Source: a virus. From it: a stretch of 64,000 bases of DNA. Under the pieces are notes generated by a model, which searched no databases, was not told the DNA's origin, and saw only the letters and a list, made by a program, of their open reading frames with translations. Each line of letters begins with the position of its first letter. Positions within the stretch are counted from its first letter, which is position 1. The stretch lies in the IMG/VR virus record IMGVR_UViG_3300029915_000009, positions 1 to 64,000 of that record; one strand, 5' to 3'. The position numbers and the translations under genes are program-made. Below are positions 1 to 64,000 of the stretch, piece after piece.

Positions 1-1099
1 CCTGCGGTGGACCCCATCTATAATCAGTCACACAACCGCTAGTAGTTGTGGCGGCAGGCCCATTCACTGGAATGCCATAATCTGTCGTATTTCCCATGCC
101 CCAGGGCTGTGCTTCCGTCTGCGCATAGTTCGCGGGAGCCAGAATGGAACAGGCAACCGACGGAGCGGCGAGGCACGCCAGAAACGAGTTGGCAATGCCG
201 TTGTTCCCCGTTCCTGCTGGGGTTTGCTGCTGCGCTGCGTTGATCTGGCCGTTCGTAGTGCCAGCCACGACGGTGCCTGGGAATGTGCCATTGCCAGTGG
301 ACCCGCCCAGGGTAATAGACGGTGCGCCGGTGCCAACGCTTAAACCTCCTGGGAGCGTGTTTAATTGTGATGGTCCGCTACCAGTCTGTGCTCCGTTTGT
401 CATCGCGTTCCAAGTTGTCGAGCCGCCTGGTCCGCATCCAGTGCCGTCTGCTTTGGCATAAAGTCCTGTGCAACTTCCGCTTGCCCCTCCAATAATTACT
501 GGGTTCACTAGTCCGGATCCTAGAGGTCCAGAGAATAAGGCCTCACCGCCTGAATTATACATCGTTAATAACGGGGTACCGGAACCTATAATTATATTAG
601 TAGCCTGGAAGTTACCCCCTGGTGTGGTTGACGTACCATTTGCAGGTAATGCAGCATTAGCGGTCGCTTGGGCGGCAGTTTCTGCGGTAATAGCTCTGGC
701 GGTTTCACCTGAAAAAATAGTTCGTTCATCGGTTATCGATGTTATCACACTAGCATTTGTTAGAACAATCGCAACAGGAATATCGGTTACACCAAAATTC
801 GTCGTTTTCACTGCGGGTACGCACGATGCCGAGGTATTAAGATAGATATAATTTAGGGATGAGGCAGTAAGTGTTAATGTCCCTCCGCTATATATAAATA
901 TTGACCCTTGGCAGTTAACAGTTCCAGCCGATATTTCTGCTTGCAATCCTGTGCCAGCGGTAACCCAATACCCGGGCGCAGTACCGTTAGAATATTTTGC
1001 ATTAAGCGCAGAAATTGGAGCAATTTGAGTCGCTGGATTCTGCGCAAGGCTAAAGGGGCCTATACAGGCTAACATTATTGATAAAATTATTTTTCTCAT
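1..1099 (-). CDS. Tail fibre / adhesin-like protein, N-terminal part (runs off the left edge)
   Basis: A reading frame is open from the ATG at 1099 to the window edge (366 codons, no stop). The start has a GAGGA ribosome site, and its ATGA overlaps the stop of the gp6-like gene, so it is translationally coupled to it. The protein starts MRKIILSIMLACIGPFSLAQ, which reads as a Sec signal peptide with cleavage after SLA. Low-complexity Gly/Thr/Ser-rich sequence typical of phage fibres follows. From about position 345 to the edge the DNA becomes much more GC-rich, and it contains an 84-nt stretch homologous to the other fibre gene at 59024. I read it as a receptor-binding fibre with an exchanged distal module. 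The signal peptide is odd for a protein assembled in the cytoplasm. Confidence 0.7.
   Translation of the reverse strand, partial: MRKIILSIMLACIGPFSLAQNPATQIAPISALNAKYSNGTAPGYWVTAGTGLQAEISAGTVNCQGSIFIYSGGTLTLTASSLNYIYLNTSASCVPAVKTTNFGVTDIPVAIVLTNASVITSITDERTIFSGETARAITAETAAQATANAALPANGTSTTPGGNFQATNIIIGSGTPLLTMYNSGGEALFSGPLGSGLVNPVIIGGASGSCTGLYAKADGTGCGPGGSTTWNAMTNGAQTGSGPSQLNTLPGGLSVGTGAPSITLGGSTGNGTFPGTVVAGTTNGQINAAQQQTPAGTGNNGIANSFLACLAAPSVACSILAPANYAQTEAQPWGMGNTTDYGIPVNGPAATTTSGCVTDYRWGPPQ
251..334 (-). repeat. Fibre-module homology segment, copy A
   Basis: Read on the minus strand, this segment matches 59315-59401. Over the best 75 nt, 66 positions are identical. It encodes SITLGGSTGNGTFPGTVVAG and lies at the AT-rich to GC-rich transition of the fibre gene. 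Confidence 0.8.
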
Positions 1100-4000
1100 G
1101 AAATCCTCAAATTAAGATTGTTTAGACTAGTTACGACAGAGATATTTTTTACTGTAGCCGCTGATATAAAAATTTCATATGGGTTGCAGACAATTTGCTC
1201 TAACGCACCATACGAAAGATTTCCTGCATTTGGAACTAGATGAACCGCATTAATAATATTGGTCATATTCGACAAAATATAGTTAGATAGTTGTGCCCAG
1301 AAAAATGTTTGGCCAAAATTAAAATTACCAATTGTAAAAAAATTATTTACAAGAGTAATAATTTGGCTTGCAATTTCGCCGGCACCCACTGCACTATTTG
1401 GGTTTGCTACGGCCACAAATGTTGCCTGAACCGAGGGGTCGGCTTTATCACCAAAAAGTGGAACAAACTGAGCCGAATTAAAAATTAATTCATCAGATAC
1501 CATTTTGTAATTATTAAGATCATTAAAATCGTTTGATAGCGTCTCGGTTGTTGGTGGTGTTGGTAATGCTATTTGTCCCGTTTGATCTGTTATGTATTGT
1601 TGATATGCGGTAGCATAACTTGATTCGAGACAATACATATCTATAATGTTCGACGGACTAGGATCTATTCTACGATTATCAGACGCATTATGCTGATATT
1701 GAAATTTTAAATTTTGTCGTCCTACATAATACGAATATGTTAAAGTACTTCCTGGCTGATTAAGTGTTGTTTTAGTTGCTAAACTCCCAACCCTTGATAT
1801 CTGATAAAATTGAAGAGTTGAGAGGCAAAAAATAATTGCTCCATTTGCATACGAGTATAAATTATTATTTATGTCCGTGGGTAAATTAACAACAACTACC
1901 TGATTAGCTCCAGAGCTTATTAATTTTGTAGTAGATTGCGAGTTATCGGTTACTAAAAATATAAAATTACTATCAGACACACAATCTTTAAAGAAAAAAG
2001 GGTCAGTGGGAATACCAGTATATGCTAGCCCTGCATATTGAATTTGCACCCTACTATTATCAATTAAACCATTAATTTCATCAACGACTGCGTAAACATC
2101 TACTGATATATCGTTCGGTAATCCGAGGTTAACGGCAACGCCGGGCGCACTGTTAGTTTCTAAGATTATTATCTGATCGGTTAGTGTAGACGCGTTGGTT
2201 GGATCGTATACCTTAGCATTAGGATCAAAATAAAAGGTTGTTTGCTGTTCAGATCCAAAATAATAGGCATTTGATTGTTGATATACAGTAAAAGTTGTAG
2301 TACTCGTTGGTACGAACGCCAATAGCCAATCGTTTGTATTAATCGCCGCTGGACTCATCGGAGCAATAAACTGGGAACCATAAATTGCTGGGCTAAAATT
2401 TAATGGTAATGTGTTATCTAAACTCCATGAAAGAGTGTATGAATTATATGATAGAGCTACCGCATTTCCATTAGTTAAATAGGTGATTAATTTTTGAATT
2501 AAATTACTCGGTAATACGGGAATGTATAATGGTAAAATGCCGGTTAATAATGCCCCGGTAGGAATTTTTTGCGATAGTAAAATTGCTCCACTACCGTCAA
2601 CATTTATCCCATTCATTGAGATCGAGTTTCCGATGCCAGCCGAATCAGCAGAAGTAATAGCCGCATAAATTATAGATTTCTGATTCAATAATTGGGAAGA
2701 CGAAGTGATTAGATTATTGTTAATGTCAAAAAATTGACCAGTGGGAGCGGTAAATTGTAATAATGATCCAATTTTCAGAATTGATGAATGCGAGACGGGC
2801 GCGAAACGTCCATCGTTTATTGTAATTAGATTGCCGGTGGCAACATCACTTATCCATCCAGAGCTAGAAGTATTGTCAGTTAACACTAAATTCCAGGCGG
2901 TCGCTGCCGAGGGAATAGTGATTGGATAATTACTGGGATTAAGGACAAACGACAGCGTATTATTAGACGATATTAGCGAGGTTATCTGACTTTCTACAAT
3001 TGTTGCTAAATTATTTTGATTTGCATAGGTATAATTATTTGTTATAACTGACGGATCTGTATATATAAAACCATCGTCACAAAAAACATTTGTGCTACTA
3101 AATTTTCCAGTTGGATCAATTACATCGAGATATCGACTTACTCCGCTAGCCGTCCTATTGATTGCTTTTAATTGTAAAATATTGCTATATTTTGTAAAGG
3201 GAAAAGAGTTATAATCTTGACCATTTACCATTCTATTTTGCGAGTAGAAACTTTGGGGTGCCTTTAATTTAATATTTGCTAACGATTCGGTACCCGCACT
3301 ATTACCTACGGTGTATTGTAAACTCGCATTGATTGTTAATAGCTGTGTACGATTTGTCTTACTCGTATAGTTAATAGGAAAAGATAAATTGGACATTTCT
3401 GAAGGATTAATTCTATATGTTAGCCCATTAGATGAACGAGTAAAGCATATAAAATTACCTTGAGGAATTGCTCCAAAAACACCGTCACCGAAGATTAAAG
3501 TAATAGCATCGTTGATTTGATTAGTTACAGAAAAAATTGTTTGCTGCTGCGATGGAAGATTATTGAAAGCTGTATTTTCTCCGTAAATTGTTTGTACCTG
3601 AGTCCATTCTGTAATTGTTCCGTCTGTATTAAGTTGATATAGCCATACATCCGAGTTATTAACGCCGGTTTGGGATAAATTGATAGATGTATTAGGTAAC
3701 CCAGATGCAATACTAAAAGTTTGCGACGACAATGTTCCCTGTTTAAAATAGAGAAAATACCCCGTATTTTGGCTAGCAAATCCTAGTCCATCATTTTCAT
3801 AAAGAAGATTAAAAGTAGAAGTGTGTTCGGGGTCGATTTCATATATAAATGTTTCGCCAACAGAAGTAGGGTTAACTATTTCAAAATTTGTACTTGAACT
3901 ATTAATAGATGCTGTGAATGCATATGGCGGCGCCTGTCCTGCCGACGAAGACAAGCCGTATTCTGAATAATTAATTCCATTAATTACATTTGTATTACCA

Positions 4001-4518
4001 GGATTGCCAATGGTTTGAGAACTAATTAAAACTGCATTGATAATAGTATTCCACTGATCTTGCCAGTTTCTATTAGTGCGATCATTCCAATTAATTGTTA
4101 TTCCATTAAGATTATTTCCTAGCGAATCATATACATTATCGTTAACAGAAAGACTATTTATTTTTAGATAGCCATTTGCAGCTAAATTTCGACTCGGAAT
4201 ATAATTAACAAGATTAGCCAGATAATTAATAGAATTTCTACTTTGCGCAGTAGGAAGAAAGTTTTCTCTCGCATTCATATCATAACGAAAGGACATACTT
4301 TGTCCCATAAATGCAATTAGATCAATTAATGCCGTGAACTCGCTGCTTTCAATATAATCATTGAAATTTTCTGGATTTTTTAGTTGCAAATAATTTATGA
4401 ACGATTTTCGTAGTGTGGAAAAATCGTACGACGCGAGATTCGGGCTGCCCATAGAAGTATAGAAAGCCTGCCAATCTTGAATGCCAAAAGCCGTTGTTGC
4501 TTGCAGTGATGTTCCCAT
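1096..4518 (-). CDS. gp6: Baseplate wedge subunit, gp6-like
   Basis: This is a structural protein of the baseplate wedge, which with gp25 and gp53 forms the ring that triggers sheath contraction. The first 130 residues match the gp6/baseplate-J pattern: a short helix region (DFSTLRKSFINYL), then DYIESSEFTALIDLIAFMG and a conserved run of Asn/Arg residues (ARENFLPTAQSRNSI). A second hallmark, FGDGVFGAIPQGN, occurs near residue 345. At 1140 aa it is much longer than T4 gp6 (about 660 aa), with extra Ser/Thr/Asn-rich domains in the C-terminal half. It follows gp25-like and hub genes on the same strand and overlaps the fibre gene by ATGA. Its own late-type promoter lies 5 nt before the ATG. Confidence 0.85.
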   Translation of the reverse strand: MGTSLQATTAFGIQDWQAFYTSMGSPNLASYDFSTLRKSFINYLQLKNPENFNDYIESSEFTALIDLIAFMGQSMSFRYDMNARENFLPTAQSRNSINYLANLVNYIPSRNLAANGYLKINSLSVNDNVYDSLGNNLNGITINWNDRTNRNWQDQWNTIINAVLISSQTIGNPGNTNVINGINYSEYGLSSSAGQAPPYAFTASINSSSTNFEIVNPTSVGETFIYEIDPEHTSTFNLLYENDGLGFASQNTGYFLYFKQGTLSSQTFSIASGLPNTSINLSQTGVNNSDVWLYQLNTDGTITEWTQVQTIYGENTAFNNLPSQQQTIFSVTNQINDAITLIFGDGVFGAIPQGNFICFTRSSNGLTYRINPSEMSNLSFPINYTSKTNRTQLLTINASLQYTVGNSAGTESLANIKLKAPQSFYSQNRMVNGQDYNSFPFTKYSNILQLKAINRTASGVSRYLDVIDPTGKFSSTNVFCDDGFIYTDPSVITNNYTYANQNNLATIVESQITSLISSNNTLSFVLNPSNYPITIPSAATAWNLVLTDNTSSSGWISDVATGNLITINDGRFAPVSHSSILKIGSLLQFTAPTGQFFDINNNLITSSSQLLNQKSIIYAAITSADSAGIGNSISMNGINVDGSGAILLSQKIPTGALLTGILPLYIPVLPSNLIQKLITYLTNGNAVALSYNSYTLSWSLDNTLPLNFSPAIYGSQFIAPMSPAAINTNDWLLAFVPTSTTTFTVYQQSNAYYFGSEQQTTFYFDPNAKVYDPTNASTLTDQIIILETNSAPGVAVNLGLPNDISVDVYAVVDEINGLIDNSRVQIQYAGLAYTGIPTDPFFFKDCVSDSNFIFLVTDNSQSTTKLISSGANQVVVVNLPTDINNNLYSYANGAIIFCLSTLQFYQISRVGSLATKTTLNQPGSTLTYSYYVGRQNLKFQYQHNASDNRRIDPSPSNIIDMYCLESSYATAYQQYITDQTGQIALPTPPTTETLSNDFNDLNNYKMVSDELIFNSAQFVPLFGDKADPSVQATFVAVANPNSAVGAGEIASQIITLVNNFFTIGNFNFGQTFFWAQLSNYILSNMTNIINAVHLVPNAGNLSYGALEQIVCNPYEIFISAATVKNISVVTSLNNLNLRIS

Positions 4519-4523
4519 ATGAT

Positions 4524-4531
4524 TATTTATG
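4524..4531 (-). promoter_or_regulatory. Late promoter CATAAATA before the gp6-like gene
   Basis: The minus strand reads CATAAATA, five bases, then the ATG at 4518. At the usual T4 late-promoter geometry transcription would begin at or next to the ATG, giving a leaderless message. Confidence 0.6.
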
Positions 4532-4584
4532 CTCTAGATACAAGACGGTTAATTCATTAATGAATTCGCGGCTGACAGGATGGG

Positions 4585-4959
4585 TTAGAAATCACTAGAC
4601 AGTTCAGAATTGAAGTTCACTATTAGTTGATCCGTTTCATTTGTGTTAACATATTGAATAATTACTGTTACTGTAATTGTATGTTGTCCCTGAGTAAGAT
4701 CGAGACTTACTAATGTTATTCTAGGATCGTTATTAATGATTGAACTAATGTTAGCACTAATGTCATCTAAATCGGTCTGTGTTATATTATCGAATAATTT
4801 ATCCCAAATTATGCATCCGAAATTAGGTTGCATAAGACGTTGCCCACGCCGAGTTTTTAACGCATTCAATAAATCCTGCTGAATAAGTTTCCTATCGGTA
4901 AGAACAAATTTCTTTTGAGCATCTGACGATACCGTTGAAAAGCCTGAATATATTGACAT
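4585..4959 (-). CDS. gp25: Baseplate wedge subunit, gp25-like
   Basis: Small wedge protein of the GPW_gp25 family (124 aa; T4 gp25 is 132 aa). The family signature is seen in LIQQDLLNALKTRRGQR followed by MQPNFGCIIW, then a short acidic helix and alternating beta strands (ITLVSLDL, TITVTVIIQYV). In contractile machines gp25 links gp6/gp53 of the wedge to the sheath. It sits just upstream of the gp6-like gene, with a 66-nt gap that holds the gp6 promoter. Confidence 0.87.
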   Translation of the reverse strand: MSIYSGFSTVSSDAQKKFVLTDRKLIQQDLLNALKTRRGQRLMQPNFGCIIWDKLFDNITQTDLDDISANISSIINNDPRITLVSLDLTQGQHTITVTVIIQYVNTNETDQLIVNFNSELSSDF

Positions 4960-4968
4960 AGTTTACCC

Positions 4969-5340
4969 TTACATTGTTGGCTTGCTAGCGGCAATCATTT
5001 GCGCTAATTGGGTTTTAGAATAAGACACGCCAGGTTGATTGGGTGATTGGGGATTATTAAGTGTTACGTTTCCGGTTTGATTATCCATGCCTGTTATTTT
5101 AAAATTGGTCGGCTGGTTTGTGGGCCCCGATGGCAATTGGATTGTAGATCCTCGAGTTGATAATTGCTGGGAAATTGCGGGATCAATTGGTTTTACCGCT
5201 TGAGAATTTGTGTTTATATTTGCAGAATTTGCCACGCCTGGGGTAGCTGTCTTTATATTGTTTTTAAGTCCAGATTGATTAACCGACGGTGCTAACCCTG
5301 GTATTGACGGTAAATCTTCAAATAATTCTATTATTCTCAT
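4969..5340 (-). CDS. Pro/Asn/Gln-rich protein with capsid-targeting-like N-terminus
   Basis: A 123-aa protein without a recognised family. It begins MRIIELFEDLP, the same N-terminal pattern seen in several proteins at 37-44 kb and resembling T4 capsid-targeting peptides (LFE fits the Leu/Ile-x-Glu prohead protease consensus). The rest is low complexity, rich in Asn, Gln, Pro and Thr, with no cysteines and probably disordered. It lies in the baseplate operon behind its own late promoter. It could be a baseplate accessory protein or a packaged head protein. Confidence 0.6.
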   Translation of the reverse strand: MRIIELFEDLPSIPGLAPSVNQSGLKNNIKTATPGVANSANINTNSQAVKPIDPAISQQLSTRGSTIQLPSGPTNQPTNFKITGMDNQTGNVTLNNPQSPNQPGVSYSKTQLAQMIAASKPTM

Positions 5341-5357
5341 TTATATCACCTTATTTG

Positions 5358-5365
5358 TATTTATA
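5358..5365 (-). promoter_or_regulatory. Late promoter TATAAATA
   Basis: The minus strand carries a perfect T4 late-promoter box 17 nt upstream of the ATG at 5340. The short leader contains an AAGGTG ribosome site. Confidence 0.7.
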
Positions 5366-5366
5366 C

Positions 5367-7766
5367 TCATCCCAATACAGCTTTGATTCCGGATAGCGCC
5401 CCGGCGTAAATTGGAGTAGATGCTTTTTGGGGCGTGGCGGCATTACTCGGTGCAGTTGGTGATGAAACAGATACGGGTGTAGCCGCTGATATGAGGTTAA
5501 TCTCGTGACTGTCATCAAACCGAATACATTGTAATTCTTGGGTGAAAACACCGTTGGCTATCTTGTTAGTTATTTCTAAAACTCGATAGTAACCGCTAAA
5601 AACATTACGATGATATACAACATTATTACTTTTATCTGGTGGGGTAATTAATCCACTTGAAAGATCTATATCCCTGGGAATTAGGAAATTGAGATTCATG
5701 TAAATTTCTCCACTATTGAACATAATTCCTCCAGGTGCTCCGCTCGCTTCTGTTATATATGGTACTAAGGTTGAATTTGCTGATGGATTTAGAAATAGTC
5801 CATCTTGCTTAATATAATCAGGGTCACCGTTAACAGTTAATCTAACCGATAACATTTCTGCGGGAGCATAAATTGTCGCAGCGACATCTGCCGCTGTAGT
5901 TCTTTCGGGAGTTTGCTCGGCCGTTATATTAGTTGATTTGATACTACTTGGTGCTGCCGATAGAACTCTAGAGGCGTTTACTGCTGTACCTTTTTGAGCT
6001 ATTACATATGTTGAATTAGATGCGGTTGGTTGATCTGCCGGAGTCGATGATCCTGTTCCTTGCTGCTTAGTACTCTTATTAGCAACTTGGGTATATGTTA
6101 AAAAAGCAGTTTTGAATTCCATATCAAAGTTAAGAATTTCGGTATTTTTGCCGGTTAATATATAGTTATATTCTTTTAAAACTCGCAACGCCGGAGTCTG
6201 ATTAGGTACTTCAAATATTTTTGCGTTATCGATTATATATGGTTTTACGATGTATCGATAATTAGCCGCGTATTTTCCACGTAAAAAATCATAACCAAGA
6301 ATTGTTGTTTCGCTGCTAATCATGAACCATTGAAACGGTCCTTGTAATTGTTTAATCGCTTCCTTAATTCCGATATCTGTTGTCGGGTCGCCCGATACTA
6401 AATTTGCCATATTAATTATGTCGCTTATTTTTTTCTCGAATACTTTAATTTGATTGGTTATATACTCACTACTTATAATTAAAGTATTAATTGAATCAAG
6501 AATACTAGCGCCGACGCCAAATCGTACAATACTATGGCCAGATGAACTGCCATCAGGGTTAAAATATACCTGGTTAACCGCGGTTATTCCAGGCCCAATA
6601 GATGTTGTTGAAATTTCACCCGTTGTTACTGTTTGCCCATTAATATTAGCGGTAGTTGTTGCATTTTTAATTGCATGTGTTTGCCCAAGGTTATATGCAT
6701 AATTATTTGCCATTACCTGTATCGGTGTTGCCCCAGATGTCATTTTTGCATCTTTAGGGGCAGACGTTGTATTTGTATATACAGGATTTACAAACAAACT
6801 TGCTCCAATATTAATATTTGATGAACTCGAGCTAAGTTCTGTACTTATCTGAGGTAAACATATAATTTCATAATTATCTGCTACTGTATATGTATTTGTA
6901 TCTACATAATGTTTTTGATGCTGATTCAATGAATATGCTAATCCATCGCAGTAATTTTGCACTGTGCTGCTGTTAGAAATTTCAACCATCGAATCAATTC
7001 TTCCGGCTATTTCTGTATTTGATAATTCATTAATTGGAATTGCTGTAATTTTATAGGTTGCTCCGGTGGATCCCGCTTTAATTTCCATGTTGGCTAATAC
7101 TATTGGAATATATTTAGTTGTTCCTGCAATAGTATTGAGTGAACCATCATCAAAAAATCCATTAAATGAGATTTTAAGTAAGTATGGTAGTTGACAATAG
7201 TTATACTCGTTTATAGATTGGCAAAAATCATAAAGATTTTCAATTAAGTCCATTCCATTTGGTTCTATTATATCGAAAGTTATATTTGTTGCATTTGACC
7301 CACGATTTTCTTGATTTTGGCCGGCTATAGTCTTCATATCAAGATTATCAATGCCTAAATCTGTAGGGAAATATGTTGATAATTTATTTGTACCCATTCC
7401 TCCTGATTGACAAATAGTTGTCCAATCTGACGGTACATACCGTTGTGCAGCCATCATTAATGCATGTAATTTTGGGGTAGTAACTTGTAATGTTATTAAC
7501 GGGGTATAACTTGCATAAGAGTTAAGCAAATTGGGCCTAATAGAGCTGTTTGCAGTAGCAGACGTCGTGGATAATTGTTGATCATCTAAATTTTTGTCGG
7601 CTGCGCCTTGTGATCGGAATGATGCTAATTGATTTTGAGAATTATTAACTTGGGCTACCAACGCCGCAGGTGGGGTGTTAAGAGCAGAAACTTCGTTTGC
7701 TACCGCAGCTTTTTTCTTTGCAATAATCTCTTCTAAACTTAGTCCTTCATTTGTATTAATTGCCAT
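5367..7766 (-). CDS. Putative baseplate hub / large structural protein
   Basis: A 799-aa virion protein. After a flexible N-terminus (residues 1-85, Ala/Ser/Gln-rich) it has mixed beta-rich domains. The C-terminal half contains ILNFDMEFKTAFL and LSVRLTVNGDPDYIKQDG, a pattern I associate with hub-like proteins of T4-superfamily phages. Order and strand place it between the gp53-like protein and gp25, where T4-like phages keep central baseplate genes. The last 50 residues are again Pro/Ser/Ala-rich. Assignment to a specific T4 gene (for example gp27) is not possible from sequence alone. Confidence 0.6.
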   Translation of the reverse strand: MAINTNEGLSLEEIIAKKKAAVANEVSALNTPPAALVAQVNNSQNQLASFRSQGAADKNLDDQQLSTTSATANSSIRPNLLNSYASYTPLITLQVTTPKLHALMMAAQRYVPSDWTTICQSGGMGTNKLSTYFPTDLGIDNLDMKTIAGQNQENRGSNATNITFDIIEPNGMDLIENLYDFCQSINEYNYCQLPYLLKISFNGFFDDGSLNTIAGTTKYIPIVLANMEIKAGSTGATYKITAIPINELSNTEIAGRIDSMVEISNSSTVQNYCDGLAYSLNQHQKHYVDTNTYTVADNYEIICLPQISTELSSSSSNINIGASLFVNPVYTNTTSAPKDAKMTSGATPIQVMANNYAYNLGQTHAIKNATTTANINGQTVTTGEISTTSIGPGITAVNQVYFNPDGSSSGHSIVRFGVGASILDSINTLIISSEYITNQIKVFEKKISDIINMANLVSGDPTTDIGIKEAIKQLQGPFQWFMISSETTILGYDFLRGKYAANYRYIVKPYIIDNAKIFEVPNQTPALRVLKEYNYILTGKNTEILNFDMEFKTAFLTYTQVANKSTKQQGTGSSTPADQPTASNSTYVIAQKGTAVNASRVLSAAPSSIKSTNITAEQTPERTTAADVAATIYAPAEMLSVRLTVNGDPDYIKQDGLFLNPSANSTLVPYITEASGAPGGIMFNSGEIYMNLNFLIPRDIDLSSGLITPPDKSNNVVYHRNVFSGYYRVLEITNKIANGVFTQELQCIRFDDSHEINLISAATPVSVSSPTAPSNAATPQKASTPIYAGALSGIKAVLG

Positions 7767-7768
7767 TT

Positions 7769-8074
7769 TTAAAGTTCCAATGCTGCTTTGACTGCCGATG
7801 GATCGGGTATATAAATTGCAGTACCCGCGGTAAAATTACCTAACGGGTCAGCAGATAACGTTCCTGGATTTCGTTGAGCAAAAATCCACCAGAGTTCGGC
7901 ATATCCATAAAGATCAAACGCCATTAGATCCGGGCGAGAATCATATGCATCGCTTATTACTACTAAATTATCAGATGGACTAGCTGGGACATATCGCGGC
8001 GTCCAGGTATTTAATATTCCATTAGCTGAAATAGATGTATCGTAGTATGCACTTGCGCTAGTATAAGTAGTCAT
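7769..8074 (-). CDS. gp53: Baseplate wedge subunit, gp53-like
   Basis: A 101-aa protein with the gp53/LysM-like wedge signature: an early segment DSRPDLMAFDLYG, then YAELWWIFAQRNPG and a C-terminal AGTAIYIPDP. In T4, gp53 bridges neighbouring wedges around the hub. The gene lies between the gp48/54-like and hub-like genes with 2-6 nt gaps, so it is part of the same late operon. Confidence 0.75.
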   Translation of the reverse strand: MTTYTSASAYYDTSISANGILNTWTPRYVPASPSDNLVVISDAYDSRPDLMAFDLYGYAELWWIFAQRNPGTLSADPLGNFTAGTAIYIPDPSAVKAALEL

Positions 8075-8080
8075 GATTTC

Positions 8081-9121
8081 CTAAAGTTGTATATCGCTAA
8101 GGCTAGTATCAGCTTGCGTTTCGATTGTGGGGAAGTCACCGCTTTTTGTGTTCGTGCTAACCGCAGTGTTATCACTTCCTAATATAACTGTTGGTGAGTT
8201 AGCTGAAAACCCAGAAAACGATGGAATAGCAGACGGTGTTAGACTAGAAATGGTTCCATTTAAAGATGGGGATAAATCAGGATTTGGACCTAAAAGTCGG
8301 GTAGTTCCGTTAGAAAAATTTTGCAAACCAAATTGCGAGGCAAATAATCGGCTAAACACGGGTACAACAGAAATATTAACAGTCATCTGACACGGAATTT
8401 TAGTTATTTCTCCGTTTAATCCTGGTAATGCAACGGTAACATAATCGACATTGTCGGGAAAAGTAGTAGTAACGTTAGTAACAACAACCGGAAGACTATC
8501 TAACCCTACAAACCCGATGCCTGTTAAATTGACAATTAATGGCGGCGCTCCTGCTAAGTTAATTTTTCCGGATCCCGCGCTTGCGTCATTTCCGGTAAAC
8601 ATCATAGTTAGGCAACGAAGAAAGTGGATTGCCGCAACTACATATTGGCCCTCATATGGGGTTCTAACGACAAAATCACCACTTATATCAAAAGGCTTAA
8701 TTTCACTATTTTTGTACGAGTGATATGTAAAATTACTATGAGTAACAGCTTGATTCTCATATGTTGAAGAAAATGAAAGAGGAACTGACGGCTGAAAGGG
8801 GAAGACGACGCCATTTGTTTGATTAAGAATTTTTAATAAAGTATTTGCTGGGTCTCTATAAAAAATTGCAGGACTTCCTGACAGCATACTGATTTTAACT
8901 CGTTTATCATTACCCGAAGCGCCATTAAATGTTACTTTGGGGGTAGTGGCTTTTAATGATGGTATATTTAAGCTCGATACTCTTGAAGTACTAGGAAACA
9001 TTGTTCCTATTTGCGTCGGGGTAAATGATGTTACTGAGTCAACTCCCGATGCATCTGTTACAGATGGAGTCGGCGCAAATTGATCTTCACTTTGACTCAT
9101 ATCTGGCAATGGAATTTGCAT
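8081..9121 (-). CDS. Baseplate-tail tube junction protein, gp48/gp54-like
   Basis: A 346-aa protein. The first 60 residues are linker-like. The core contains PFQPSVPLSFSSTYENQAVT, then IKPFDISGDFVVRTPYEGQY and AAIHFLRCLTMMF, the pattern of the tube-initiator proteins gp48/gp54 that cap the hub and start tail-tube polymerisation. The C-terminal 80 residues are Ser/Thr/Pro-rich. It is the first gene of the minus-strand baseplate operon, with a late promoter about 48 nt upstream. Confidence 0.7.
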   Translation of the reverse strand: MQIPLPDMSQSEDQFAPTPSVTDASGVDSVTSFTPTQIGTMFPSTSRVSSLNIPSLKATTPKVTFNGASGNDKRVKISMLSGSPAIFYRDPANTLLKILNQTNGVVFPFQPSVPLSFSSTYENQAVTHSNFTYHSYKNSEIKPFDISGDFVVRTPYEGQYVVAAIHFLRCLTMMFTGNDASAGSGKINLAGAPPLIVNLTGIGFVGLDSLPVVVTNVTTTFPDNVDYVTVALPGLNGEITKIPCQMTVNISVVPVFSRLFASQFGLQNFSNGTTRLLGPNPDLSPSLNGTISSLTPSAIPSFSGFSANSPTVILGSDNTAVSTNTKSGDFPTIETQADTSLSDIQL

Positions 9122-9169
9122 TTTTTTCTTGACCCCGGAAGCAACTTATGTTAATATTAACTTATAACA

Positions 9170-9177
9170 TATTTATG
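9170..9177 (-). promoter_or_regulatory. Late promoter CATAAATA of the baseplate operon
   Basis: The minus strand reads CATAAATA in the divergent gap between the baseplate operon and the sigma-factor gene. It would give a leader of about 40 nt before the ATG at 9121. Confidence 0.5.
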
Positions 9178-9206
9178 CTTAAAATGTAAGTAGTACGGGG
9201 GACCCC

Positions 9207-10070
9207 ATTAAAGTTAATTATTTAAATAATCGTGATTTACTCAAGGAAATTCATCTTTCAAAGAATTCATATTGCTCTTATCGAAATGTTGAATTAGATC
9301 ATCAATATGATGTTATTATATTTGATGTTACAGAAATATCGAATAGTATTCAGACAGCTAAGATCAATAGAGCAGCTAGAATTTTTCGGGAAACTGCAAA
9401 TAAGATAGACCCAGCTAGTATCTTAGATACTGATTTAGTTTTTCGTGTTATGACTTGGGAACATATTCCGATGTTACCGCCTAAGAAAACTATTGAAGAA
9501 AAGTTGGCTTCTGCATCTTCTGGTCTAAGCATTAATAAATTTTTTGAAGATAACGAAGAAGAAGATGTGGTAGAATTAGACGCAGAGATTGAAACTTTAA
9601 TACAGACAAATATTAAAGCCGATCATATACGTATTAATTTTCCTCCATTTTTTCATTATAGATTAGATGAATTAGGTAATGCATTTCAGGTAGGCAAAAG
9701 CCATTGGATCGGGGAGTTTGATTCGGGATCATTTTGTAAGACGCAAGGTAATTTAACAGATACTTTGGCTCGTATGATTATGAAATTAGTTGAAAAATAC
9801 GCATCGAAAGGAAATTGGCGTAATTATTCATATCGAGAAGAATTTGAAGGCCAGGCTATTATGCAGTTAATTCAGGTTTGTCTTCAGTTTGATGAAAGTA
9901 AGAGCAGTAATCCATTTTCATTTTTTACGACCGTTGCTAGAAATGCATTTTTACGTATTTTAAACATTGAAAAGAAAAATCAGCAGATTAGAGACAAACT
10001 TCTAATAGATAACCATATGAATCCTTCCTATAGCGCAACAAGCCAGGCCGCAATTTTCGAGAGTGAGTAA
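9207..10070 (+). CDS. gp55: Late transcription sigma factor, gp55-like (non-ATG start proposed)
   Basis: Directs RNA polymerase to late promoters such as TATAAATA. The core, from about residue 150 on, has the sigma-70 region 2-like pattern of gp55: TLARMIMKLVEKYASKGNW, YSYREEFEGQAIMQL, FDESKSSNPFSFFTTVARNAF and LRILNIEKKNQQIRDKL. The first ATG is at 9450. The frame, however, stays open upstream for 81 codons and reads as protein (NYLNNRDLLKEIHLSKNSY and so on), with no ATG, GTG or TTG. The best start is ATT at 9207, six bases after GGGGGA. This would make 287 aa; starting at 9450 leaves 206 aa. It stands before gp47/gp46 in a plus-strand operon. Confidence 0.72.
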   Translation: MKVNYLNNRDLLKEIHLSKNSYCSYRNVELDHQYDVIIFDVTEISNSIQTAKINRAARIFRETANKIDPASILDTDLVFRVMTWEHIPMLPPKKTIEEKLASASSGLSINKFFEDNEEEDVVELDAEIETLIQTNIKADHIRINFPPFFHYRLDELGNAFQVGKSHWIGEFDSGSFCKTQGNLTDTLARMIMKLVEKYASKGNWRNYSYREEFEGQAIMQLIQVCLQFDESKSSNPFSFFTTVARNAFLRILNIEKKNQQIRDKLLIDNHMNPSYSATSQAAIFESE

Positions 10071-10078
10071 ATATTATC

Positions 10079-11098
10079 ATGAGTGAATTGTTTAGGAAAG
10101 CTGCTATTTTCGGGGATATTCATCTTGGGCTTAAAGGAAACGGGCTTGTTCATAATGAAGATTGTTTAAATTTTATTAGATGGTTTTCGGAAACCGCAAT
10201 ATCTGAAGGCTGTGATATTTGTATTTTCTTAGGTGATTATTTTCATAATCGAAATAATACAAATCTTGTTACAATGAATTATGGATTGCAGGGATTACGA
10301 ATTTTAAGTGATTCGTTTGCTCGAGTTATTATGATCACCGGAAATCATGATCTTTATTATAAAGACAAACGAACAGTTAGTAGCGTATCTTGGGCTAACC
10401 ACATTCCGAATATCGAAATTATAAATGAATGGACACAAATGGGCGATGTTATCTTTGCACCCTGGATGGTCCAGGATGAATATAAAAAGATTTCGGTAGA
10501 AAAAGCAAAATATCTGATGTGCCACGCCGAGATTCCTAATTTCTTAATGAATGCTCAGACGGCAATGCCTGAGGTTGGCGAAATACGTGCAAAGAATTTT
10601 TCTGGATTCGAGCACGTATATAGTGGGCATTTTCATATGAGACAAACTCAAGGTAATATCACCTATATCGGTAATGCTTTCCCGCATAATTATACAGATG
10701 CCGGGGATGATTCTAGAGGAATGATGATTTTACCATATGGGCAAGAGCCAACTTTTTTGTCCTGGCCGGATGCTCCAAAATATAGAGTTGTTAAAATTAG
10801 TGATTTAGTTGTTGATCCCTCTTCATACCTACCAGCGCATAGTTATATTAAATTGGTCTTAGATACGGCAATATCATATGAAGAGGCCAGTTATTTAAAG
10901 GAAACTTTAGTGAAGGAATATGAATTGCGCGAAATGTCGTTGGTACCGGTTAAAAAAGATATGTACGCCGAAGATCTAGCAAATGGCGGCAATATTTCTT
11001 TTCAATCGGTTGATTCTATTGTGCAGGGACAAATAACAGCAATTAATAGTGATTTTTACGACTCTAATCTTTTATTAAGTATCTATAGAGAATTGTGA
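10079..11098 (+). CDS. gp47: Recombination endonuclease subunit, gp47/SbcD-like
   Basis: Mre11/SbcD-type nuclease of the gp46-gp47 complex, which resects DNA ends for recombination-dependent replication. Metal-binding motifs are all visible in order: GDIHLG (residues 12-17), GDYFHNR (about 52), TGNHDLY (about 89), CHAEIP (about 150) and SGHFHMR (about 183). Length (339 aa) equals that of T4 gp47. The gene follows the sigma factor with an 8-nt gap and is separated from its partner gp46 by one small gene. Confidence 0.93.
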   Translation: MSELFRKAAIFGDIHLGLKGNGLVHNEDCLNFIRWFSETAISEGCDICIFLGDYFHNRNNTNLVTMNYGLQGLRILSDSFARVIMITGNHDLYYKDKRTVSSVSWANHIPNIEIINEWTQMGDVIFAPWMVQDEYKKISVEKAKYLMCHAEIPNFLMNAQTAMPEVGEIRAKNFSGFEHVYSGHFHMRQTQGNITYIGNAFPHNYTDAGDDSRGMMILPYGQEPTFLSWPDAPKYRVVKISDLVVDPSSYLPAHSYIKLVLDTAISYEEASYLKETLVKEYELREMSLVPVKKDMYAEDLANGGNISFQSVDSIVQGQITAINSDFYDSNLLLSIYREL

Positions 11099-11099
11099 A

Positions 11100-11453
11100 A
11101 TGAAAGAAATTTTTATTTTTGGGTCAAATTTGCTGGGAATTCACGGAAAAGGCGCGGCATTATATGCCCGACAACAGTGTGGAGCAATTTATGGGCAGGG
11201 GAACGGCCTTCAAGGCAATTCTTATGCAATTCCCACTAAAGATGGAAGGCTGAAACCATTGCCATTATCTAATATTCAATCATATGTAGACGAATTTTTA
11301 ATTTTTTCCGAAACACATCCTGAATTAACGTTTAGATTAACTCCGATTGGAACGGGATTAGCAGGATATAAACATTCGCAAATCGCTCCTATGTTTAGCG
11401 GTGTATCAAAAAATGTAATTATTCCCGAGGAATGGAAAATTTATTTATGCTAA
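11100..11453 (+). CDS. Macro-like phage protein (A1S_2505-type)
   Basis: A 117-aa protein that begins KEIFIFGSNLLGIHGKGAAL, continues with GAIYGQGNGLQGNSYAIPT, and has RLTPIGTGLAGYKHSQIAPMF in the C-terminal half. This Gly-rich arrangement is that of a small phage and bacterial family annotated as non-structural or macro-domain-like. ADP-ribose or nucleotide binding is possible but not shown. Its start directly follows the gp47 stop, and its end overlaps the gp46 start, so it is co-expressed with the resection complex. Its presence between the two subunit genes is unusual. Confidence 0.65.
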   Translation: MKEIFIFGSNLLGIHGKGAALYARQQCGAIYGQGNGLQGNSYAIPTKDGRLKPLPLSNIQSYVDEFLIFSETHPELTFRLTPIGTGLAGYKHSQIAPMFSGVSKNVIIPEEWKIYLC

Positions 11454-13222
11454 AATTAAAAAATCTTAAGATGAAAAATTTCCTTTCTTTTGGAAATGCA
11501 GTACAAGAAATTGATCTTAATAGAGAAGAGTTAGTGCTTATACTAGGTGAAAATTTAGATATGGGCGGCGAAGATGCGGGCAGTAGAAATGGCGTAGGGA
11601 AAACAGGAATTCTTAATGGAATTTCTTATGCGTTATTTGGCTGGGCAGTATCTAATATTAAGAAAGAACATTTGATAAACAAATCAAATGGGAAAAATAT
11701 GGAAGTTTCTTTAGATTTCGAATCGAATGGTAAGACATATAAAATAGTTCGAGGGCGTCGTCCAAATAATTTAGAATTTTATGTTAGCGGAACTAAACAA
11801 CAAGTGTGTGAAAATTCTGCCGACGATGATGCTCAAGGGGATAGTAGAGAGACACAGCTTGAAATAGAAAAAATCTTAGGCATGAGTCAGGCTATGTTTT
11901 GCCAGGTTGTTGCGCTTAATACATATACTGTTCCTTTTTTATTCCAGCGTGTGCATGAACAACGGGCAATTATTGAACAGTTATTGGGCATTACCTTGTT
12001 ATCAGAAAAAGCGGAAAAATTAAAGAAAGATATTAAATCGGTTAACGAGCAAATTGTTAAAGAACAAATACGAATTAAAAGTACGGAAGAAGCAAATACT
12101 CGTATTCAAATGCAAATTAATTCGTTACTAACGAAACAAAAAAAGTGGGCTTTAAATCATACCAGCTCTTTGGTTGAATTAGAAGAAGCAATTTCTTTTT
12201 TGTCGACCATTGATATTGAAAAAGAATTAGTGTTGTACGAGTTGTGGGATGAATACAAAATCTTAAAAAGTTACAAGGCAGAATTAGCCGATTCCCTTCG
12301 GCAAGAAAAAATATTACTAACAAAAGAAGATAAAAAACAGATATCACTTCAATTAGATCTTGATAGTTTAAAAGATCAATGCTGTCATACATGCCATCAA
12401 AAATTACAGACAGATGTTCACACCACACTTCTTAATAATAAACAGATAGAATATGAACGAGTGACCTCGGAAAAATTAAGATTGGAGCAAACCATTGCAG
12501 ATTTAGAACGTCGGCTAGCCGATTTTCCGATGATAGAAGTTCCAATTCAGCCGTCTTATGATACAATAGCCGAAGCATACGATCATAAAAATAAATTGAG
12601 TCTTTTAATGCAACAATATGAAACGGCTAAAAATAGTGAAGATCCATATAAAGATTCAATTTTTGATATGAAAAATTCTGCACTTGAAACAATAGATTTT
12701 TCGACCATGAATGAATTAACAAAATTTAACGAACATCAAGAATTCTTATTAAAATTACTGGTTAATAAAGACAGTTTTATTCGAAAAAAGATAATTGATC
12801 AAAATTTAAGTTATTTAAATTCAAGGTTAGATCATTATCTAACTAAACTAGGGTTGCCGCATAGTGTAATTTTTGAAAATGACCTTAGCGTTTCTATTAA
12901 TGAGTTAGGACGAGAATTAAGTCCTGGCAATTTAAGTAGGGGAGAAATGGCAAGGCTTTCATTGGGATTAAGTCTTAGTTTCCGAGATGTGTATGAGAAT
13001 TTATATCAGAAAATTAATTTATTTTTTGCAGATGAAATTCTCGATAATGGGCTAGATATTTTAGGTGGATTAGATGCAATGAATTTGCTAAGAGATCTAA
13101 CTAGAGATCAAGGAAAATCAGTTTGGTTAATTTCACATAAGGATGAATTAATTTCAAAAGCAAACACAATTTGTAAAATTATTAAAGAAAGCGGGTTTTC
13201 AACCATTAGTTTCGATGAATAA
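11447..13222 (+). CDS. gp46: Recombination endonuclease subunit, gp46/SbcC-Rad50-like ATPase
   Basis: SMC-like ATPase partner of gp47. Walker A is NGVGKTG (about residue 49), followed by long coiled-coil arms. The zinc hook is CHTC (about residue 312), the ABC signature LSRGEMARLSLG (about 495) and Walker B FFADEILDNG (about 526). The start is taken at 11447 (MLKLKNLKMKNFL), which overlaps the preceding stop as ATGCTAA. An in-frame ATG at 11432 with a close GAGG is an alternative adding five residues. The gene ends just before a bidirectional terminator. Confidence 0.92.
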   Translation: MLKLKNLKMKNFLSFGNAVQEIDLNREELVLILGENLDMGGEDAGSRNGVGKTGILNGISYALFGWAVSNIKKEHLINKSNGKNMEVSLDFESNGKTYKIVRGRRPNNLEFYVSGTKQQVCENSADDDAQGDSRETQLEIEKILGMSQAMFCQVVALNTYTVPFLFQRVHEQRAIIEQLLGITLLSEKAEKLKKDIKSVNEQIVKEQIRIKSTEEANTRIQMQINSLLTKQKKWALNHTSSLVELEEAISFLSTIDIEKELVLYELWDEYKILKSYKAELADSLRQEKILLTKEDKKQISLQLDLDSLKDQCCHTCHQKLQTDVHTTLLNNKQIEYERVTSEKLRLEQTIADLERRLADFPMIEVPIQPSYDTIAEAYDHKNKLSLLMQQYETAKNSEDPYKDSIFDMKNSALETIDFSTMNELTKFNEHQEFLLKLLVNKDSFIRKKIIDQNLSYLNSRLDHYLTKLGLPHSVIFENDLSVSINELGRELSPGNLSRGEMARLSLGLSLSFRDVYENLYQKINLFFADEILDNGLDILGGLDAMNLLRDLTRDQGKSVWLISHKDELISKANTICKIIKESGFSTISFDE

Positions 13223-13225
13223 CAA

Positions 13226-13257
13226 AATGCCTGAAGATTAACTCTTCAGGCATTTTT
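13226..13257. terminator. Bidirectional intrinsic terminator
   Basis: A perfect 12-bp stem, AATGCCTGAAGA with its complement around a 5-nt loop, is followed by TTT on both strands. It separates the convergent gp46 gene and the peptidoglycan-active gene. Confidence 0.88.
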
Positions 13258-13628
13258 CATTCTGATACTTCTAATGTTCTATCTGTACTAGAACTAATTA
13301 ATTCTCGTAATGGTTTTGCTAAAATTATGCAGCCGTCGCTTGCGGTATGATTAACATTGGAATTATCTCCATGAATCATAAATCCTGTCCGTCCAAACGT
13401 ATTAGTACCGAATGTTGGGGTAAGATGAGTTACCAATAAGCCTTTCCCTCCAGGATCATCGACGAATGTCTGTATAGTCCATAATCCTTGGGGAATAGGT
13501 CCGTGGTTTTTAATTTGCTGCTCTGAAGAATTATCTAGATCTGCGCCATTACCGCTATAACCTTTTCCAATTAATTTTCCAGATGGATCTATTAGATTTC
13601 CAGTTGTTTGTTCATATTTCCAAGACAT
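13257..13628 (-). CDS. L,D-transpeptidase-like (DUF2778/Tlde1-type) peptidoglycan protein
   Basis: A 123-aa single-domain protein. The order GPIPQGLWTI, then GRTGFMIHGD, then TASDGCIIL is that of small L,D-transpeptidase/carboxypeptidase-like enzymes (DUF2778), with His in IHGD and the catalytic Cys in SDGCI. Substrate is therefore likely the peptidoglycan stem peptide. No signal peptide is seen, so it would act after lysis-type membrane opening or as a virion component. It is the last gene of the hub-spike operon, 12 nt after the gp5-like gene. A role as endolysin is inferred. Confidence 0.65.
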   Translation of the reverse strand: MSWKYEQTTGNLIDPSGKLIGKGYSGNGADLDNSSEQQIKNHGPIPQGLWTIQTFVDDPGGKGLLVTHLTPTFGTNTFGRTGFMIHGDNSNVNHTASDGCIILAKPLRELISSSTDRTLEVSE

Positions 13629-13640
13629 TATTATCTCCTC

Positions 13641-15875
13641 TTATGCATTTTGCGCCGAACTACCTAACTGAACAGAGCTTGCTCCTAGATCATAATATGA
13701 ACTAGCAGTCGTTCCATTCGCATCAGCGGTTCTAGCCCCGGTATTAGACGGTAGATTATGTAAAATTTTATAAAGGTTTGCAGCGCCACCGACCCCCACT
13801 AAGTGGGCCGCCATTAAAAATCCACCACGATCTTCAATAGAGCTATTACTATTTAAAACATTCATTGATGATAATGATTGACAATTTTTTTTCATTAATT
13901 GTAGCATGGCCTGTTCTTGGGCCATTGTGTTACTAAACCAAGATTGAGAAGAATTGCATCCATTTAATCCTGACCAATTTGCTGGATTACTAATAACCTG
14001 AGAATTAGTTCCGTGTTTAGAACTACCGGGTTTTAAATAACCACATGTTTCTAAAGCGGCTGCTCCAAATTGATATTTTCCTACAAATCCTAATTGATTT
14101 TGGGCTGAATAATTTCCACCCGATTCACGCTGCCCAATTTGAGCCATAAGCGCCTGTGTTTCCTTTACAGTGAGACCGCAAACTGGCCCAACTACTGGTT
14201 GTTTAGCGATGTCTGCTTCTGTTATTGAATGCCCTTTTGTTGTTCCTCTCACGCCTGATCTTGTTGTTCCTGTTTGCGGTCGAGTAATTTCTGATCCTGA
14301 GAAAGTTCCTTGTGTAACATTAAATGTTTTGATACCGTTTATTTCGTGCCCAGGCCAGGGTTCATGCGCCGGCGCCCTTTCACATATAGATTTAAAATTA
14401 CCAGTTTGCCACCATGCTAGTGAGCCAGCAAGCTGTCCTACTTCTAACTGATTATTTGTTTCTATCGCACCGGGGTCAGATACTTGCGAAGGTTGCCCAC
14501 CGTTAAGATTAACTGGAGCTGCGGTTACATTAAAAGCTGCGCCTGCGGTTATATTGGTTGCTGCTTTTGATGATAATGAAATAGCGCCACCGGACCCTAT
14601 TTTAATATCACCCGTAGAATTATAAATGGTAGACGCCCGTTGAGAACGAGCAGAAAATGTACCAGCACTATCGATTTTAGTATCTGATCCACTATGCATT
14701 TTGATACTGCCCGCAGCATTTAGATTAATATCTTTGTCAGCGTGGAAATTAATATTTCCTTGGCTGCGTACAGAAAAATCCGAGGCAGAAAAAATATCTA
14801 TAAAGCCAGAAGGGGATAACTCTACCCAAGCGGTTCCCGAACTGTTAATAACATAAATTTGACCATTTGTATCATCTAATAGAATTTCATTGCCTGAGGT
14901 TGATCGAATTCTTATACCTTGATCTTGGCCGTCAATAGTGCCGTCATCCATGACAAATTGATGACCTCCGGTACGATAAGCACACGATAATGCTTTTGTT
15001 AATGCCGGGTCATCTACTTGTGGGTTTGAATTTACATAATTGTTAATTAAATCAATTATGGTAGCACTTTGCGTAACATTTGCAAAACTACTTAACCTAC
15101 CGGGAGTACTTATACCAAATACCTGACTAGGATTTTCTCTAATGCTGGAAGCACTAGTACTGCCGCGGATAAAATCAAATGCCAATCCTTGTATTCCTAA
15201 TTGTTTCGATTGAAATACCTGGGGAACCATTTGTACAGAGGTTACTGCGGTAGGACTAACATTTGCCTGCGCGGTTAAAACTGGTTCACTTACCGGCAAA
15301 CGATATGGAATTTCTTGCTGCCCAGCCACATTCAATTGAATATATTGTTGTAACATCGTATGTGTTGGTATTGCGTTAGCACCTGATGGTTGCCAGATAT
15401 ATCCGCCATCATTGGGGCCAGTGGATGCTGTTACCGCACCAATAGCGGGAACCATGTGCGCGTTAACTGATTCTTGGATGCAGGCAAACCAATATCCTTG
15501 AGACACATCACCGTTCACAAAAATAATTAGTACCTGCCCGTTTAGATCTGGTGGTACAGCCCAGAAGCCGTACGATTGAAAACTATTTTCATCGGTGTTA
15601 TTAAAATCTATAGTAGGATCTATATATGAATCAACTGATACACGCTGCCGTGTCTGTCCTCGAAAAGGGCTAGCATATGATACCGTAATCCATCCCAATG
15701 GATCATTTTCATTTGCCGCTCCAAATTGGGGAATGTACACTTGCAGCCGTCCGCTTCTAGTCGGATCAATATTATTTTTGATTATACCTATATAGGGACC
15801 CGGACTACGAAATTGGCCGGAATTATCGGATCGAGTATATGGTGCTGCCTTACTTCCTATACGTCTATTTTCCAT
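13641..15875 (-). CDS. gp5: Baseplate hub-spike protein, gp5-like, with C-terminal transglycosylase domain
   Basis: Central spike that punctures the outer membrane and digests peptidoglycan. Residues about 20-140 form the OB-fold part (GIIKNNIDPTRSGRLQVYIP, then QVLIIFVNGDVSQGYWFACI). Residues about 325-415 form the triple beta-helix needle, seen in GNEILLDD and the repeats NINFHADKDINLNAAGSIKM. Residues about 570-720 hold a lysozyme-like transglycosylase: IGQRESGGNY with the candidate catalytic Glu, then FVGKYQFGAAAL. In T4 gp5 the lysozyme lies between the OB fold and the needle; here the enzyme is at the C-terminus. The gene has a perfect late promoter and an AGAGG ribosome site. Confidence 0.87.
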   Translation of the reverse strand: MENRRIGSKAAPYTRSDNSGQFRSPGPYIGIIKNNIDPTRSGRLQVYIPQFGAANENDPLGWITVSYASPFRGQTRQRVSVDSYIDPTIDFNNTDENSFQSYGFWAVPPDLNGQVLIIFVNGDVSQGYWFACIQESVNAHMVPAIGAVTASTGPNDGGYIWQPSGANAIPTHTMLQQYIQLNVAGQQEIPYRLPVSEPVLTAQANVSPTAVTSVQMVPQVFQSKQLGIQGLAFDFIRGSTSASSIRENPSQVFGISTPGRLSSFANVTQSATIIDLINNYVNSNPQVDDPALTKALSCAYRTGGHQFVMDDGTIDGQDQGIRIRSTSGNEILLDDTNGQIYVINSSGTAWVELSPSGFIDIFSASDFSVRSQGNINFHADKDINLNAAGSIKMHSGSDTKIDSAGTFSARSQRASTIYNSTGDIKIGSGGAISLSSKAATNITAGAAFNVTAAPVNLNGGQPSQVSDPGAIETNNQLEVGQLAGSLAWWQTGNFKSICERAPAHEPWPGHEINGIKTFNVTQGTFSGSEITRPQTGTTRSGVRGTTKGHSITEADIAKQPVVGPVCGLTVKETQALMAQIGQRESGGNYSAQNQLGFVGKYQFGAAALETCGYLKPGSSKHGTNSQVISNPANWSGLNGCNSSQSWFSNTMAQEQAMLQLMKKNCQSLSSMNVLNSNSSIEDRGGFLMAAHLVGVGGAANLYKILHNLPSNTGARTADANGTTASSYYDLGASSVQLGSSAQNA

Positions 15876-15892
15876 TTATTCCTCTATACTCG

Positions 15893-15900
15893 TATTTATA
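15893..15900 (-). promoter_or_regulatory. Late promoter TATAAATA of the hub-spike gene
   Basis: The minus strand reads TATAAATA 17 nt before the ATG at 15875. The leader holds the AGAGGA ribosome site. Confidence 0.75.
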
Positions 15901-15902
15901 AA

Positions 15903-16547
15903 TTACCAAATATGCTTAATAGCCCAATGAATAAATCCGTGTGGGTTATTCACATCTGTAAGTAATTGATTTGTTTGCCCTGTGATTTTTACACTATTAT
16001 CTAATAAACTATTAATGTGCTCGGGCATTTGTTTTATGTTATTATCAGTTTCGAACGAATCAAGATCAGATAAATTTTTAGTGACCTGAGTAAGTACTGG
16101 ATTGAAATTTTTTACGGTACCATTTGTTGTTATTAAAAAATCATTTACATTTGTTGATATAGAATCGGTATTTTTAGAAATTTGGGGAACCGCAGCATTA
16201 ACTAACGTTATTGTGTCATTTGCAGACGCAGTTAATGAATTAATATTATCTAACATAGTATTGATTTTTTTAGTAGAAACAGGGGCGACATTGTCGAAAT
16301 ATGTTTTTTCACTAAGCGCAGCATTATTAAGATTGTAAAGTGTAGTATGCAGATCCCACAAATCTTGATTAAGCACTACTATCGGGCCAGAAGGAGAATT
16401 TATAGTTGAAAGGAGCGTATCTATTTTTTTAGTTAATTGATATTCTTCTATTGGGGTTGCTATGAAAAATATTCCCATTGATATTGCGCAGAAGGTAATA
16501 GCTAGCCAACCTAAAATTTTTGAACATGTAAGAATTTTATTTTCCAT
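15903..16547 (-). CDS. Membrane-anchored coiled-coil protein
   Basis: A 214-aa protein not assigned to a family. One N-terminal membrane segment (about residues 11-31, LGWLAITFCAISMGIFFIA) is followed by about 180 hydrophilic residues with heptad-like Leu/Ile/Asn spacing, consistent with a periplasmic coiled coil. The ATG at 16547 has a GAGG ribosome site; a TTG four codons earlier is less likely. Between the spike and the 143-aa protein, a role in the envelope at lysis or DNA entry is conceivable, but nothing specific supports it. Confidence 0.6.
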   Translation of the reverse strand: MENKILTCSKILGWLAITFCAISMGIFFIATPIEEYQLTKKIDTLLSTINSPSGPIVVLNQDLWDLHTTLYNLNNAALSEKTYFDNVAPVSTKKINTMLDNINSLTASANDTITLVNAAVPQISKNTDSISTNVNDFLITTNGTVKNFNPVLTQVTKNLSDLDSFETDNNIKQMPEHINSLLDNSVKITGQTNQLLTDVNNPHGFIHWAIKHIW

Positions 16548-16561
16548 ATTATTCCTCAATT

Positions 16562-16589
16562 AAAAAGGGACCCGATGAGGTCCCTTTTT
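16562..16589. terminator. Bidirectional intrinsic terminator
   Basis: An 11-bp stem (AAAAAGGGACC and complement) around CGATGA, with T/A runs on both sides. It ends the transcript of the 16608-17039 gene. Confidence 0.85.
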
Positions 16590-16607
16590 AATTAACTAAA
16601 AATTAAT

Positions 16608-17039
16608 TTATGCAACTGGTACAGCGGTAACAACCTTAGGAATAACGGCAAGAATTGCATCTAGCTCGCCAATGAAAAGGTCAACATAGTTAGTAATAGT
16701 AGCAACTTTAGCTGAATTTTTGATAGCCGCTAACGATAGTAATGCTCCTAAATTTGTCTTAAGTGCGTTAAGTGCGTCAGATAGATTTGTGCTTGCGTCT
16801 TCGGCCTGAATGAATTTAGTTGCTAACACTAGACCATTCTGAATGACGGTGACGGCAGCGGTAACTTCAGCATCAACAGATGTTCCGCCGACAGAAGTAA
16901 CAATACTTTCAAGAATTGGGCTTACAAAAGCAATATCGGTTTCTGCAACCTGTGCCCAAGATGGTTCTGATTTGAATAGTTTCTTAAATAGGTTTTCGAT
17001 ATCTTCGAAGTGAGTTTTAAAAGATAAAATAAAAGACAT
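16608..17039 (-). CDS. Small helical protein of unknown function
   Basis: The start at 17039 is preferred because a strong AAGGAG ribosome site lies 7 nt upstream; this gives 143 aa. The frame is open to an ATG at 17171 (187 aa) that has no clear ribosome site and overlaps the previous gene. The protein is Ala/Val/Leu-rich after residue 40 and mostly helical, with the hydrophobic C-terminus AILAVIPKVVTAVPVA. It is cysteine-free. It could interact with membrane, but no holin pattern is convincing. A terminator follows directly. Confidence 0.6.
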   Translation of the reverse strand: MSFILSFKTHFEDIENLFKKLFKSEPSWAQVAETDIAFVSPILESIVTSVGGTSVDAEVTAAVTVIQNGLVLATKFIQAEDASTNLSDALNALKTNLGALLSLAAIKNSAKVATITNYVDLFIGELDAILAVIPKVVTAVPVA

Positions 17040-17148
17040 GTTGATCTCCTTAATAGTTACAATTGTTTTTTCAATTGTGTTGTTTAAAATTGTTTCTGAA
17101 ACAGCTTTCTGCACAGTTTCAACTGGTGACGTATGAGAGAGAAAATGA

Positions 17149-17706
17149 CTAAATATGTTTTTTAATGTCATAAGGAATGCCCGCCGCGTGCATCAAGGTT
17201 TGAATCAATGGATCAGTTGATACATAACTTTCAGTTTTAATTCCCGCCGCCTGTTTTAAATTATCAATTGGCCTATTAATTTGTTCTCTGTAGTTACGCG
17301 GGCTTAACGGAACAAATAATTTTAAATTCTTTTCGGATAATGGATGATATTCGTCATCCATATATTTAAATTTCCATTCATTTTGTTTTAGTTGTGACGC
17401 AGCCGATAAGTCTGAAATTAGTTGGAATATCTGGGTAATGAGGCGTCTTCGTCGTAAAATTTCTACATAAACTAAATAGCTACCGGGTTTAATTTCTGAT
17501 GCAGAAATGTCGGCATCCAAAATAAAATCGTAACCATTTTCAAAAAAACCAATTACATCAAGAGCTGCTCGCTTATCATTAACCAAGAAACTTATAACGG
17601 CAATTTCATCATCTTTACCAATTTTAGAGCAAAATTCGTCGATGTGGATCGAGGGCTCGAGCACGAATTTTAAATCAGAGATTTCAAAAGATTCTAATAC
17701 TTTCAT
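17149..17706 (-). CDS. Conserved phage protein of unknown function
   Basis: A 185-aa protein from the ATG at 17706 with GGGAG upstream; a TTG at 17721 is an alternative. It has an acidic N-terminal half with YDFILDADISASEIKPGSYL, a basic helix EILRRRRLITQIF, and a C-terminal part with SPRNYREQI. I recognise the pattern only loosely from conserved hypothetical proteins of T4-like cyanophages. It sits in a late cluster with the next gene behind TATAAATA. Confidence 0.65.
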   Translation of the reverse strand: MKVLESFEISDLKFVLEPSIHIDEFCSKIGKDDEIAVISFLVNDKRAALDVIGFFENGYDFILDADISASEIKPGSYLVYVEILRRRRLITQIFQLISDLSAASQLKQNEWKFKYMDDEYHPLSEKNLKLFVPLSPRNYREQINRPIDNLKQAAGIKTESYVSTDPLIQTLMHAAGIPYDIKKHI

Positions 17707-17724
17707 TTCACTCCCATGCAACTA

Positions 17725-17732
17725 TATTTATA
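17725..17732 (-). promoter_or_regulatory. Late promoter TATAAATA
   Basis: A perfect box on the minus strand 18 nt before the ATG at 17706. It lies in the 33-nt gap between two co-oriented genes. Confidence 0.68.
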
Positions 17733-17739
17733 GTCTAAG

Positions 17740-18291
17740 CTATTGGGCAGCCTGATTTTGTTCTTCGGCCGCTTTCTGTGCGCCCGCGTGAGTATCAAGA
17801 TCTTCTGAGTAGGCTTTCTCAATATTAGTTGAGTCGATATCATCCATATCGATTTCAGAATCCATAATTTCTTCGCTTCCTTGGGTAATGTCTTTCATTA
17901 GGAATCGTGGCATATTGATAGTTATTAGCCAAACAAGCATTTTTTTAAGTTTTGCTTTTTTAATTTTTGGACGAAAATCATCGGCGTCTTCAATTTTTAC
18001 AGGATATACAAGCCATGCTTTTCTATACCCAACTTTAACTCCATATGGTAATAATCTAGAGGCGCCGGATGGGTCCGGCATTTTGGATAACGGTGATGAA
18101 AATGTACATTGGACTCGGTATGCAGCAATTTCGGGGCCCGCTACTAACTCTAGTGTCTTCCAATTATGAAAGGCATATAACCCATTTTCATCAATAACTC
18201 GTTCAAATTCTCGAAGAATAGACATAGCGCTTGCACTTATTGAGACTTGCCTAATATTATCGAGAATTTCGCTTATTTTAATATTTGCCAT
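17740..18291 (-). CDS. Conserved phage protein with acidic C-terminal tail
   Basis: A 183-aa protein, family not recognised. Residues 1-120 form a compact basic domain (YGVKVGYRKAWLVYPVKI, then RPKIKKAKLKKMLVWLI). The last 50 residues are strongly acidic and then Gln/Ala-rich (AGAQKAAEEQNQAAQ). It is co-oriented with the 17149-17706 gene and preceded by a GATAAATA box, so probably late. A structural or assembly role is possible. Confidence 0.6.
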   Translation of the reverse strand: MANIKISEILDNIRQVSISASAMSILREFERVIDENGLYAFHNWKTLELVAGPEIAAYRVQCTFSSPLSKMPDPSGASRLLPYGVKVGYRKAWLVYPVKIEDADDFRPKIKKAKLKKMLVWLITINMPRFLMKDITQGSEEIMDSEIDMDDIDSTNIEKAYSEDLDTHAGAQKAAEEQNQAAQ

Positions 18292-18307
18292 TGTTATCCT
18301 TCACGCA

Positions 18308-18315
18308 TATTTATC
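18308..18315 (-). promoter_or_regulatory. Probable late promoter GATAAATA
   Basis: The minus strand reads GATAAATA 16 nt before the ATG at 18291. It has one mismatch to TATAAATA. Confidence 0.45.
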
Positions 18316-18432
18316 AATGAATATCCCACGAACTTAGTTCGCATACAAGTATTTAGCATTTTTAAAGGAATAATTTGCATTGAAATGCTGCCGGTAAATA
18401 CTTGGCAGGGTAATTTAGGGGAGACACTTCAT

Positions 18433-19185
18433 ATGTCGAGAACCAAAAAGGTACGCTCCAACAACGAGTTTTCAGAATCAACTAAGAAAAACAACCCAGA
18501 TACCGCTCATTATACAATTAAAACAGGAATTAAAAAGGCTGTTCAAATTATCCCACGCAATATTCACCAAGAAGAATATCTCGAGTATTTATTAAACCCA
18601 GAAAAAATGATTGTAATAGTACAAGGTCCAGCCGGCACTGGAAAAACAGTTATGGCGATGCTTGCTGCAATTAAGGCATTTAGTGAAAAAAAAGTAAATA
18701 AAATTATTTTATGCCGTCCTTCAGTTGGAACCGATGATGAAAATCTCGGATTTCTACCGGGTGATATTAATGAAAAATTAGCGCCGTGGCTTCAGGCATT
18801 ATTTGATGTTCTTTTAGAGTATTTTTCTGCTAAAGAATTGGCAACAATGATTGAAAATAAACGGATCGAATGTTTACCATTGATGTATGTGCGCGGACGA
18901 AATATTTCATCGTTCGTAATTTTAGATGAATCTCAAAATTGTTCTAAAAAACAAATTCTTGCTTTAGGTACTAGATTGTGTGAAGGTTCCAAATTAGTAT
19001 TAACGGGAGATAATGATCAATCAGATAAACGTAGCGGAGATAATGGATTAAAATATTTTTCAGAGTCACTTAAAAAATACGGTAGAAGTGAGTTTATTGC
19101 CAGTATTGAATTTTCGGAAAACGATATTGAAAGGCACCCTGTTGTAAAAGAAGTAATCGACATATTTAGAAAAGGGGAAGAATAA
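18433..19185 (+). CDS. phoH: PhoH-like ATPase
   Basis: A 250-aa PhoH-family P-loop ATPase. Walker A is GPAGTGKT (about residue 67), Walker B with the family extension is FVILDESQNCSKKQI (about 165), and the sensor-like LVLTGDNDQSD follows. The family is widespread in marine and soil phages and is linked to RNA metabolism and phosphate stress, without a proven phage role. The start at 18433 follows GGGGAG; the frame is open further upstream but encodes no recognisable sequence. The gene is convergent with thymidine kinase, separated by a terminator. Confidence 0.85.
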   Translation: MSRTKKVRSNNEFSESTKKNNPDTAHYTIKTGIKKAVQIIPRNIHQEEYLEYLLNPEKMIVIVQGPAGTGKTVMAMLAAIKAFSEKKVNKIILCRPSVGTDDENLGFLPGDINEKLAPWLQALFDVLLEYFSAKELATMIENKRIECLPLMYVRGRNISSFVILDESQNCSKKQILALGTRLCEGSKLVLTGDNDQSDKRSGDNGLKYFSESLKKYGRSEFIASIEFSENDIERHPVVKEVIDIFRKGEE

Positions 19186-19193
19186 AATAAGAT

Positions 19194-19223
19194 AAAAACG
19201 GTGGCCTGACGGCCACCGTTTTT
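19194..19223. terminator. Bidirectional intrinsic terminator
   Basis: A 13-bp perfect stem (AAAAACGGTGGCC) with loop TGAC and flanking T/A runs lies between the convergent phoH and tdk genes. Confidence 0.92.
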
Positions 19224-19785
19224 ATGATTCCAATATTGGATCAAAGCATTGCCGACATCGCGCCTCGTAAAGAGTATCTGCCCCAACTAATACTCGACTA
19301 GTATCAGTGCTTAATCGTTGCGAATGAATTGCGGGTTCCCCGCATTTTACGCATACGGCTGATAATTTAATAACTTCGTCAGCAATAGCCATCAATTCTG
19401 GTATAGGATGAAATGGTTCCCCAGCAAAAGTTGTATCGAGTCCAGCGATAATAACTCTTTTTCCGGCACGTGCTAGTTCAATAGAAAATGATATTAGTTC
19501 ATCCCCAAAAAATTGCGCTTCGTCAATTCCTATTACATCAAAATTATTAAGACATATTCCGGCAATAGTTTTTAGCTCGCCAGTAGTTTGAACTGTTTTC
19601 GCGGAGAAAGTTAATTTGCTGTGTGATGCAATATCGGTTACATTATATCTATTATCGATATTTGGTTTGAAACATTGTATTCGTTGTTTTGCAAAGGTAG
19701 CTCGGCGCAGCCGCCTTATTAATTCTTCGGATTTTCCTGAGAACATTGGCCCAGTTATTACTTCTATCCTACCGCTTTTCATCAT
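19222..19785 (-). CDS. tdk: Thymidine kinase
   Basis: Phosphorylates thymidine in the dTTP salvage pathway. Walker A is GPMFSGKS (residues about 12-19) and Walker B GIDEAQFF (about 90). The lasso and zinc region carries CVKCG and CRQC, the four-Cys zinc site of type II thymidine kinases. Length (187 aa) is normal. ATGATG start after AAAGGATC; it overlaps the JAMM gene by 17 nt. Together with dut and thyX it indicates strong demand for thymidine nucleotides. Confidence 0.95.
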   Translation of the reverse strand: MMKSGRIEVITGPMFSGKSEELIRRLRRATFAKQRIQCFKPNIDNRYNVTDIASHSKLTFSAKTVQTTGELKTIAGICLNNFDVIGIDEAQFFGDELISFSIELARAGKRVIIAGLDTTFAGEPFHPIPELMAIADEVIKLSAVCVKCGEPAIHSQRLSTDTSRVLVGADTLYEARCRQCFDPILES

Positions 19786-20254
19786 GATCCTTTGATTCCG
19801 ATATTAGTGTTTCTATTTGTTGCATTTGCTCGTTAAAAAATATTAATCCCCACTGAAATACTTTTTTTCTATCGGCAATAGCCATAATACCCATTATGCG
19901 ATCTTCTAAAATTTCATCTATAAAACCACACGAATTGGTTTCTTTAAACTGATCCGCGATAAAACCTTTTTTATCAATATAACTGTGCGTTAACACTGCA
20001 TTTGGGTGGGTATGAATAGTTCCAAAATATTTTAAATTTGTGCCCGCTTCTATTTCTTCCTCCGCACTCTGATAGGAAATTCCACGGGGGTTAGTTCTGT
20101 TAACCGATAAGTCGTCTAAGGCATAGATATAGAGCGTATCCATAACTTGCTTACCTAGTATGGCAGATATGCATTCGTTTGGATACGCTCTTAGCGCTTT
20201 TTGTTTAAATTCATTAACGATATCGTTATGAATAACAACTTGAGTTATGAACAA
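19769..20254 (-). CDS. JAB/MPN (JAMM) metalloprotease-like protein
   Basis: A 161-aa single-domain protein with the JAMM zinc site: Glu in YPNECISAI, then the HTHPNAVLTHSYID box (His-x-His, Ser and Asp in the right spacing). Such enzymes cleave isopeptide or ubiquitin-like conjugates, or act in phage tail assembly when fused to NlpC domains. Here it stands alone between clamp-loader and nucleotide genes, not among tail genes, so its substrate is unknown. The start appears to be TTG at 20254, preceded by GAGG. Confidence 0.75.
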   Translation of the reverse strand: MFITQVVIHNDIVNEFKQKALRAYPNECISAILGKQVMDTLYIYALDDLSVNRTNPRGISYQSAEEEIEAGTNLKYFGTIHTHPNAVLTHSYIDKKGFIADQFKETNSCGFIDEILEDRIMGIMAIADRKKVFQWGLIFFNEQMQQIETLISESKDHDEKR

Positions 20255-20257
20255 GAA

Positions 20258-20554
20258 TTATTCCTCTGTGGTTAATTGCACCGCATCTAATTGTTCCGGA
20301 TAAATTGCGTGAAAGTAGTCATATACATCTGAATAATTATCAGACGCAAATCGTGAATAATCACGGCATTTCTCTATAGTTTTCTTTTTAAGATTTAACA
20401 CGGTATCAGCTCTGTTTAATTCGGTAGCTCGCAAATTACGAACTAATGAGATATGTTCGTCCCTAGCTAAATTTCGTGAATCCGAGAAAAAATCTTTTTG
20501 ACTAGTTGCCTTTTCATTAAGCGGTGCGATGAAAAATGTTGAAACTAAAAACAT
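20258..20554 (-). CDS. Small protein of unknown function next to the clamp loader
   Basis: A 98-aa basic then acidic helical protein (ARDEHISLVRNLRATELNR, ending in QLTTEE). It has an AAGGAGC ribosome site and lies 10 nt after the gp44-like gene. By position it could be an accessory of the clamp loader, as T4 gp62 is, but gp62 is longer (187 aa) and no similarity is visible. Confidence 0.55.
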   Translation of the reverse strand: MFLVSTFFIAPLNEKATSQKDFFSDSRNLARDEHISLVRNLRATELNRADTVLNLKKKTIEKCRDYSRFASDNYSDVYDYFHAIYPEQLDAVQLTTEE

Positions 20555-20564
20555 TTATTGCTCC

Positions 20565-21491
20565 TTATGTAAGTTGTGATAATTCGATAAGCACTGCGCT
20601 GCAAAGAATTTCGGCATCTGCGCATACTGGTATTTGAACCATTGCTTTACGAATAATTAGAATAGCTTGGTCAGTTAATTCATTAGTATTACCCCATAAA
20701 TCTAAATTATCATAGCAGAATCGGAAGAATGATTCTAATTCTTCTGGCCGAATTTGCTCGCAAATTAATTTACGTGCCTCTCTAATTTTTCCAGCCTTGA
20801 ATAATGCGATAGCATCAATTTTATAATCACTTGATGAAGTACTTTCGTTTTGTTTCAACAGTTTTCCATCGACCGAATTTAATTGACAGCTATTAATACC
20901 TTTTCGCAGGTCTGGCCAAGTGCCCCTTACATAGTCATCTAGGGTATCAAGGTCAAAGTCGATATTTTCTGTTAAAAGAATCTCTGCTAATTTAGAAGTA
21001 AAATCGGTAACATCCATTTTACAGATTTCAAGACTCTGTGTTCTACTGTGAATTGCCGGAATAATTCGATTTGGATAATTACAGGTGAGGATGAATCGAC
21101 TGGAGGATGCGTACTGCTCAAGAATACCCCTTAGTGCTGCTTGAGCAACGGGCGTTAGCCCGTCGGATTCGTCTAGAACCACAACCTTCATTGTACCAAA
21201 GGGCATTGTGCTGGCAAAGGTTGTAATACGATCTCGCATAGTATCGATATTTCGTTCACGACTAGCGTTAATCCATAAAACGTCATATGGATCAATATGC
21301 AATTCGTTAATTAACATTGCGGCGGCGCTTGATTTACCGGTTCCGGGACTGCCATGTAGCAAGAGGTTCGGTAGATCTTTATTTTTTACAAATGCTTCGA
21401 TCTGCAATTTTTGTTGTGGATTACTGAAAACATATTCCGAGAGTGTCTTAGGTCGATAACGTTCAGTCCAAAGACTATGTTCAATATTCAT
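20565..21491 (-). CDS. gp44: Sliding clamp loader large subunit, gp44-like
   Basis: AAA+ ATPase that loads the polymerase clamp. The N-terminus LWTERYRPKTLSEYVF is the typical loader start. Walker A is GSPGTGKS (about residue 47), Walker B VVVLDESDG (about 103), the arginine-finger region is SSRFILTCNYPNRIIPAI, and sensor 2 lies near GTWPDLRKGINS. Length 308 aa (T4 gp44 is 319). Its own promoter has the -10 box 6 nt before the ATG, which predicts a leaderless transcript. Confidence 0.93.
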   Translation of the reverse strand: MNIEHSLWTERYRPKTLSEYVFSNPQQKLQIEAFVKNKDLPNLLLHGSPGTGKSSAAAMLINELHIDPYDVLWINASRERNIDTMRDRITTFASTMPFGTMKVVVLDESDGLTPVAQAALRGILEQYASSSRFILTCNYPNRIIPAIHSRTQSLEICKMDVTDFTSKLAEILLTENIDFDLDTLDDYVRGTWPDLRKGINSCQLNSVDGKLLKQNESTSSSDYKIDAIALFKAGKIREARKLICEQIRPEELESFFRFCYDNLDLWGNTNELTDQAILIIRKAMVQIPVCADAEILCSAVLIELSQLT

Positions 21492-21497
21492 AAGTCA

Positions 21498-21526
21498 ATT
21501 ATACTTATTCCTTTCCATCAAAGCAA
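21498..21526 (-). promoter_or_regulatory. Host-type promoter of the clamp-loader gene, leaderless
   Basis: The minus strand reads TTGCTT, a 17-nt spacer, TATAAT, then six bases and the ATG at 21491. It lies inside the end of the upstream cochaperonin gene. Confidence 0.6.
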
Positions 21527-21876
21527 GAGATTTTTGCTAATTCATCTGAGTTAGAATATCCTAAAATTGCCTTAGGATCTGCCCGACGGATGACAATATT
21601 TTGTTCTTTAAGTTGTACACCTCTAGACCACCGCCCGTGTTCCACTAATACCCATTGTCCCGGAATAAGATCATGATTATCGTGGCCAACCGCATAGACT
21701 TTAGCCCACCGTGCATGAATACCACGGGATTTTTTATCATCGTCGATCAAGACAATTCCCATTGGGGTAATTTGTTCTCCAAAATATAAATCTTGAATAA
21801 GAACGTCCTTATGCAACGGAATAATTTCCTTAGCCGAAATAATCGGGGGAATTTCGTTTTGCTTCATTTCTTCCAT
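21505..21876 (-). CDS. gp31: GroES-like cochaperonin, gp31-like
   Basis: A 123-aa protein with the GroES/gp31 fold pattern: IIPLHKDVLIQDLYFGEQ, MGIVLIDDDKKSRGI (mobile loop region), RWAKVYAVGHD and GQWVLVEHGRWSRGV. T4 gp31 replaces GroES on host GroEL to fold the major capsid protein; the same role is likely here. Its start overlaps the previous stop as TAATG. Confidence 0.88.
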   Translation of the reverse strand: MEEMKQNEIPPIISAKEIIPLHKDVLIQDLYFGEQITPMGIVLIDDDKKSRGIHARWAKVYAVGHDNHDLIPGQWVLVEHGRWSRGVQLKEQNIVIRRADPKAILGYSNSDELAKISCFDGKE

Positions 21877-22145
21877 TATTTCCTACCTTTTTTGTGGTGC
21901 TCGGGAAAATCAATTGGCTCTTCAGTCGATGTTGCATCCGATTTAGCTTGTGAAGATACTGGCTTATTTGATGGAACCGTGGCATGTAGTTTAGCTGCTA
22001 CCGGAGTTACCTGTGTTTGCTCTTCTTTAGCAGTAATTTTCTTAGATGGTTTTAATCCTACAGGTGTGGCATTTGGATTTTGGTTTCTCATTGCCGACAT
22101 ATCAATCTTTTTGCCTAAGGCAGTTGTTACATAATGTTTTCCCAT
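21876..22145 (-). CDS. Small disordered protein
   Basis: An 89-aa protein. A conserved-looking start MGKHYVTTALGKKIDM is followed by a Pro/Thr/Lys/Ser-rich, presumably unstructured tail ending EHHKKGRK. It has a strong AAGGAG ribosome site. The N-terminal motif suggests binding to a partner; function unknown. Confidence 0.6.
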   Translation of the reverse strand: MGKHYVTTALGKKIDMSAMRNQNPNATPVGLKPSKKITAKEEQTQVTPVAAKLHATVPSNKPVSSQAKSDATSTEEPIDFPEHHKKGRK

Positions 22146-22667
22146 TTATTTCTCCTTTAAAAATTCTTTATAATCTAGATTATAGAGTAGAGCATCAACG
22201 CGATGTATTTTTAATAAAAACAAACAATAAGATGAGCAAGAACTCCCACGGCCAACACCCCAGACAATATTATTTTTTTCGGCCGTATCTCGTAGATATT
22301 TAAGATATCGTAATAAATTTAATAAATTAAATTTTTTGTATAGCGTTAATTCTTCTTGCACTCTAAGTCGTTGGTCGTCGGTTGCGCACTGATTATATAG
22401 CCATAATTCGATATCAAATTGTGAATATTCTTCTGGCATTAACCAGATCTGTTGAAGCTGAGTATGATATTCTTCTGGAGTAGTTTCTCGAATATTATTC
22501 CATAAATTAACATTCGGCATAGCAAGAAAAGTTTCTTTTTTTGCTTGAATATATTTTTGCCCATTTTTCAAGAATATATTTTCAAAATCTAAATCGGGGT
22601 TTTTACGAAGTGCCTCGCAGATTTCTTCTTCTGTATATTCGATTTCACCATACTCGTCAATTTGCAT
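22146..22667 (-). CDS. DnaE-motif protein of unknown function
   Basis: A 173-aa protein. Its C-terminal 45 residues, GVGRGSSCSSYCLFLLKI followed by VDALLYNLDYKEFL, match the segment of bacterial DNA polymerase III alpha that reads GPGRGSAAGS and so on at the start of the palm. The rest (acidic, aromatic, helical) shows no polymerase domains, so it cannot be a polymerase. Similar short DnaE-like proteins occur in other T4-superfamily phages. Neighbours are replication genes (gp44, gp31, dut). Confidence 0.6.
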   Translation of the reverse strand: MQIDEYGEIEYTEEEICEALRKNPDLDFENIFLKNGQKYIQAKKETFLAMPNVNLWNNIRETTPEEYHTQLQQIWLMPEEYSQFDIELWLYNQCATDDQRLRVQEELTLYKKFNLLNLLRYLKYLRDTAEKNNIVWGVGRGSSCSSYCLFLLKIHRVDALLYNLDYKEFLKEK

Positions 22668-23347
22668 TACTTATCCTTATCGTCGTCTTTCTTAATTCCA
22701 CCTTCTAAAACAAATATTTTTGGATTTTTCTTTTTTGTTTCAGGATCAAAAATAATTTCTAATAATTCTTCGTCTTCATCATTGGAAGTATTTTCTAATA
22801 TATCTGCATATATAGTATCCCAATCGAGGTCTAAATCTTTCCAGGAAATATTATCGGCTGTTTGCTTAATATCCGCGGTTGTAATATCTGATCTATCCCA
22901 CCAGGCGGTTGGGTGTTCGTCTGTAATATATGCGTAATCTGGAAAATTATTGTAGTCTTCGATGGTGTACATTATATTATCGGATAGCTCACTTCCAATT
23001 ATAACACTTTCTATTTCAAAATTCTCTTCTGTTATTGCAGAAAATTTTTGAAATAACATAATGCCGAGGATTTGATCATATGGCTCTTCCGGTAAAAACA
23101 CTAGATGATTATTGCCAAACATTTCCGATAATTTTAAAATATGTGGATTTTCGGAATTTAATATAATACTATTTTCAAAAATTTCTCTCATAAAAAATAA
23201 AATTCGTTGGAGAGCGATATTCTGATAATTGCTATTTTCTGTAGCAGTAATAACATTAACCTTCATTGTATACCGATTTGGCAGAAGTCTATCACCATCA
23301 CAAATAATAGCAGAAAAATTTAAATCGTAACTAAGTCTAACATTCAT
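22667..23347 (-). CDS. Conserved acidic phage protein
   Basis: A 226-aa protein with an N-terminal beta-rich domain (NVRLSYDLNFSAIICDGDR and so on) and a strongly acidic C-terminal third (SNDEDEELLEIIFDPETKKK, ending KKDDDKDK). No enzyme motif is visible. It overlaps the DnaE-motif gene by one base and belongs to the replication-associated minus operon. Function unknown. Confidence 0.65.
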   Translation of the reverse strand: MNVRLSYDLNFSAIICDGDRLLPNRYTMKVNVITATENSNYQNIALQRILFFMREIFENSIILNSENPHILKLSEMFGNNHLVFLPEEPYDQILGIMLFQKFSAITEENFEIESVIIGSELSDNIMYTIEDYNNFPDYAYITDEHPTAWWDRSDITTADIKQTADNISWKDLDLDWDTIYADILENTSNDEDEELLEIIFDPETKKKNPKIFVLEGGIKKDDDKDK

Positions 23348-23356
23348 AAGAGGCCC

Positions 23357-23599
23357 CTATCCGATGTTAAGTACACACCCATCATTATCGTCTTCTTCTT
23401 TTTTCATATTACGTTTTTTTGTATATTCTTCTAATTTTTTATCAGAACGCTCACTCTGCTCGTCGATATATTGGCCTAACAGATTCTGGGCTTGCAGTGA
23501 TAAATTTTGATTTAATGAAAATATAATTTTTTGAAGAGCTAGTATTTTTGAATCTAGCTCTTCATCCGTTAATTTTTCTAGTAATACATCTATTCCCAT
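23357..23599 (-). CDS. Small coiled-coil protein
   Basis: An 80-aa charged protein with heptad-like leucines in the first 50 residues (LLEKLTDEELDSKILALQK) and the basic-acidic tail RNMKKEEDDNDGC. It lies between dut and the acidic conserved protein, abutting dut. Function unknown. Confidence 0.6.
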   Translation of the reverse strand: MGIDVLLEKLTDEELDSKILALQKIIFSLNQNLSLQAQNLLGQYIDEQSERSDKKLEEYTKKRNMKKEEDDNDGCVLNIG

Positions 23600-24151
23600 T
23601 TATCGTCCTGTACTACCAAATCCTAAATCAGCACGATTTGAAGTTGGTAATTCATTAACTTCGACAATATCAACATTTGTTTTTACTTCTACCGGAATCA
23701 TTTGAACGATTTTATCTCCGGCTTTTACCGTATAATTTACTTTATTGTGGTTAGTAAGTAATACTTTAAGTTCACCGGTATACCCGGCATCAATTACTCC
23801 GCCCGATACCGTGATTCCTTTAACTGCCATACTTGATCGATCTCGATATAATAGACCATAATTAATACCTGTTTCGACTAGCCGAATATCAGCGCGAATA
23901 TAATTTTCGTTGTTAAATGGATTTACAAAAAGAAGTTTTTCAAACATAGTTCTCGGCTGCCGTAGGACAACATCATAATCTTCTTCAGCGTCTACGTACC
24001 GGGCACTAACAAAGGTATTTACAAGTGTAACTGTATTCTTATTTAAAACGGTATCTTCGGCGGCATATAGATCAAAGCCTAAATCTTCACCTGCAGTTGA
24101 TACCGTTGGTAGAATTGCATGTGCGGCTAATTTCTTTACTAACAGTGGCAT
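23600..24151 (-). CDS. dut: dUTPase
   Basis: Trimeric dUTP nucleotidohydrolase making dUMP and keeping uracil out of DNA. Family motifs in order: 1 AGEDLGFDLYA, 2 YRDRSSMAVKG, 3 GGVIDAGYTGELKV, 4 AGDKIVQMIPVEV, 5 RADLGFGSTGR. At 183 aa it has an insertion of about 35 residues between motifs 1 and 2 compared with the usual 150-aa enzyme. It has an AGGAG ribosome site within an inverted repeat that flanks its promoter. Confidence 0.94.
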   Translation of the reverse strand: MPLLVKKLAAHAILPTVSTAGEDLGFDLYAAEDTVLNKNTVTLVNTFVSARYVDAEEDYDVVLRQPRTMFEKLLFVNPFNNENYIRADIRLVETGINYGLLYRDRSSMAVKGITVSGGVIDAGYTGELKVLLTNHNKVNYTVKAGDKIVQMIPVEVKTNVDIVEVNELPTSNRADLGFGSTGR

Positions 24152-24160
24152 AAATTAAAT

Positions 24161-24194
24161 CTCCTATTAATAATTATAACATTACTAATAGGAG
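24161..24194 (-). promoter_or_regulatory. Extended -10 promoter of dut inside a 9-bp inverted repeat
   Basis: The minus strand has TGTTATAAT (TATAAT at 24173-24178). It is flanked by the perfect inverted repeat CTCCTATTA (24161-24169) and TAATAGGAG (24186-24194). The downstream arm is also the ribosome site of dut, so the repeat could serve as operator or translational control. Confidence 0.45.
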
Positions 24195-24202
24195 GTGTCA
24201 AT

Positions 24203-24949
24203 CTAAAGTGTTGTTAAGTGTGCATATGACCAAATTGAGGTATTGCCTGTGTATTCTCCGACGCAAACATATATGTTTCCGTTGCCGTATGCAAGTTGCC
24301 CAGGTGTATCTGAAGGAATACCTACAGATGTTGGTACATATGATTTTGCAACGCTCAAACTATTTTTACGAGTAAGAATCCAGTTTGTTCCGTCAGGACT
24401 ACCTAAGGTAAGCGTATGTGGGCCAGCAGCATTAAATGTTAATACGTTGGTTACCGAATTAAAGCCAGTAATACTATTCCCGTGCTGGACTGCTAATCCG
24501 CCGAAACTTAAATTATGACTAGAATCTACCGCAGTTACATACAATGTCAATTCGGAATAACCTAAATTTGGAAAATTTGTAGGATTAACTGTGGTGGTAA
24601 CATTACCAGTCCCCGCAAGAGATACCTCATGAAATGTGCCTAATGTAAAATCAAAATTTTCTGTGGCCGAAGTAGTTAATGATCCATGATTATAAATCTG
24701 TAAGCCGAAATCATTTAATTCTGTATTTGATATCGGCATCCCGCCCATATTATTAATATTTGCATTTGCTCCATAGGTAAGTGCAGATTTAACTACCACC
24801 TTATTAATTAAATCATTAATTTCCGCAGCGGTTTCGGCGAAATTGTTCAGAGTGGCAAGAAAATTACTACGAAAGCCTTGGGTACTCTGATTCACACCCG
24901 CTACAGGATAGGTTGGATCGATTGAATTTGGATTAATTTGTGATGCCAT
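24203..24949 (-). CDS. Virion structural protein, tail/collar type
   Basis: A 248-aa protein beginning with IDPTYPVAGVNQSTQGFRSN, then NFAETAAEINDLINKV. I recognise this as the N-terminus of structural proteins in T4-like cyanophages and relatives. The middle is beta-rich (NVTTTVNPTNFPNLGYSEL), and the C-terminal QLAYGNGNIYVCVGEYTGN is a repeat-like module of fibre tips. It has a late promoter and an AGGAG ribosome site. Confidence 0.65.
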   Translation of the reverse strand: MASQINPNSIDPTYPVAGVNQSTQGFRSNFLATLNNFAETAAEINDLINKVVVKSALTYGANANINNMGGMPISNTELNDFGLQIYNHGSLTTSATENFDFTLGTFHEVSLAGTGNVTTTVNPTNFPNLGYSELTLYVTAVDSSHNLSFGGLAVQHGNSITGFNSVTNVLTFNAAGPHTLTLGSPDGTNWILTRKNSLSVAKSYVPTSVGIPSDTPGQLAYGNGNIYVCVGEYTGNTSIWSYAHLTTL

Positions 24950-24966
24950 ATTATTATCTCCTAATG

Positions 24967-24974
24967 TATTTATA
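24967..24974 (-). promoter_or_regulatory. Late promoter TATAAATA
   Basis: A perfect box on the minus strand 17 nt before the ATG at 24949. It overlaps the stop region of the large structural gene. Confidence 0.7.
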
Positions 24975-27762
24975 CCCCAACTATTCTGCGATAATCCAAT
25001 GGGGAATTTTTAAATTTTAGATAAATGCTGCCTTCATCTTGATGTAAAAATTTATCGCTAGTATCAACAAAAGTAACATTATAGAAAGTAGTAGAGTCTC
25101 CGATATCTATCTCTTCTGTGGAAATATTAATGCCTGCTTCTGTTGTTAATATTATGCCTAGTTCGGTTAACATATCGAATATGCTGCTTACTTTGGTGAA
25201 TTCTGTTATTTCCGATAAACTCCAAGTATTTGTTTCTGTGTTCCAATTTTGCAAAATACCGTAGTTCCAAACATATCTATCAGTTTCTGCAAAAATTGTA
25301 TTAAGCGGCCTATTATTATCATAGTATTGTTGTAGATAGAATAATATTTTTTGCCCCTGCCCAGGATTAACGTAGACAAGCGGAATTGCGGGTACAAAAC
25401 CCAATATTTCACCATTTGGCTGAGTATCAGTCATCCAAGTCGGGAGGAAGTTTTCATCAAATCCACTTAACGTTGTATTAAGCTGATTAATCATATTTGG
25501 AATAGTCGGTGGATATAGCGTTTCATAATTGGCTGTCGTTATACTACCCGAATATGAATTACCGGCTAAATCGGTGTATGAGTCTAATGGTTGAATGTAG
25601 ATGATTTCGTAACCATCAGTTGTACTCTGGGCCCATTTAAGATTAGTAAATAGAAAAGTTTTTCGATGGTAATATTTGTCCAATGAGGCTGCAATTTCCG
25701 CAGGTGTTACTGCTGCAATTCCATATCCGATTAACATTCTTATAGTATTTTGAATGCCAAAATAAAAATCTTGCTGGCGATAAATTGCAGAGTTTGGAAT
25801 TATTGCTTGGTCCAATAATGGTGTGAATAATGTTTCGCTATCCTCGTCGTTTAATAAAAATTCTAGGCTCAAATTTGTTTTCGGTGATGTATTATATGAT
25901 GAGATCGGTGACGGCACTAAATTAAGAGTAAATGTTTGTGAAGTTTTTGCAAGATATTGGAAGTCTTTGTTCACAATATTATTGGGACCGGGTAAATCTG
26001 TTTCTGGAACCATTGACGATTTATTCGATCCTACAATAGCCGTTATGGTAAATGTGAATTGAAGGTCAAATTCTGTTTTATCGTTTAATAAGGTACAATC
26101 ATTGAAACTAAAATATTGGAAGCTGGGGCTGCCAACTAAATCACCGTTCGATAATACTCTTAATCCGGTAGGTATCATCCCGTCGGTTAATGAATAATTA
26201 ATTGGATTTCCTGGGGTTATTGCCGATCTTTCGGTTATTATGACCGGTGGAATTGCTAGATAATTGCTGCCTGTGTTGGTTAAGATTATATTTGATATAC
26301 CGCCATTGTAGACTAGAACGGTTGCGCTAGCAGGTGATGTTTCTCCCGTTAGCCCAAATCCAACCAACGCGGAATCATAAAATTCTCCGGTTGATAGTAC
26401 ATTAACCGTGTCAATTCCAAAGTTAAGATCAATAATTGCATTCAGCCCATTGGGATTATTCCATATAATATTAGAAAGATTTGGTAATTCTGTATATTGT
26501 TGAACCCCTGGGCTTATACTAACAGATGATATAGATCCATTGGAGGTATTTCCAGTAACGACAATATTTGCATTCGAAGAATTAATTCCCCCGGTAACAA
26601 TGAACCATTCCCCAATGTTAAAATTGCTTCCCCCATTAATAATGGTAGCATCTATTACTTTTAATGTTGCATTTGCAGTCGCGCCGCCTGCAATTTGCGG
26701 TGTAGTAGATTCTAAAATTTCTGCTTTAAATGAAATTGTGCTAGGGACTCCCGGAGTCACGTTGCCAATATTAATAGGACTTGTCCATTGCACATTTTTT
26801 TGGTATGGACTTTCAACAGTAAGATACACGGGAAGAATAGTTTGATATGGATTAATTCCAGATGTCGGTTCAGTAACTTTTTTGTAGGCTCTTACATTAA
26901 ATTCATATGGGGAAGCATTGCTATAATAATTATCGACATAGCCGGTTAACCAGCCGGTATTTGCATTAAGCGATAAATTACTATTGGGAAAAACATTTCC
27001 ATTAATTAATTGGTAATTAATAGTATTGTTTTCATAATCTACCGCTTCAAATTGATGTTGTAAAAAATTGCCTGTTATATTTCCGATATTAATATATTTT
27101 CCTTCATCTGATTCTAGAAAAATCGGAGAATAATAACTGCCGGAGGATGCTACGGTTAACGTAAAATTTGCAGTAAGATTAGAACCGTATGCGGCGGTAA
27201 AAGAAAAAGTATTAGAAGACATGCTTAGAGAAATATTTGGCTTGCCAACTTCGATATTAGGATAAATTGCAGGAGTATCATATAATACTGCGGGATTAAT
27301 ATACCCAGAAATATATCCGGATGAATCAATAGTAAGATTTCCCGGCAAGCCGCCGGATGAAAGACTAATATTAGGCGTGAATGGTAAACCGGCAATTGGC
27401 GCAATATTGGCCGACATCCAGGCTCCTGCTGGAAAAATTCCTAGATTTGCATTAGGAAAAATATCTAATAATTCAACATTAGATACACAAATTGAAAACG
27501 TTCTATCGGCTATTGAATTATTATCAGTTGCTCTAATAGTAAATGAATATGTTCCGGGTAGATTTTCGGAATTCGCCATACCCCATATACTAGGAATAAA
27601 TTGATTTTGCTTGGGAAGAGCTAATGTTACTCCGCTAGGTAACGATCCAGCAATAATATTATAGGTTGCTGTATTGCTAGCATTACAGTTTAGGTTAACA
27701 GAAAAGGTGTTACCTAAATTTACATTAGCGATATATCCTGGGGCTGTTATCCATGTTGGCAT
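24970..27762 (-). CDS. Large virion structural protein with Ig-like repeats
   Basis: A 930-aa protein. The first 300 residues contain three or four Ig-like/cadherin-like units, visible as GSLPSGVTL, then GTYSFTIRATDNNSIADRTF, GGLPGNLTIDSSGYISGYI and LNANTGWLTGYVDN. The second half is mixed alpha/beta with aromatic residues and ends ...PLDYRRIVGV. Such proteins decorate baseplates or neck whiskers and bind carbohydrate. The late promoter lies 5 nt upstream of the ATG. Confidence 0.7.
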   Translation of the reverse strand: MPTWITAPGYIANVNLGNTFSVNLNCNASNTATYNIIAGSLPSGVTLALPKQNQFIPSIWGMANSENLPGTYSFTIRATDNNSIADRTFSICVSNVELLDIFPNANLGIFPAGAWMSANIAPIAGLPFTPNISLSSGGLPGNLTIDSSGYISGYINPAVLYDTPAIYPNIEVGKPNISLSMSSNTFSFTAAYGSNLTANFTLTVASSGSYYSPIFLESDEGKYINIGNITGNFLQHQFEAVDYENNTINYQLINGNVFPNSNLSLNANTGWLTGYVDNYYSNASPYEFNVRAYKKVTEPTSGINPYQTILPVYLTVESPYQKNVQWTSPINIGNVTPGVPSTISFKAEILESTTPQIAGGATANATLKVIDATIINGGSNFNIGEWFIVTGGINSSNANIVVTGNTSNGSISSVSISPGVQQYTELPNLSNIIWNNPNGLNAIIDLNFGIDTVNVLSTGEFYDSALVGFGLTGETSPASATVLVYNGGISNIILTNTGSNYLAIPPVIITERSAITPGNPINYSLTDGMIPTGLRVLSNGDLVGSPSFQYFSFNDCTLLNDKTEFDLQFTFTITAIVGSNKSSMVPETDLPGPNNIVNKDFQYLAKTSQTFTLNLVPSPISSYNTSPKTNLSLEFLLNDEDSETLFTPLLDQAIIPNSAIYRQQDFYFGIQNTIRMLIGYGIAAVTPAEIAASLDKYYHRKTFLFTNLKWAQSTTDGYEIIYIQPLDSYTDLAGNSYSGSITTANYETLYPPTIPNMINQLNTTLSGFDENFLPTWMTDTQPNGEILGFVPAIPLVYVNPGQGQKILFYLQQYYDNNRPLNTIFAETDRYVWNYGILQNWNTETNTWSLSEITEFTKVSSIFDMLTELGIILTTEAGINISTEEIDIGDSTTFYNVTFVDTSDKFLHQDEGSIYLKFKNSPLDYRRIVGV

Positions 27763-27767
27763 ATTGA

Positions 27768-27775
27768 TATTTATG
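27768..27775 (-). promoter_or_regulatory. Late promoter CATAAATA, leaderless spacing
   Basis: The minus strand reads CATAAATA, five bases, then the ATG at 27762. It lies directly next to the strong terminator of the upstream cluster. Confidence 0.6.
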
Positions 27776-27777
27776 CC

Positions 27778-27811
27778 GACAAAGAAACGGCACTAGTGCC
27801 GTTTCTTTGTC
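27778..27811. terminator. Strong palindromic terminator of the small-gene array
   Basis: A perfect 16-bp stem (GACAAAGAAACGGCAC) with a TA centre and U-rich lower stem. It lies 2 nt after the last gene of the minus-strand array and insulates it from the late gene downstream. Confidence 0.85.
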
Positions 27812-27813
27812 AG

Positions 27814-28008
27814 TTACATGCTTAAGGTTTTTAAAAATTGCCGTTCTATTAGATATCTAGCCGCTGCCCAGGCAGATTCTTCATTATGTGTCATTCCGGA
27901 TAATAGAAAAATTTCGTGGGAAGAACGGTGAACTATTTCGTAAAATTTTCCAATTTTACGGCATCGTGCAGTCGTATATATAGTAGATACAAATTCTTTA
28001 TCGGTCAT
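27814..28008 (-). CDS. Small YP-family protein (array 1, last gene)
   Basis: A 64-aa member of a repeated family with the plan: start MxxKEFVxxIYPxA, a beta-rich middle, then AWxxAxxxI and a C-terminal LSE/LSM. Here it reads MTDKEFVSTIYTTARC, ESAWAAARYLIERQ and ends KTLSM. Start ATG at 28008 overlaps the upstream stop as ATGA. Function unknown. Confidence 0.7.
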   Translation of the reverse strand: MTDKEFVSTIYTTARCRKIGKFYEIVHRSSHEIFLLSGMTHNEESAWAAARYLIERQFLKTLSM

Positions 28009-28223
28009 TGCGAAAATTGTTCTAAAACTATAAGCTGAGTGGTTTTCCATGCAATTCCCCATAATTCTGAATGGCCAATAATTCCCGAAGGAAAAAATTT
28101 GGTTGGAGTTAACCGAGTGAATTCTTCCGGCTCATCACCGATGCTTGCAATATACGCATAGCCGCCAAACCAATAGCATTTTGCATTTGGATAAATCGCT
28201 TTAACCTGCTCTTTGTATGTCAT
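28005..28223 (-). CDS. Small YP-family protein (array 1)
   Basis: A 72-aa protein starting MTYKEQVKAIYPNAKC and ending in WGIAWKTTQLIVLEQFSQ. ATGA overlaps on both sides give translational coupling within the array. The central part (PEEFTRLTPTKFFPSGIIGH) is longer than in other members. Function unknown. Confidence 0.7.
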   Translation of the reverse strand: MTYKEQVKAIYPNAKCYWFGGYAYIASIGDEPEEFTRLTPTKFFPSGIIGHSELWGIAWKTTQLIVLEQFSQ

Positions 28224-28444
28224 TCTGTGAATTTGTCTATCATATCTTCCGCAATTTTTGTATATGCGTTTTGCCAAGCGGCCTGCTCGTCGGCATACAA
28301 CATACTAATTGCCTTATCATATTGCCCATATGAATCAACGTATTCTTCTCGCGGATCCGAGCAAATTATTTGGAAGAAATAATTATGCCATTCAATACAT
28401 TTTGAATTTGGAAAAATCTTTTGAACTTGTTTTTTGTAATTCAT
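28220..28444 (-). CDS. Small YP-family protein (array 1)
   Basis: A 74-aa protein starting MNYKKQVQKIFPNSKC and ending AAWQNAYTKIAEDMIDKFTE. It is the first gene after the IF-1 gene in transcription order, with a 41-nt gap. Function unknown. Confidence 0.7.
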   Translation of the reverse strand: MNYKKQVQKIFPNSKCIEWHNYFFQIICSDPREEYVDSYGQYDKAISMLYADEQAAWQNAYTKIAEDMIDKFTE

Positions 28445-28485
28445 TCTGAGAATCCCCAAATTCTAGTATTAATTTTAAGAATTTT

Positions 28486-28701
28486 TTAAAATCGGTAAAC
28501 AATCCTACCTAAAGAGAGCGAATACGGAGAAAGTTCAACCTGAACGAAATCCCCTGGTTCAAGACGAATATTGTTTTTACGCATTCTGCCGCCTAGGTAA
28601 CCAATGACTGTTTGTCCACCAGGAATTTCTACAATCCATGTTGTGTTGGGAAGAGTTTTAACGATTTTACCTTTTAATTCGACTAGATCAACTGATGCCA
28701 C
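28486..28701 (-). CDS. infA: Translation initiation factor IF-1
   Basis: A 71-aa S1/OB-fold protein that aligns end to end with bacterial IF-1 (72 aa in E. coli). Matching blocks are VKTLPNTTWIVEIPGGQTV, GGRMRKNNIRLEPGDFVQVE and LSPYSLSLGRIVYRF, against LETLPNTMFRVE, GKMRKNYIRI and LTPYDLSKGRIVFR. Residues that contact the ribosomal A site (the RMRKNNIR region) are kept. The gene is embedded in the small-protein array, same strand, 12 nt after the previous gene. It presumably acts on host 30S subunits during infection. Confidence 0.93.
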   Translation of the reverse strand: MASVDLVELKGKIVKTLPNTTWIVEIPGGQTVIGYLGGRMRKNNIRLEPGDFVQVELSPYSLSLGRIVYRF

Positions 28702-28713
28702 GTTACTCCTGAT

Positions 28714-28914
28714 TCATTTTGAAAATTGGGTTAAAATTTTTGAGTTAATTGTTTTAGCAGCCCATTGCCATGCCATTTCTTCACTGATAAAACTAATTGC
28801 TAATATTTGTTCTACTTTAATTATAACATATTTAGTGTATTGATGCGTGGAAGAATTATCATTGGTGCATTTTGCGTCTGGATAAATCGATAATACAAAT
28901 TCTTTATCGGTCAT
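28714..28914 (-). CDS. Small YP-family protein (array 1)
   Basis: A 66-aa protein starting MTDKEFVLSIYPDAKC and ending MAWQWAAKTINSKILTQFSK. It overlaps the upstream stop by ATGA and lies immediately before infA. Its N-terminal 14 residues are nearly the same as in the 29355-29558 protein. Function unknown. Confidence 0.72.
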   Translation of the reverse strand: MTDKEFVLSIYPDAKCTNDNSSTHQYTKYVIIKVEQILAISFISEEMAWQWAAKTINSKILTQFSK

Positions 28915-29111
28915 TGCGCTAACCTATCTATTAATCGATCCGATAAAATCGCTGCCGCCGTCGTCCAGGCTTCTTCCTCGTTTTCGGCGATAACCGAAAA
29001 TAAGAAAGGCCACTCCCCACGAAAAAATCCGTAGTGTCCTTTTAAAATAGATACCCCTGGGGAAATTCTAATTTTAGGGCATATTGAAATAGCTAGATCT
29101 TTATCAGTCAT
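28911..29111 (-). CDS. Small YP-family protein (array 1)
   Basis: A 66-aa protein starting MTDKDLAISICPKIRI and ending EEEAWTTAAAILSDRLIDRLAQ. The YP of the family is CP here. ATGA overlaps on both ends. Function unknown. Confidence 0.7.
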   Translation of the reverse strand: MTDKDLAISICPKIRISPGVSILKGHYGFFRGEWPFLFSVIAENEEEAWTTAAAILSDRLIDRLAQ

Positions 29112-29296
29112 GATTGTAATGCCATAAAAAATTCCGCTTCTCTGAGGTTTTTAAACGGACCATATTCATATGTTTCACCGGTATTATATACTACTTCAAC
29201 CTTTATTTTACGGCAAAAATTCATACGATAATACAGAATTAATTCTGGGTAATTATTAATAGTTTTAACTATCGTTGGATTTTTACGAAGGATCAC
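29108..29296 (-). CDS. Small divergent YP-family protein, start uncertain
   Basis: The frame is open from 29416, but its N-terminal part overlaps the neighbour. The GTG at 29296 gives 62 aa with NPTIVKTINNYPELILYYR near the start, which fits the YP region, and FKNLREAEFFMALQS at the end, a shortened version of the family C-terminus. No clear ribosome site; an ATG that overlaps the upstream stop (29358) leads into another frame, so a frameshift is possible. Confidence 0.4.
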   Translation of the reverse strand: MILRKNPTIVKTINNYPELILYYRMNFCRKIKVEVVYNTGETYEYGPFKNLREAEFFMALQS

Positions 29297-29354
29297 GAAT
29301 AAAATGAAGACAATCGTGAAACATATATATATATCGCATAAAATATTAATATAA

Positions 29355-29558
29355 TCATTCTGATAATCTTGCTTGCAGCTCGGCATTAATAAAATTTTTT
29401 GCACTGCGCCACGCATCGGCGGCAGTCGAACACCAGGCTGATATTGCTTCCTTGTCGGAACGACCCGAAAAACTAATATTAAAGCATCCTAAAAATTGGT
29501 TGTGCCGAACATATGCACCGGGATAAATCGATAGCACGAATTCTTTATTGTTGTTCAT
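29355..29558 (-). CDS. Small YP-family protein (array 1)
   Basis: A 67-aa protein starting MNNNKEFVLSIYPGAYV and ending TAADAWRSAKNFINAELQARLSE. It is the clearest example of the family plan. ATGA overlap with the upstream gene. Function unknown. Confidence 0.72.
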   Translation of the reverse strand: MNNNKEFVLSIYPGAYVRHNQFLGCFNISFSGRSDKEAISAWCSTAADAWRSAKNFINAELQARLSE

Positions 29559-29773
29559 TCTGATAATCTTTCAACTAAGTTTTCATTGATCTTATCGGCC
29601 GCATCTTTCCAGGCATCGCTAGATGTTTTACTCCATTTCGATAGCGGATAAGGAAATACATCTACTATATTAGCATACTTCTCAATGCGCCAACCATTAA
29701 ACAGTGGGCTGAGATAGGCTCGCGCATATGGATATTGAGCGAGAACAATTTTTTTATTCGGGTTCTGCATCAT
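29555..29773 (-). CDS. Small YP-family protein (array 1)
   Basis: A 72-aa protein from the ATG at 29773 (MMQNPNKKIVLAQYPYARAY), ending SSDAWKDAADKINENLVERLSE. ATGA overlaps on both sides. The central part is aromatic (FNGWRIEKY, VDVFPYPLSKW). Function unknown. Confidence 0.72.
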   Translation of the reverse strand: MMQNPNKKIVLAQYPYARAYLSPLFNGWRIEKYANIVDVFPYPLSKWSKTSSDAWKDAADKINENLVERLSE

Positions 29774-29982
29774 TCTGATAGACATCGTAAAAATTGCCAT
29801 TCGATCCTTTCAATTGTATCTTCCCATGCAAATTCTTCGTCACACCCCCAACTTGACAGCGTCGCGCCGGAATTATTTTGAAGTATTCTCCAGATCGGCT
29901 TGCCTGTGACGGGTGAACGGCCAGATACCGCAATCGCGTCCGGATAAACTGCCCGGACGCGATTTATTAGTACGCTTTTCAT
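29770..29982 (-). CDS. Small YP-family protein (array 1, first gene)
   Basis: A 70-aa protein starting MKSVLINRVRAVYPDAIAV and ending EFAWEDTIERIEWQFLRCLSE. It abuts the stop of the 392-aa gene, so the array is co-transcribed with it. Function unknown. Confidence 0.72.
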   Translation of the reverse strand: MKSVLINRVRAVYPDAIAVSGRSPVTGKPIWRILQNNSGATLSSWGCDEEFAWEDTIERIEWQFLRCLSE

Positions 29983-31160
29983 TATTTGATCGCTTTCAGC
30001 AGGATAGTATCTGCATTCATGCTTTCCCGCAATGAAGTTTCTACCGCCTTGATATTATCGAACCACTTGAACGCTCCAACCTTGCTCATACTGTTAAACT
30101 GCTTTAGTTGTTCGGCGATCTTGCGCAGCGTTTTCGACGTGCTCTTGGTCGGGTCCATGTTAAGAATTTTGTTGCCCTTAACGTCAAGTGTTGAATTCGG
30201 AAGAGCAACATAGCGTCCAATTTTTCTCGTCTTGGTATTTAGAACCCATAATACGGTTGACTTGAGAATTTGAACAGGGTCAATGCTAGTGAGATGCATT
30301 TCCGGCTGAACCTGAAGGAAGCGCAACTTGCTAACAACCTTATCAGGAGTTGTCATCTTCTTCTTGCGGGACTTGCGCGTGCTCTTCTTGACGATACCGA
30401 AACCGGTAATGTCAGTGATGGCTGTTTCCCACCAGGCAACCGATGCTTTCAATTCGCGCTTGCCAAGATGCGCATACGCTTCGTTGATTTCATCATTCTT
30501 GCCAGCAAGTGCAATCTTGAATTCCGAAAGATACACATTTGCAAACTCAATCAGATCCTTGGTACGATTACCAGGGGCAGTCGTTTTCGGATCATGCAAA
30601 ATCTGCATGATATTTCGTTCCGACTTCTGATAATTCGATTCAACGAACTGGTCGAACGCGGCGTTGATCTCACCCTTCACCCGACGCAATTTTGCGTCAA
30701 TGAAGTCTTGAATATTCGGCTTCGCGACCCCGTCAACTGCCGGAACTGAAACTTTCATATTTTCAAGGCATTTGCGCAGGTCACGAACAATAAACTTGCT
30801 TTCACGGAATCGTATCTTGAATCCCATCTGAATCATGCGGATCATCCAAGCCGATGCGTGCGGAATTTGCAACTTGCTCTTTTTTAATGCCTGAACTAAT
30901 TCTGGCATATTGTTTGAAACGGCCAAGGCTTTCAGAGCAAGCTCGTGACCATGATCGTCATCCTGGGTTGCTGTATACCAGGCAAATGCTGCGAGCAGTT
31001 GGCGATCATATTCATCCTGGGACCACTGCGCCTGCTCTTCAACGGAAGGCCAATAGGGCTCGTCAAGGCCGATATACTTCGCCCCTTCTCCCTTGAAACG
31101 GAGTATCGGGGTTGGCTTTACATGCTCTGGCTTGAATGATCTTTTTACTGTCTTCGTCAT
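29982..31160 (-). CDS. Conserved phage protein of unknown function, 392 aa
   Basis: A basic, mostly helical 392-aa protein with no recognised domain. Notable stretches are a lysine/arginine cluster KKSTRKSRKKKM (about residue 255) and a helix-rich region LHDPKTTAPGNRTKDLIEFA. The DNA is more GC-rich than its small-gene neighbours. It is the first gene of the minus-strand early operon. Its promoter has the -10 box 6 nt before the ATG, predicting a leaderless message. Nucleic-acid binding is plausible from charge only. Confidence 0.7.
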   Translation of the reverse strand: MTKTVKRSFKPEHVKPTPILRFKGEGAKYIGLDEPYWPSVEEQAQWSQDEYDRQLLAAFAWYTATQDDDHGHELALKALAVSNNMPELVQALKKSKLQIPHASAWMIRMIQMGFKIRFRESKFIVRDLRKCLENMKVSVPAVDGVAKPNIQDFIDAKLRRVKGEINAAFDQFVESNYQKSERNIMQILHDPKTTAPGNRTKDLIEFANVYLSEFKIALAGKNDEINEAYAHLGKRELKASVAWWETAITDITGFGIVKKSTRKSRKKKMTTPDKVVSKLRFLQVQPEMHLTSIDPVQILKSTVLWVLNTKTRKIGRYVALPNSTLDVKGNKILNMDPTKSTSKTLRKIAEQLKQFNSMSKVGAFKWFDNIKAVETSLRESMNADTILLKAIK

Positions 31161-31166
31161 GATTTA

Positions 31167-31195
31167 AATATACAAGAATACGATACACTTGTCAA
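31167..31195 (-). promoter_or_regulatory. Early host-type promoter, leaderless
   Basis: The minus strand reads TTGACA, a 17-nt spacer, TATATT, then TAAATC and the ATG at 31160. Confidence 0.7.
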
Positions 31196-31219
31196 CCACT
31201 ATTTTCAGATTTTTAAGTT

Positions 31220-31343
31220 GTTGATTTTAAAGGGCCGATATCGTAAATATGGCGCCGTATGGCCCCAATATGACCCCAGGAGTAGCTGAGTACCATCATT
31301 ATAGTGGGGTCATATTGGGGCGATATAAGTCCTTTGTTTTCAA
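31220..31343 (+). repeat. 124-nt structured repeat, copy 1
   Basis: Ends are an imperfect inverted repeat (TTGATTTTAAAGGGCCGATAT and ATATAAGTCCTTTGTTTTCAA, about 21 nt each). Inside lies a perfect 17-bp stem, GCCCCAATATGACCCCA (31262-31278) with its complement at 31305-31321. Related copies are at 46536-46660 (minus) and 50721-50843. Each lies just upstream of an early promoter in the same orientation. With the promoters it fills the gene-free stretch 31161-31508. Confidence 0.85.
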
Positions 31344-31378
31344 TGGCGCATTTTTCTTGGTTTTTAGGCTGATTTCGC

Positions 31379-31407
31379 TTGCATTCGGTACCGGAGTTTG
31401 CTATACT
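31379..31407 (+). promoter_or_regulatory. Early promoter with extended -10 (upstream of two)
   Basis: TTGCAT, 17-nt spacer ending TTTGC, TATACT. The same promoter sequence, including the TCGGTACCG core of the spacer, occurs on the minus strand at 46473-46501. Confidence 0.75.
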
Positions 31408-31451
31408 TATTTTAGTGAATGGAACAGAGCTAACGAAGCAGAAGTTGGCTG

Positions 31452-31480
31452 TTGACAAGAATCAGGAACTTTGCTACACT
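31452..31480 (+). promoter_or_regulatory. Early promoter (downstream of two)
   Basis: TTGACA, 17-nt spacer ending TTTGC, TACACT. It is followed by an AAAGGGG ribosome site and the ATG at 31509. Confidence 0.8.
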
Positions 31481-31508
31481 TAACAAGTAGTGAAAGGGGT
31501 AACACCGC

Positions 31509-32546
31509 ATGGCAACAGTGAAAATCATTCAGGGTTCGTATCGCAACCAGGAAATCAAAAACCAAACGTTTACGCTGATTAATGGGTACGTGGAAACGCC
31601 GAATTCGAAGCATGTTACGGTCGAAGGAACAAAACTTTGTGGCCGTCCGACAGCTCGAATTCGCGTGAAGAGCCAGAAGGATTTTGTCATTGCCGGCACG
31701 GTTGAAACGGTTGATGATCAGATTTCTGTTGAAGAGGAATCCTCTGAGCCGGAAGTTGTTGAAACAGATGCAGCCGTACTTGCGCGTATCAGTGATAGGT
31801 TTCAGATTTTAACTGAACTGACCCAGGGTGCTCTCACTGGAGATATTCGCGCATTGTTTGTAACCGGCGCCCCGGGAGTTGGAAAGACTTTCGGTGTTGA
31901 AAAGACGCTGCAAGATGCGGGGTTGGTTGAAATTTTTTCCGATCTTCCTCCTCGGTATGAAGTTATTTCTGGTGCAATGTCTGCGGTCGGTATGTATATG
32001 AAGTTGTACGAATTCCGTGACGATAACAATGTTCTCGTCATTGACGATTGCGATTCGGTTTTTACCGACGAACTTTGCTTGAACCTGCTGAAAGCTGCAT
32101 TGGATACGAGCAAGCGCCGCATGATTCACTGGAACGTGGATTCGGTTTCACTTCGGAAGGGTGATTGCCCTAACCAATTTGAGTTCAAGGGTTCTATTAT
32201 CTTCATTTCGAACATTAACTTCAAGAAGGTTCGTTCTGAGCGTATGCGTAACCATCTCGAGGCCCTCATGAGCCGTTCGCATTTTCTTGATCTTACTGTT
32301 CATACGGATCGCGAAAAGTTGCTCAGAATTGAAGACCTGGTTACGAATCATAAGATGCTTTCCCAGTTCAAACTGTCCGATAAAATGAGCGCAAAGGTTA
32401 TGAAGTTCGTGCGTGATAACGCTTCGAAATTTAACGAGCTTAGCCTGCGCACTGTCATTAAATTGGCCGGTCTCGCCAGGACGTTCGACGAGAATGACAA
32501 GTGGATGCGAGTTGCTGAACTTTCTATGATGGGAAACCAATTTTAA
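31509..32546 (+). CDS. AAA-type ATPase
   Basis: A 345-aa protein. After about 80 residues of N-terminal beta-rich and acidic linker sequence comes an AAA core: Walker A TGAPGVGKT (about residue 120), Walker B NVLVIDDCDSVF (about 177), sensor 1 GSIIFISNINF (about 231) and a C-terminal helical lid. I recognise it as an ATPase conserved in T4-superfamily phages, without a known function. Two tandem early promoters drive it, which suggests early high-level expression. Confidence 0.8.
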   Translation: MATVKIIQGSYRNQEIKNQTFTLINGYVETPNSKHVTVEGTKLCGRPTARIRVKSQKDFVIAGTVETVDDQISVEEESSEPEVVETDAAVLARISDRFQILTELTQGALTGDIRALFVTGAPGVGKTFGVEKTLQDAGLVEIFSDLPPRYEVISGAMSAVGMYMKLYEFRDDNNVLVIDDCDSVFTDELCLNLLKAALDTSKRRMIHWNVDSVSLRKGDCPNQFEFKGSIIFISNINFKKVRSERMRNHLEALMSRSHFLDLTVHTDREKLLRIEDLVTNHKMLSQFKLSDKMSAKVMKFVRDNASKFNELSLRTVIKLAGLARTFDENDKWMRVAELSMMGNQF

Positions 32547-32580
32547 AATAGTGGGATTTAAATCCCACTATTTTAAAATT
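32539..32580. terminator. Perfect 42-nt palindrome acting as terminator
   Basis: A perfect palindrome of 42 nt, centred on GGGATTTAAATCCC with arms ending in TTTTAAAATT. It overlaps the stop codon of the ATPase gene. The A/T-rich ends give T tracts on both strands. Confidence 0.8.
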
Positions 32581-32595
32581 AAAGGAGATGCTTAA

Positions 32596-32793
32596 ATGAA
32601 AAATGGTGTTTACGAGATTACCGATCCTATCAATGTTAAGAAGGTTTCGGATGAATTGGGCAACATTGTTACCGGTAAGGGTGGCGCTGAAATTAACATT
32701 AATGGAATTACCATTGCAGGTAATAGAGTTACCATTCGATGGGACAACCTATCTAGAGAGGTAAATATGGTTGTTTTGTCGTCTGCTAATTGA
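32596..32793 (+). CDS. Small protein of unknown function
   Basis: A 65-aa protein with a good AAGGAGATG ribosome site. It is beta-rich (GAEININGITIAGNRVTIRWD), without cysteines, not recognised. It follows a terminator, so it needs read-through or its own weak promoter. The 198 nt after it contain no gene that I can see. Confidence 0.6.
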   Translation: MKNGVYEITDPINVKKVSDELGNIVTGKGGAEININGITIAGNRVTIRWDNLSREVNMVVLSSAN

Positions 32794-32991
32794 GACGTCT
32801 GTTCTTCTTGCGGTCAAAATATGAACGCCGAAAACCTATAATTAAATGGCAAACAAAACAGATAAGAATGCGAAAATTTAAGTTATTCTAGCTAGTTAAG
32901 TCGAATGCAAGATTAATGAGATGCGTGTTGCTGCTCTTTTTTGAAGAGTGGGAAACAATTTTAATCCATTAATTAAAGAAAGGATTGTATT

Positions 32992-33492
32992 ATGGTAAAA
33001 TATTTAATACTCGCCTACAAGGCTGATAATGAAGATTACTGTATGGGGTGTCACGTGGCCTCCTACTCGTCCGATTTTCAGTATTTAAATACCACCGACC
33101 GCGAGGAGGCTCTTCGTTTCCTTGTGGATAAAATTACTTACAAAGTCGAGGACCGCGAATATGGCTATGACTTTACCATTTTCATCGATGGCAAGACCTC
33201 GGAGTACAACAATCTTAATGGTGAAACTACAGATTATGACAATCTTATCACCAATTCCGAAGGTGAGTATGACTACGACGAAGAGCCCGGTCGAAAACTC
33301 ATGGCTGATGCAAGAGCCACGATTAAGCGTAACGAATTCGACGCGTTGGCAAAGGCCGCGGCCGCCGCACGCCGAGCTCAAACCGAGGCGGAAGAAGCAT
33401 ATAAGATTGAAGAAGCACGTAAAGAGCGGGAGAGGGAAGCGCATGATCGGAAAGAATTCGAACGCCTAACAGCAAAATTTGGCGGTAAATAA
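32992..33492 (+). CDS. Acidic protein with charged coiled-coil tail
   Basis: A 166-aa protein. The first 110 residues are acidic and aromatic (EDREYGYDFTIFIDG and similar). The last 55 are Ala/Glu/Arg-rich helix (KAAAAARRAQTEAEEAYKIE and so on). It has an AAAGGA ribosome site and overlaps the next gene as TAATG. Function unknown. Confidence 0.65.
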   Translation: MVKYLILAYKADNEDYCMGCHVASYSSDFQYLNTTDREEALRFLVDKITYKVEDREYGYDFTIFIDGKTSEYNNLNGETTDYDNLITNSEGEYDYDEEPGRKLMADARATIKRNEFDALAKAAAAARRAQTEAEEAYKIEEARKEREREAHDRKEFERLTAKFGGK

Positions 33493-33674
33493 TGAAACGA
33501 TTGATTGCTTTTTGGAAAGCGCTAACCGGTGGATACGATTGCCAGGTATGCGGGCGATCGGGGTGTAAGCCCGTTGACTATACCGATGGTTCAACTCATT
33601 GGAGTTGTTATAATGGATGCCGTTATTGGGAGTACGACGACGGCACCATCGAACGTATGCTAGACGGCCTGTAA
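33492..33674 (+). CDS. Small Cys-rich (zinc-ribbon-like) protein
   Basis: A 60-aa protein with CQVCGRSGC near residue 17 and CYNGC near residue 38, a spacing compatible with one zinc site. It is coupled to the previous gene by TAATG. Function unknown. Confidence 0.6.
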   Translation: MKRLIAFWKALTGGYDCQVCGRSGCKPVDYTDGSTHWSCYNGCRYWEYDDGTIERMLDGL

Positions 33675-33724
33675 AAACATTTTGGAATTGCCCAAGGTAG
33701 AAAGAAGGATTATGTTCTTCATTA

Positions 33725-33961
33725 ATGGCAAATAATTTGGGAAAGTCGAATATAATGGCATCGAAGATTTCGCAGTATGCAAAAGAACAAGTAAAATACC
33801 ACTATCCCACCGCCCGAGTGATGCGCTGTGGATCCTGGTGTAAAATAATAACACACCTCGGTAAACCATTGCAGCCAGCTTGGAGTTCAAATTCCAATCG
33901 TACTTGGAGGGAAACATGGATCTGCTTGCAGGAGCTACTATTGAAGAGATTATCTCAGTAG
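33725..33961 (+). CDS. Small YP-family protein (array 2, first gene)
   Basis: A 78-aa protein (or 68 aa from an in-frame ATG at 33755) with KEQVKYHYPTARVM near the start and LQELLLKRLSQ at the end, matching the plan of the array at 27.8-30 kb. Function unknown. Confidence 0.65.
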   Translation: MANNLGKSNIMASKISQYAKEQVKYHYPTARVMRCGSWCKIITHLGKPLQPAWSSNSNRTWRETWICLQELLLKRLSQ

Positions 33962-34170
33962 AAGCGAAGAATAAAATTCTTGCAATGTTTCCGAATGCCG
34001 TTACGAAAAAGGCATATCTCTTAGACAATGGATATCGAATTGTTGAATCCAATGCCAACTATCCTACTAGCACATTGCTTTCTGATAAATTTTCGCATTC
34101 AATAGATACTGCCTGGATAGATTCTTGGTATTATATTCAGGAAAAGATAGTAGAAAGATTGTCGATATGA
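33916..34170 (+). CDS. Small YP-family protein (array 2)
   Basis: An 84-aa protein. The ATG at 33916 has a strong GGAGGG ribosome site and lies 46 nt inside the previous gene. KNKILAMFPNAVTKK and WYYIQEKIVERLSI are the family N- and C-terminal boxes; the extra N-terminal 20 residues are overlap-derived. Function unknown. Confidence 0.62.
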   Translation: MDLLAGATIEEIISVEAKNKILAMFPNAVTKKAYLLDNGYRIVESNANYPTSTLLSDKFSHSIDTAWIDSWYYIQEKIVERLSI

Positions 34171-34397
34171 CCGAAGCAGAAAGAAAAATGCGAGAATTTA
34201 GACCCGGATGTTATTTAAAATACAATCCTTCCGGTAGATTTCAAATTCATCGATCCAATTTGTCTTGGTATGCCGGGTATACTGGATATAATGCACTTGG
34301 CATCGAATCAAAAACCAAGGACGGTGCCTGGGAAAACGCATTATCATTATATCAATTGGGTGAAGATCTATTGTTAATTCGGGTATTAAGCCAATGA
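34167..34397 (+). CDS. Small YP-family protein (array 2)
   Basis: A 76-aa protein starting MTEAERKMREFRPGCYLKY, with DGAWENALSLYQLGEDLLL and a terminal RVLSQ. ATGA overlap on both sides. The YP box has become RPG. Function unknown. Confidence 0.66.
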   Translation: MTEAERKMREFRPGCYLKYNPSGRFQIHRSNLSWYAGYTGYNALGIESKTKDGAWENALSLYQLGEDLLLIRVLSQ

Positions 34398-34603
34398 ATT
34401 ACAAAGCAAAAGTTAGGGAAATTTATCCCAAGGCAAATTGGATATTCGAGATTAGAACTTCTAACGGCGAACAAAAAATTTTATTTAGGATTTTTTTAAC
34501 TCCGACTCGATCTCTGTATCCGGCTGATAAAAACCTAGAACTTGCATGGAAAAATGCATATGAGCATTGCGAGCAAGAATTGTTAAAACGATTGGAGCAA
34601 TAA
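34394..34603 (+). CDS. Small YP-family protein (array 2)
   Basis: A 69-aa protein starting MNYKAKVREIYPKANWI and ending LAWKNAYEHCEQELLKRLEQ. It overlaps the next gene as TAATG. Function unknown. Confidence 0.7.
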   Translation: MNYKAKVREIYPKANWIFEIRTSNGEQKILFRIFLTPTRSLYPADKNLELAWKNAYEHCEQELLKRLEQ

Positions 34604-34851
34604 TGTCTTCTCCGAAACAACGGATGATTAAAGAAAAAGTCGTTAAAATTTACCCTGATGCCAAATTGCGTCGCAAGTATGGAATATATTATCGAGTTTT
34701 TCGCTCGCCTATGCTAGATTCTTGGATGGAGGAACCAGGCCTATTAACTTTTTGCACCCCAATTGATGGTTGGTTCAGATCATCCGACAAGGCGTGGGAG
34801 TATGCCTGGAAAGAAATACAAACAGATTTAATTGAGAGGTTTGCATATTGA
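34603..34851 (+). CDS. Small YP-family protein (array 2, last gene)
   Basis: An 82-aa protein with KEKVVKIYPDAKLRRKYG and KAWEYAWKEIQTDLIERFAY. It overlaps the phosphoesterase gene as TTGA. Function unknown. Confidence 0.7.
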   Translation: MSSPKQRMIKEKVVKIYPDAKLRRKYGIYYRVFRSPMLDSWMEEPGLLTFCTPIDGWFRSSDKAWEYAWKEIQTDLIERFAY

Positions 34852-35363
34852 AAAATATTTTTCTATCTTCAGATGCCCATTTTTCGCATCGTAACATTAT
34901 TAAGTATTGCGATAGACCATTTTTTTATGTCGAAGAAATGAATGAGCGACTCATTCAGAACTGGAATGAGGTTGTTCGAAATGATGATGAAGTTTATTAT
35001 TTAGGTGATTTTGGATTACACAGTCCTGAAGTGCTTATGCCATTTAGAAATCGATTAAATGGTAATTGGAAAATGTTTATCGGCGGCAATCATGATCGAA
35101 ATTCATTATTGCAAAGTCCGGGACTAGCCGAGCAAGTAGTTAAATTCAGTGAGAAAAAAGTTGTTAATTTTGAACTAGACGGTATTCCTTTATGGTTAAG
35201 TCATTGCCCAGCAAATGTTCTACCTAACGATCCAATTAATCTTTACGGGCACACTCACGATCATGTTCCTATGCTAGCGGGTAACAACCGTAAAATTAAC
35301 ATTGGGGTTGACGCTTGGAATTTATATCCAGTAGCTTGGGAGCAAATTAAAGCCTTGCTATAA
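34848..35363 (+). CDS. Calcineurin-like metallophosphoesterase
   Basis: A 171-aa phosphoesterase with all metal motifs: SSDAHFSHRN (residues 7-16), YYLGDFG (about 50), IGGNHDR (about 80), LSHCP (about 123) and YGHTHDH (about 138). The start is TTG at 34848, overlapping the upstream stop, so it is translated as the last gene of array 2. Family members act on cyclic nucleotides, nucleotides or RNA ends; the substrate cannot be told. A second, different phosphoesterase is at 49647. Confidence 0.85.
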   Translation: MKNIFLSSDAHFSHRNIIKYCDRPFFYVEEMNERLIQNWNEVVRNDDEVYYLGDFGLHSPEVLMPFRNRLNGNWKMFIGGNHDRNSLLQSPGLAEQVVKFSEKKVVNFELDGIPLWLSHCPANVLPNDPINLYGHTHDHVPMLAGNNRKINIGVDAWNLYPVAWEQIKALL

Positions 35364-35365
35364 TT

Positions 35366-35974
35366 TTAGGAGCCCTCTTCAATATTAAAATAGTTAGATG
35401 CATCCTGAATATAATACCGACTTAACGCAAAATAATTTCCATGAATAATAATTTCATTGCCGGAGGCTAACGCTTCCGGCAAATTGTCGTGTCTAAAACC
35501 CAAATTCTTAATGAAAGTTAATGCTTCTTCATGTGTTGGAATATTTCCGCGTTTTGAAAATGGATTTCTCGGGGCAATCCAATTATGTAATTCTTTTTGA
35601 ACAAGTCGACTAATACCGATATCCGAAACATGCTGACTCCAAGTAAAAGAAAATCCATCCTCTGGAAAAATCAAATATGGATTTCCGAATAGGTAGACTT
35701 CTGTTATATTTGGTGTGCAGCTTCTTGAATTTGATCTTAACGCGGTAAATCCGTTTGTTTTAAGAATATGATCCAGCATCGCCTGCTCTTGTAATGATTG
35801 CCCTAGCGGCATTCTAGTATTAGGTGTCGCCGCATTAAAAAATGGTTTTCTTGTATCAATACCACGATATAAAAATGTATTAGCGGCTTTGACACCGGAA
35901 ATAAATTCCTTACAGGAATCATTTATTCGGGTTAATGTATCATTTATACTGATTTCAAATTCGTCGGCTTTCAT
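35366..35974 (-). CDS. ADP-ribosyltransferase-like paralogue 1
   Basis: A 202-aa member of a family with six copies in 35.3-43.5 kb. Shared blocks: 1 FLYRGI, 2 ALRSNSxxCT, 3 YLIFPEDGFSFTWS, 4 GNEIIIHGNYFAL. Their order and content resemble the R-S-E arrangement of ADP-ribosyltransferases such as T4 Alt (Arg in block 1, Ser-x-Ser in block 2, Glu in block 4). The first Glu/Gln of the usual ExE is Gly here, so activity is uncertain. The N-terminus (MKADEFEIS) differs from the MKIxEL type. A late promoter lies 5 nt upstream. Confidence 0.6.
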   Translation of the reverse strand: MKADEFEISINDTLTRINDSCKEFISGVKAANTFLYRGIDTRKPFFNAATPNTRMPLGQSLQEQAMLDHILKTNGFTALRSNSRSCTPNITEVYLFGNPYLIFPEDGFSFTWSQHVSDIGISRLVQKELHNWIAPRNPFSKRGNIPTHEEALTFIKNLGFRHDNLPEALASGNEIIIHGNYFALSRYYIQDASNYFNIEEGS

Positions 35975-35979
35975 GTAAT

Positions 35980-35987
35980 TATTTAGC
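35980..35987 (-). promoter_or_regulatory. Late-type promoter GCTAAATA, leaderless spacing
   Basis: The minus strand reads CTAAATA, five bases, then the ATG at 35974. Confidence 0.45.
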
Positions 35988-36091
35988 TCGATTACGAGAT
36001 AAGCCCGTATTGTTCTTAAGAGCCACGGATGTAGCGAGTTAGAATTAAGATATACCTTTTAAGCTCTTAATTGTTATATTTTTCATAAATG

Positions 36092-36099
36092 GCTAAATA
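36092..36099 (+). promoter_or_regulatory. Late-type box GCTAAATA before the tnpB remnant
   Basis: GCTAAATA is followed by five bases and the ATG at 36105, the same spacing as at neighbouring phage genes. Confidence 0.35.
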
Positions 36100-36104
36100 T
36101 ATTT

Positions 36105-36287
36105 ATGTTCAAGTCATTCAAATATCGATTAACTCCAACCAAAGAACAAGAGAAAACTCTTGTGGAATGGCAAGGGCAGTTGAGATTTGTTTGGAATAAT
36201 TTTCTTAAGCAAAATATTGATAGATATCAATTGGAAAAGAGATTCATCTTGGAAACAGGAAGCCACTTCTCTTTAGAGAAGTGGTAG
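36105..36287 (+). pseudogene. Internally deleted tnpB (OrfB) fragment
   Basis: The 60 codons read FKSFKYRLTPTKEQEKTL and RFVWNNFLKQNIDRY, the helix-turn-helix N-terminus of TnpB/OrfB. They then jump to ETGSHFSLEKW, which overlaps the right-end hairpin like the C-terminus of complete TnpB proteins. About 350 codons, including the RuvC nuclease domain and zinc finger, are missing, so it has no nuclease activity. Its position between two related effector-like genes suggests that it helped to rearrange this block. Confidence 0.72.
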
Positions 36288-36307
36288 TTCACCGAATTAC
36301 CTCATCG

Positions 36308-36315
36308 CATAAATA
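36308..36315 (+). promoter_or_regulatory. Late promoter CATAAATA, leaderless spacing
   Basis: CATAAATA, five bases, then the ATG at 36321. Confidence 0.55.
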
Positions 36316-36320
36316 TCTAT

Positions 36321-37246
36321 ATGACAACTTTTCCAGAACTTAATCCAGGCGAAACGACAAGTTTTCCGAGAGGACAGGCCCCCGAAATTCAAGCCAATCT
36401 TTTTTCAACGTATTCTAGGGTTGATAGAAACAGACTTATACAAGTGTGCAAATTTATCGAAGAACATTGCTCCGAATTTTTAGCATCGGCCAAAGCCGCC
36501 AATAGATTTTTATATCGAGGAATTAAAACTTATGATTCGCCTTCAAAAATTTTTTTAGGCAGCCCACGCAATGACCGACGTTCTAGAGATACCGATCCAG
36601 CGGTTCAGTTAATAGTCGATGAATATTTAACATTGCAAGGATTTAAAGCACTACGATCAAATAGTATTTTTTGCACTGGAGAAGAGCAGAATGCGTTGAC
36701 ATATGGCGATCCATATATTATTTTTCCTATTAATGGATTTGAGTATACCTAGAGCATCTTGATTGGGTTATTCAACCGCGCTTCTTATCCCCGAATTATA
36801 GTGCCCTGCGAAATATTTTTAACGACATCTATTATAGTACCCGAGACGATACACACAAGGCAACCCTTGCAAATATTGCTATAAAAAATGCTGTGGAAAT
36901 ATATGTTAAGCCTTTTACGTGGGGCGGTAGCGGAGATGGCTATTTTTATGATCTTGCCCAGTTAAGAAAGTTTATGCAAATTGCTGCAAAATTATCGGCA
37001 ACTGTTGAAGAAGTTCGTCATTATTTTACACCCGAATTAAGAGCAAAAATTAATAGACTAATATCAAATTCACTTAATCCAAAAATTGCATCCCAACAAT
37101 TTGTCAAACTGAATAAATTATTGAAAACTCGGCTAGATACCGCGATTAAATTAGATCACGAAGTTATGATTCACGGTTCGTACGTAGCAGTAGAGTCAAA
37201 TAAATTTAATGAAGCATTGGGTCAATATTTTCTTAATATTAATTAG
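36321..37246 (+). pseudogene. ADP-ribosyltransferase-like paralogue 2, frameshifted
   Basis: The first frame (36321-36752) carries blocks 1-3 (FLYRGI, ALRSNSIFCT, YIIFPINGFEYT) and stops at TAG 36750. The continuation in another frame resumes at GAG 36752 with EHLDWVIQPRFLSPN and runs to 37246, including the block-4 equivalent DHEVMIHGSYVAV. Compared with FTWS in the paralogues, about four bases are missing at the junction. It is either a decayed copy or a sequencing error. This copy has a larger insert between blocks 3 and 4 than the others, and lacks the MKIxEL N-terminus. Its end overlaps the convergent kinase gene. Confidence 0.65.
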
Positions 37247-37932
37247 GGCCGCCTACCAGAAAGTTTTGGATATTTTCTACCTATTCCCGCAATAGCTTTT
37301 GTTTTAACACCCTTCATAATAGATTGCGCTTCTGGACTATTTGGAGACAGCAGGAAATTATTTAATTTTCTGCGGGCAATATCTAGATCTTGATCAATCA
37401 TATTTTCATTATTCTGTACTAACGAAAAATATCGCCCAAATAATAATTCATATAATGCTATATTCTGTTTAACAGAAGAATATGCTTCCTGGAAATAATC
37501 AAGGTCTACTTTGCGTTTATCTGCACGATCTAGTGCCGTTTGATATCTTGATTCTATTCTCGCTCTTGCAATAGATTCGTCAACGTCTACAAATATCATG
37601 AATGTTTGATAATAACATTCTTTTAATTTTTTGTTCAATCGAATTATTACGTCTGCATTTCTTCCGGTAGTATTAATAATTAATCCTAAATAATCATTGG
37701 CCCATAGATTAAAACGTTTTTCGGTAGTTTTACCGGCTGTCTCATAATCTGATAATGTTTTTAAATGTAGTTTGGTTCGATCTATATCTAATTGTTTGAA
37801 TCCTCGGGTCTCGAGACCAAATTCTTTTTCAATGGTAGTTTTTCCACTACCGGGCGACCCGACTAAAAATATAGCCTTAAAGTTAAAATTATCGTGGACG
37901 CCCTCATTTAAAATCGCTTCAGATATTTTCAT
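37243..37932 (-). CDS. P-loop kinase-like protein with capsid-targeting-like N-terminus
   Basis: A 229-aa protein beginning MKISEAILNEG, which carries Ile-Ser-Glu and Leu-Asn-Glu, both fitting the T4 prohead protease consensus. Walker A is LVGSPGSGKTT (about residue 22), followed by FKQLDIDRTK and FVDVDESIARARIESR, an arrangement like zeta-toxin or nucleotide/polynucleotide kinases. The C-terminus is basic. It could phosphorylate a small molecule or nucleic acid in the infected cell. Its N-terminus and late-type promoter suggest virion packaging. Confidence 0.68.
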   Translation of the reverse strand: MKISEAILNEGVHDNFNFKAIFLVGSPGSGKTTIEKEFGLETRGFKQLDIDRTKLHLKTLSDYETAGKTTEKRFNLWANDYLGLIINTTGRNADVIIRLNKKLKECYYQTFMIFVDVDESIARARIESRYQTALDRADKRKVDLDYFQEAYSSVKQNIALYELLFGRYFSLVQNNENMIDQDLDIARRKLNNFLLSPNSPEAQSIMKGVKTKAIAGIGRKYPKLSGRRP

Positions 37933-37937
37933 ATTAA

Positions 37938-37945
37938 TATTTAGT
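37938..37945 (-). promoter_or_regulatory. Late-type promoter ACTAAATA, leaderless spacing
   Basis: The minus strand reads ACTAAATA, five bases, then the ATG at 37932. Confidence 0.45.
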
Positions 37946-38614
37946 CTAGTCTGTTATGCCAAAATATTTTCTAGCTGCCTCGCCATACAACGACCCACTA
38001 ATAGCGATGTATTGGCCATTGATTATTATTTCGTTTCCAATTCTAAGAGCCATATCAAAATGCTTATTGCCGAAAAATTCCCATTTATCAACAAATTTTT
38101 TAGCTTCATCACGGGTGATAGCATCTATTCTTCTCGAATCATTAAAATCTTTTAGTTCCCAATATAGATTGGAATTACTTCCGATATCCTTAATTCTTGC
38201 ACTCCAGGTAAAATTAAAACCTGTCAACGGAAAAATTAAATAAGTTGCTCCAAATGACATTTCCACTTTCGACGTGGTACAAATAGAATTTTTTCGTAGG
38301 GCGGGAAAGTTATTCAATTCAAATATATGATCCAAGAGTTGTTGTCCATATGGGCTAGCCCATATGGACAACCTACTTATGGGTGTAAGCCCGTGGAAAA
38401 TAACAGGCCGGTTACTGATACCTCCAATACCCCGATATAAAAAGGTATTATTCTTCTGCATAATAGGTAGTACATCACAATGTGTTGTTATAAAATCGAG
38501 AACTTTTTCTAATTTTTCTGAGTTGTAATTTTTAATGCCACCGTAGTTATCGGCCCAGTCATCTACTGTACTGGTATTAATGTCACTCGGATTTATTATT
38601 TCGTATATTTTCAT
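37946..38614 (-). CDS. ADP-ribosyltransferase-like paralogue 3
   Basis: A 222-aa family member with N-terminus MKIYEIINPSD (Ile-Tyr-Glu). Blocks: NTFLYRGIGG, PALRKNSICTT, YLIFPLTGFNFTWSARIKD and GNEIIINGQYIAI (Asn replaces the His of IHG). Its coding DNA contains a perfect 32-nt palindrome. It follows paralogue 4 with a 5-nt gap, in one operon. Family function is inferred. Confidence 0.6.
   Translation of the reverse strand: MKIYEIINPSDINTSTVDDWADNYGGIKNYNSEKLEKVLDFITTHCDVLPIMQKNNTFLYRGIGGISNRPVIFHGLTPISRLSIWASPYGQQLLDHIFELNNFPALRKNSICTTSKVEMSFGATYLIFPLTGFNFTWSARIKDIGSNSNLYWELKDFNDSRRIDAITRDEAKKFVDKWEFFGNKHFDMALRIGNEIIINGQYIAISGSLYGEAARKYFGITD
38341..38372. repeat. Perfect 32-nt palindrome inside a coding region
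   Basis: GTTGTCCATATGGGC and its exact reverse complement with a TA centre. It encodes LSIWASPYGQQL in the variable loop between blocks 1 and 2 of paralogue 3. Confidence 0.9.
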
Positions 38615-38619
38615 TGTAC

Positions 38620-39294
38620 CTAGCCTGTTATCCCAAAATATTCTTTAACTGCATAGATATATGGATAATCTGATGATTTAATAGCAACATATTGCCCATT
38701 AATTGTAATTTCATTACCTACCCAAAGAGCTTGATCGAAATTATTATTTCGAAAGTCCCACTTTTTAATAAATTTATTTGCGGCATCCTGGTCTAATCGA
38801 TTAATTCCTATATAGGAATTATATAATTTTTTCAGCTCATTATAAATTTCATTATTACCACCTACATCTTTTATAATTTTGCTCCAGGTAAAATTAAATC
38901 CATTCACCGGAAAAATATAATATATTTTTCCAAAATTTACATATTCATCGGGTTTGGTAGTTGCACATATTGAATTTCTTCTTAATGAAATAAATCCTGT
39001 TAGCTTAAATATTTTATCTAATATCCATTGTTGATCTTTTCCCATACCATACGGTTCCCGCGTAACCGGGGTCGCCCCCAGAAAAATAGTCGGCGAGGGC
39101 GCGTTAATTCCGCGATATAAAAATTTATTCTTTGATTGCATATCTTTTACGGCCTGACTACAATGTTTAGATATAAATTCGAAAACATGTTCCAATTTTT
39201 CTTGCTCGTAATTTTTAAAACCACCAAACCCGTTGGTCCAAACATCGAGGTTATCCTCGTCTTCAATTGGTTTCAATAATTCGAATATTTTCAT
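38620..39294 (-). CDS. ADP-ribosyltransferase-like paralogue 4
   Basis: A 224-aa family member, N-terminus MKIFELLKPIED (Ile-Phe-Glu). Blocks: KFLYRGINAP, SLRRNSICATT, YYIFPVNGFNFTWSKIIKD and GNEITINGQYVAI. It overlaps the upstream paralogue as TAATG. An N-terminal helix EKLEHVFEFISKHC precedes block 1, as in the others. Confidence 0.6.
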   Translation of the reverse strand: MKIFELLKPIEDEDNLDVWTNGFGGFKNYEQEKLEHVFEFISKHCSQAVKDMQSKNKFLYRGINAPSPTIFLGATPVTREPYGMGKDQQWILDKIFKLTGFISLRRNSICATTKPDEYVNFGKIYYIFPVNGFNFTWSKIIKDVGGNNEIYNELKKLYNSYIGINRLDQDAANKFIKKWDFRNNNFDQALWVGNEITINGQYVAIKSSDYPYIYAVKEYFGITG

Positions 39295-39941
39295 TATATT
39301 CCTATACCAAATCGTTTTACTAGTTCGGTATGATACTTATCGGCCAATGCGATATATTGACCATGAATAGTAATTTCATTTTTACTGTGCAGAGCCATTG
39401 CAAAATTATTTTTTGAGAATTGCCAGTATTTAACAAATTTTTTTGGAGAACTAACTAGCTTTTCGCGTGCCAACGAACTTGCCAATTCGTTATTTGCTCC
39501 AATATCTTCAATTTTTGGACTCCATGTAAAATCAAAACCCTTAACGGGAAAAATATGATATAATTTACCGAATCCGTATAAATCTGTATTGCTGCCCGTG
39601 CAACAGATGCTATTTGAGCGTAATGAAGAAAATCCACACTGTTGTAATATTTTATCTAACAGCGGTTGATCATATTCCGCGCTGTATGATTCACGCGCTG
39701 TCGGCGTTATACCATGAAATACATTGGGTACGCCAACATCATACCCTATTCGACGATATAAAAATGTTTGCGTATCTTGCATGGCTGTAACAGCTTTTTT
39801 ACAGTGCTTATCAATAAAATTCATTATTTCTCTAGTAGGAGAGTTGTATACTTTTTGCCCGCCATGCGTTTCATCCCATAAGTCATCCGGATTCTCTTTT
39901 TCAAAATCTTTAAATGGTTTCATTAATTTATTTAGTCGCAT
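39294..39941 (-). CDS. ADP-ribosyltransferase-like paralogue 5
   Basis: A 215-aa family member starting at the ATG 39941 (MRLNKLMKPFKDFE). The frame is open upstream, but the promoter lies there. Blocks: TFLYRRIGYD (Arg in place of Gly), SLRSNSICCTG, YHIFPVKGFDFTWSPKIED and KNEITIHGQYIAL. It is the first gene of a three-paralogue operon, divergent from the exonuclease gene. Confidence 0.6.
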   Translation of the reverse strand: MRLNKLMKPFKDFEKENPDDLWDETHGGQKVYNSPTREIMNFIDKHCKKAVTAMQDTQTFLYRRIGYDVGVPNVFHGITPTARESYSAEYDQPLLDKILQQCGFSSLRSNSICCTGSNTDLYGFGKLYHIFPVKGFDFTWSPKIEDIGANNELASSLAREKLVSSPKKFVKYWQFSKNNFAMALHSKNEITIHGQYIALADKYHTELVKRFGIGI

Positions 39942-39945
39942 ATTA

Positions 39946-39953
39946 TATTTATT
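39946..39953 (-). promoter_or_regulatory. Late-type promoter AATAAATA
   Basis: The minus strand reads AATAAATA, four bases, then the ATG at 39941. It overlaps the -35 box of the divergent early promoter. Confidence 0.5.
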
Positions 39954-39981
39954 GACTTTTATTAGAAATATAATGTATAAT
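39952..39981 (+). promoter_or_regulatory. Host-type promoter, leaderless
   Basis: TTGACT, 18-nt spacer, TATAAT (39976-39981), then six bases and the ATG at 39988. Confidence 0.65.
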
Positions 39982-39987
39982 AAAAAC

Positions 39988-40533
39988 ATGAAGAATTATA
40001 CAAATATTATGCTCGATCTCGAGACCTGTGGAACTATTCCAAATGCGAAAGTATTATCAATTTCTGCGGTAGCATTTGATCCGTTTGATTATACAGCAGA
40101 TTTATCAGATAATCCAACCTTAGATTTATTGCTGTCTTTAGACGATCAGGAGAATCGTTATGAAGATCCCGCAACTCTAGAGTGGTGGGCCAAGCAAGAT
40201 CCATCGGTTATTGAAAAGATTTTCAGCGATACCGGACGGGTATCAGTTGAACATGCACTAGCCCAGTTAACCAAATTTGTATGGAATAAGGACCGACTTT
40301 GGGCACAAGGAATCGCAGTTGATTTTCCAATGCTTGATAATTTATATCGAGAACACAGCAAGAATATTCCTTGGCAGTATTGGCGTGTAACAGATAGCAG
40401 AACATTACGTGCATTGACGACTACACAAGAATATCCGGCTAGTCATGACTCGCTCGACGATTGCCGTCAGCAAATTAGAGCAGTCACAGAAGCATTGCAT
40501 AAATTGGGTGTTGAAGAATTTTCCCGCAAGTAA
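39988..40533 (+). CDS. 3'-5' exoribonuclease (DEDD, Rv2179c-like)
   Basis: A 181-aa nuclease. The first motif is NIMLDLETCGT with Asp and Glu, followed by VLSISAVAFDPFD. WAQGIAVDFPMLDNLY carries the second Asp, and SHDSLDDCRQQIRAV the His and last Asp. The arrangement ETCGT-PNA-VLSISAVAFDP is that of phage Rv2179c-type exonucleases. The leaderless start after a good promoter indicates early expression. It is separate from the late paralogue operon it diverges from. Confidence 0.82.
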   Translation: MKNYTNIMLDLETCGTIPNAKVLSISAVAFDPFDYTADLSDNPTLDLLLSLDDQENRYEDPATLEWWAKQDPSVIEKIFSDTGRVSVEHALAQLTKFVWNKDRLWAQGIAVDFPMLDNLYREHSKNIPWQYWRVTDSRTLRALTTTQEYPASHDSLDDCRQQIRAVTEALHKLGVEEFSRK

Positions 40534-40553
40534 TTTGCTATATAAGACAAGTG

Positions 40554-40573
40554 AAGGAGCCAATTGGCTCCTT
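40554..40573. terminator. Bidirectional intrinsic terminator
   Basis: AAGGAGCC, loop AATT, GGCTCCTT: an 8-bp stem between the convergent exonuclease and 240-aa genes. Confidence 0.65.
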
Positions 40574-40575
40574 CC

Positions 40576-41298
40576 TTAGTCTGTGACTTTAATTCCGTTT
40601 GGCCCTAGATTTCCGCTAACGCCTATTTTTGATAACTCTAAGGTATTAGGATGATTGCCGAAATATCTGAACAATAGGTGCTCAATATCTTTATATTGTC
40701 CAATTTCTAATGCACTACTAAATTCTTCTAACATTAGATTATACCGATAAAAGACCAACGCTGTTCGATCAGCCGGCCAACTCCACAATCTCGACATAAA
40801 CTGAAAATTTAACCCACCGGTAACCTGTGCTGGAAATTGGCTATTTCTTCGGGCGGCAAACATATATTTGTTCCTATGTTCAAACGTTTCCACTGAGAAC
40901 CCGTCGGATAAAAAATACCTTCCACTCAATTTAAATACTCGATCAATATTTTCTAATAATTTCGGCCGGCTAACTACAAAATCTAAGGTCTTACCAGTTA
41001 CAAGTAATTCTGTATACGATTTTACAACATCCCAATTATCGGTTGATTTATAAATTTGTTGAACCTGGATATCGGTATTATAATTAATAAGTCCTAATAG
41101 ATACGGTTTAAGAATTGCAGATTCTTCTTCTGTAATACTGCTTTCCCCACTGCTTTCGGAAAGAATAATTTGCGCATCGGGAATTTTATCTTTCACACTT
41201 TTTAATGTATTAATAGTTTGCTCTAATCGTTGTTCGGCAGAATAGACACCATGCTTGGTATGCAATGCGCTACCGATTAAAAATAAAGTTTTGATCAT
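40576..41298 (-). CDS. Possible glycosyltransferase-related protein
   Basis: A 240-aa protein with KTLFLIGSALHTKHG at the start, a mixed alpha/beta N-terminal half, and VFKLSGRYFLSDGF in the middle. The last pattern I associate with sugar-transferase-like proteins. It is adjacent to, and co-oriented with, another candidate of the same class. Function is uncertain; modification of host surface glycans or phage DNA are possibilities. Confidence 0.45.
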   Translation of the reverse strand: MIKTLFLIGSALHTKHGVYSAEQRLEQTINTLKSVKDKIPDAQIILSESSGESSITEEESAILKPYLLGLINYNTDIQVQQIYKSTDNWDVVKSYTELLVTGKTLDFVVSRPKLLENIDRVFKLSGRYFLSDGFSVETFEHRNKYMFAARRNSQFPAQVTGGLNFQFMSRLWSWPADRTALVFYRYNLMLEEFSSALEIGQYKDIEHLLFRYFGNHPNTLELSKIGVSGNLGPNGIKVTD

Positions 41299-41299
41299 A

Positions 41300-42139
41300 T
41301 TACTCCAAATTGAAAAGATATGGATTAGCCTGCGCCAATCGATTTCTATAAAAAATATAATGTTCTAATAATTCATGGCGCCCACCGGAGATTGCCGCGG
41401 TTTTTATGTCGGACAACGAGCGCAGTTCATCTAAGATATGAGGCGGCAATTTTGTTTTATTTAGTAATTCATCCCGTGTATAACGGTAATGTTCTACCTT
41501 TATATTATGATTTGTATTAATAAAGACACTAAACAGCCGTTCTACGACAAAGGTAAAATAAGGGAGTGCGGCGTTAGGTCCATAATGAGCGGCGGTTTTA
41601 AACATCATATCGTAATCGGCTGAATCCGTTTTTACCATATCGATAAAAAACTTTAAAAAATCAATATACTGTTTCCAAAATATTTTATTTCCAACAAAAT
41701 AATTACAAAGCGCGAATGTCTCTGAATCCATCCAAAGTTTATTTAAATCTACAGATATGTGCATCTTATTAAGATTTCGTTGAATCAAATCTTTTAGTCC
41801 GGGATGACAATTCTCGCCTTGAGTAATTACACTAGGAGATAGACTTTCATTAATCGGAGTTGGATTAATAAAATAGACATCGGCTCGATTCGGATCTATT
41901 TCGATAAAATCGATAAATTGCTGGCCAGTAATATTAGTCTTTGCTTCAAACTTTGGACTAACAAATCCCCATAGATCTAATCCGTGCTGTAATGCATATG
42001 TCTGTCCTGGTTCAAAAGATTGGTATTCACATAATTCGGGATGCAAATTTTCTAAATTATTATAGGGAACAAACGGCAATTTAACTTTTTCCAGTTGTTC
42101 CTTTAGATAACATATTTGATATACTTGTATTTTGCTCAT
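41300..42139 (-). CDS. Possible glycosyltransferase
   Basis: A 279-aa protein. KIQVYQICYLKEQLEKV, PELCEYQSFEP, DVYFINPTP and HPGLKDLIQRNL follow a Rossmann-like alternation, and LEHYIFYRNRLA ends it. The overall pattern is that of poorly characterised capsular or surface glycosyltransferases. It is driven by an extended -10 promoter whose TATAAT lies 5 nt before the ATG. Low certainty for the enzymatic role. Confidence 0.45.
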   Translation of the reverse strand: MSKIQVYQICYLKEQLEKVKLPFVPYNNLENLHPELCEYQSFEPGQTYALQHGLDLWGFVSPKFEAKTNITGQQFIDFIEIDPNRADVYFINPTPINESLSPSVITQGENCHPGLKDLIQRNLNKMHISVDLNKLWMDSETFALCNYFVGNKIFWKQYIDFLKFFIDMVKTDSADYDMMFKTAAHYGPNAALPYFTFVVERLFSVFINTNHNIKVEHYRYTRDELLNKTKLPPHILDELRSLSDIKTAAISGGRHELLEHYIFYRNRLAQANPYLFNLE

Positions 42140-42144
42140 GTAAT

Positions 42145-42153
42145 ATTATAGCA
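42145..42153 (-). promoter_or_regulatory. Extended -10 promoter, leaderless
   Basis: The minus strand reads TGCTATAAT, five bases, then the ATG at 42139. No good -35 box. Confidence 0.45.
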
Positions 42154-42159
42154 CATTGA

Positions 42160-42167
42160 AATAAATA
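42160..42167 (+). promoter_or_regulatory. Late promoter AATAAATA, leaderless spacing
   Basis: AATAAATA, five bases (CTTAT), then the ATG at 42173. It is divergent from the extended -10 promoter. Confidence 0.55.
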
Positions 42168-42172
42168 CTTAT

Positions 42173-42883
42173 ATGAAAATTGCAGAATTATTATTTGAGG
42201 GTGGTAATGCCTTTGTTGGCGACTTAGCTGTAATTCGTATTGCTAGAGCCCAAGTAAAACCTACGGTCGCTTTTCTAGAGGGTATTACCGGTCTCTCGCT
42301 TTTGAATAACATGCTCGGATCAACGGGTATTAAAGAAACGAGTGGAGATATCGATCTAGCAGTTGATAGGTCGGAAATAACTAAAGATGAATTATTAGTT
42401 ACTATCAGACAATGGACAGATGCTCATAATATGACGGCCGTTATGCCTGCAAAAAAATTAGGCAGTAGTGTAACGATGCGTTGCCCGATCTCTGGCAACC
42501 CGAAAAATGGTTTCGTTCAGGTAGATTTAATGTTTGTATCCGACATTGAATTTGCGAGATGGGCAATTCGTGCGAATCCTGATAGTAAATATAAAAATCT
42601 AGTAAAGAATAAGCTATTATATAATCTTGCAAAGTCGATGAATTTACGATATCAAGAGCAGGAAGGATTAACTACTCTTGACACAAAGAAACTTCTTAAA
42701 AATGGCAATAATCCAGATTTCATTGCGAAAAAATTATTGAATGCTAAAGCAACGAGAAAAGATATTGAGTCAGTTGAAAGTATAATGGCTGCATTGAAAA
42801 ATGATCCTAAAAAAGAGGAAAAACTTCGATTTGCTTATCCTGCGGTATTGGCAGAAGTCGGAGTTGATTTGAGATCGATATGA
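42173..42883 (+). CDS. Nucleotidyltransferase with capsid-targeting-like N-terminus
   Basis: A 236-aa protein of the pol-beta-type nucleotidyltransferase superfamily. The signature is LGSTGIKETSGDIDLAVDR (Gly-Ser, then Asp-x-Asp; about residues 48-66), with the third carboxylate in FVQVDLMFV (about 119). The N-terminus MKIAELLFEGG has Ile-Ala-Glu and Leu-Phe-Glu, each a fit to the T4 prohead protease site. Related proteins occur in T4-like phages. The target (RNA, protein or small molecule) is unknown. Its stop overlaps the next gene as ATGA. Confidence 0.72.
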   Translation: MKIAELLFEGGNAFVGDLAVIRIARAQVKPTVAFLEGITGLSLLNNMLGSTGIKETSGDIDLAVDRSEITKDELLVTIRQWTDAHNMTAVMPAKKLGSSVTMRCPISGNPKNGFVQVDLMFVSDIEFARWAIRANPDSKYKNLVKNKLLYNLAKSMNLRYQEQEGLTTLDTKKLLKNGNNPDFIAKKLLNAKATRKDIESVESIMAALKNDPKKEEKLRFAYPAVLAEVGVDLRSI

Positions 42884-43467
42884 AAATATGCGAAATTGAG
42901 AACTCAACTCCTCTGGAACGATTGGAGATGGCAGAAATGGTAGCAAATAATATTCAAGACAATTGTTCTACGGCTATCAAGTCATTTAATGTATGTCAGA
43001 ATCTTTTGTTTTCCGGAATTTATAACCACACCGAATTTTCATTTACCAGCCACTCGCCGGAACATAGAACGCCCAGAGGTATGTCAAAAGAGCAACAACT
43101 CTATCTTGATTCATGCCTAAGAATAATGGGGTTTACTGCATTACGAAGTAATAGTATGTTTTGCATTGCCGATTATATGCAAGCTAAAAATTTTGGAGAA
43201 TTGTATATAATTTTTCCTTGTGATGGATTCTCGTTTACATGGAGTAAGAAACGAAAATATATGTCCTGGATTAATACCCCGCATGGTCCTTTACTTGCTA
43301 GCAGAGCTGATGCGTCGGCAACAATTTCTATTTTTGGATTAAAGAATAAAAATTTTGTCAATGCGGTTAACTCGGGGAATGAAATATTAATACATGGTGA
43401 CTATTATGCGTTGAAAGTATATACAGATGGCGCCGCACGGGTTTTGAAAAAATTAGGTATATTCTAG
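42880..43467 (+). CDS. ADP-ribosyltransferase-like paralogue 6
   Basis: A 195-aa, more divergent family member with N-terminus MKICEIENS (Ile-Cys-Glu). Blocks: NLLFSGIYNH (the YRG box is changed, Arg missing), ALRSNSMFCI, YIIFPCDGFSFTWSKKR and GNEILIHGDYYAL. Loss of the block-1 Arg suggests altered or lost catalysis. It is translationally coupled to the nucleotidyltransferase, which may therefore be its partner. Confidence 0.55.
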   Translation: MKICEIENSTPLERLEMAEMVANNIQDNCSTAIKSFNVCQNLLFSGIYNHTEFSFTSHSPEHRTPRGMSKEQQLYLDSCLRIMGFTALRSNSMFCIADYMQAKNFGELYIIFPCDGFSFTWSKKRKYMSWINTPHGPLLASRADASATISIFGLKNKNFVNAVNSGNEILIHGDYYALKVYTDGAARVLKKLGIF

Positions 43468-43474
43468 GTAAATA
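43467..43474 (+). promoter_or_regulatory. Late-type box GGTAAATA, leaderless spacing
   Basis: GTAAATA, five bases, then the ATG at 43480. Confidence 0.4.
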
Positions 43475-43479
43475 CTAAT

Positions 43480-44982
43480 ATGCGATACTTTGAATTGTTT
43501 GAATCGAGTCGAGGAATTTTTGTAAGAACCCAGGAAGCCGCAGCGGGCAAAACTATTACGGTTTCAAATAAGGAAGGAGAAGTTTTAACGGCAATCGGAA
43601 ATTATCTTCTTCCCGAGACTGGATTGTTTTATGCAAATGATGATGTTTCCAGCCTTCCGGCTAAAGCAAGATTGCTGCCTTTAGGCGAGCAGAAAAAATT
43701 ATTAAAGACCGGGCAGCAAAAAGTAATGGATGCATTGGAACAATATAAAATCACCGCAAAAATTTTACCCGCCAATTGGCATATTACGAATACTGCGGGA
43801 AGAGCGGCAATGATTACTCTCTGGACAAATAGCCGTAATCAAAAAGTTGCGTTTGTAAAACTATTTGTATCCAAGAGTCCGAGTGCAATCCCATTTTATT
43901 GGAGCAATAGCAATTTCGCTCGAGATACCGGGTTTGCATTATCAAATGATGCTCAACAAAAATCTGAATTAAATCTTAAACCATTAACCGTTGTTGGGGT
44001 CGATGCGAGATTTACAATTGACGATCTATTGGAACAAATTGACGAAAATATTATAACCCATACCGAACTTCCTTTAGAAGTAATTGAGCAGGTGCCCAAA
44101 CTTCTTAAGAATATTCAAGTCGGGTTTTCAAGTCCTATTGCAAATGCAGCCCAGTATATTAGTTCATATGAAGTTGATTTAGGTGAAACCGGGGCTCCGA
44201 TTGCATTAATGACCGGTCATTTTATATCCGGCGCATACCAACAAGTTGAGGAACAATTATTGAAGCCAATGGGATCAAGCTGGGCAAAGATTAAAACCTG
44301 CTCTTTTCCGATGGCAGGCAACGAACAGTTGGTAGATAGTTATTTAAACATTGACGCTGATACAAAATTAGGTATTAGTTCAAAAAATTCTAAAGGCGGC
44401 GCCGCTGCTAGCATTACAAGTTTATCCTCGGTAATTGAAAAAAATCCTGAAAGATTTAAAGATCTTGTTAAAAAGAAAAAATACAAATATCTATTTAATG
44501 TAATTAATCTTTTAAAGAATAAATCCGCAATTGATGGTCCACTTGAATTAGGTGTTATGTATGGAATTATTGACGCCGCTGATTTGATTAAAATTAAGGC
44601 GGCCATTGATGATCCCAATCTTGTTAAAACCGACGTAACTAAAAAGCTGCAAAAATTGTTGGCCAATAAAATTTATAACCCAGTTACCACAAGTCCTAAT
44701 TATACTGTCGGGTTGCATCTTCTTACGGTAGTTGCTCATTTAGTAACTGCTCACCTTAATGAGCAAGAAGATTTAGTTACCGAATTTTTCAAAGCTATCT
44801 TAGCTAGGTCAAATATGATTCAGGTAATGACCAAAATAAGTAAGACCGGAACCGGGGCAGCATTCACAGATTTCAATGTTATCTGGCCACCAGTATTTCA
44901 GGGAAAGGTCCAATTTCAGTCCCAAAAAGCGTATTCAGCGAGTGCAAGGCCAAACGGACGAATATGTTTTAAAATTCACTAA
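43480..44982 (+). CDS. 500-aa protein with capsid-targeting-like N-terminus
   Basis: It begins MRYFELFESSRG (Leu-Phe-Glu). No domain is recognised with certainty. A conserved-looking segment near residue 290 reads DADTKLGISSKNSKGGAA; Asp followed by a Ser-Ser-Lys motif recalls nucleases of the PD-(D/E)xK type, but this is weak. The C-terminal half is helical and ends NGRICFKIH. It has a late-type promoter, and a strong terminator follows. By analogy with T4 internal proteins it may be packaged and ejected with the DNA. Confidence 0.6.
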   Translation: MRYFELFESSRGIFVRTQEAAAGKTITVSNKEGEVLTAIGNYLLPETGLFYANDDVSSLPAKARLLPLGEQKKLLKTGQQKVMDALEQYKITAKILPANWHITNTAGRAAMITLWTNSRNQKVAFVKLFVSKSPSAIPFYWSNSNFARDTGFALSNDAQQKSELNLKPLTVVGVDARFTIDDLLEQIDENIITHTELPLEVIEQVPKLLKNIQVGFSSPIANAAQYISSYEVDLGETGAPIALMTGHFISGAYQQVEEQLLKPMGSSWAKIKTCSFPMAGNEQLVDSYLNIDADTKLGISSKNSKGGAAASITSLSSVIEKNPERFKDLVKKKKYKYLFNVINLLKNKSAIDGPLELGVMYGIIDAADLIKIKAAIDDPNLVKTDVTKKLQKLLANKIYNPVTTSPNYTVGLHLLTVVAHLVTAHLNEQEDLVTEFFKAILARSNMIQVMTKISKTGTGAAFTDFNVIWPPVFQGKVQFQSQKAYSASARPNGRICFKIH

Positions 44983-45016
44983 CGAAAAGCCCACCTATCT
45001 AGGTGGGCTTTTCGTT
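44981..45016. terminator. Strong bidirectional terminator
   Basis: A 17-bp perfect stem (AACGAAAAGCCCACCTA and complement) with a 2-nt loop. It ends the late block before the convergent early operon. The 85 nt after it hold nothing recognisable. Confidence 0.9.
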
Positions 45017-45101
45017 AACTGGTTGTTCAATATTATCAATTTTCTATTTTAATTTTCAAATCGTCAGGTCATATTTTCCTCATTCCAAAATTAAAACTTT
45101 T

Positions 45102-45533
45102 TTATCCAATAGGAAATAAATGTGGGATAATCGGCTGCTTCGGACGATTACGTTGCAAAAATAAATTATGAGTAGCAAACGGTGTAACAATTGAGGCATC
45201 CGTAGCTAACCACACTCTAGCGAGCCTACGATGCCCATGCCGATTTAGATATCGTGCGGCAAAATAATCAACGCCGACCATTCCGCCTTCAAATCCTATC
45301 AGTGCCGCAGTATGATTTGTAATCTTGCTGGGCAAAAAATCTTCACGGTCGTGATCGTTTCCCGTTAGCATGTATCGAGTAGAAAATGTATCTAGCCCTC
45401 GAGCAGTAATGTCAGCCCCAAGTAAAATCTTTTCAGATCGATCAAGATTTGGTGTGGGGACCGATGGCAGTTCTTGCGCTGCAAGTGACATAGCCGCTAG
45501 CGAAAGTGCCAGAATACCAATGTGTGCTCTCAT
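45102..45533 (-). CDS. Secreted Acidobacteriota-type protein
   Basis: A 143-aa protein with a clear signal peptide (MRAHIGILALSLAAMSLAAQ) followed by ELPSVPTPNLDRSEK. The combination AQ-ELP-x-x-P after the signal and the segments LLGADITARGLDTFSTRYML and ATHNLFLQ look like a small secreted family that I know from Acidobacteriota genomes (recognition from memory). It has GAAGGGG and follows the 73-aa gene as TAATATG. It may alter the host envelope or be a recent acquisition from the host. Confidence 0.6.
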   Translation of the reverse strand: MRAHIGILALSLAAMSLAAQELPSVPTPNLDRSEKILLGADITARGLDTFSTRYMLTGNDHDREDFLPSKITNHTAALIGFEGGMVGVDYFAARYLNRHGHRRLARVWLATDASIVTPFATHNLFLQRNRPKQPIIPHLFPIG

Positions 45534-45534
45534 A

Positions 45535-45756
45535 TTACCCCTTCTTTTTCGGCGTCGAATCAAACTGGATTTCTGCGATTCGAATTTGCGGTTCGTTTGC
45601 ACTATTAACGAACGCAGTGATTTTCAGCCACTTATTGTCCGTGAATACAATAACATTTTCACAATCTCCCGATCGAACAATTTCCAGGTGCCTAACGTTC
45701 GAGGTAATAAATGTGGTGATTGAATGTGGTCCTTCTGCAATAATCGGATCTGTCAT
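45535..45756 (-). CDS. Small protein of unknown function
   Basis: A 73-aa beta-rich protein (TTFITSNVRHLEIVRSGD, VIVFTDNKWLKITAFV) with a basic end STPKKKG. AAGGAAC ribosome site; second gene of a three-gene early operon. Function unknown. Confidence 0.6.
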   Translation of the reverse strand: MTDPIIAEGPHSITTFITSNVRHLEIVRSGDCENVIVFTDNKWLKITAFVNSANEPQIRIAEIQFDSTPKKKG

Positions 45757-45771
45757 ATGTTCCTTTCTGAG

Positions 45772-46095
45772 TTAGCAAAGGTAATTCGCACCGTACAAAT
45801 TAACTGCGGTTCCCCAGCCGAAATTGGCATCAAAAATATTTCCGCGCACATGCTTTGCCGCAGCGGCCCAGCTAGCGGCCCTGTAGATGTCGCCGGCTTG
45901 CTTGTCAATGAAGCAATAAACGCTTCTGCTGCCTTGGTCACTTTTAATGACCTTAAAAAACTTCCCGCCATTAGAAATTTCGATAATGGACGGCGTGAGA
46001 TTCTTGAAGTTTTCGGCATAATATTTGTTCGTTTCGTCTTGAATCTTGGCAACAAAACCAACCACCTGAGCAGCAACCTTTTCGTTAGCTTTCAT
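45772..46095 (-). CDS. Small early protein of unknown function
   Basis: A 107-aa protein from the ATG at 46095 (MKANEKVAAQVVGFVAKI), with GAGGG upstream. Middle NGGKFFKVIKSDQGSRSVYCFID and AASWAAAAKHVRGNIFDANFG suggest a compact alpha/beta domain. It is the first gene after a strong early promoter. Not recognised. Confidence 0.62.
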   Translation of the reverse strand: MKANEKVAAQVVGFVAKIQDETNKYYAENFKNLTPSIIEISNGGKFFKVIKSDQGSRSVYCFIDKQAGDIYRAASWAAAAKHVRGNIFDANFGWGTAVNLYGANYLC

Positions 46096-46114
46096 CCATT
46101 CCCTCACTGAAATA

Positions 46115-46143
46115 AGTGTATCAAAAATCAGATCACTTGTCAA
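46115..46143 (-). promoter_or_regulatory. Early promoter
   Basis: The minus strand reads TTGACA, 17 nt, TACACT. It is followed by the leader TTATTTCAGTGAGG shared with other early promoters here. Confidence 0.8.
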
Positions 46144-46150
46144 CCGAAAA

Positions 46151-46450
46151 TTACAATTGATTTTTATATTTCTGCTTTCCCATCCACCATTCGTCGGAAA
46201 CGGAGTCATACAACGGATGACGATAATCATCCTCATCCCATTCGCCGCCGCACAAATATTCGCTTTCGGTATTGCCCGCACGATCCGGCCCCTCGCCGTT
46301 TTCGCTATAGCCGTACGAATCAAATCCTTCGTCGTCATCGTAGCATTCAGGATTAATACCGTTACCGCGTCCTCCGCCATTTTTTGCCCACCAATTTTGA
46401 TCCTTGGCATACCAACGGCTTACGGTCGGACTGTATTTTCCTACGCTCAT
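46151..46450 (-). CDS. Acidic Gly/Asp/Tyr-rich early protein
   Basis: A 99-aa strongly acidic protein (for example ECYDDDEGFDSYGYSENGEG and EYLCGGEWDEDDYRH) rich in Trp and Tyr. It has a GAGGAA ribosome site and a strong early promoter. Such acidic composition is seen in DNA-mimic and inhibitor proteins, but no family is recognised. Confidence 0.62.
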   Translation of the reverse strand: MSVGKYSPTVSRWYAKDQNWWAKNGGGRGNGINPECYDDDEGFDSYGYSENGEGPDRAGNTESEYLCGGEWDEDDYRHPLYDSVSDEWWMGKQKYKNQL

Positions 46451-46472
46451 ATCTTATTTCCTCACTGAAATA

Positions 46473-46501
46473 AGTATAGCAAAGTTCGGTACCGAATGCA
46501 A
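46473..46501 (-). promoter_or_regulatory. Early promoter with extended -10
   Basis: The minus strand reads TTGCAT, 17 nt ending TTTGC, TATACT. Nearly identical to the promoter at 31379-31407. Confidence 0.78.
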
Positions 46502-46535
46502 GCGAAAAATGATCGGAAAACACAAAAAATGATCT

Positions 46536-46660
46536 GTTGAAAATAAAGGACTTATATTGCCCCAAAATGCCACCAATTTTTTCGACAATATAATGCTACT
46601 CCAGAGGCTAATTGGGGCCCTGCTGGGGTAAAATCAGGAAATCGGTCCTTTAAAATCAAC
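46536..46660 (-). repeat. 124-nt structured repeat, copy 2
   Basis: On the minus strand it has the same terminal inverted repeat (TTGATTTTAAAGGACCGAT ... TATAAGTCCTTTATTTTCAA) and a central imperfect GCCCCAA-type stem. It lies 34 nt upstream of the early promoter at 46473-46501, in the same orientation. Confidence 0.8.
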
Positions 46661-46684
46661 ACTTTACCGATGTAAAAATTGCAG

Positions 46685-46713
46685 TTGACATCGTGATCGT
46701 CATTTGCTATAAT
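46685..46713 (+). promoter_or_regulatory. Early promoter with extended -10
   Basis: TTGACA, 17 nt ending TTTGC, TATAAT, followed by the shared leader TTATTTCAGTGAGGAG. It is the best consensus match in the window. Confidence 0.88.
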
Positions 46714-46735
46714 TATTTCAGTGAGGAGAACAACT

Positions 46736-46984
46736 ATGCCGGATCAATCAGTTGCCCCGAAAAAGTTCATCATTCAGATTCCCATGTATCGTGGGAAAGG
46801 GCGAAATAAGTCCTTTGTTTGCAACTGGTATGTGACTGGCTTCTCATGGCGCAATATGTCCGACGCAGAACCCAACAAAATTCAGTATGGCGCGGATCGT
46901 TCTAGAGCTATTTCGATGGGGAAAATCACTGCGCAAGACCGGCTCTCGCAGTTTAGGCTTATCGGGGAAGTGGTTCCCGAATAA
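46736..46984 (+). CDS. Small early protein
   Basis: An 82-aa basic protein (MPDQSVAPKKFIIQIPMYRG, then AQDRLSQFRLIGEVVPE). GAGGAG ribosome site. Its codons for NKSFVCN contain a stretch identical to the end of the 124-nt repeat (46801-46824). Function unknown. Confidence 0.62.
   Translation: MPDQSVAPKKFIIQIPMYRGKGRNKSFVCNWYVTGFSWRNMSDAEPNKIQYGADRSRAISMGKITAQDRLSQFRLIGEVVPE
46801..46824 (+). repeat. Partial copy of the 124-nt repeat end inside a gene
   Basis: ATAAGTCCTTTGTTT and flanks match the right end of repeat copy 1 at nearly all of 24 positions, within the 46736-46984 coding sequence. Confidence 0.6.
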
Positions 46985-46991
46985 ATTTTGG

Positions 46992-47020
46992 TTGACAATG
47001 TATTCGAATTTTGCTATAAT
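46992..47020 (+). promoter_or_regulatory. Early promoter with extended -10
   Basis: TTGACA, 17 nt ending TTTGC, TATAAT. Confidence 0.85.
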
Positions 47021-47047
47021 TGGTTTAGTGAATGAGAAAGAGGTTTC

Positions 47048-47191
47048 ATGAGAAATCGATTGCTCTGGTGTTCGCAGGTGTTGGTGCTTACCTCAGCGTG
47101 CGCACTATTAACACACTTTCCCATTACCGCGATGTGTTGCGTAATTACATCTGCCGTAATTGGATTTTTTTCTGTAATTTTTGGTAGGTAA
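47048..47191 (+). CDS. Small membrane protein (47 aa)
   Basis: A 47-aa hydrophobic protein with two predicted membrane segments (QVLVLTSACALLTHF and MCCVITSAVIGFFSVIFG). AGAGG ribosome site and its own strong promoter. The next promoter starts 3 nt after its stop. It may act on the host inner membrane early in infection; function unknown. Confidence 0.6.
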   Translation: MRNRLLWCSQVLVLTSACALLTHFPITAMCCVITSAVIGFFSVIFGR

Positions 47192-47194
47192 CGG

Positions 47195-47223
47195 TTGACA
47201 AGTAAATCCAAGTTTGCTATACT
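47195..47223 (+). promoter_or_regulatory. Early promoter with extended -10
   Basis: TTGACA, 17 nt ending TTTGC, TATACT. Confidence 0.85.
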
Positions 47224-47246
47224 GATTATGTTGATGAGATAAACGT

Positions 47247-47274
47247 AACGGAAATGACGACTGATCATTCCGTT
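47247..47274 (+). promoter_or_regulatory. Leader hairpin
   Basis: AACGGAA...TTCCGTT with TGA/TCA extends to a 10-bp imperfect stem in the roughly 100-nt leader of the 214-aa gene. Most other early leaders here are short, so this one may have a regulatory role. Confidence 0.4.
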
Positions 47275-47333
47275 ATAAAAGTTAACCCGGTGACTGCAAA
47301 GCAGCGCCCCAACCGAAAAGGACAAATTCAATT

Positions 47334-47978
47334 ATGAGTAATGTAGACACAAAGCTGTTCACTGTTGCCGGTACTTCACTTTCTAACGGTTCCTACAAGG
47401 CGCGTTTCGCGCAGGACGTTGCTGGACGTGTTAAGATGCTGGAGCGTTATGGCGACACCGATGTTGTACTGGTCGAGCTGCCCAATCCTATGACCAAGAC
47501 TGATGCCATTGCATTCCTGCAGGAAGCGAAGCCCGTGGGCGTTAATCTCGAAGCACTTGCCTCCAAGGAAACTTCATTGGTTGTGCGTAGCACTCCTCGC
47601 GCTACCAAGGCAACGAAGACCGATGAAGAGAAGGCTGCTGCGAAGCTCGCCAAGGAAACGGCAAAGGCCGCGAAGGTATTTGAGCGTGCCGCGGCAAAGG
47701 CAGCGAAGGAGCTCGCCCGTGCTAATGCAAAGATTGTGAAGGATGCCGAGAAGGCAACGAAGGCGGCCGCAAAGGCTGCTGCGAAGCCGGTTGCTCCCGT
47801 ACTTCCGACGCCGGTCAAGCCGGTAGGTCCTGAGCCCATTGAGAAGCGTCCGGTTGCCGCCGACTCGCTGGTTACTACCATTGTCAATTCCGCTCGCAAG
47901 GGTCATTCGATCCGCGCCAAGGCGCAATCTGCACTAACCTCCACTCCCCAGGTTGCAACCGTCAACGACGTAGCCTAA
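47334..47978 (+). CDS. Ala/Lys-rich histone-like protein
   Basis: A 214-aa protein. Residues 1-80 form a globular domain (LFTVAGTSLSNGSYKARFAQ, VLVELPNPMTKTDAIAFLQE). Residues 85-150 are an Ala/Lys-rich helix (EKAAAKLAKETAKAAKVFER and so on), like a histone H1 C-terminal domain. A Pro-rich linker and a short C-terminal tail follow. DNA binding or nucleoid takeover is plausible. GC content and codon use are higher than in the late genes. Strong promoter and terminator, single-gene unit: probably abundant. Confidence 0.68.
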   Translation: MSNVDTKLFTVAGTSLSNGSYKARFAQDVAGRVKMLERYGDTDVVLVELPNPMTKTDAIAFLQEAKPVGVNLEALASKETSLVVRSTPRATKATKTDEEKAAAKLAKETAKAAKVFERAAAKAAKELARANAKIVKDAEKATKAAAKAAAKPVAPVLPTPVKPVGPEPIEKRPVAADSLVTTIVNSARKGHSIRAKAQSALTSTPQVATVNDVA

Positions 47979-47992
47979 TTCGAAAATCAATT

Positions 47993-48028
47993 AAAATAAC
48001 GGGCTGACAGATTCAGCCCGTTATTTTT
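47993..48028 (+). terminator. Intrinsic terminator
   Basis: A 15-bp stem (AAAATAACGGGCTGA and complement) with loop CAGAT and a T5 tail. Confidence 0.9.
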
Positions 48029-48051
48029 ATGGTAATTCAAGGAAAAATCAT

Positions 48052-48267
48052 ATGAAGCTATTTTGGGGATTGATTGAAACCGCATCGCCGCATCGTCATA
48101 CGTTTGATAAAGATAAATGGAAACTTGTTTCGGAATTTAAATCTGTAAGAATATATCGCGATTCACTGTATAACGAACGGTCAGATGGGCATGTATTGCT
48201 CTACACGAATACCTGTCTTACCTGTGGGGATTTTCTAGAAAAGCAATTAGTTCAAATACCGGAATAG
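48052..48267 (+). CDS. Small protein of unknown function
   Basis: A 71-aa protein with aromatic N-terminus MKLFWGLIETASPHRH and NTCLTCGDFL near the end (one CxxC). AAGGAAAA ribosome site. It starts a five-gene run to 50258. Function unknown. Confidence 0.58.
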   Translation: MKLFWGLIETASPHRHTFDKDKWKLVSEFKSVRIYRDSLYNERSDGHVLLYTNTCLTCGDFLEKQLVQIPE

Positions 48268-48279
48268 AAGGCCATTTAA

Positions 48280-48504
48280 ATGGATAGACGATTTGTTATG
48301 CAATGCGGCGCCTGTGGCGCACATCTTTATCGGAACTGTTGCAGTGGGTATGATCCGTACGACCGTTGTCCGGCTTGCAGCAAATTTTTGAATACCGGAA
48401 GTCGTTCGTTATCTCTTGTGCGTACTGAGCAATACGTATCTACATCGGTATGGTATAATCCAGGCACATGGTTTTCTGGTAAATGGGTACCAATTGTGAA
48501 CTAA
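48280..48504 (+). CDS. Small zinc-ribbon protein
   Basis: A 74-aa protein with CGACG (residues 9-13) and CPACS (about 31-35), two CxxC pairs typical of a zinc ribbon, followed by a basic beta segment. Function unknown; zinc ribbons of this size often contact nucleic acid or RNA polymerase. Confidence 0.6.
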   Translation: MDRRFVMQCGACGAHLYRNCCSGYDPYDRCPACSKFLNTGSRSLSLVRTEQYVSTSVWYNPGTWFSGKWVPIVN

Positions 48505-48515
48505 GGACATTATAT

Positions 48516-49295
48516 ATGAGAATCATTAAACCCGTTGTTATCGTCGAAGACGACCTCGAAATGCTGTTGCCTAATGGAATGACATTGGCGCAACACATGT
48601 TAAAGAAAATTGAAATGTTTTCCAGAAAGTGTTATAAATCAGAAGGTCGAATGACCGATGATTCCTATCTCACATTTCCCGGTAGACTTTTCAATACAAA
48701 TCGGCATACCGGAATTGCCGAGCATCGAATGATTTCGTCGACATTCATTACAGATCGAGGAGTCTCCCACGAAGGCGTGCGTCACAGAATGGCGGCCTAC
48801 CTGCAGGAAAGTACAAGGTACGTTGATTATGCAAAAGAAGGCGAGTTAAATAAAGGTGCATCATATATTTTGCCACCGTGGGTTAATGAATATTCCTCAG
48901 ATAACAATGATGATTGGGCAGAATTTGTTAGTGATACACGAGCCGATGATTCCCGATACGCAAAATGGCGGACTCGTGGGTGGACCCCAGAAAAGGCTCG
49001 GTATTGGCTTCCTCAAGGCGTGAAGACAGAATATGCTGCAAGTCTAAATTTAGGTAGCTGGTGGAATTTTTTCTATAAACGAACACCGGAAACTGCACAT
49101 CCTTCAATGCGGCAGGTTGCAATTCCATTGCATCAATATTTTGTAAAACATCTTCCGCAATTTTTTGAAAAGTTAACGAATTATGTAGTAGTCGACGATA
49201 GATTTTTGCACAAGGGACAATGGTATCCGATGGCGAAATTAGTTGTTAATCCGTATTACGACCAGGTTGAATTCGAAGAAGTATATTCAGAATAA
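48516..49295 (+). CDS. thyX: Flavin-dependent thymidylate synthase
   Basis: Makes dTMP from dUMP using FAD and methylenetetrahydrofolate. The ThyX signature region reads FITDRGVSHEGVRHR, then AAYLQESTRY, matching RHRxxSxxxxSxRY. The nucleotide-binding arginine region lies in NLGSWWNFFYKRT, with AHPSMRQVAIPL toward the end. The start is taken at 48516 (MRIIKPVVIVEDD); the frame is open 11 codons further upstream. With dut and tdk it completes a thymidylate supply set. Confidence 0.93.
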   Translation: MRIIKPVVIVEDDLEMLLPNGMTLAQHMLKKIEMFSRKCYKSEGRMTDDSYLTFPGRLFNTNRHTGIAEHRMISSTFITDRGVSHEGVRHRMAAYLQESTRYVDYAKEGELNKGASYILPPWVNEYSSDNNDDWAEFVSDTRADDSRYAKWRTRGWTPEKARYWLPQGVKTEYAASLNLGSWWNFFYKRTPETAHPSMRQVAIPLHQYFVKHLPQFFEKLTNYVVVDDRFLHKGQWYPMAKLVVNPYYDQVEFEEVYSE

Positions 49296-49307
49296 CAAAA
49301 GGAAAAA

Positions 49308-49598
49308 ATGTTAAACGAAAAAGAAAAAATCAAAACAATCCAATCACATTTAGAAAAGGTTGGTAGTAGATATCTGCTGGCAACAATGGTAATGGCCCGA
49401 ACAAATCAGCTTATCAACGGAGCGTCGATTAAGCATGGACTTTCAAAAGAATTTAATCCGGGCCGAGAAGAAATACCTTTTTGCCGGCTACCAAAGATTG
49501 CATTGGAAGAAATTCGAACCGGTAAATTAACGTGGAAGCATGTTTCAAATGAAAACGGGGCTCCGCCCGAGATCGAATCACCGGTATTTCACGAGTAG
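49308..49598 (+). CDS. RNA polymerase omega-subunit-like protein
   Basis: A 96-aa protein. SRYLLATMVMARTNQLINGA matches the omega pattern RY-LV-x-x-A-x-RA-x-QL, and RLPKIALEEIRTGKLTW matches the conserved IALEEIAxGK block of RpoZ. Length is right for omega (80-100 aa). If correct, it may replace or compete with the host subunit. Only two blocks match, so the call is tentative. AAAGGA ribosome site, directly after thyX. Confidence 0.58.
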   Translation: MLNEKEKIKTIQSHLEKVGSRYLLATMVMARTNQLINGASIKHGLSKEFNPGREEIPFCRLPKIALEEIRTGKLTWKHVSNENGAPPEIESPVFHE

Positions 49599-49646
49599 AA
49601 ACTATCGGAAATATTTCCGTTAACATTTATACCGAGAGGAAAAAGT

Positions 49647-50258
49647 ATGCTGCTAATTGGTGACGTACATGGAAAATTTAAGGAATGCAAAAAGATTGTA
49701 ACGGAAAATCCCGGCAAGACAATTATTCAGGTGGGGGATTTTGGTGTCGGTTTTCCAGGGCAATCTACGCTTCCAACTTTCCCTGAAAATTTTTATTTTA
49801 TTCGCGGAAATCATGATAACCCCGCAGTAGCAAGAGCACACCCCAATTATCTGGGTGATTATGGTGTTAAAATTATCGATGATCGAAAAGTATTTTACTT
49901 GTCTGGCGCTTGGAGTATCGATCAAAGATTTCGCCGATCGGGATTAACCTGGTGGTACGATGAAGAGCTTTCGATTAAGGAACTCGAAGATGCATTTGAA
50001 CTTTATATCAATGAACGACCAGAAATTGTGCTCTCACATGATTGCCCCACGAAAGTAGCAGCGCACATTTTACTTCGGCATTCATTGTATGGCAATCCGG
50101 AAGTTTATCCGACTCGAACAGGGCAAGCACTGTCCGCAATGTTTTCGGCATATCAGCCGAAATATTGGAATTTTGGGCATTACCATGCCGACTGGGAAAA
50201 GACAATTGAAGGCACAGAGTTTCAATGTCTAAATGAACTTTCGATTTCAGAACTGTAA
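49647..50258 (+). CDS. Calcineurin-like metallophosphoesterase
   Basis: A 203-aa phosphoesterase: LLIGDVHGK (residues 2-10), IIQVGDFG (about 27), FIRGNHDN (about 51), IVLSHDCP (about 128) and FGHYHAD (about 172) supply the metal ligands. It is related to small phage and bacterial phosphodiesterases. It is distinct from the protein at 34848. AGAGG ribosome site. Substrate unknown. Confidence 0.85.
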   Translation: MLLIGDVHGKFKECKKIVTENPGKTIIQVGDFGVGFPGQSTLPTFPENFYFIRGNHDNPAVARAHPNYLGDYGVKIIDDRKVFYLSGAWSIDQRFRRSGLTWWYDEELSIKELEDAFELYINERPEIVLSHDCPTKVAAHILLRHSLYGNPEVYPTRTGQALSAMFSAYQPKYWNFGHYHADWEKTIEGTEFQCLNELSISEL

Positions 50259-50287
50259 ACAGTTTATAGCAAAGACTTTATATTCGG

Positions 50288-50316
50288 TTGACATTTAGAC
50301 TGATATTTGTTATACT
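50288..50316 (+). promoter_or_regulatory. Early promoter with extended -10
   Basis: TTGACA, 17 nt ending TTTGT, TATACT, followed by the leader TTATTTAAGTAAGGAG. Confidence 0.82.
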
Positions 50317-50336
50317 TATTTAAGTAAGGAGATCAA

Positions 50337-50531
50337 ATGAATTTAATTTTAGGTGCAATTGTTTGGATTGTATTCGGAGGAATTGCGCTTGTGTCCTTTG
50401 GTTTTTTGATGTTTTTGATTAGCCAATTGGCCGGATGTTTTCATTGGACTCCCGAACAACGAGCAGCTAATTTTGCTGGCATTGTTGCTGGATTTGTTCT
50501 TTATAAAACCTTAAGAAATCGGAGAAAATAA
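50337..50531 (+). CDS. Small membrane protein
   Basis: A 64-aa protein with two hydrophobic segments (ILGAIVWIVFGGIALVSFGF and ANFAGIVAGFVLYKTL) and a basic end RNRRK. AAGGAG ribosome site. Function unknown; not obviously a holin. Confidence 0.62.
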   Translation: MNLILGAIVWIVFGGIALVSFGFLMFLISQLAGCFHWTPEQRAANFAGIVAGFVLYKTLRNRRK

Positions 50532-50716
50532 TGTCGAAGCGTAAAAAGGATGTTTTCAGTGCTGTTGCTCAAGTGAAATCGAATGCCCGAGATCGTATTG
50601 GTACACCTAAGGCTTCGTTTGCAATCACACCAAAGCATGAAAAACCCGCTCGTTATAAGACTTCTATGCGAGATCTTATTGCCAAGGCCAACGATGAGGA
50701 CCACGATACCGATTAA
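50531..50716 (+). CDS. Small basic protein
   Basis: A 61-aa basic protein (MSKRKKDVFSAVAQVKSNAR) with an acidic tail (NDEDHDTD). Coupled to the membrane protein by TAATG. Function unknown. Confidence 0.6.
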   Translation: MSKRKKDVFSAVAQVKSNARDRIGTPKASFAITPKHEKPARYKTSMRDLIAKANDEDHDTD

Positions 50717-50720
50717 GTCA

Positions 50721-50843
50721 TTGATTTAAAAGGGTCGATATATTATAATTCCCCCACCAGGGCCCCAATATGGGCCCGTTGTGGTCTGGTATGGCGGAAT
50801 TGAATCAGGGCATACTGGGGTGATTTAAGTCCTTTGTTTTCAA
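50721..50843 (+). repeat. 124-nt structured repeat, copy 3
   Basis: Ends TTGATTTAAAAGGGTCGATAT and TTTAAGTCCTTTGTTTTCAA; the central stem GCCCCAATATG pairs imperfectly with CATACTGGGG. It lies 14 nt upstream of the cca promoter, in the same orientation. Confidence 0.8.
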
Positions 50844-50857
50844 CCAGTAATTTTCTC

Positions 50858-50886
50858 TTGACAAACTAACCGAAAGTTGATATACT
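50858..50886 (+). promoter_or_regulatory. Early promoter of cca, leaderless
   Basis: TTGACA, 17 nt ending TTGA, TATACT (50881-50886), then six bases and the ATG at 50893. Confidence 0.8.
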
Positions 50887-50892
50887 TTAAGC

Positions 50893-52212
50893 ATGGTTGA
50901 GATGAATCACAATGCGATGGTAGCACTAGTCACCCTTAAGAATGCGGGATTTGAATCCTACTTCGCGGGTGGTTGCGTGCGAGATTCACTGTTGAATCTT
51001 CCGGTTCATGATTGGGATCTGGCCACGAGTGCAACTCCTGATCAGGTCACCGAATTGTTTTCTACCTCGAAATTGGTTGGTAAGAATTTTGGCGTTTCGG
51101 TTGTTAATGTGAATGGTGAGCAGTTCGAAGTTGCAACCTTCCGCGAGGATGGTGCGTATTCTGACAATCGCCGCCCGGATTCTGTTAAGTTTACAACGGA
51201 TCCTAGGGAAGATGTTAAGCGCCGTGATTTTACAGTCAATGCACTTCTGATGGACGAATCGGGCAAGGTATTTGACTTTGTTAATGGCCTTGCCGACCTC
51301 GAAAATAAGGTTTTGCGCACGGTCGGCAATCCTAGCGATCGGTTTCAAGAAGATGCTTTGCGCCTGCTGCGAGCCGTTCGATTTGCAGCTCGTTTGGGGT
51401 TCATGCTTGATCCGCTTACCGTGTCCGCAATGACATTGCGTTCGAAGGATGTTACGACTTTGCCCGCTGATCGTGTTGCTGGTGAACTGGCAAAGATTCT
51501 TACTGGCGGTAATGTACAGGTAGCTTTTCAGACAATGGACACCACCGGTTTGCTAGTTCATTTTATGCCGGAACTGTGCAATATGCATGGGGTTACGCAG
51601 AATTCAATGTGGCATCCGGAAGGCGATGTGTGGCAGCATACAATGAAGATGCTTTCTATGCTCGAATCCGGCTGCTCTCTTACGTTGGCGCTTGCAACCT
51701 TGCTTCACGATGTAGGGAAGCCGGTCACAGCAAAGACAAATGAAAAGACCGGACATAATCAGTTTCACGGGCATGAGCACGTTGGGGCTCGTATGGCTGA
51801 ACGGCTGCTTCGTGATTTTCGGTTTTCAAATGAAGTTGTCGGCACGGTGTCGTCTTTGGTTGAAAATCATATGCGGTTTTTTAACACGGAAAAGATGTCG
51901 TTGTCAAAGATGAAGCGGTTTGTTCGTATGGAAAATTTTTCTGAACTGCTTGAACTTAACCGGGTTGACAGCCTTGGTAGTAATGGCGATCTCACCGCAA
52001 ACAATTTTTGCCGTGGGTTTCGCGACAACATGAAGGATGAACTTCATCCCGTTCGTTTGCTCACCGGAAACGATTTGCTTGCTATGGGATTTAAGGCAGG
52101 CCCGGTATTCAAGACTTTGCTAGAAGCGGTCGAAACTGCTCAACTCGAAGGCGTAGTTACTACAAGGGAAGAAGCGGTAGCGTTGGTTACCGCTTCTTCC
52201 GGAAAGGTATAA
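50893..52212 (+). CDS. cca: CCA tRNA nucleotidyltransferase with HD domain
   Basis: Adds or repairs the 3' CCA of tRNAs. The head domain has AGGCVRDSLL then VHDWDLATSA (Gly-Gly and Asp-x-Asp catalytic site, residues about 26-48). The flexible loop is EVATFRED, the ERhxxExxx-like motif RRDFTVNALLMDE, and the neck DRFQEDALRLLRAVRFAA. The HD phosphohydrolase part includes HPEGDVWQHTMKML, LLHDVGKP and HGHEHVGA. Length 439 aa is normal for a fused enzyme. No tRNA gene is in the window, but the tmRNA here does not encode its CCA and would be a substrate. Confidence 0.93.
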   Translation: MVEMNHNAMVALVTLKNAGFESYFAGGCVRDSLLNLPVHDWDLATSATPDQVTELFSTSKLVGKNFGVSVVNVNGEQFEVATFREDGAYSDNRRPDSVKFTTDPREDVKRRDFTVNALLMDESGKVFDFVNGLADLENKVLRTVGNPSDRFQEDALRLLRAVRFAARLGFMLDPLTVSAMTLRSKDVTTLPADRVAGELAKILTGGNVQVAFQTMDTTGLLVHFMPELCNMHGVTQNSMWHPEGDVWQHTMKMLSMLESGCSLTLALATLLHDVGKPVTAKTNEKTGHNQFHGHEHVGARMAERLLRDFRFSNEVVGTVSSLVENHMRFFNTEKMSLSKMKRFVRMENFSELLELNRVDSLGSNGDLTANNFCRGFRDNMKDELHPVRLLTGNDLLAMGFKAGPVFKTLLEAVETAQLEGVVTTREEAVALVTASSGKV

Positions 52213-52215
52213 TCT

Positions 52216-52416
52216 GTGGCTGAAACCTACAAAATCGTTCGGTATTATGCTGATTCCAATAAGCGGAAACGAACCATGTATCGAGGATATACTTTGGAGC
52301 AAGCACAAGAATGGTGCAAGCGTGAAGATACTAGTTCGGCGACCACGCAAACCCCGTCTGGTAAGGAGGCAACTCGCCGAATGGGTCCGTGGTTTGAAGG
52401 ATATGAAAAGGAATAA
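52216..52416 (+). CDS. Small conserved phage protein
   Basis: A 66-aa protein starting at GTG 52216. The plan YKIVRYY, then TMYRGYTLEQAQEWCKRED, TSSATT and GPWFEGYEKE is a common small phage/host protein pattern of unknown function. It follows cca by 3 nt. Confidence 0.62.
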   Translation: MAETYKIVRYYADSNKRKRTMYRGYTLEQAQEWCKREDTSSATTQTPSGKEATRRMGPWFEGYEKE

Positions 52417-52452
52417 ATGCCTCATTACTGAGGCAGAAATGGATGTGTTTGA

Positions 52453-52737
52453 ATGAGTCATTACGGTAAAAATATGAAGGTTAAAAAGACCGTTGTTGTT
52501 TCGTGTTTCGGAAAAAATTACGTAACATCGAAAGGCCTGGGATCAGTATTAGCGGACCAGGCGGCCTCCCGAGTTCTTGAGCGGATTCGATTTAACGTGC
52601 AACTATATGGAACGCCGAATTACTCGAACCGCCACGAAAACTTTTTAGCTCTTTGGAGAAAGAATCATGCGCGTGTTCGCGCCAAGTTTTATCGTCGTGC
52701 ATTACCTATTTTGAAGAAATTGTTTGAAGAGGAATAA
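52453..52737 (+). CDS. Small basic protein
   Basis: A 94-aa basic protein (MSHYGKNMKVKKTVVVSCFG, then RHENFLALWRKNHARVRAKF). Not recognised. Its stop abuts the next ATG. Confidence 0.58.
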   Translation: MSHYGKNMKVKKTVVVSCFGKNYVTSKGLGSVLADQAASRVLERIRFNVQLYGTPNYSNRHENFLALWRKNHARVRAKFYRRALPILKKLFEEE

Positions 52738-52944
52738 ATGCCTGATTTTTACGAACTAACAGGAACGAAGAATAAAAACCCACTATATCGAATTGTAGTT
52801 CAGTCTAGATATTCGGACGACGAATCTTCGGCCTTCGGTAGGAGGATAGTAGTTCAGTATTATCGATTTTATGGGAAGAATTCTCTTAAGGAAGCCGAAG
52901 AGTTTATTCGAGATCGTAATTTGATTGAACGATTTTCTCTATAA
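52738..52944 (+). CDS. Small protein, possible YP-family relative
   Basis: A 68-aa protein. The C-terminus SLKEAEEFIRDRNLIERFSL resembles that of the array proteins (an AEA box followed by LIERLS). The N-terminal YP box is not clear. Function unknown. Confidence 0.55.
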   Translation: MPDFYELTGTKNKNPLYRIVVQSRYSDDESSAFGRRIVVQYYRFYGKNSLKEAEEFIRDRNLIERFSL

Positions 52945-52958
52945 TTTTGGGATGTTGC

Positions 52959-52987
52959 TTGACTTTTCATGCTAAATAGTTTACACT
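52959..52987 (+). promoter_or_regulatory. Early promoter
   Basis: TTGACT, 17 nt, TACACT, upstream of 53023. Confidence 0.65.
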
Positions 52988-53022
52988 GGTAATGTGAGTA
53001 AAATCACAGGAAGCAGGACATT

Positions 53023-53313
53023 ATGAACTGGATGAACGAAATTGATTCTGAAATCGCTATTAAAATTCGTGAAGCAGGTAATCATGTAATTGTTGTACCT
53101 GCGCAAAACAGTTCTGCGCCCATTGATACCTTCGATGTTTATAATGGCGCAACAAATGAATTTATCGCAATTGATGTACCCGAGCAAACAGCCCGCGAGC
53201 TTTCCGCAATCTGGAATGGTCTATTAGATAATGGCGAGCAAGTTTCCAATATTCGAAAAATTAATCTTGCGTGGTTAACTGGTGTTCCTGCGGGAAAGCG
53301 ATATGCAAGGTAA
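53023..53313 (+). CDS. Small early protein of unknown function
   Basis: A 96-aa protein (MNWMNEIDSEIAIKIREAGN, VIVVPAQNSSAPIDTFDVY, WLTGVPAGKRYAR). It overlaps the next gene by 11 nt. Not recognised. Confidence 0.58.
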   Translation: MNWMNEIDSEIAIKIREAGNHVIVVPAQNSSAPIDTFDVYNGATNEFIAIDVPEQTARELSAIWNGLLDNGEQVSNIRKINLAWLTGVPAGKRYAR

Positions 53314-53543
53314 GAAGAAAATTTCTTTAAACTTTGCATTTGGTAAGATTTGTAGGCCGCCTATCTGGGATGGGTATCGCGCCGCATTTAAATTGTTGCC
53401 GAAGGAAAATGAAAAATATCCTGTGGAAATTAAACATTATGATATAAAAACCGGTATGCTTATTGCCCCCGGTGACATATGCAATATATGATTCATTGAA
53501 AGAAGCCGAATCAGCGATTTTAATCGAAAGCTTATCAGAATAA
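53303..53543 (+). pseudogene. Small YP-family-like gene with frameshift
   Basis: From the ATG at 53303 (MQGKKKISLNFAFGK) the frame stops near 53491. In the +1 shifted frame the sequence continues VTYAIYDSLKEAESAILIES and ends LSE, the family C-terminus. The shift falls at a run of five C (53466-53470). It is either a real frameshift or a homopolymer sequencing error. Confidence 0.55.
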
Positions 53544-53554
53544 GAAAGGATATT

Positions 53555-53722
53555 ATGAAGCAGAAGACATCTGAATTTGAAACGACCAAGGCCGCCCTTG
53601 ATTTTATTGATTCTCTCAGAAAAGAAAAAGTTGCCGGATATCTAAATTTGTCAAAAAATAAAGATGGCAGTTATGCCTGGTTGGTGACGTACACTCCCAA
53701 GAAAGGTATGAAATTTGAATAG
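53555..53722 (+). CDS. Small protein (55 aa)
   Basis: The frame reads MKQKTSEFETTKAALDFIDS, ends TPKKGMKFE, and has an AAAGGA ribosome site 7 nt before the ATG. It is short but well placed in the run of small genes. Function unknown. Confidence 0.55.
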   Translation: MKQKTSEFETTKAALDFIDSLRKEKVAGYLNLSKNKDGSYAWLVTYTPKKGMKFE

Positions 53723-53942
53723 GTGTGATAAATCCGAGGTGAATTACCACTTCATTGTGAAAACTTCCTTGAAGATCGTTAAAGATGATCGGGTAGATAA
53801 TAAATGGAACGTTATTAAAACCTACGATTTTTCAAATAGTCGAAATCCATGCGACGAGTGTATTCCTCCTACGGTTATTCATTCGTGCTCTACAAAAAAG
53901 GAAGCAGAAGATTGGTTATTGCTCGAAAGATTAAGTATGTAG
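53715..53942 (+). CDS. Small YP-family-like protein
   Basis: A 75-aa protein starting at TTG 53715, which overlaps the previous stop. FIVKTSLKIVKDDRV in the N-terminal half, NPCDECIPP with CxxC in the middle, and STKKEAEDWLLLERLSM at the end, the family C-terminal box. Function unknown. Confidence 0.5.
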   Translation: MNRCDKSEVNYHFIVKTSLKIVKDDRVDNKWNVIKTYDFSNSRNPCDECIPPTVIHSCSTKKEAEDWLLLERLSM

Positions 53943-53950
53943 TAATAAGT

Positions 53951-53970
53951 CCGAATCCTTTCTGATTCGG
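53951..53970 (+). terminator. Hairpin after the small-gene run
   Basis: CCGAATC, 6-nt loop, GATTCGG, without a T tract. The following 240 nt hold no certain gene. Confidence 0.4.
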
Positions 53971-54067
53971 TGGTGGAGGCGGCGCATGTTGATTATCGCT
54001 TCGTGCGCCCCCAATTTTAAATATGAAAAATAATATGATTTTATGCAGTTGATTTAAAAGAATTAAG

Positions 54068-54229
54068 ATGGTATCGAGCTCGAGGATAGAAATCGATATC
54101 CTGAATGGAGTATCACCGATTGCAAATATTCTTAAATTAGACTTATTTAAGGTGTATCATATTTGTAAGGCGCAAATACCAACGTTCGATATCTTCTTAA
54201 TATTAGGAGTGATATGCGACAATTTTTAA
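54068..54229 (+). CDS. Possible small helix-turn-helix protein (53 aa)
   Basis: The frame reads IEIDILNGVSPIANILKLDL and FKVYHICKAQIPTF, which recalls a short helix-turn-helix (NGVSPIANIL plus recognition-like helix). No clear ribosome site, and it overlaps the next gene by 16 nt. It may be chance. Confidence 0.3.
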   Translation: MVSSSRIEIDILNGVSPIANILKLDLFKVYHICKAQIPTFDIFLILGVICDNF

Positions 54230-54495
54230 TCGATTTTCTGAAAGCAGTAGAAGCCGATATTCCGCCGCCGGCGCGTTGCCATCATGTATTGACCTACGCT
54301 AGATATGGTAGTAATGACACCGGTTGGGAAGATAAGCTCGCTCTTCAAATTAATGATGCCGGAGATTTTAAGTGCTTTTTCCTAGAGGATTCCGACTTGT
54401 TAGATATACCTAAATTAATAATCGAAATTAAAGAGAGTTTGAATTCATCAGACACCGGCCAATTAGGTGTTAGTATTGGGCAATATGTAAAATAA
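54214..54495 (+). CDS. Small protein of unknown function
   Basis: A 93-aa protein (MRQFLIDFLKAVEADIPPPA, ALQINDAGDFKCFFLED). AGGAGTG ribosome site, monocistronic look. Not recognised. Confidence 0.6.
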   Translation: MRQFLIDFLKAVEADIPPPARCHHVLTYARYGSNDTGWEDKLALQINDAGDFKCFFLEDSDLLDIPKLIIEIKESLNSSDTGQLGVSIGQYVK

Positions 54496-54499
54496 GTTG

Positions 54500-54528
54500 T
54501 TGCTATATTTTTATTATTGTTGTATACT
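54500..54528 (+). promoter_or_regulatory. Promoter of the GIY-YIG/tmRNA unit
   Basis: TTGCTA, 17 nt, TATACT, then a GAGGAA ribosome site and the GTG at 54550. The tmRNA downstream probably shares this transcript. Confidence 0.6.
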
Positions 54529-54549
54529 ATAAATATTGAGGAAATAAAA

Positions 54550-55209
54550 GTGAATATTAAGGTTAATTGGAATTCGATTGATTCGCTGAAAGGTAAAGTT
54601 CGATATTTAAAATCTAGAATTCGAGCGTTAGAAAAGAATGGTCTAGGAGCGGAGAATATCGTTAGGCAGGGTCCAAAATTCGAAGCATATAATTCTATAT
54701 GGAATTCCGATATTAGCTCGATTTATGAAGATTTAGAATTATCAAACGAAAAGAAATATTTTGTGTATGCTCACTTGAATCCATTGTTTGATCTTGATTT
54801 AGAAAAAGCAAAAGACGCGTTTGCCGCTAGCCTGGGTATGGAGTATGTTCCTTTTTATATAGGAAAAGGAGTAAATGATCGTGATAAAAATTCGCGGCGA
54901 AATGAAACACATCGAAAAATTTTGCAATCTATAAATTCGTTAAATGAAAAGCATATAGTATTTCGAGTTAAAGGAAGTTTAACTGAAGCAGAAGCATTTC
55001 AAGCTGAATCTAAATTAATCGATATTTTTGGACTTTTAACTAATGGTGGTTTATTAACTAATTTGGATGAAGGGCATCATGCAATACTCAGAAAAAGATT
55101 ATATCGGGATCATCTTAAGACATTGTGTACTAATTCAGTCGGTTATGCAAAAGTAATGAAAGAATTGTATTCGAAACCAATTATGATCAACGAAAAAAAA
55201 TTTGCATAA
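54550..55209 (+). CDS. GIY-YIG endonuclease
   Basis: 219 aa from GTG 54550 (GAGGAA ribosome site); the frame is open 11 codons upstream, but that part overlaps the promoter. The domain lies from about residue 75: FVYAHLNPL (the G-Y position), VPFYIGKG (YIG), then RDKNSRRNETHRKILQSI, LTEAEAFQAESKLIDIFG (catalytic Glu) and GGLLTNLDEG. This resembles phage homing endonucleases of the GIY-YIG type. A coiled N-terminal region precedes it. The stop is one base before the tmRNA acceptor piece, so it may be a homing nuclease associated with the tmRNA locus. Confidence 0.8.
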   Translation: MNIKVNWNSIDSLKGKVRYLKSRIRALEKNGLGAENIVRQGPKFEAYNSIWNSDISSIYEDLELSNEKKYFVYAHLNPLFDLDLEKAKDAFAASLGMEYVPFYIGKGVNDRDKNSRRNETHRKILQSINSLNEKHIVFRVKGSLTEAEAFQAESKLIDIFGLLTNGGLLTNLDEGHHAILRKRLYRDHLKTLCTNSVGYAKVMKELYSKPIMINEKKFA

Positions 55210-55272
55210 GTTAGAGTCGTACGAAGCATGAATTTCTTTATGCGGACCGGAGTTCAACTCTCCGCGCGTCCA

Positions 55273-55341
55273 AAAGAATACTGAACTAGTTAGATAGTTT
55301 CGTATTAGATGGATGTGGTGTTACACCCCAGTATTCTACTA
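55273..55341 (+). other. tmRNA intervening segment
   Basis: Joins the mature 3' end to the mature 5' end and would be removed. AGAATACTG (55275-55283) and its exact complement CAGTATTCT (55330-55338) extend the acceptor stem, as in permuted tmRNA precursors. Confidence 0.8.
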
Positions 55342-55457
55342 GGGCGCGTCACGGTTTCGACGGATAAATGAAAGTCATGTGGACGGCTTGGGTCTTTGTT
55401 ATTTTCGCCCATAATTGAAAAATGATATGTATAATTGCCGATTCAATCGTCAATGGC

Positions 55458-55517
55458 GCGACCAAGATTTTTACGTACCCTGTAAAAATTAGCAATCGCG
55501 AGCTCGCACTAGCCTAA
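55458..55517 (+). other. tmRNA tag reading frame
   Basis: With GCG as resume codon the tag is ATKIFTYPVKISNRELALA plus TAA. Resumption one to two codons earlier (AAT or GGC) is possible, since GTC, which precedes AAT, resembles the usual upstream context. The C-terminal ALA fits proteolysis tags. Confidence 0.65.
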
Positions 55518-55575
55518 AAACTGTGCGCCGTAGGGTGACCCCGCCTATGTAAAAGAAACGGGGTATACAAATTGT

Positions 55576-55737
55576 ATGAATACTGAATATACATATGAAA
55601 TTTTGCCACCTATATTAATATGCGATAGATGGCTAGTTTATCGCTTAGATTATCGAGGGCTCGCCCAATTTTTACGAGTATTTGATACTGAAATCGAAGC
55701 TAAAAATTATATTTTGATAGAAAAATTATCCGAATGA
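55576..55737 (+). CDS. Small YP-family-like protein (array 3)
   Basis: A 53-aa protein (MNTEYTYEILPPILICDRWL) ending EIEAKNYILIEKLSE. It overlaps the next gene as ATGA. This third array uses the C-terminal form AEAxxxLLIxKLSE. Confidence 0.6.
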   Translation: MNTEYTYEILPPILICDRWLVYRLDYRGLAQFLRVFDTEIEAKNYILIEKLSE

Positions 55738-55970
55738 ATCTTGATACCAAATTAATAATTGAGATGTGCAAAAATTTTACGTTTTCCGAGATACAGCCAT
55801 TGCCGAAATTAATTAGAGAATATCGAATAGAAGAGCTGGGTAATTGGTATGGAATTCAAACTCGATTTCATTCAATATTGCGGGGCGGCTGGTATTATCT
55901 TAGCCCAGAGTTATATACAACGAAGGAAGAAGCGGAAGCTGCATTACTAATTTTAAAATTGTCCGAATAA
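55734..55970 (+). CDS. Small YP-family-like protein (array 3)
   Basis: A 78-aa protein ending KEEAEAALLILKLSE, with ELGNWYGIQTRFHSILRGGW in the middle. ATGA overlap with the gene before. Function unknown. Confidence 0.65.
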   Translation: MNLDTKLIIEMCKNFTFSEIQPLPKLIREYRIEELGNWYGIQTRFHSILRGGWYYLSPELYTTKEEAEAALLILKLSE

Positions 55971-55991
55971 TAAAACAGATTGGATTCACAA

Positions 55992-56243
55992 ATGAATGAA
56001 ACAAAATATCAAATTGGAGATCGGGTTGTAGTATACGGCAATATTTTTGATAGGTTTTCCGCTCGCACGCGAGAAGAGTGCATAGTAATGGCGTGTACTA
56101 ATACCAACCGTTGTTATAAAATACGAAGTTGCCGTATGCATAGAGTATTCTTTTTCCCGTTAGAACGATGGATAGACACGGTAGATATTTATGGCCGAAT
56201 TGCCACGGTGAGCGATCAACTAGATGATCGACTATCAGAATGA
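55992..56243 (+). CDS. Small protein (array 3)
   Basis: An 83-aa protein from the ATG at 55992 (MNETKYQIGDRVVVYGNIFD), a small beta-barrel-like start, ending SDQLDDRLSE like the array proteins. Function unknown. Confidence 0.6.
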   Translation: MNETKYQIGDRVVVYGNIFDRFSARTREECIVMACTNTNRCYKIRSCRMHRVFFFPLERWIDTVDIYGRIATVSDQLDDRLSE

Positions 56244-56395
56244 AATATAAGATAGAAAGTTATAAAACTATAACCGGGCTAATTAGATGGTGTATACGTC
56301 CTTATTTTAATGGACAATGGTATGTACGATCTGGCCCGTTTGCATCTGAAGCAGAAGCCAATTCTGCATTATTGATTATGAAATTATCCGAGTAA
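56240..56395 (+). CDS. Small YP-family-like protein (array 3)
   Basis: A 51-aa protein starting at the ATG overlapping the previous stop (MKYKIESYKTITGLIRWCIR) and ending SEAEANSALLIMKLSE. Its last 30 nt are nearly identical to the end of the next gene, a sign of recent duplication. Confidence 0.62.
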   Translation: MKYKIESYKTITGLIRWCIRPYFNGQWYVRSGPFASEAEANSALLIMKLSE

Positions 56396-56397
56396 TT

Positions 56398-56592
56398 ATG
56401 CCAAAACTTCAATCAACCTGGTATCTATCAGATGCCGTTGTTAACGCATATCCTACTAGAATATATCCAGCCGAAGGCAATACATTTGGTATTCAAGTTA
56501 ACATGCTTGAAGATTGGTTTTGGTTGAAGGATCGATATATTACTGCTCACGAAGCCAAGTCTGCATTATTGATTATGAAATTATCTGAATAA
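56398..56592 (+). CDS. Small YP-family-like protein (array 3, last gene)
   Basis: A 64-aa protein with VVNAYPTRIYPAEGN near the start (the YP box) and AHEAKSALLIMKLSE at the end. It links the array-3 C-terminus to the array-1 N-terminus. Function unknown. Confidence 0.66.
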   Translation: MPKLQSTWYLSDAVVNAYPTRIYPAEGNTFGIQVNMLEDWFWLKDRYITAHEAKSALLIMKLSE

Positions 56593-56602
56593 GAAAGATG
56601 TA

Positions 56603-57175
56603 ATGACAAAGAATTTATCATCACAAAAAATTAGTTTTATGGATTTAGAAATGTTATGCTGGCCGGATGGAAAATGCCCATTGGGCCAATCGAAGCATAT
56701 CATTCAAGTCGGTATATGTGAAATTGACTCATACGATTTGAAAATTACTCGAACAGCTAATTATTATATTCGTCCGAATTATAAAGATTTTGAAGTATCT
56801 GAGTATTGTACTAACCTCACCGGAATAACAAAAGAATTATTATTAAAAGAAGGGAGACGATTTTCGGATGTTATGAATACCATTCGAAATGAATTTTCTC
56901 CGCGAGGAAAAGTTTCTTACGCATGGGGATCGGACAATGATGCTATCATTGAGCAATGTTTAAAAGATAATATTGAAAATCCTTGGGGTAATACCGGTAT
57001 TTGGGATTTGGGTGTTATTTTTCGAAGTAACTATTCGATCAAGAAAAAATTGACGTTAGCAAATGCGTTAAAATATCTTCATTTAACATTCGAAGGAAAA
57101 CCGCATAGCGCAGTAACGGATGCTATTAATTTAGGAAGGCTGCATATTGAAATGATTCGAAAGATTCGAGGATAA
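56603..57175 (+). CDS. DEDDh 3'-5' exonuclease (ERI-1/RNase T-like)
   Basis: A 190-aa nuclease. Motif I is ISFMDLEMLCW (Asp and Glu), followed by IIQVGICEID. YIRPNYK and YCTNLTGIT are typical of the ERI-1/KapD-type fold. Motif II lies in YAWGSDNDAI and motif III is HSAVTDAINLGRL with His and Asp. It likely trims single-stranded RNA or DNA ends. It follows array 3 by 10 nt. Confidence 0.83.
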   Translation: MTKNLSSQKISFMDLEMLCWPDGKCPLGQSKHIIQVGICEIDSYDLKITRTANYYIRPNYKDFEVSEYCTNLTGITKELLLKEGRRFSDVMNTIRNEFSPRGKVSYAWGSDNDAIIEQCLKDNIENPWGNTGIWDLGVIFRSNYSIKKKLTLANALKYLHLTFEGKPHSAVTDAINLGRLHIEMIRKIRG

Positions 57176-57176
57176 T

Positions 57177-57611
57177 ATGAAAATAGAATTAGATAGGGAA
57201 GAAATTGAAACTCTTCTAAATTTATTATCGCCGTTCTCTAATCCGGATAGTTGGGATGATGAAAAGTTAACTCATCTTGAAAATCGAATTAAACACCAAT
57301 TGTCGAGGTTGTTTGCATTTTCAATGAGATATTCATCAAAGATATTCTTTCCTGGTGAATGGTCGATTGAATTACTACAGCAGTATATTTTAAGTAATTC
57401 GGATAAACCTATTTTTATATTTTGCGAGAACCGCGGTATTTTACCCAGTATAATTCAAGAGAATTTAAAGGTGTGGGCGGTCTTTATTTCGGCGAATTTT
57501 TTGGAAAGTAATAGGAATGACCGTATGACATTTTCAAATGGGAATACCGTTATTTTTGCTGATCCAGAAAAAGAATTGCGTGGGTACAATTTTGATGTGA
57601 TATTTTTGTAA
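57177..57611 (+). CDS. Protein of unknown function
   Basis: A 144-aa protein with an acidic helical N-terminus (MKIELDREEIETLLNLLSPF) and a beta-rich second half (KPIFIFCENRGILPSIIQEN). It begins one base after the exonuclease stop. Not recognised. Confidence 0.6.
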   Translation: MKIELDREEIETLLNLLSPFSNPDSWDDEKLTHLENRIKHQLSRLFAFSMRYSSKIFFPGEWSIELLQQYILSNSDKPIFIFCENRGILPSIIQENLKVWAVFISANFLESNRNDRMTFSNGNTVIFADPEKELRGYNFDVIFL

Positions 57612-57616
57612 CTGTA

Positions 57617-57625
57617 TGCTATAAT
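57617..57625 (+). promoter_or_regulatory. Extended -10 promoter of queD
   Basis: TGCTATAAT, 17 nt upstream of the ATG at 57643, with AGGAG in between. No good -35. Confidence 0.5.
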
Positions 57626-57642
57626 AAATTACTAGGAGATAT

Positions 57643-58191
57643 ATGAATATTATTTCAAAAGAAATTCGAATAGATTACGGCCACCGAGTGGCAAGACACC
57701 AAAATGCAGAAGGCGGACCAGGGAAATGTTCATCCTGTCACGGGCATTCGGGTGTGATTATTGCAGAAATGGTGGGTGAGTTATTCGGTAGCGGCCCGCA
57801 AACTGAAATGGTTCTTGATTATGGAATTCTTAAAAATTTAATGATGACCCATATTGATGCAATGTGCGATCATGCCATGATTATTTCCTTACAAGATGCG
57901 AAGTATGTTGGTCTGGCATATGAAGAGTCCTTGCCCTCAGCTAAGGGCATTATCTTTTCTGATTGGGTAAATAAAATTACGGAAACTGTTCGACAACATT
58001 CGTTTTGGTCAGGAAAAACTGCATTTGGTAAAACATATATTATTAATGAGTTTCCTACGGCGGAATCTTTGGCAGAACATTTTTTCTATATACTAGCGCC
58101 GCAAATTTTAGAAGCCACAAATAAACAGGCATACCTTACCGGTGTTACTTTTAAGGAAACGCCAACTTCTGTTGCAATTTATCGTCCATAG
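57643..58191 (+). CDS. queD: 6-carboxy-5,6,7,8-tetrahydropterin synthase (QueD)
   Basis: Second step of 7-deazaguanine (preQ0) synthesis. Zinc ligands are in DYGHRVARHQ and SCHGHSGVI (HGH); the catalytic CDHAMII and EFPTAESLAEHFF follow, as in QueD/PTPS. 182 aa includes an insert of about 45 residues before EFPT. Phages use the pathway to modify G in their DNA against restriction, or to support queuosine in tRNA. The other pathway genes (folE, queE, queC, DpdA-like) are not in the window. Confidence 0.9.
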   Translation: MNIISKEIRIDYGHRVARHQNAEGGPGKCSSCHGHSGVIIAEMVGELFGSGPQTEMVLDYGILKNLMMTHIDAMCDHAMIISLQDAKYVGLAYEESLPSAKGIIFSDWVNKITETVRQHSFWSGKTAFGKTYIINEFPTAESLAEHFFYILAPQILEATNKQAYLTGVTFKETPTSVAIYRP

Positions 58192-58219
58192 AAATTAATC
58201 TTTTAAACGCGGGTAGTTA

Positions 58220-58256
58220 GAAACGGCCAATCTTAGTGATTGGTCGTTTCTCTTTG
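58220..58256 (+). terminator. Intrinsic terminator after queD
   Basis: GAAACGGCCAATC, 5-nt loop, GATTGGTCGTTTC (one G-U pair), then TCTTTG. It separates the early/middle unit from the late fibre genes. Confidence 0.8.
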
Positions 58257-58359
58257 TAAAAAATATTCATTAACGTGAGCCGCCACATTTATGCGGCAGG
58301 CCACACAACTCGCTTATATCTACTAACTCTAGTTATTGGTTTTACATTTGCGAGTTGGA

Positions 58360-58367
58360 TATAAATA
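58360..58367 (+). promoter_or_regulatory. Late promoter TATAAATA of the fibre genes
   Basis: A perfect box 16 nt before the ATG at 58384; the GAGAGGA ribosome site lies between. Confidence 0.78.
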
Positions 58368-58383
58368 TAAGAGAGGAATCTTA

Positions 58384-59034
58384 ATGGCTATCAAGCAAAA
58401 TTCTAGAATTCAAATTCGTTCGGGCCTTCAGCAGAATTTGCCGCAATTGGCGAAAGGTGAACTTTGCTGGGCTGTAGATACTCAACGATTATTTGTTGGA
58501 AATGGAACCATCGTCGACGGCGCCCCATATTCTGGCAACACCGAAATTGTTACTGTTCCTAATTCAACGGAAACTAGTTCCGGCTCAGGTCTTCCGATTG
58601 CCGGAGTTCCGTCCGGCTCAGTTGATGGAAGCAATAATGTTTTTCATCTTCCATCCACGCCGATGGGAAATACATTAATTGTATGGAAAAATTTTCCATT
58701 AATACCTGGGGTAGGATATTCTATCGCCGGAAGCACAATTACTTTTACAGAAGCTCCGCAGCCGGACGATAATTTATATTTTTTTTATTGGCAGTATTTA
58801 ATATCTACTGGAAGTTCAACCGTATATGGAAATACTACGGTATCCGGCATTATAAATGGTGTCAACTTAATTTTTAATTTGGCATCTTTACCGTCAACGC
58901 CGGATTCACTTATTTTGACGTTAGGCGGGGTAGTCTTATCACAAAATGACGATTACACGTTATCGGGAACTACTATTACTATGTTTACAGCACCGCAAAC
59001 AAATTCTATATTGAAGGCTTATTATGTTAGCTAA
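58384..59034 (+). CDS. Fibre-associated protein with Mtd-N-like domain
   Basis: A 216-aa protein. The first 45 residues (NSRIQIRSGLQQNLPQLAKG, ELCWAVDTQRLFVGNG) match the N-terminal domain of the major-tropism-determinant/hyaluronidase-like fibre family. Two similar modules of about 65 residues follow (SVDGSNNVFHLPSTPMGNTL and SGIINGVNLIFNLASLPSTP, each ending in LILTLGG/WKNFP plus YTLSGTTITF-like strands). Overlaps the long fibre gene by 11 nt. Likely connects or decorates the tail fibre. Confidence 0.7.
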   Translation: MAIKQNSRIQIRSGLQQNLPQLAKGELCWAVDTQRLFVGNGTIVDGAPYSGNTEIVTVPNSTETSSGSGLPIAGVPSGSVDGSNNVFHLPSTPMGNTLIVWKNFPLIPGVGYSIAGSTITFTEAPQPDDNLYFFYWQYLISTGSSTVYGNTTVSGIINGVNLIFNLASLPSTPDSLILTLGGVVLSQNDDYTLSGTTITMFTAPQTNSILKAYYVS

Positions 59035-62000
59035 AAAATTATTATTCTTATTTTTATGTTTATTGCCCATTAATTTAATTGCCCAAAATATAACAACCGT
59101 TAACATCCATAATGGGGGAACCGGAGCAAATACCGCCGCAGGAGCTTGGGCAAATCTTTTTACTGGCGCCGGCATTGCGGCTAACTGTCCTGTATTAGCA
59201 ACCGCATCTAATGGAGCAATTACTTGCTCTAGTTTTACAGGATTGCCGTCTGGATGGACCGCAACAGGCAGTGGTAGTTCGCAGGTTGTAACAGCTCCTG
59301 GTACCTTCGCGGTAGGCACTCCGATCGCACCGTCGATTACCCTGGACGGGTCCACTGGTAATGGCACATTCTCAGGCACCGTCACGGCTGGCGCTGTGAA
59401 CAGTATTGTCTCTTCCTGCTCTTATGCTGGGGCGACCGCCGATGTGCAGATTACGGCGGCTCTCGCGGACATCTCTAGCGGCGGCACAGTGGATGCGCGA
59501 TGCTACGGAGCATTAACAATCTATATTGCGGCGCAGGTGCATGTTGCTCCGGGTAGCATGTCAGGGCCTTCCCAAACGTTGCTCTTTGATCCTGCCACCA
59601 ATGTACTTCCTTCGACAAACTCCACGAACATGTTCCTAAAGGGACCGAACGGAACGATCAAGGGCCTTCATACTACTTTTCCTAGCACAGCAGCTTATAC
59701 CGGGAAGGAAATCACAATCAACGAAAACTCTATTGATGGTGCCACGGGGGGAGTTGAGGACTTCAACTTCAATGTGAGTGCGGAGTCTGCCGAAGGGCAG
59801 CCGGGCGGTTATGGCATTTATGTATCTTCAACCGCCTCGTATTATGGCATTGCCTTCATTCCATTCAAGCACATCCGCTGCTACGGAGGTTATCGCTGCA
59901 TTTATATATCGGCTTCTTCTAACGGGTGGGTGAACGATAATATATTCGAAGATGTGCAGGCTACCGGAAGCGGGGCTGGAATCGAACTAAATGCCACGGG
60001 CAATCCTACTCTAGGCAATGCGATTAATAATACGTTTTTTGGCTATACCTATGAAAATCCGAGCGGAATTGGTGGTGTCGGAATTCTGTACTCAGGCACA
60101 AGTTTTATACAAAATAGCTTCATCGGCGGAGGCGCTTCTATAGACGGCACCGGCGCTGTATTTCAAAACACAAACACCTTTGCAGCTTCGATTGGAAGCT
60201 TAAGTTACTTCAGCCCGATATGGGGAAACGTCAGTAATAATAGTTTCGCTTCTGGTACAGCCACGAATGGAACGGCGACGACTTCTTTTCAGACTAACTC
60301 TTCTCTGCTCAATAATGGGGTTACTTCCGCTGGAGAGAATCTAACTGGCTACGGTTTCGGGGTAAACGGTGCTGGTGGAAACTATTACCAGCAGGGCGCA
60401 GCATTCGGTGCTTATCTCAAAACCTTCAACACAGCAGGTTTCAAGTGGTACTGCATGTACGGGTCCAATAATCCATCTCTCTGTGCGACGCTTGATCCAA
60501 GCGGAAATTTTCTAGTTCCAGGATCGATGTCTTCTCCGGCGATTATTCCTACTAACATCACTCCCAGCACGTCTCCGGTCTGCGCCAACGGCACAGGCGG
60601 GGCGCTTACAACGACGGGGTGCGCAGGCGGTAGCGGCAGCTATCTTCCCCTCACTGGCGGCACGCTGACCGGCGCACTCAGCGGCACCAGCGCATCGTTC
60701 TCAGGCAACGTCGCGGCTGGCGCTGTGAATGGAGTTTATTCTGTGGCACAGTTTCCCGGCGCAGATGTGGGTGCAAAGATCAATGCCTGCCTTGCCGCGC
60801 TGCCGTCTGGAAAAGGAACATGCGATACACGCGGACTTGGCACAGGCGTCTTCCCAATGGCGCAGATTACTATAGGGAACGGCCAGAAGTTACAATGCGA
60901 CTTTGGGCAGGAATTTCAGCCGACGACCGCCGCTGAAACGATGGTGATTCAGAACAACAATTCTATCATCACCGGATGTTGGTTTGACGCCTCAAATCAA
61001 GCGGCATTCTCTGGCGAAGTCATAAGCTATACTGACAATTACCGCGATGGAAGTCAGACAACCTTAGAGCACTCGAAACTCACCGCCTATCCCGTCAGAA
61101 CGGGCACTGCGATCTATATATCTGCAACGAACGCGGCTACGCAGTCGATTTACACGGTCGCGTTCAACGATGTGACGATTGAGGGCTTTCAATACGGTCG
61201 ATACCTCACAGCCACAACGACAGGTTTCATCAACTCGGTAAGCTTTAATGGGGTGCAGGATTCATATTCGATCATCGGCACGGAAATCAATCCGACATCG
61301 ACGGGACTGATAGCACGAAATAACTTTATCGCGGACAATTTTCAGGCCCTGATCCCCGGCGATATTGGAATCCAAATCGATGGAGCGGGCACCTGGCAGC
61401 AGAATTATTGGACCAACCTCTCTATCTGGGACACGAACAACGGGATCGTCATCAACAACACGACGACTAATGCAGGAAACTTCTTTTTCGGATCATTTGA
61501 TGGGTATGCTGTAACCGACCCAACAGGTACTAACACCTTTTGCAATCAATACAATGGAGTTTGCAAATATGGAAATACAATCACGCTGGAAGCAAGCTCT
61601 ATCCGCTCGTTTGGTAGCGTCGGGGGCGCTAATCTCTATGCAGGTGGCGTGCTTCCGTTCGCGTCTCAATCTGAGGCAATGGCGGGCTTCAACGCCTCCA
61701 CGGGAAACGGAGAGGCAGACTGGTACACGGGACTCTATACCGGGGCGTCTTCTTATGCCCATCAGTGGTGGGCTCCGAATAGCAGCGGAACTGCATGGCA
61801 GTCGCTTATGACGCTGAACGATTCGGGGACCCTGACTCCAATCGGAGGTTTGAGCACTCCGATCCTAACTGTAGGCTCGATTACATCTCCGGCAGCCACA
61901 TCAGCCACAGATTCCGCCTCGCTTGGACCAGAACTGACCACCAGCGGAACATGCAGCGGCACCGGCTGGACAGGGACTTATCCCAACTACGTTGCACCTG

Positions 62001-62974
62001 GAACGACCGCACCGCTGACTTGCACAGGATTTACGAGTGGAAGTTTTTACCAGATTTCGGCAGGAATAACAGGCAACACGGGCAGTGGGACGGTAACAGT
62101 CGCAATCGGGACAGCACAGACGTATACCAGCAGCACGGCGGCAAGCAGCACACTCACATTCAGTCCGAAGGCGAATGGAACTTCGCTTACCTACACGCCG
62201 ACTGCGGCTTTTAACGGGACGATAGCGATCAGCGCAAAGAAGATCAACCCCATCACAACCTTTTCGTACACGGGGAAAGACTCGACTGGCGCAGTATCGA
62301 CTACCATGCTGTATCAAGGCTTGGCTTCTTTGCACAACATTTTCGAGGGCGGGGGCGGAACATATAACACGACCGGCAGCTACAACTCCGCGCAGGGGTA
62401 CAATGCCCTCTACTCCAACACGACCGGCAACTACAACTCCGCGCAGGGGTACAATGTCCTCTACTCCAACACGACCGGCAACTACAACTCCGCGCAGGGT
62501 TACCAGGCTGGTCAATTTATCAGCGACGGTTCGACAGCCAACGCAACCTCTTCAAACAGCGTCTACCTAGGCGCTAACACGGAGGCAAAGGCCAGCGGCG
62601 ACACGAATGAAAATGTGATTGGCAACGGAGCAGTTGGGAACGGCAGCAACACCTCAACGGTGGGCAACACTGCAACGGTGGGAACCTGGTTGAACGGCAC
62701 TCAGCACATCACAGCAACAGCGCCCATAACCTCAGCGGGAACTATCGCGGCCTACTCCACCAATGCGGGTGGCGAGATCACCGGCCTGAGCGCGGCAACA
62801 TCCGTGACTATCACCTTTGCCAATTCTGGATGGACAAATGCGGCGTTTTGCACGGCGAACGCGAGTACAACGCTGGCAACCAACGTCTACAACAGCGCAC
62901 AAAGCAACACGGCGGTGACGTTCACCTTCCCATCACTGACCGGCAACCTCTTCTATCACTGCGAAGGAAACTAA
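59024..62974 (+). CDS. Long tail fibre / receptor-binding protein with two beta-helix modules
   Basis: A 1316-aa protein. Residues 1-20 (MLAKKLLFLFLCLLPINLIA) look like a Sec signal peptide. Residues 30-90 are AT-rich-coded and phage-like; from about residue 95 the DNA is GC-rich. Module 1 (about 98-535) and module 2 (about 545-985) each start with a SGxVxAGAVN segment followed by a pectate-lyase-type beta-helix entry (TADVQITAALADI and GADVGAKINACLAAL). LPLTGGTLTGALSG separates them (about 540). A beta-sandwich follows, then three YadA-like 17-residue repeats (SYNSAQGYNALYSNTTG; about 1115-1161) and a C-terminal tip. Binding or cutting of a surface polysaccharide is likely. Confidence 0.78.
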   Translation: MLAKKLLFLFLCLLPINLIAQNITTVNIHNGGTGANTAAGAWANLFTGAGIAANCPVLATASNGAITCSSFTGLPSGWTATGSGSSQVVTAPGTFAVGTPIAPSITLDGSTGNGTFSGTVTAGAVNSIVSSCSYAGATADVQITAALADISSGGTVDARCYGALTIYIAAQVHVAPGSMSGPSQTLLFDPATNVLPSTNSTNMFLKGPNGTIKGLHTTFPSTAAYTGKEITINENSIDGATGGVEDFNFNVSAESAEGQPGGYGIYVSSTASYYGIAFIPFKHIRCYGGYRCIYISASSNGWVNDNIFEDVQATGSGAGIELNATGNPTLGNAINNTFFGYTYENPSGIGGVGILYSGTSFIQNSFIGGGASIDGTGAVFQNTNTFAASIGSLSYFSPIWGNVSNNSFASGTATNGTATTSFQTNSSLLNNGVTSAGENLTGYGFGVNGAGGNYYQQGAAFGAYLKTFNTAGFKWYCMYGSNNPSLCATLDPSGNFLVPGSMSSPAIIPTNITPSTSPVCANGTGGALTTTGCAGGSGSYLPLTGGTLTGALSGTSASFSGNVAAGAVNGVYSVAQFPGADVGAKINACLAALPSGKGTCDTRGLGTGVFPMAQITIGNGQKLQCDFGQEFQPTTAAETMVIQNNNSIITGCWFDASNQAAFSGEVISYTDNYRDGSQTTLEHSKLTAYPVRTGTAIYISATNAATQSIYTVAFNDVTIEGFQYGRYLTATTTGFINSVSFNGVQDSYSIIGTEINPTSTGLIARNNFIADNFQALIPGDIGIQIDGAGTWQQNYWTNLSIWDTNNGIVINNTTTNAGNFFFGSFDGYAVTDPTGTNTFCNQYNGVCKYGNTITLEASSIRSFGSVGGANLYAGGVLPFASQSEAMAGFNASTGNGEADWYTGLYTGASSYAHQWWAPNSSGTAWQSLMTLNDSGTLTPIGGLSTPILTVGSITSPAATSATDSASLGPELTTSGTCSGTGWTGTYPNYVAPGTTAPLTCTGFTSGSFYQISAGITGNTGSGTVTVAIGTAQTYTSSTAASSTLTFSPKANGTSLTYTPTAAFNGTIAISAKKINPITTFSYTGKDSTGAVSTTMLYQGLASLHNIFEGGGGTYNTTGSYNSAQGYNALYSNTTGNYNSAQGYNVLYSNTTGNYNSAQGYQAGQFISDGSTANATSSNSVYLGANTEAKASGDTNENVIGNGAVGNGSNTSTVGNTATVGTWLNGTQHITATAPITSAGTIAAYSTNAGGEITGLSAATSVTITFANSGWTNAAFCTANASTTLATNVYNSAQSNTAVTFTFPSLTGNLFYHCEGN
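59315..59401 (+). repeat. Fibre-module homology segment, copy B
   Basis: Matches the left fibre gene (251-334, minus) at 66 of 75 aligned positions. It marks the AT-rich/GC-rich border of this gene. Confidence 0.8.
60692..60729 (+). repeat. Fibre-module homology segment, copy C (short)
   Basis: TTCTCAGGCAACGTCGCGGC and the following GGCTGGCGCTGTGAAT-like bases repeat 59364-59401 within the same gene. It starts the second beta-helix module. Confidence 0.75.
62366..62505 (+). repeat. 51-nt in-frame tandem repeats
   Basis: Units at 62366-62416 and 62417-62467 differ by two bases; a third partial unit follows from 62468. They code for the YadA-head-like motif NTTGxYNSAQGYNxLYS. Confidence 0.88.
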
Positions 62975-62982
62975 GGAGCATC

Positions 62983-63354
62983 ATGGCAGACAGAATCACA
63001 ACTATGCAGAGCAACTCGGATGGGAGCTACGACTTCGGCTTCCTGTTTGATAACGGCGCGGGAATCACCGGGGAGACGGATGTTAATGTTCTCGCTCCAA
63101 TCGGCACCCCAGCGGTCTACGCCAGCGACGGAATTACGATCCTGACGGCGGCTGTCCCTGCGGAGAGCGGTTCTCACCCATCCAATTACTGGGCAAGCAT
63201 GGTGTCGGGGGCTGAGGTCCAGTCAAGCAGTCATCATATCTGGATCAAGAACGTGGAGATCAGCTACATCTGGAGCACAGGTAGGTCCATAATGAAACTT
63301 CCTCCCCCATCCTTGTTTTTAGACCAAATAGGTAACTACATTAACAGGCTCTAA
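62983..63354 (+). CDS. Small fibre-associated protein, chimeric C-terminus
   Basis: 123 aa from the ATG at 62983 (AAGGAG ribosome site). Residues 1-100 are GC-rich-coded (MADRITTMQSNSDGSYDFGF, SASD-type loop, SHPSNYWASM). After about 63280 the DNA becomes AT-rich and the protein ends in an unrelated tail (KLPPPSLFLDQIGNYINRL). The gene was probably cut by the recombination that inserted the fibre module. Function unknown; may be a fibre chaperone or tip. Confidence 0.6.
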   Translation: MADRITTMQSNSDGSYDFGFLFDNGAGITGETDVNVLAPIGTPAVYASDGITILTAAVPAESGSHPSNYWASMVSGAEVQSSSHHIWIKNVEISYIWSTGRSIMKLPPPSLFLDQIGNYINRL

Positions 63355-63372
63355 ATCTACTATTTTTCAAAG

Positions 63373-63380
63373 CATAAATA
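63373..63380 (+). promoter_or_regulatory. Late promoter CATAAATA, leaderless spacing
   Basis: CATAAATA, five bases, then the ATG at 63386. Confidence 0.58.
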
Positions 63381-63385
63381 TACTT

Positions 63386-64000
63386 ATGCCAATATCAAAA
63401 ACAATAGATTTTTTACCGCCATATTTACGAACGCGTCCGAATAAAAGATTTCTAGATAGCACGTTAGATGTGCTAACTTCCCCACCACAACTATCTAGAT
63501 TTAATGGTTATATCGGAAGACAATGGAAAAATGGCACATTGCTAGACGGCTCTTACCTATTAGAGTCAACCGCGCCTAGGCAGAATTATCAATTAGAATC
63601 AGCGTTTGTTACGACAGACGACCAAAATAACATAACCAATATTTCTAATTTTATTGATGTACTTAATGCTACCTCAAACAAAGATGGCATCGTATCTGAC
63701 TGGGCTCGAATATTAACTTCCGGAATGTATAGTTGGAAGGGATTTGTCGACATCGACAAATTAATAAATTATCAAAATTATTATTGGCTGTATCAACCGG
63801 TAGATAATATTCAATCCGTTAATGCATGGTACTGGAATAATAGCATAGAAATTAATGATTCTATTAATAATGTGCAGGGCCATATTTCTTATATAACATC
63901 AGATAATATAACATTATTAGACGGCATGATTGTATCAATTGCTAACGTAAGTTATATTGTTGAAGGTGTTGGAAAAGAAATTGTTTTAATTCCGTTAACA
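63386..64000 (+). CDS. Large virion structural protein, N-terminal part (runs off the right edge)
   Basis: The frame is open for 205 codons to the window end. It begins MPISKTIDFLPPYLRTRPNK, then RFLDSTLDVLTSPPQLSRFN and GYIGRQWKNGTLLDGSYLLE. The region DKLINYQNYYWLYQP is typical of very large structural proteins in T4-superfamily phages (cyanophage-like baseplate or fibre-base proteins). The DNA is AT-rich again. Late promoter with 5-nt spacing. Confidence 0.72.
   Translation, partial: MPISKTIDFLPPYLRTRPNKRFLDSTLDVLTSPPQLSRFNGYIGRQWKNGTLLDGSYLLESTAPRQNYQLESAFVTTDDQNNITNISNFIDVLNATSNKDGIVSDWARILTSGMYSWKGFVDIDKLINYQNYYWLYQPVDNIQSVNAWYWNNSIEINDSINNVQGHISYITSDNITLLDGMIVSIANVSYIVEGVGKEIVLIPLT

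Follow-up and report, generated by a model that had tools for sequence, protein, structure and literature searches.

The 64-kb stretch of DNA analysed here (the window), which forms the start of the 105,056-bp virus record IMGVR_UViG_3300029915_000009, carries an intact, phage-encoded gene for a circularly permuted tmRNA that has been passed down in a jumbo-myophage clade. The complete gene spans positions 55211-55565 on the plus strand and was recovered by two independent programs, Rfam and ARAGORN. The Rfam family RF04321 matched 55215-55517 (+) over the full length of the model with 60.3 bits (E = 3.5e-9, computed over 64 kb and 4227 families; gathering score 47 bits), and ARAGORN returned a permuted tmRNA whose form and tag, ADSIVNGATKIFTYPVKISNRELALA, are consistent with the Rfam result. 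The score is low compared to other phage copies, which reach up to 132 bits. A preliminary description, made from the letters alone, had proposed a permuted tmRNA encoded by a phage and had named a covariance model that includes permuted forms as one way to check it. Both parts of that proposal held: the gene sits in a virus record, its acceptor piece precedes its coding piece, and the model scores above its cut-off. As the region is carried by three IMG/VR assemblies with 0 mismatches and no polymorphism between them, the gene is not an assembly error.

Table 1 Features of the tmRNA gene and two upstream neighbours; positions are those of the window.
Feature	Position	Strand	Contents and basis
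Predicted CCA-adding tRNA nucleotidyltransferase of the phage, 439 aa	50893..52212	+	about 3 kb upstream of the tmRNA, same strand
GIY-YIG / homing-endonuclease-like ORF	54517..55209	+	stops immediately upstream of the tmRNA
Acceptor (3') piece	55211..55272	+	P2 3' strands, T arm, 3' acceptor strand, discriminator A73; RF04321, ARAGORN and cofold of the two pieces; 5' end approximate
T arm	55248-55264	+	stem CGGAG/CTCCG, loop TTCAACT
3' acceptor strand	55265-55271	+	CGCGTCC, then discriminator A73 at 55272
Intervening segment, 69 nt	55273..55341	+	9-bp closing helix; fold; removal by tRNA-processing enzymes presumed
Coding (5') piece	55342..55565	+	5' acceptor strand, D-loop motif GGTTTCGACGG, P2 5' strands, tag frame, 3' hairpin; RF04321 and cofold; 3' end inferred from the hairpin
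5' acceptor strand	55342-55348	+	GGGCGCG; 3' of the acceptor piece in gene order
Tag frame	55437..55517	+	GCC...GCC TAA; ARAGORN; resume and stop context

The piece ends given by the preliminary description, 55272 and 55342, proved exact by homology, and all seven pairs of the predicted acceptor stem form, including the G-U third pair (G3-U70). CCA is not encoded; the discriminator A at 55272 is followed by AAA. When the two predicted mature pieces were cofolded freely, they formed the acceptor stem, the T arm and a long P2 duplex at -49.4 kcal/mol, compared to a mean of -40.4 for shuffled sequences (z = -2.4; 3 of 200 shuffles were equally good). The tmRNA pieces of a diverged relative, G008 (IMGVR_UViG_3300024331_000007, 360 kb), cofold likewise (z = -1.7). 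The 69-nt intervening segment is indeed closed by the 9-bp helix of the preliminary description (AGAATACTG/CAGTATTCT), and only 5 of 20,000 dinucleotide shuffles produced one. Conservation is lacking, as the intervening segment of the G008 orthologue is 24 nt long.

Covariation was assessed on eight distinct phage tmRNAs with 12 acceptor and T-stem pairs each. All cells were paired (96/96), and changes on both sides, hence compensatory, occurred at 8 of the 12 pairs. The covariation score was reached by none of 500 shuffles, and sliding the alignment by one column abolished the signal. G3-U70, the ordinary alanine identity element, is present in all eight tmRNAs compared and is therefore not the peculiarity that the preliminary description had made of it.

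The kin of the record are jumbo myophages of the RaK2/PA5oct/Atu_ph07 type. With respect to the host, the core genes indicate jumbo phages that infect proteobacteria, and the predicted CCA-adding enzyme indicates an acidobacterial phage; a search of bacterial genomes with this enzyme gave a single, irrelevant match in Bacteroidota, and the putative tail fibre gave no match. Among 45 whole records of baseplate relatives drawn from IMG/VR and searched with RF04321, nine scored above the cut-off. Used as a DNA query against 50,697 phage records, the tmRNA gave no match. In G008, the tmRNA is located between orthologues of the window ORFs 53023-53313 and 56603-57175. As the flanking orthologues are the same despite a protein identity of only about 50-68%, the two tmRNAs are most simply one gene inherited in place. 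Both share, in addition to the locus, G3-U70 and a 26-aa tag without final Ala-Ala. G008 differs in encoding CCA, in its short intervening segment, in lacking a CCA-adding enzyme and in having an endonuclease-like ORF on the opposite side of the tmRNA. A nearer relative, L152, possesses the flanking genes and the CCA-adding enzyme, but no tmRNA at the locus or anywhere in its 125-kb record, which is most simply explained by loss. The tmRNA thus seems dispensable, and the enzyme occurs independently of it. Small ORFs lie in a row on both sides of the tmRNA (52738-56592) and also occur in L152; these form a paralogous family with the C-terminal motif AxxxLLIxKLSE or close to it. Also nearby are a QueD/6-pyruvoyl-tetrahydropterin-synthase-like ORF (57643-58191) and one for an FAD-dependent thymidylate synthase, ThyX (48483-49295).

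tmRNA tags usually, although not by definition, end in an Ala-Ala degron. The window tag comprises 26 aa and terminates in -LALA without a final Ala-Ala, and that of G008, AVNNSGRNAEIATYTVALNRVAVPVA (ARAGORN), has the same length and ends in VPVA, so the tag was rightly called unusual. In the Rfam alignment, the window is one codon short ahead of the last alanine. The amino-acid sequence is barely conserved between the window and G008; common to both are the resume context TATAATT-GC and the stop context TAGCCTAAAAACT. Two further tags, both missed by ARAGORN, were read by hand: ANSNKWYDVADFGFTSEVAELATA (24 aa) in the sister records G011 and G012, and AKNSPVVRGTAKVLSFARKFVPAVSSTRAFAMAA (34 aa) in Tunturiibacter phage Tunturi_5. 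The frame is uninterrupted in all of these, and between G011 and G012 the stop codon alternates between TAG and TAA with termination kept. Other relatives have ordinary 10-aa tags, e.g. ANDSVYALAA, and tags ending in LAANA and VAVNA occur in two further phages. In two IMG/VR contigs with a peroxiredoxin gene (L092 and L111), the permuted tmRNA has a 28-aa tag that contains the usual tag start twice (ANDDSF...VANDSRFALAA).

A tag ending in LALA differs from the usual form, and the tagged proteins may be degraded differently. We regard it as rather unlikely that several jumbo-phage lineages have independently lost the Ala-Ala end (LALA, VPVA, LATA, LAANA and VAVNA, with phage tags alone compared), so that ribosomes would be freed without sending the tagged proteins to host ClpXP, or with the proteins sent to another protease. 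Mycoplasma tags ending in AFA are read by Lon; their likeness to the phage tags is an idea only.

The upstream ORF 50893-52212 contains PolyA_pol head and RNA-binding domains (PF01743, E = 2e-36, and PF12627, both above cut-off). Its best NCBIfam model is the CCA transferase with 285.7 bits (cut-off 290) versus 190.7 for PcnB, and it matches the CCA-adding enzyme of PDB entry 6ibp with E = 6e-54; the closest phage kin is the enzyme of Tunturi_5 (46.6%). Such an enzyme matches the absence of an encoded CCA. The pairing with the tmRNA is suggestive only, as the host enzyme could serve as well. In G011, CCA is likewise not encoded, and there is no CCA-adding enzyme within its 46-kb fragment. A dedicated module of tmRNA and CCA-adding enzyme is weakened as an idea by L152, with the enzyme and no tmRNA, and by G008, with the tmRNA and no enzyme. 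SmpB was not found in 54 phage records, including the complete genomes of Tunturi_5 and Phosso.

Two-piece phage tmRNAs as such are already known. A published survey found tmRNA in 402 of 18,146 phages, with 133 distinct structures of which 53 are two-piece, and reported two-piece phage tmRNAs together with phage Melnitz (PMC9004378); the window tmRNA hence belongs to a known kind, and it is the clade-specific features that stand out. The earlier statement that a phage copy is rare has to be softened in view of these numbers and of the positive records among the relatives. The tmRNA database holds 79 phage sequences (PMC11915505), tmRNA, SmpB and CCA-adding enzymes are all known from huge phages (PMC7162821), and tmRNA is present in a Sinorhizobium jumbo phage (PMC11242549). 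Compared to the RF04321 family, the window tmRNA shares gene order, G3-U70 acceptor, T arm, D-loop motif, P2, alanine resume codon and stop, but has a longer tag, no encoded CCA and no Ala-Ala end. A bacterial source by way of the alphaproteobacterial or cyanobacterial models was rejected: the former gave no match at E = 1e-3 and the latter only a partial one (28 bits). Methylophilales phage Melnitz and Pelagibacter phage Mosig also encode a tmRNA, that of Melnitz in two pieces; they are marine and have a glutamine riboswitch (PMC9004378). The window comes from a jumbo-type myophage, and the Rfam search found no riboswitch in it.

Among named phages, Tunturi_5 (309 kb, Acidobacteriota host) has a permuted tmRNA at 157899-158195 (86.4 bits) that is absent from the deposited annotation and goes unmentioned in the Tunturi paper (PMC11924767). 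It resembles the window phage in the permuted tmRNA, the long tag and the CCA-adding enzyme, but its tag ends in AMAA, CCA is encoded, and it has homologues for only five ORFs of the window phage. Sinorhizobium phage Phosso (L108) has a permuted tmRNA at 349596-350198 (113.3 bits), likewise missing from the deposited annotation; this tmRNA has a non-standard T loop and an intervening segment of about 400 nt with a long inverted repeat (CCCATCATAACAACATG plus the complementary sequence). Searches of the whole records of Atu_ph07, Paride, XaC1 and RaK2 for a permuted tmRNA were negative. In two further records, L172 (G026, IMGVR_UViG_3300025789_000024) and L180 (IMGVR_UViG_3300032282_001105), the intervening segment measures 342 nt and encloses a whole gene for a 101-aa protein. 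The two versions of this ORF differ at 14, 14 and 39 first, second and third codon positions, so that it looks coding and under selection; the tmRNA halves on both sides of it remain able to pair and keep G3-U70. Within the intervening segments of L179 and L181 (93-96 nt), short hydrophobic reading frames (MIEAIGFFVTLLVLMWIATILGEIFF; MENFSKWIVIFVIMLFILHEMTS) resemble those of small membrane peptides.

These findings are best explained, with good probability, by an intact inherited tmRNA that is processed, charged and used with host factors to rescue ribosomes in infection. By analogy to the family, host tRNA-processing enzymes would cut the precursor at 55272/55273 and 55341/55342, the phage's own or the host CCA-adding enzyme would put CCA on the acceptor piece, and host alanyl-tRNA synthetase would charge it via G3-U70. 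Together with host SmpB, the tmRNA would then enter stalled ribosomes, move translation onto the 26-codon tag frame and free the ribosomes at TAA. The preliminary description had offered rescue, competition with the host tmRNA and tagging of host proteins, among which rescue is the most economical; its likely use would be to keep ribosomes free when infection leaves mRNAs broken.

The absence of a phage SmpB would also suit a decoy that ties up SmpB, AlaRS or stalled ribosomes and thereby blocks host trans-translation. There is precedent for this, since the tag-less tmRNA of mycobacteriophage DS6A, expressed in E. coli, inhibits the host tmRNA (PMC11915505). However, the DS6A-type RNA has no tag frame, whereas here diverged relatives preserve the frame together with its resume context and stop, and we therefore consider a decoy very unlikely.

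Alternatively, the tmRNA may owe its persistence chiefly to an adjacent homing endonuclease that moves the locus from phage to phage, with slight benefit to the carrier. In the window, G008, G042 and G024, homing-endonuclease-like ORFs overlap the tmRNA or lie almost against it, on one side or the other and on either strand (raw adjacency; the GIY-YIG reading in G008 was made by eye), and L152 lacks both tmRNA and endonuclease. Yet the window ORF is assigned to its family only weakly (E = 3.6e-5 to PHROG 314, homing endonuclease; E = 9e-4 to Pfam PF22945, under cut-off), the tmRNAs of G018, G011/G012, Phosso and Tunturi_5 have no such neighbour, and compensatory changes maintain the tmRNA structure, which makes such a passenger an unlikely account. 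The low covariance-model score, the loss of an encoded CCA and the frequent use of tmRNA genes as integration sites (PMC11915505) would fit a host tmRNA picked up by mistake, whether as a copy in decay or as what is left of an integration site. This highly improbable origin is largely refuted by the synteny with G008 and by covariation with 0 broken pairs in a complete gene. Rescue of ribosomes in infected cells, with the help of host factors, thus remains the most likely role.

The odd tag ending and the neighbouring genes make the window tmRNA a good test case for how phages use such an RNA. Tunturi_5 adds a cultured jumbo phage to the clade's material, and its acidobacterial host lies outside all three lineages with described permuted tmRNA (PMC9004378). 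For the reason why phages carry a ribosome-rescue RNA, the clade offers tags without the usual degradation signal and a natural comparison of the same locus with tmRNA, as in the window and G008, and without it, as in L152.
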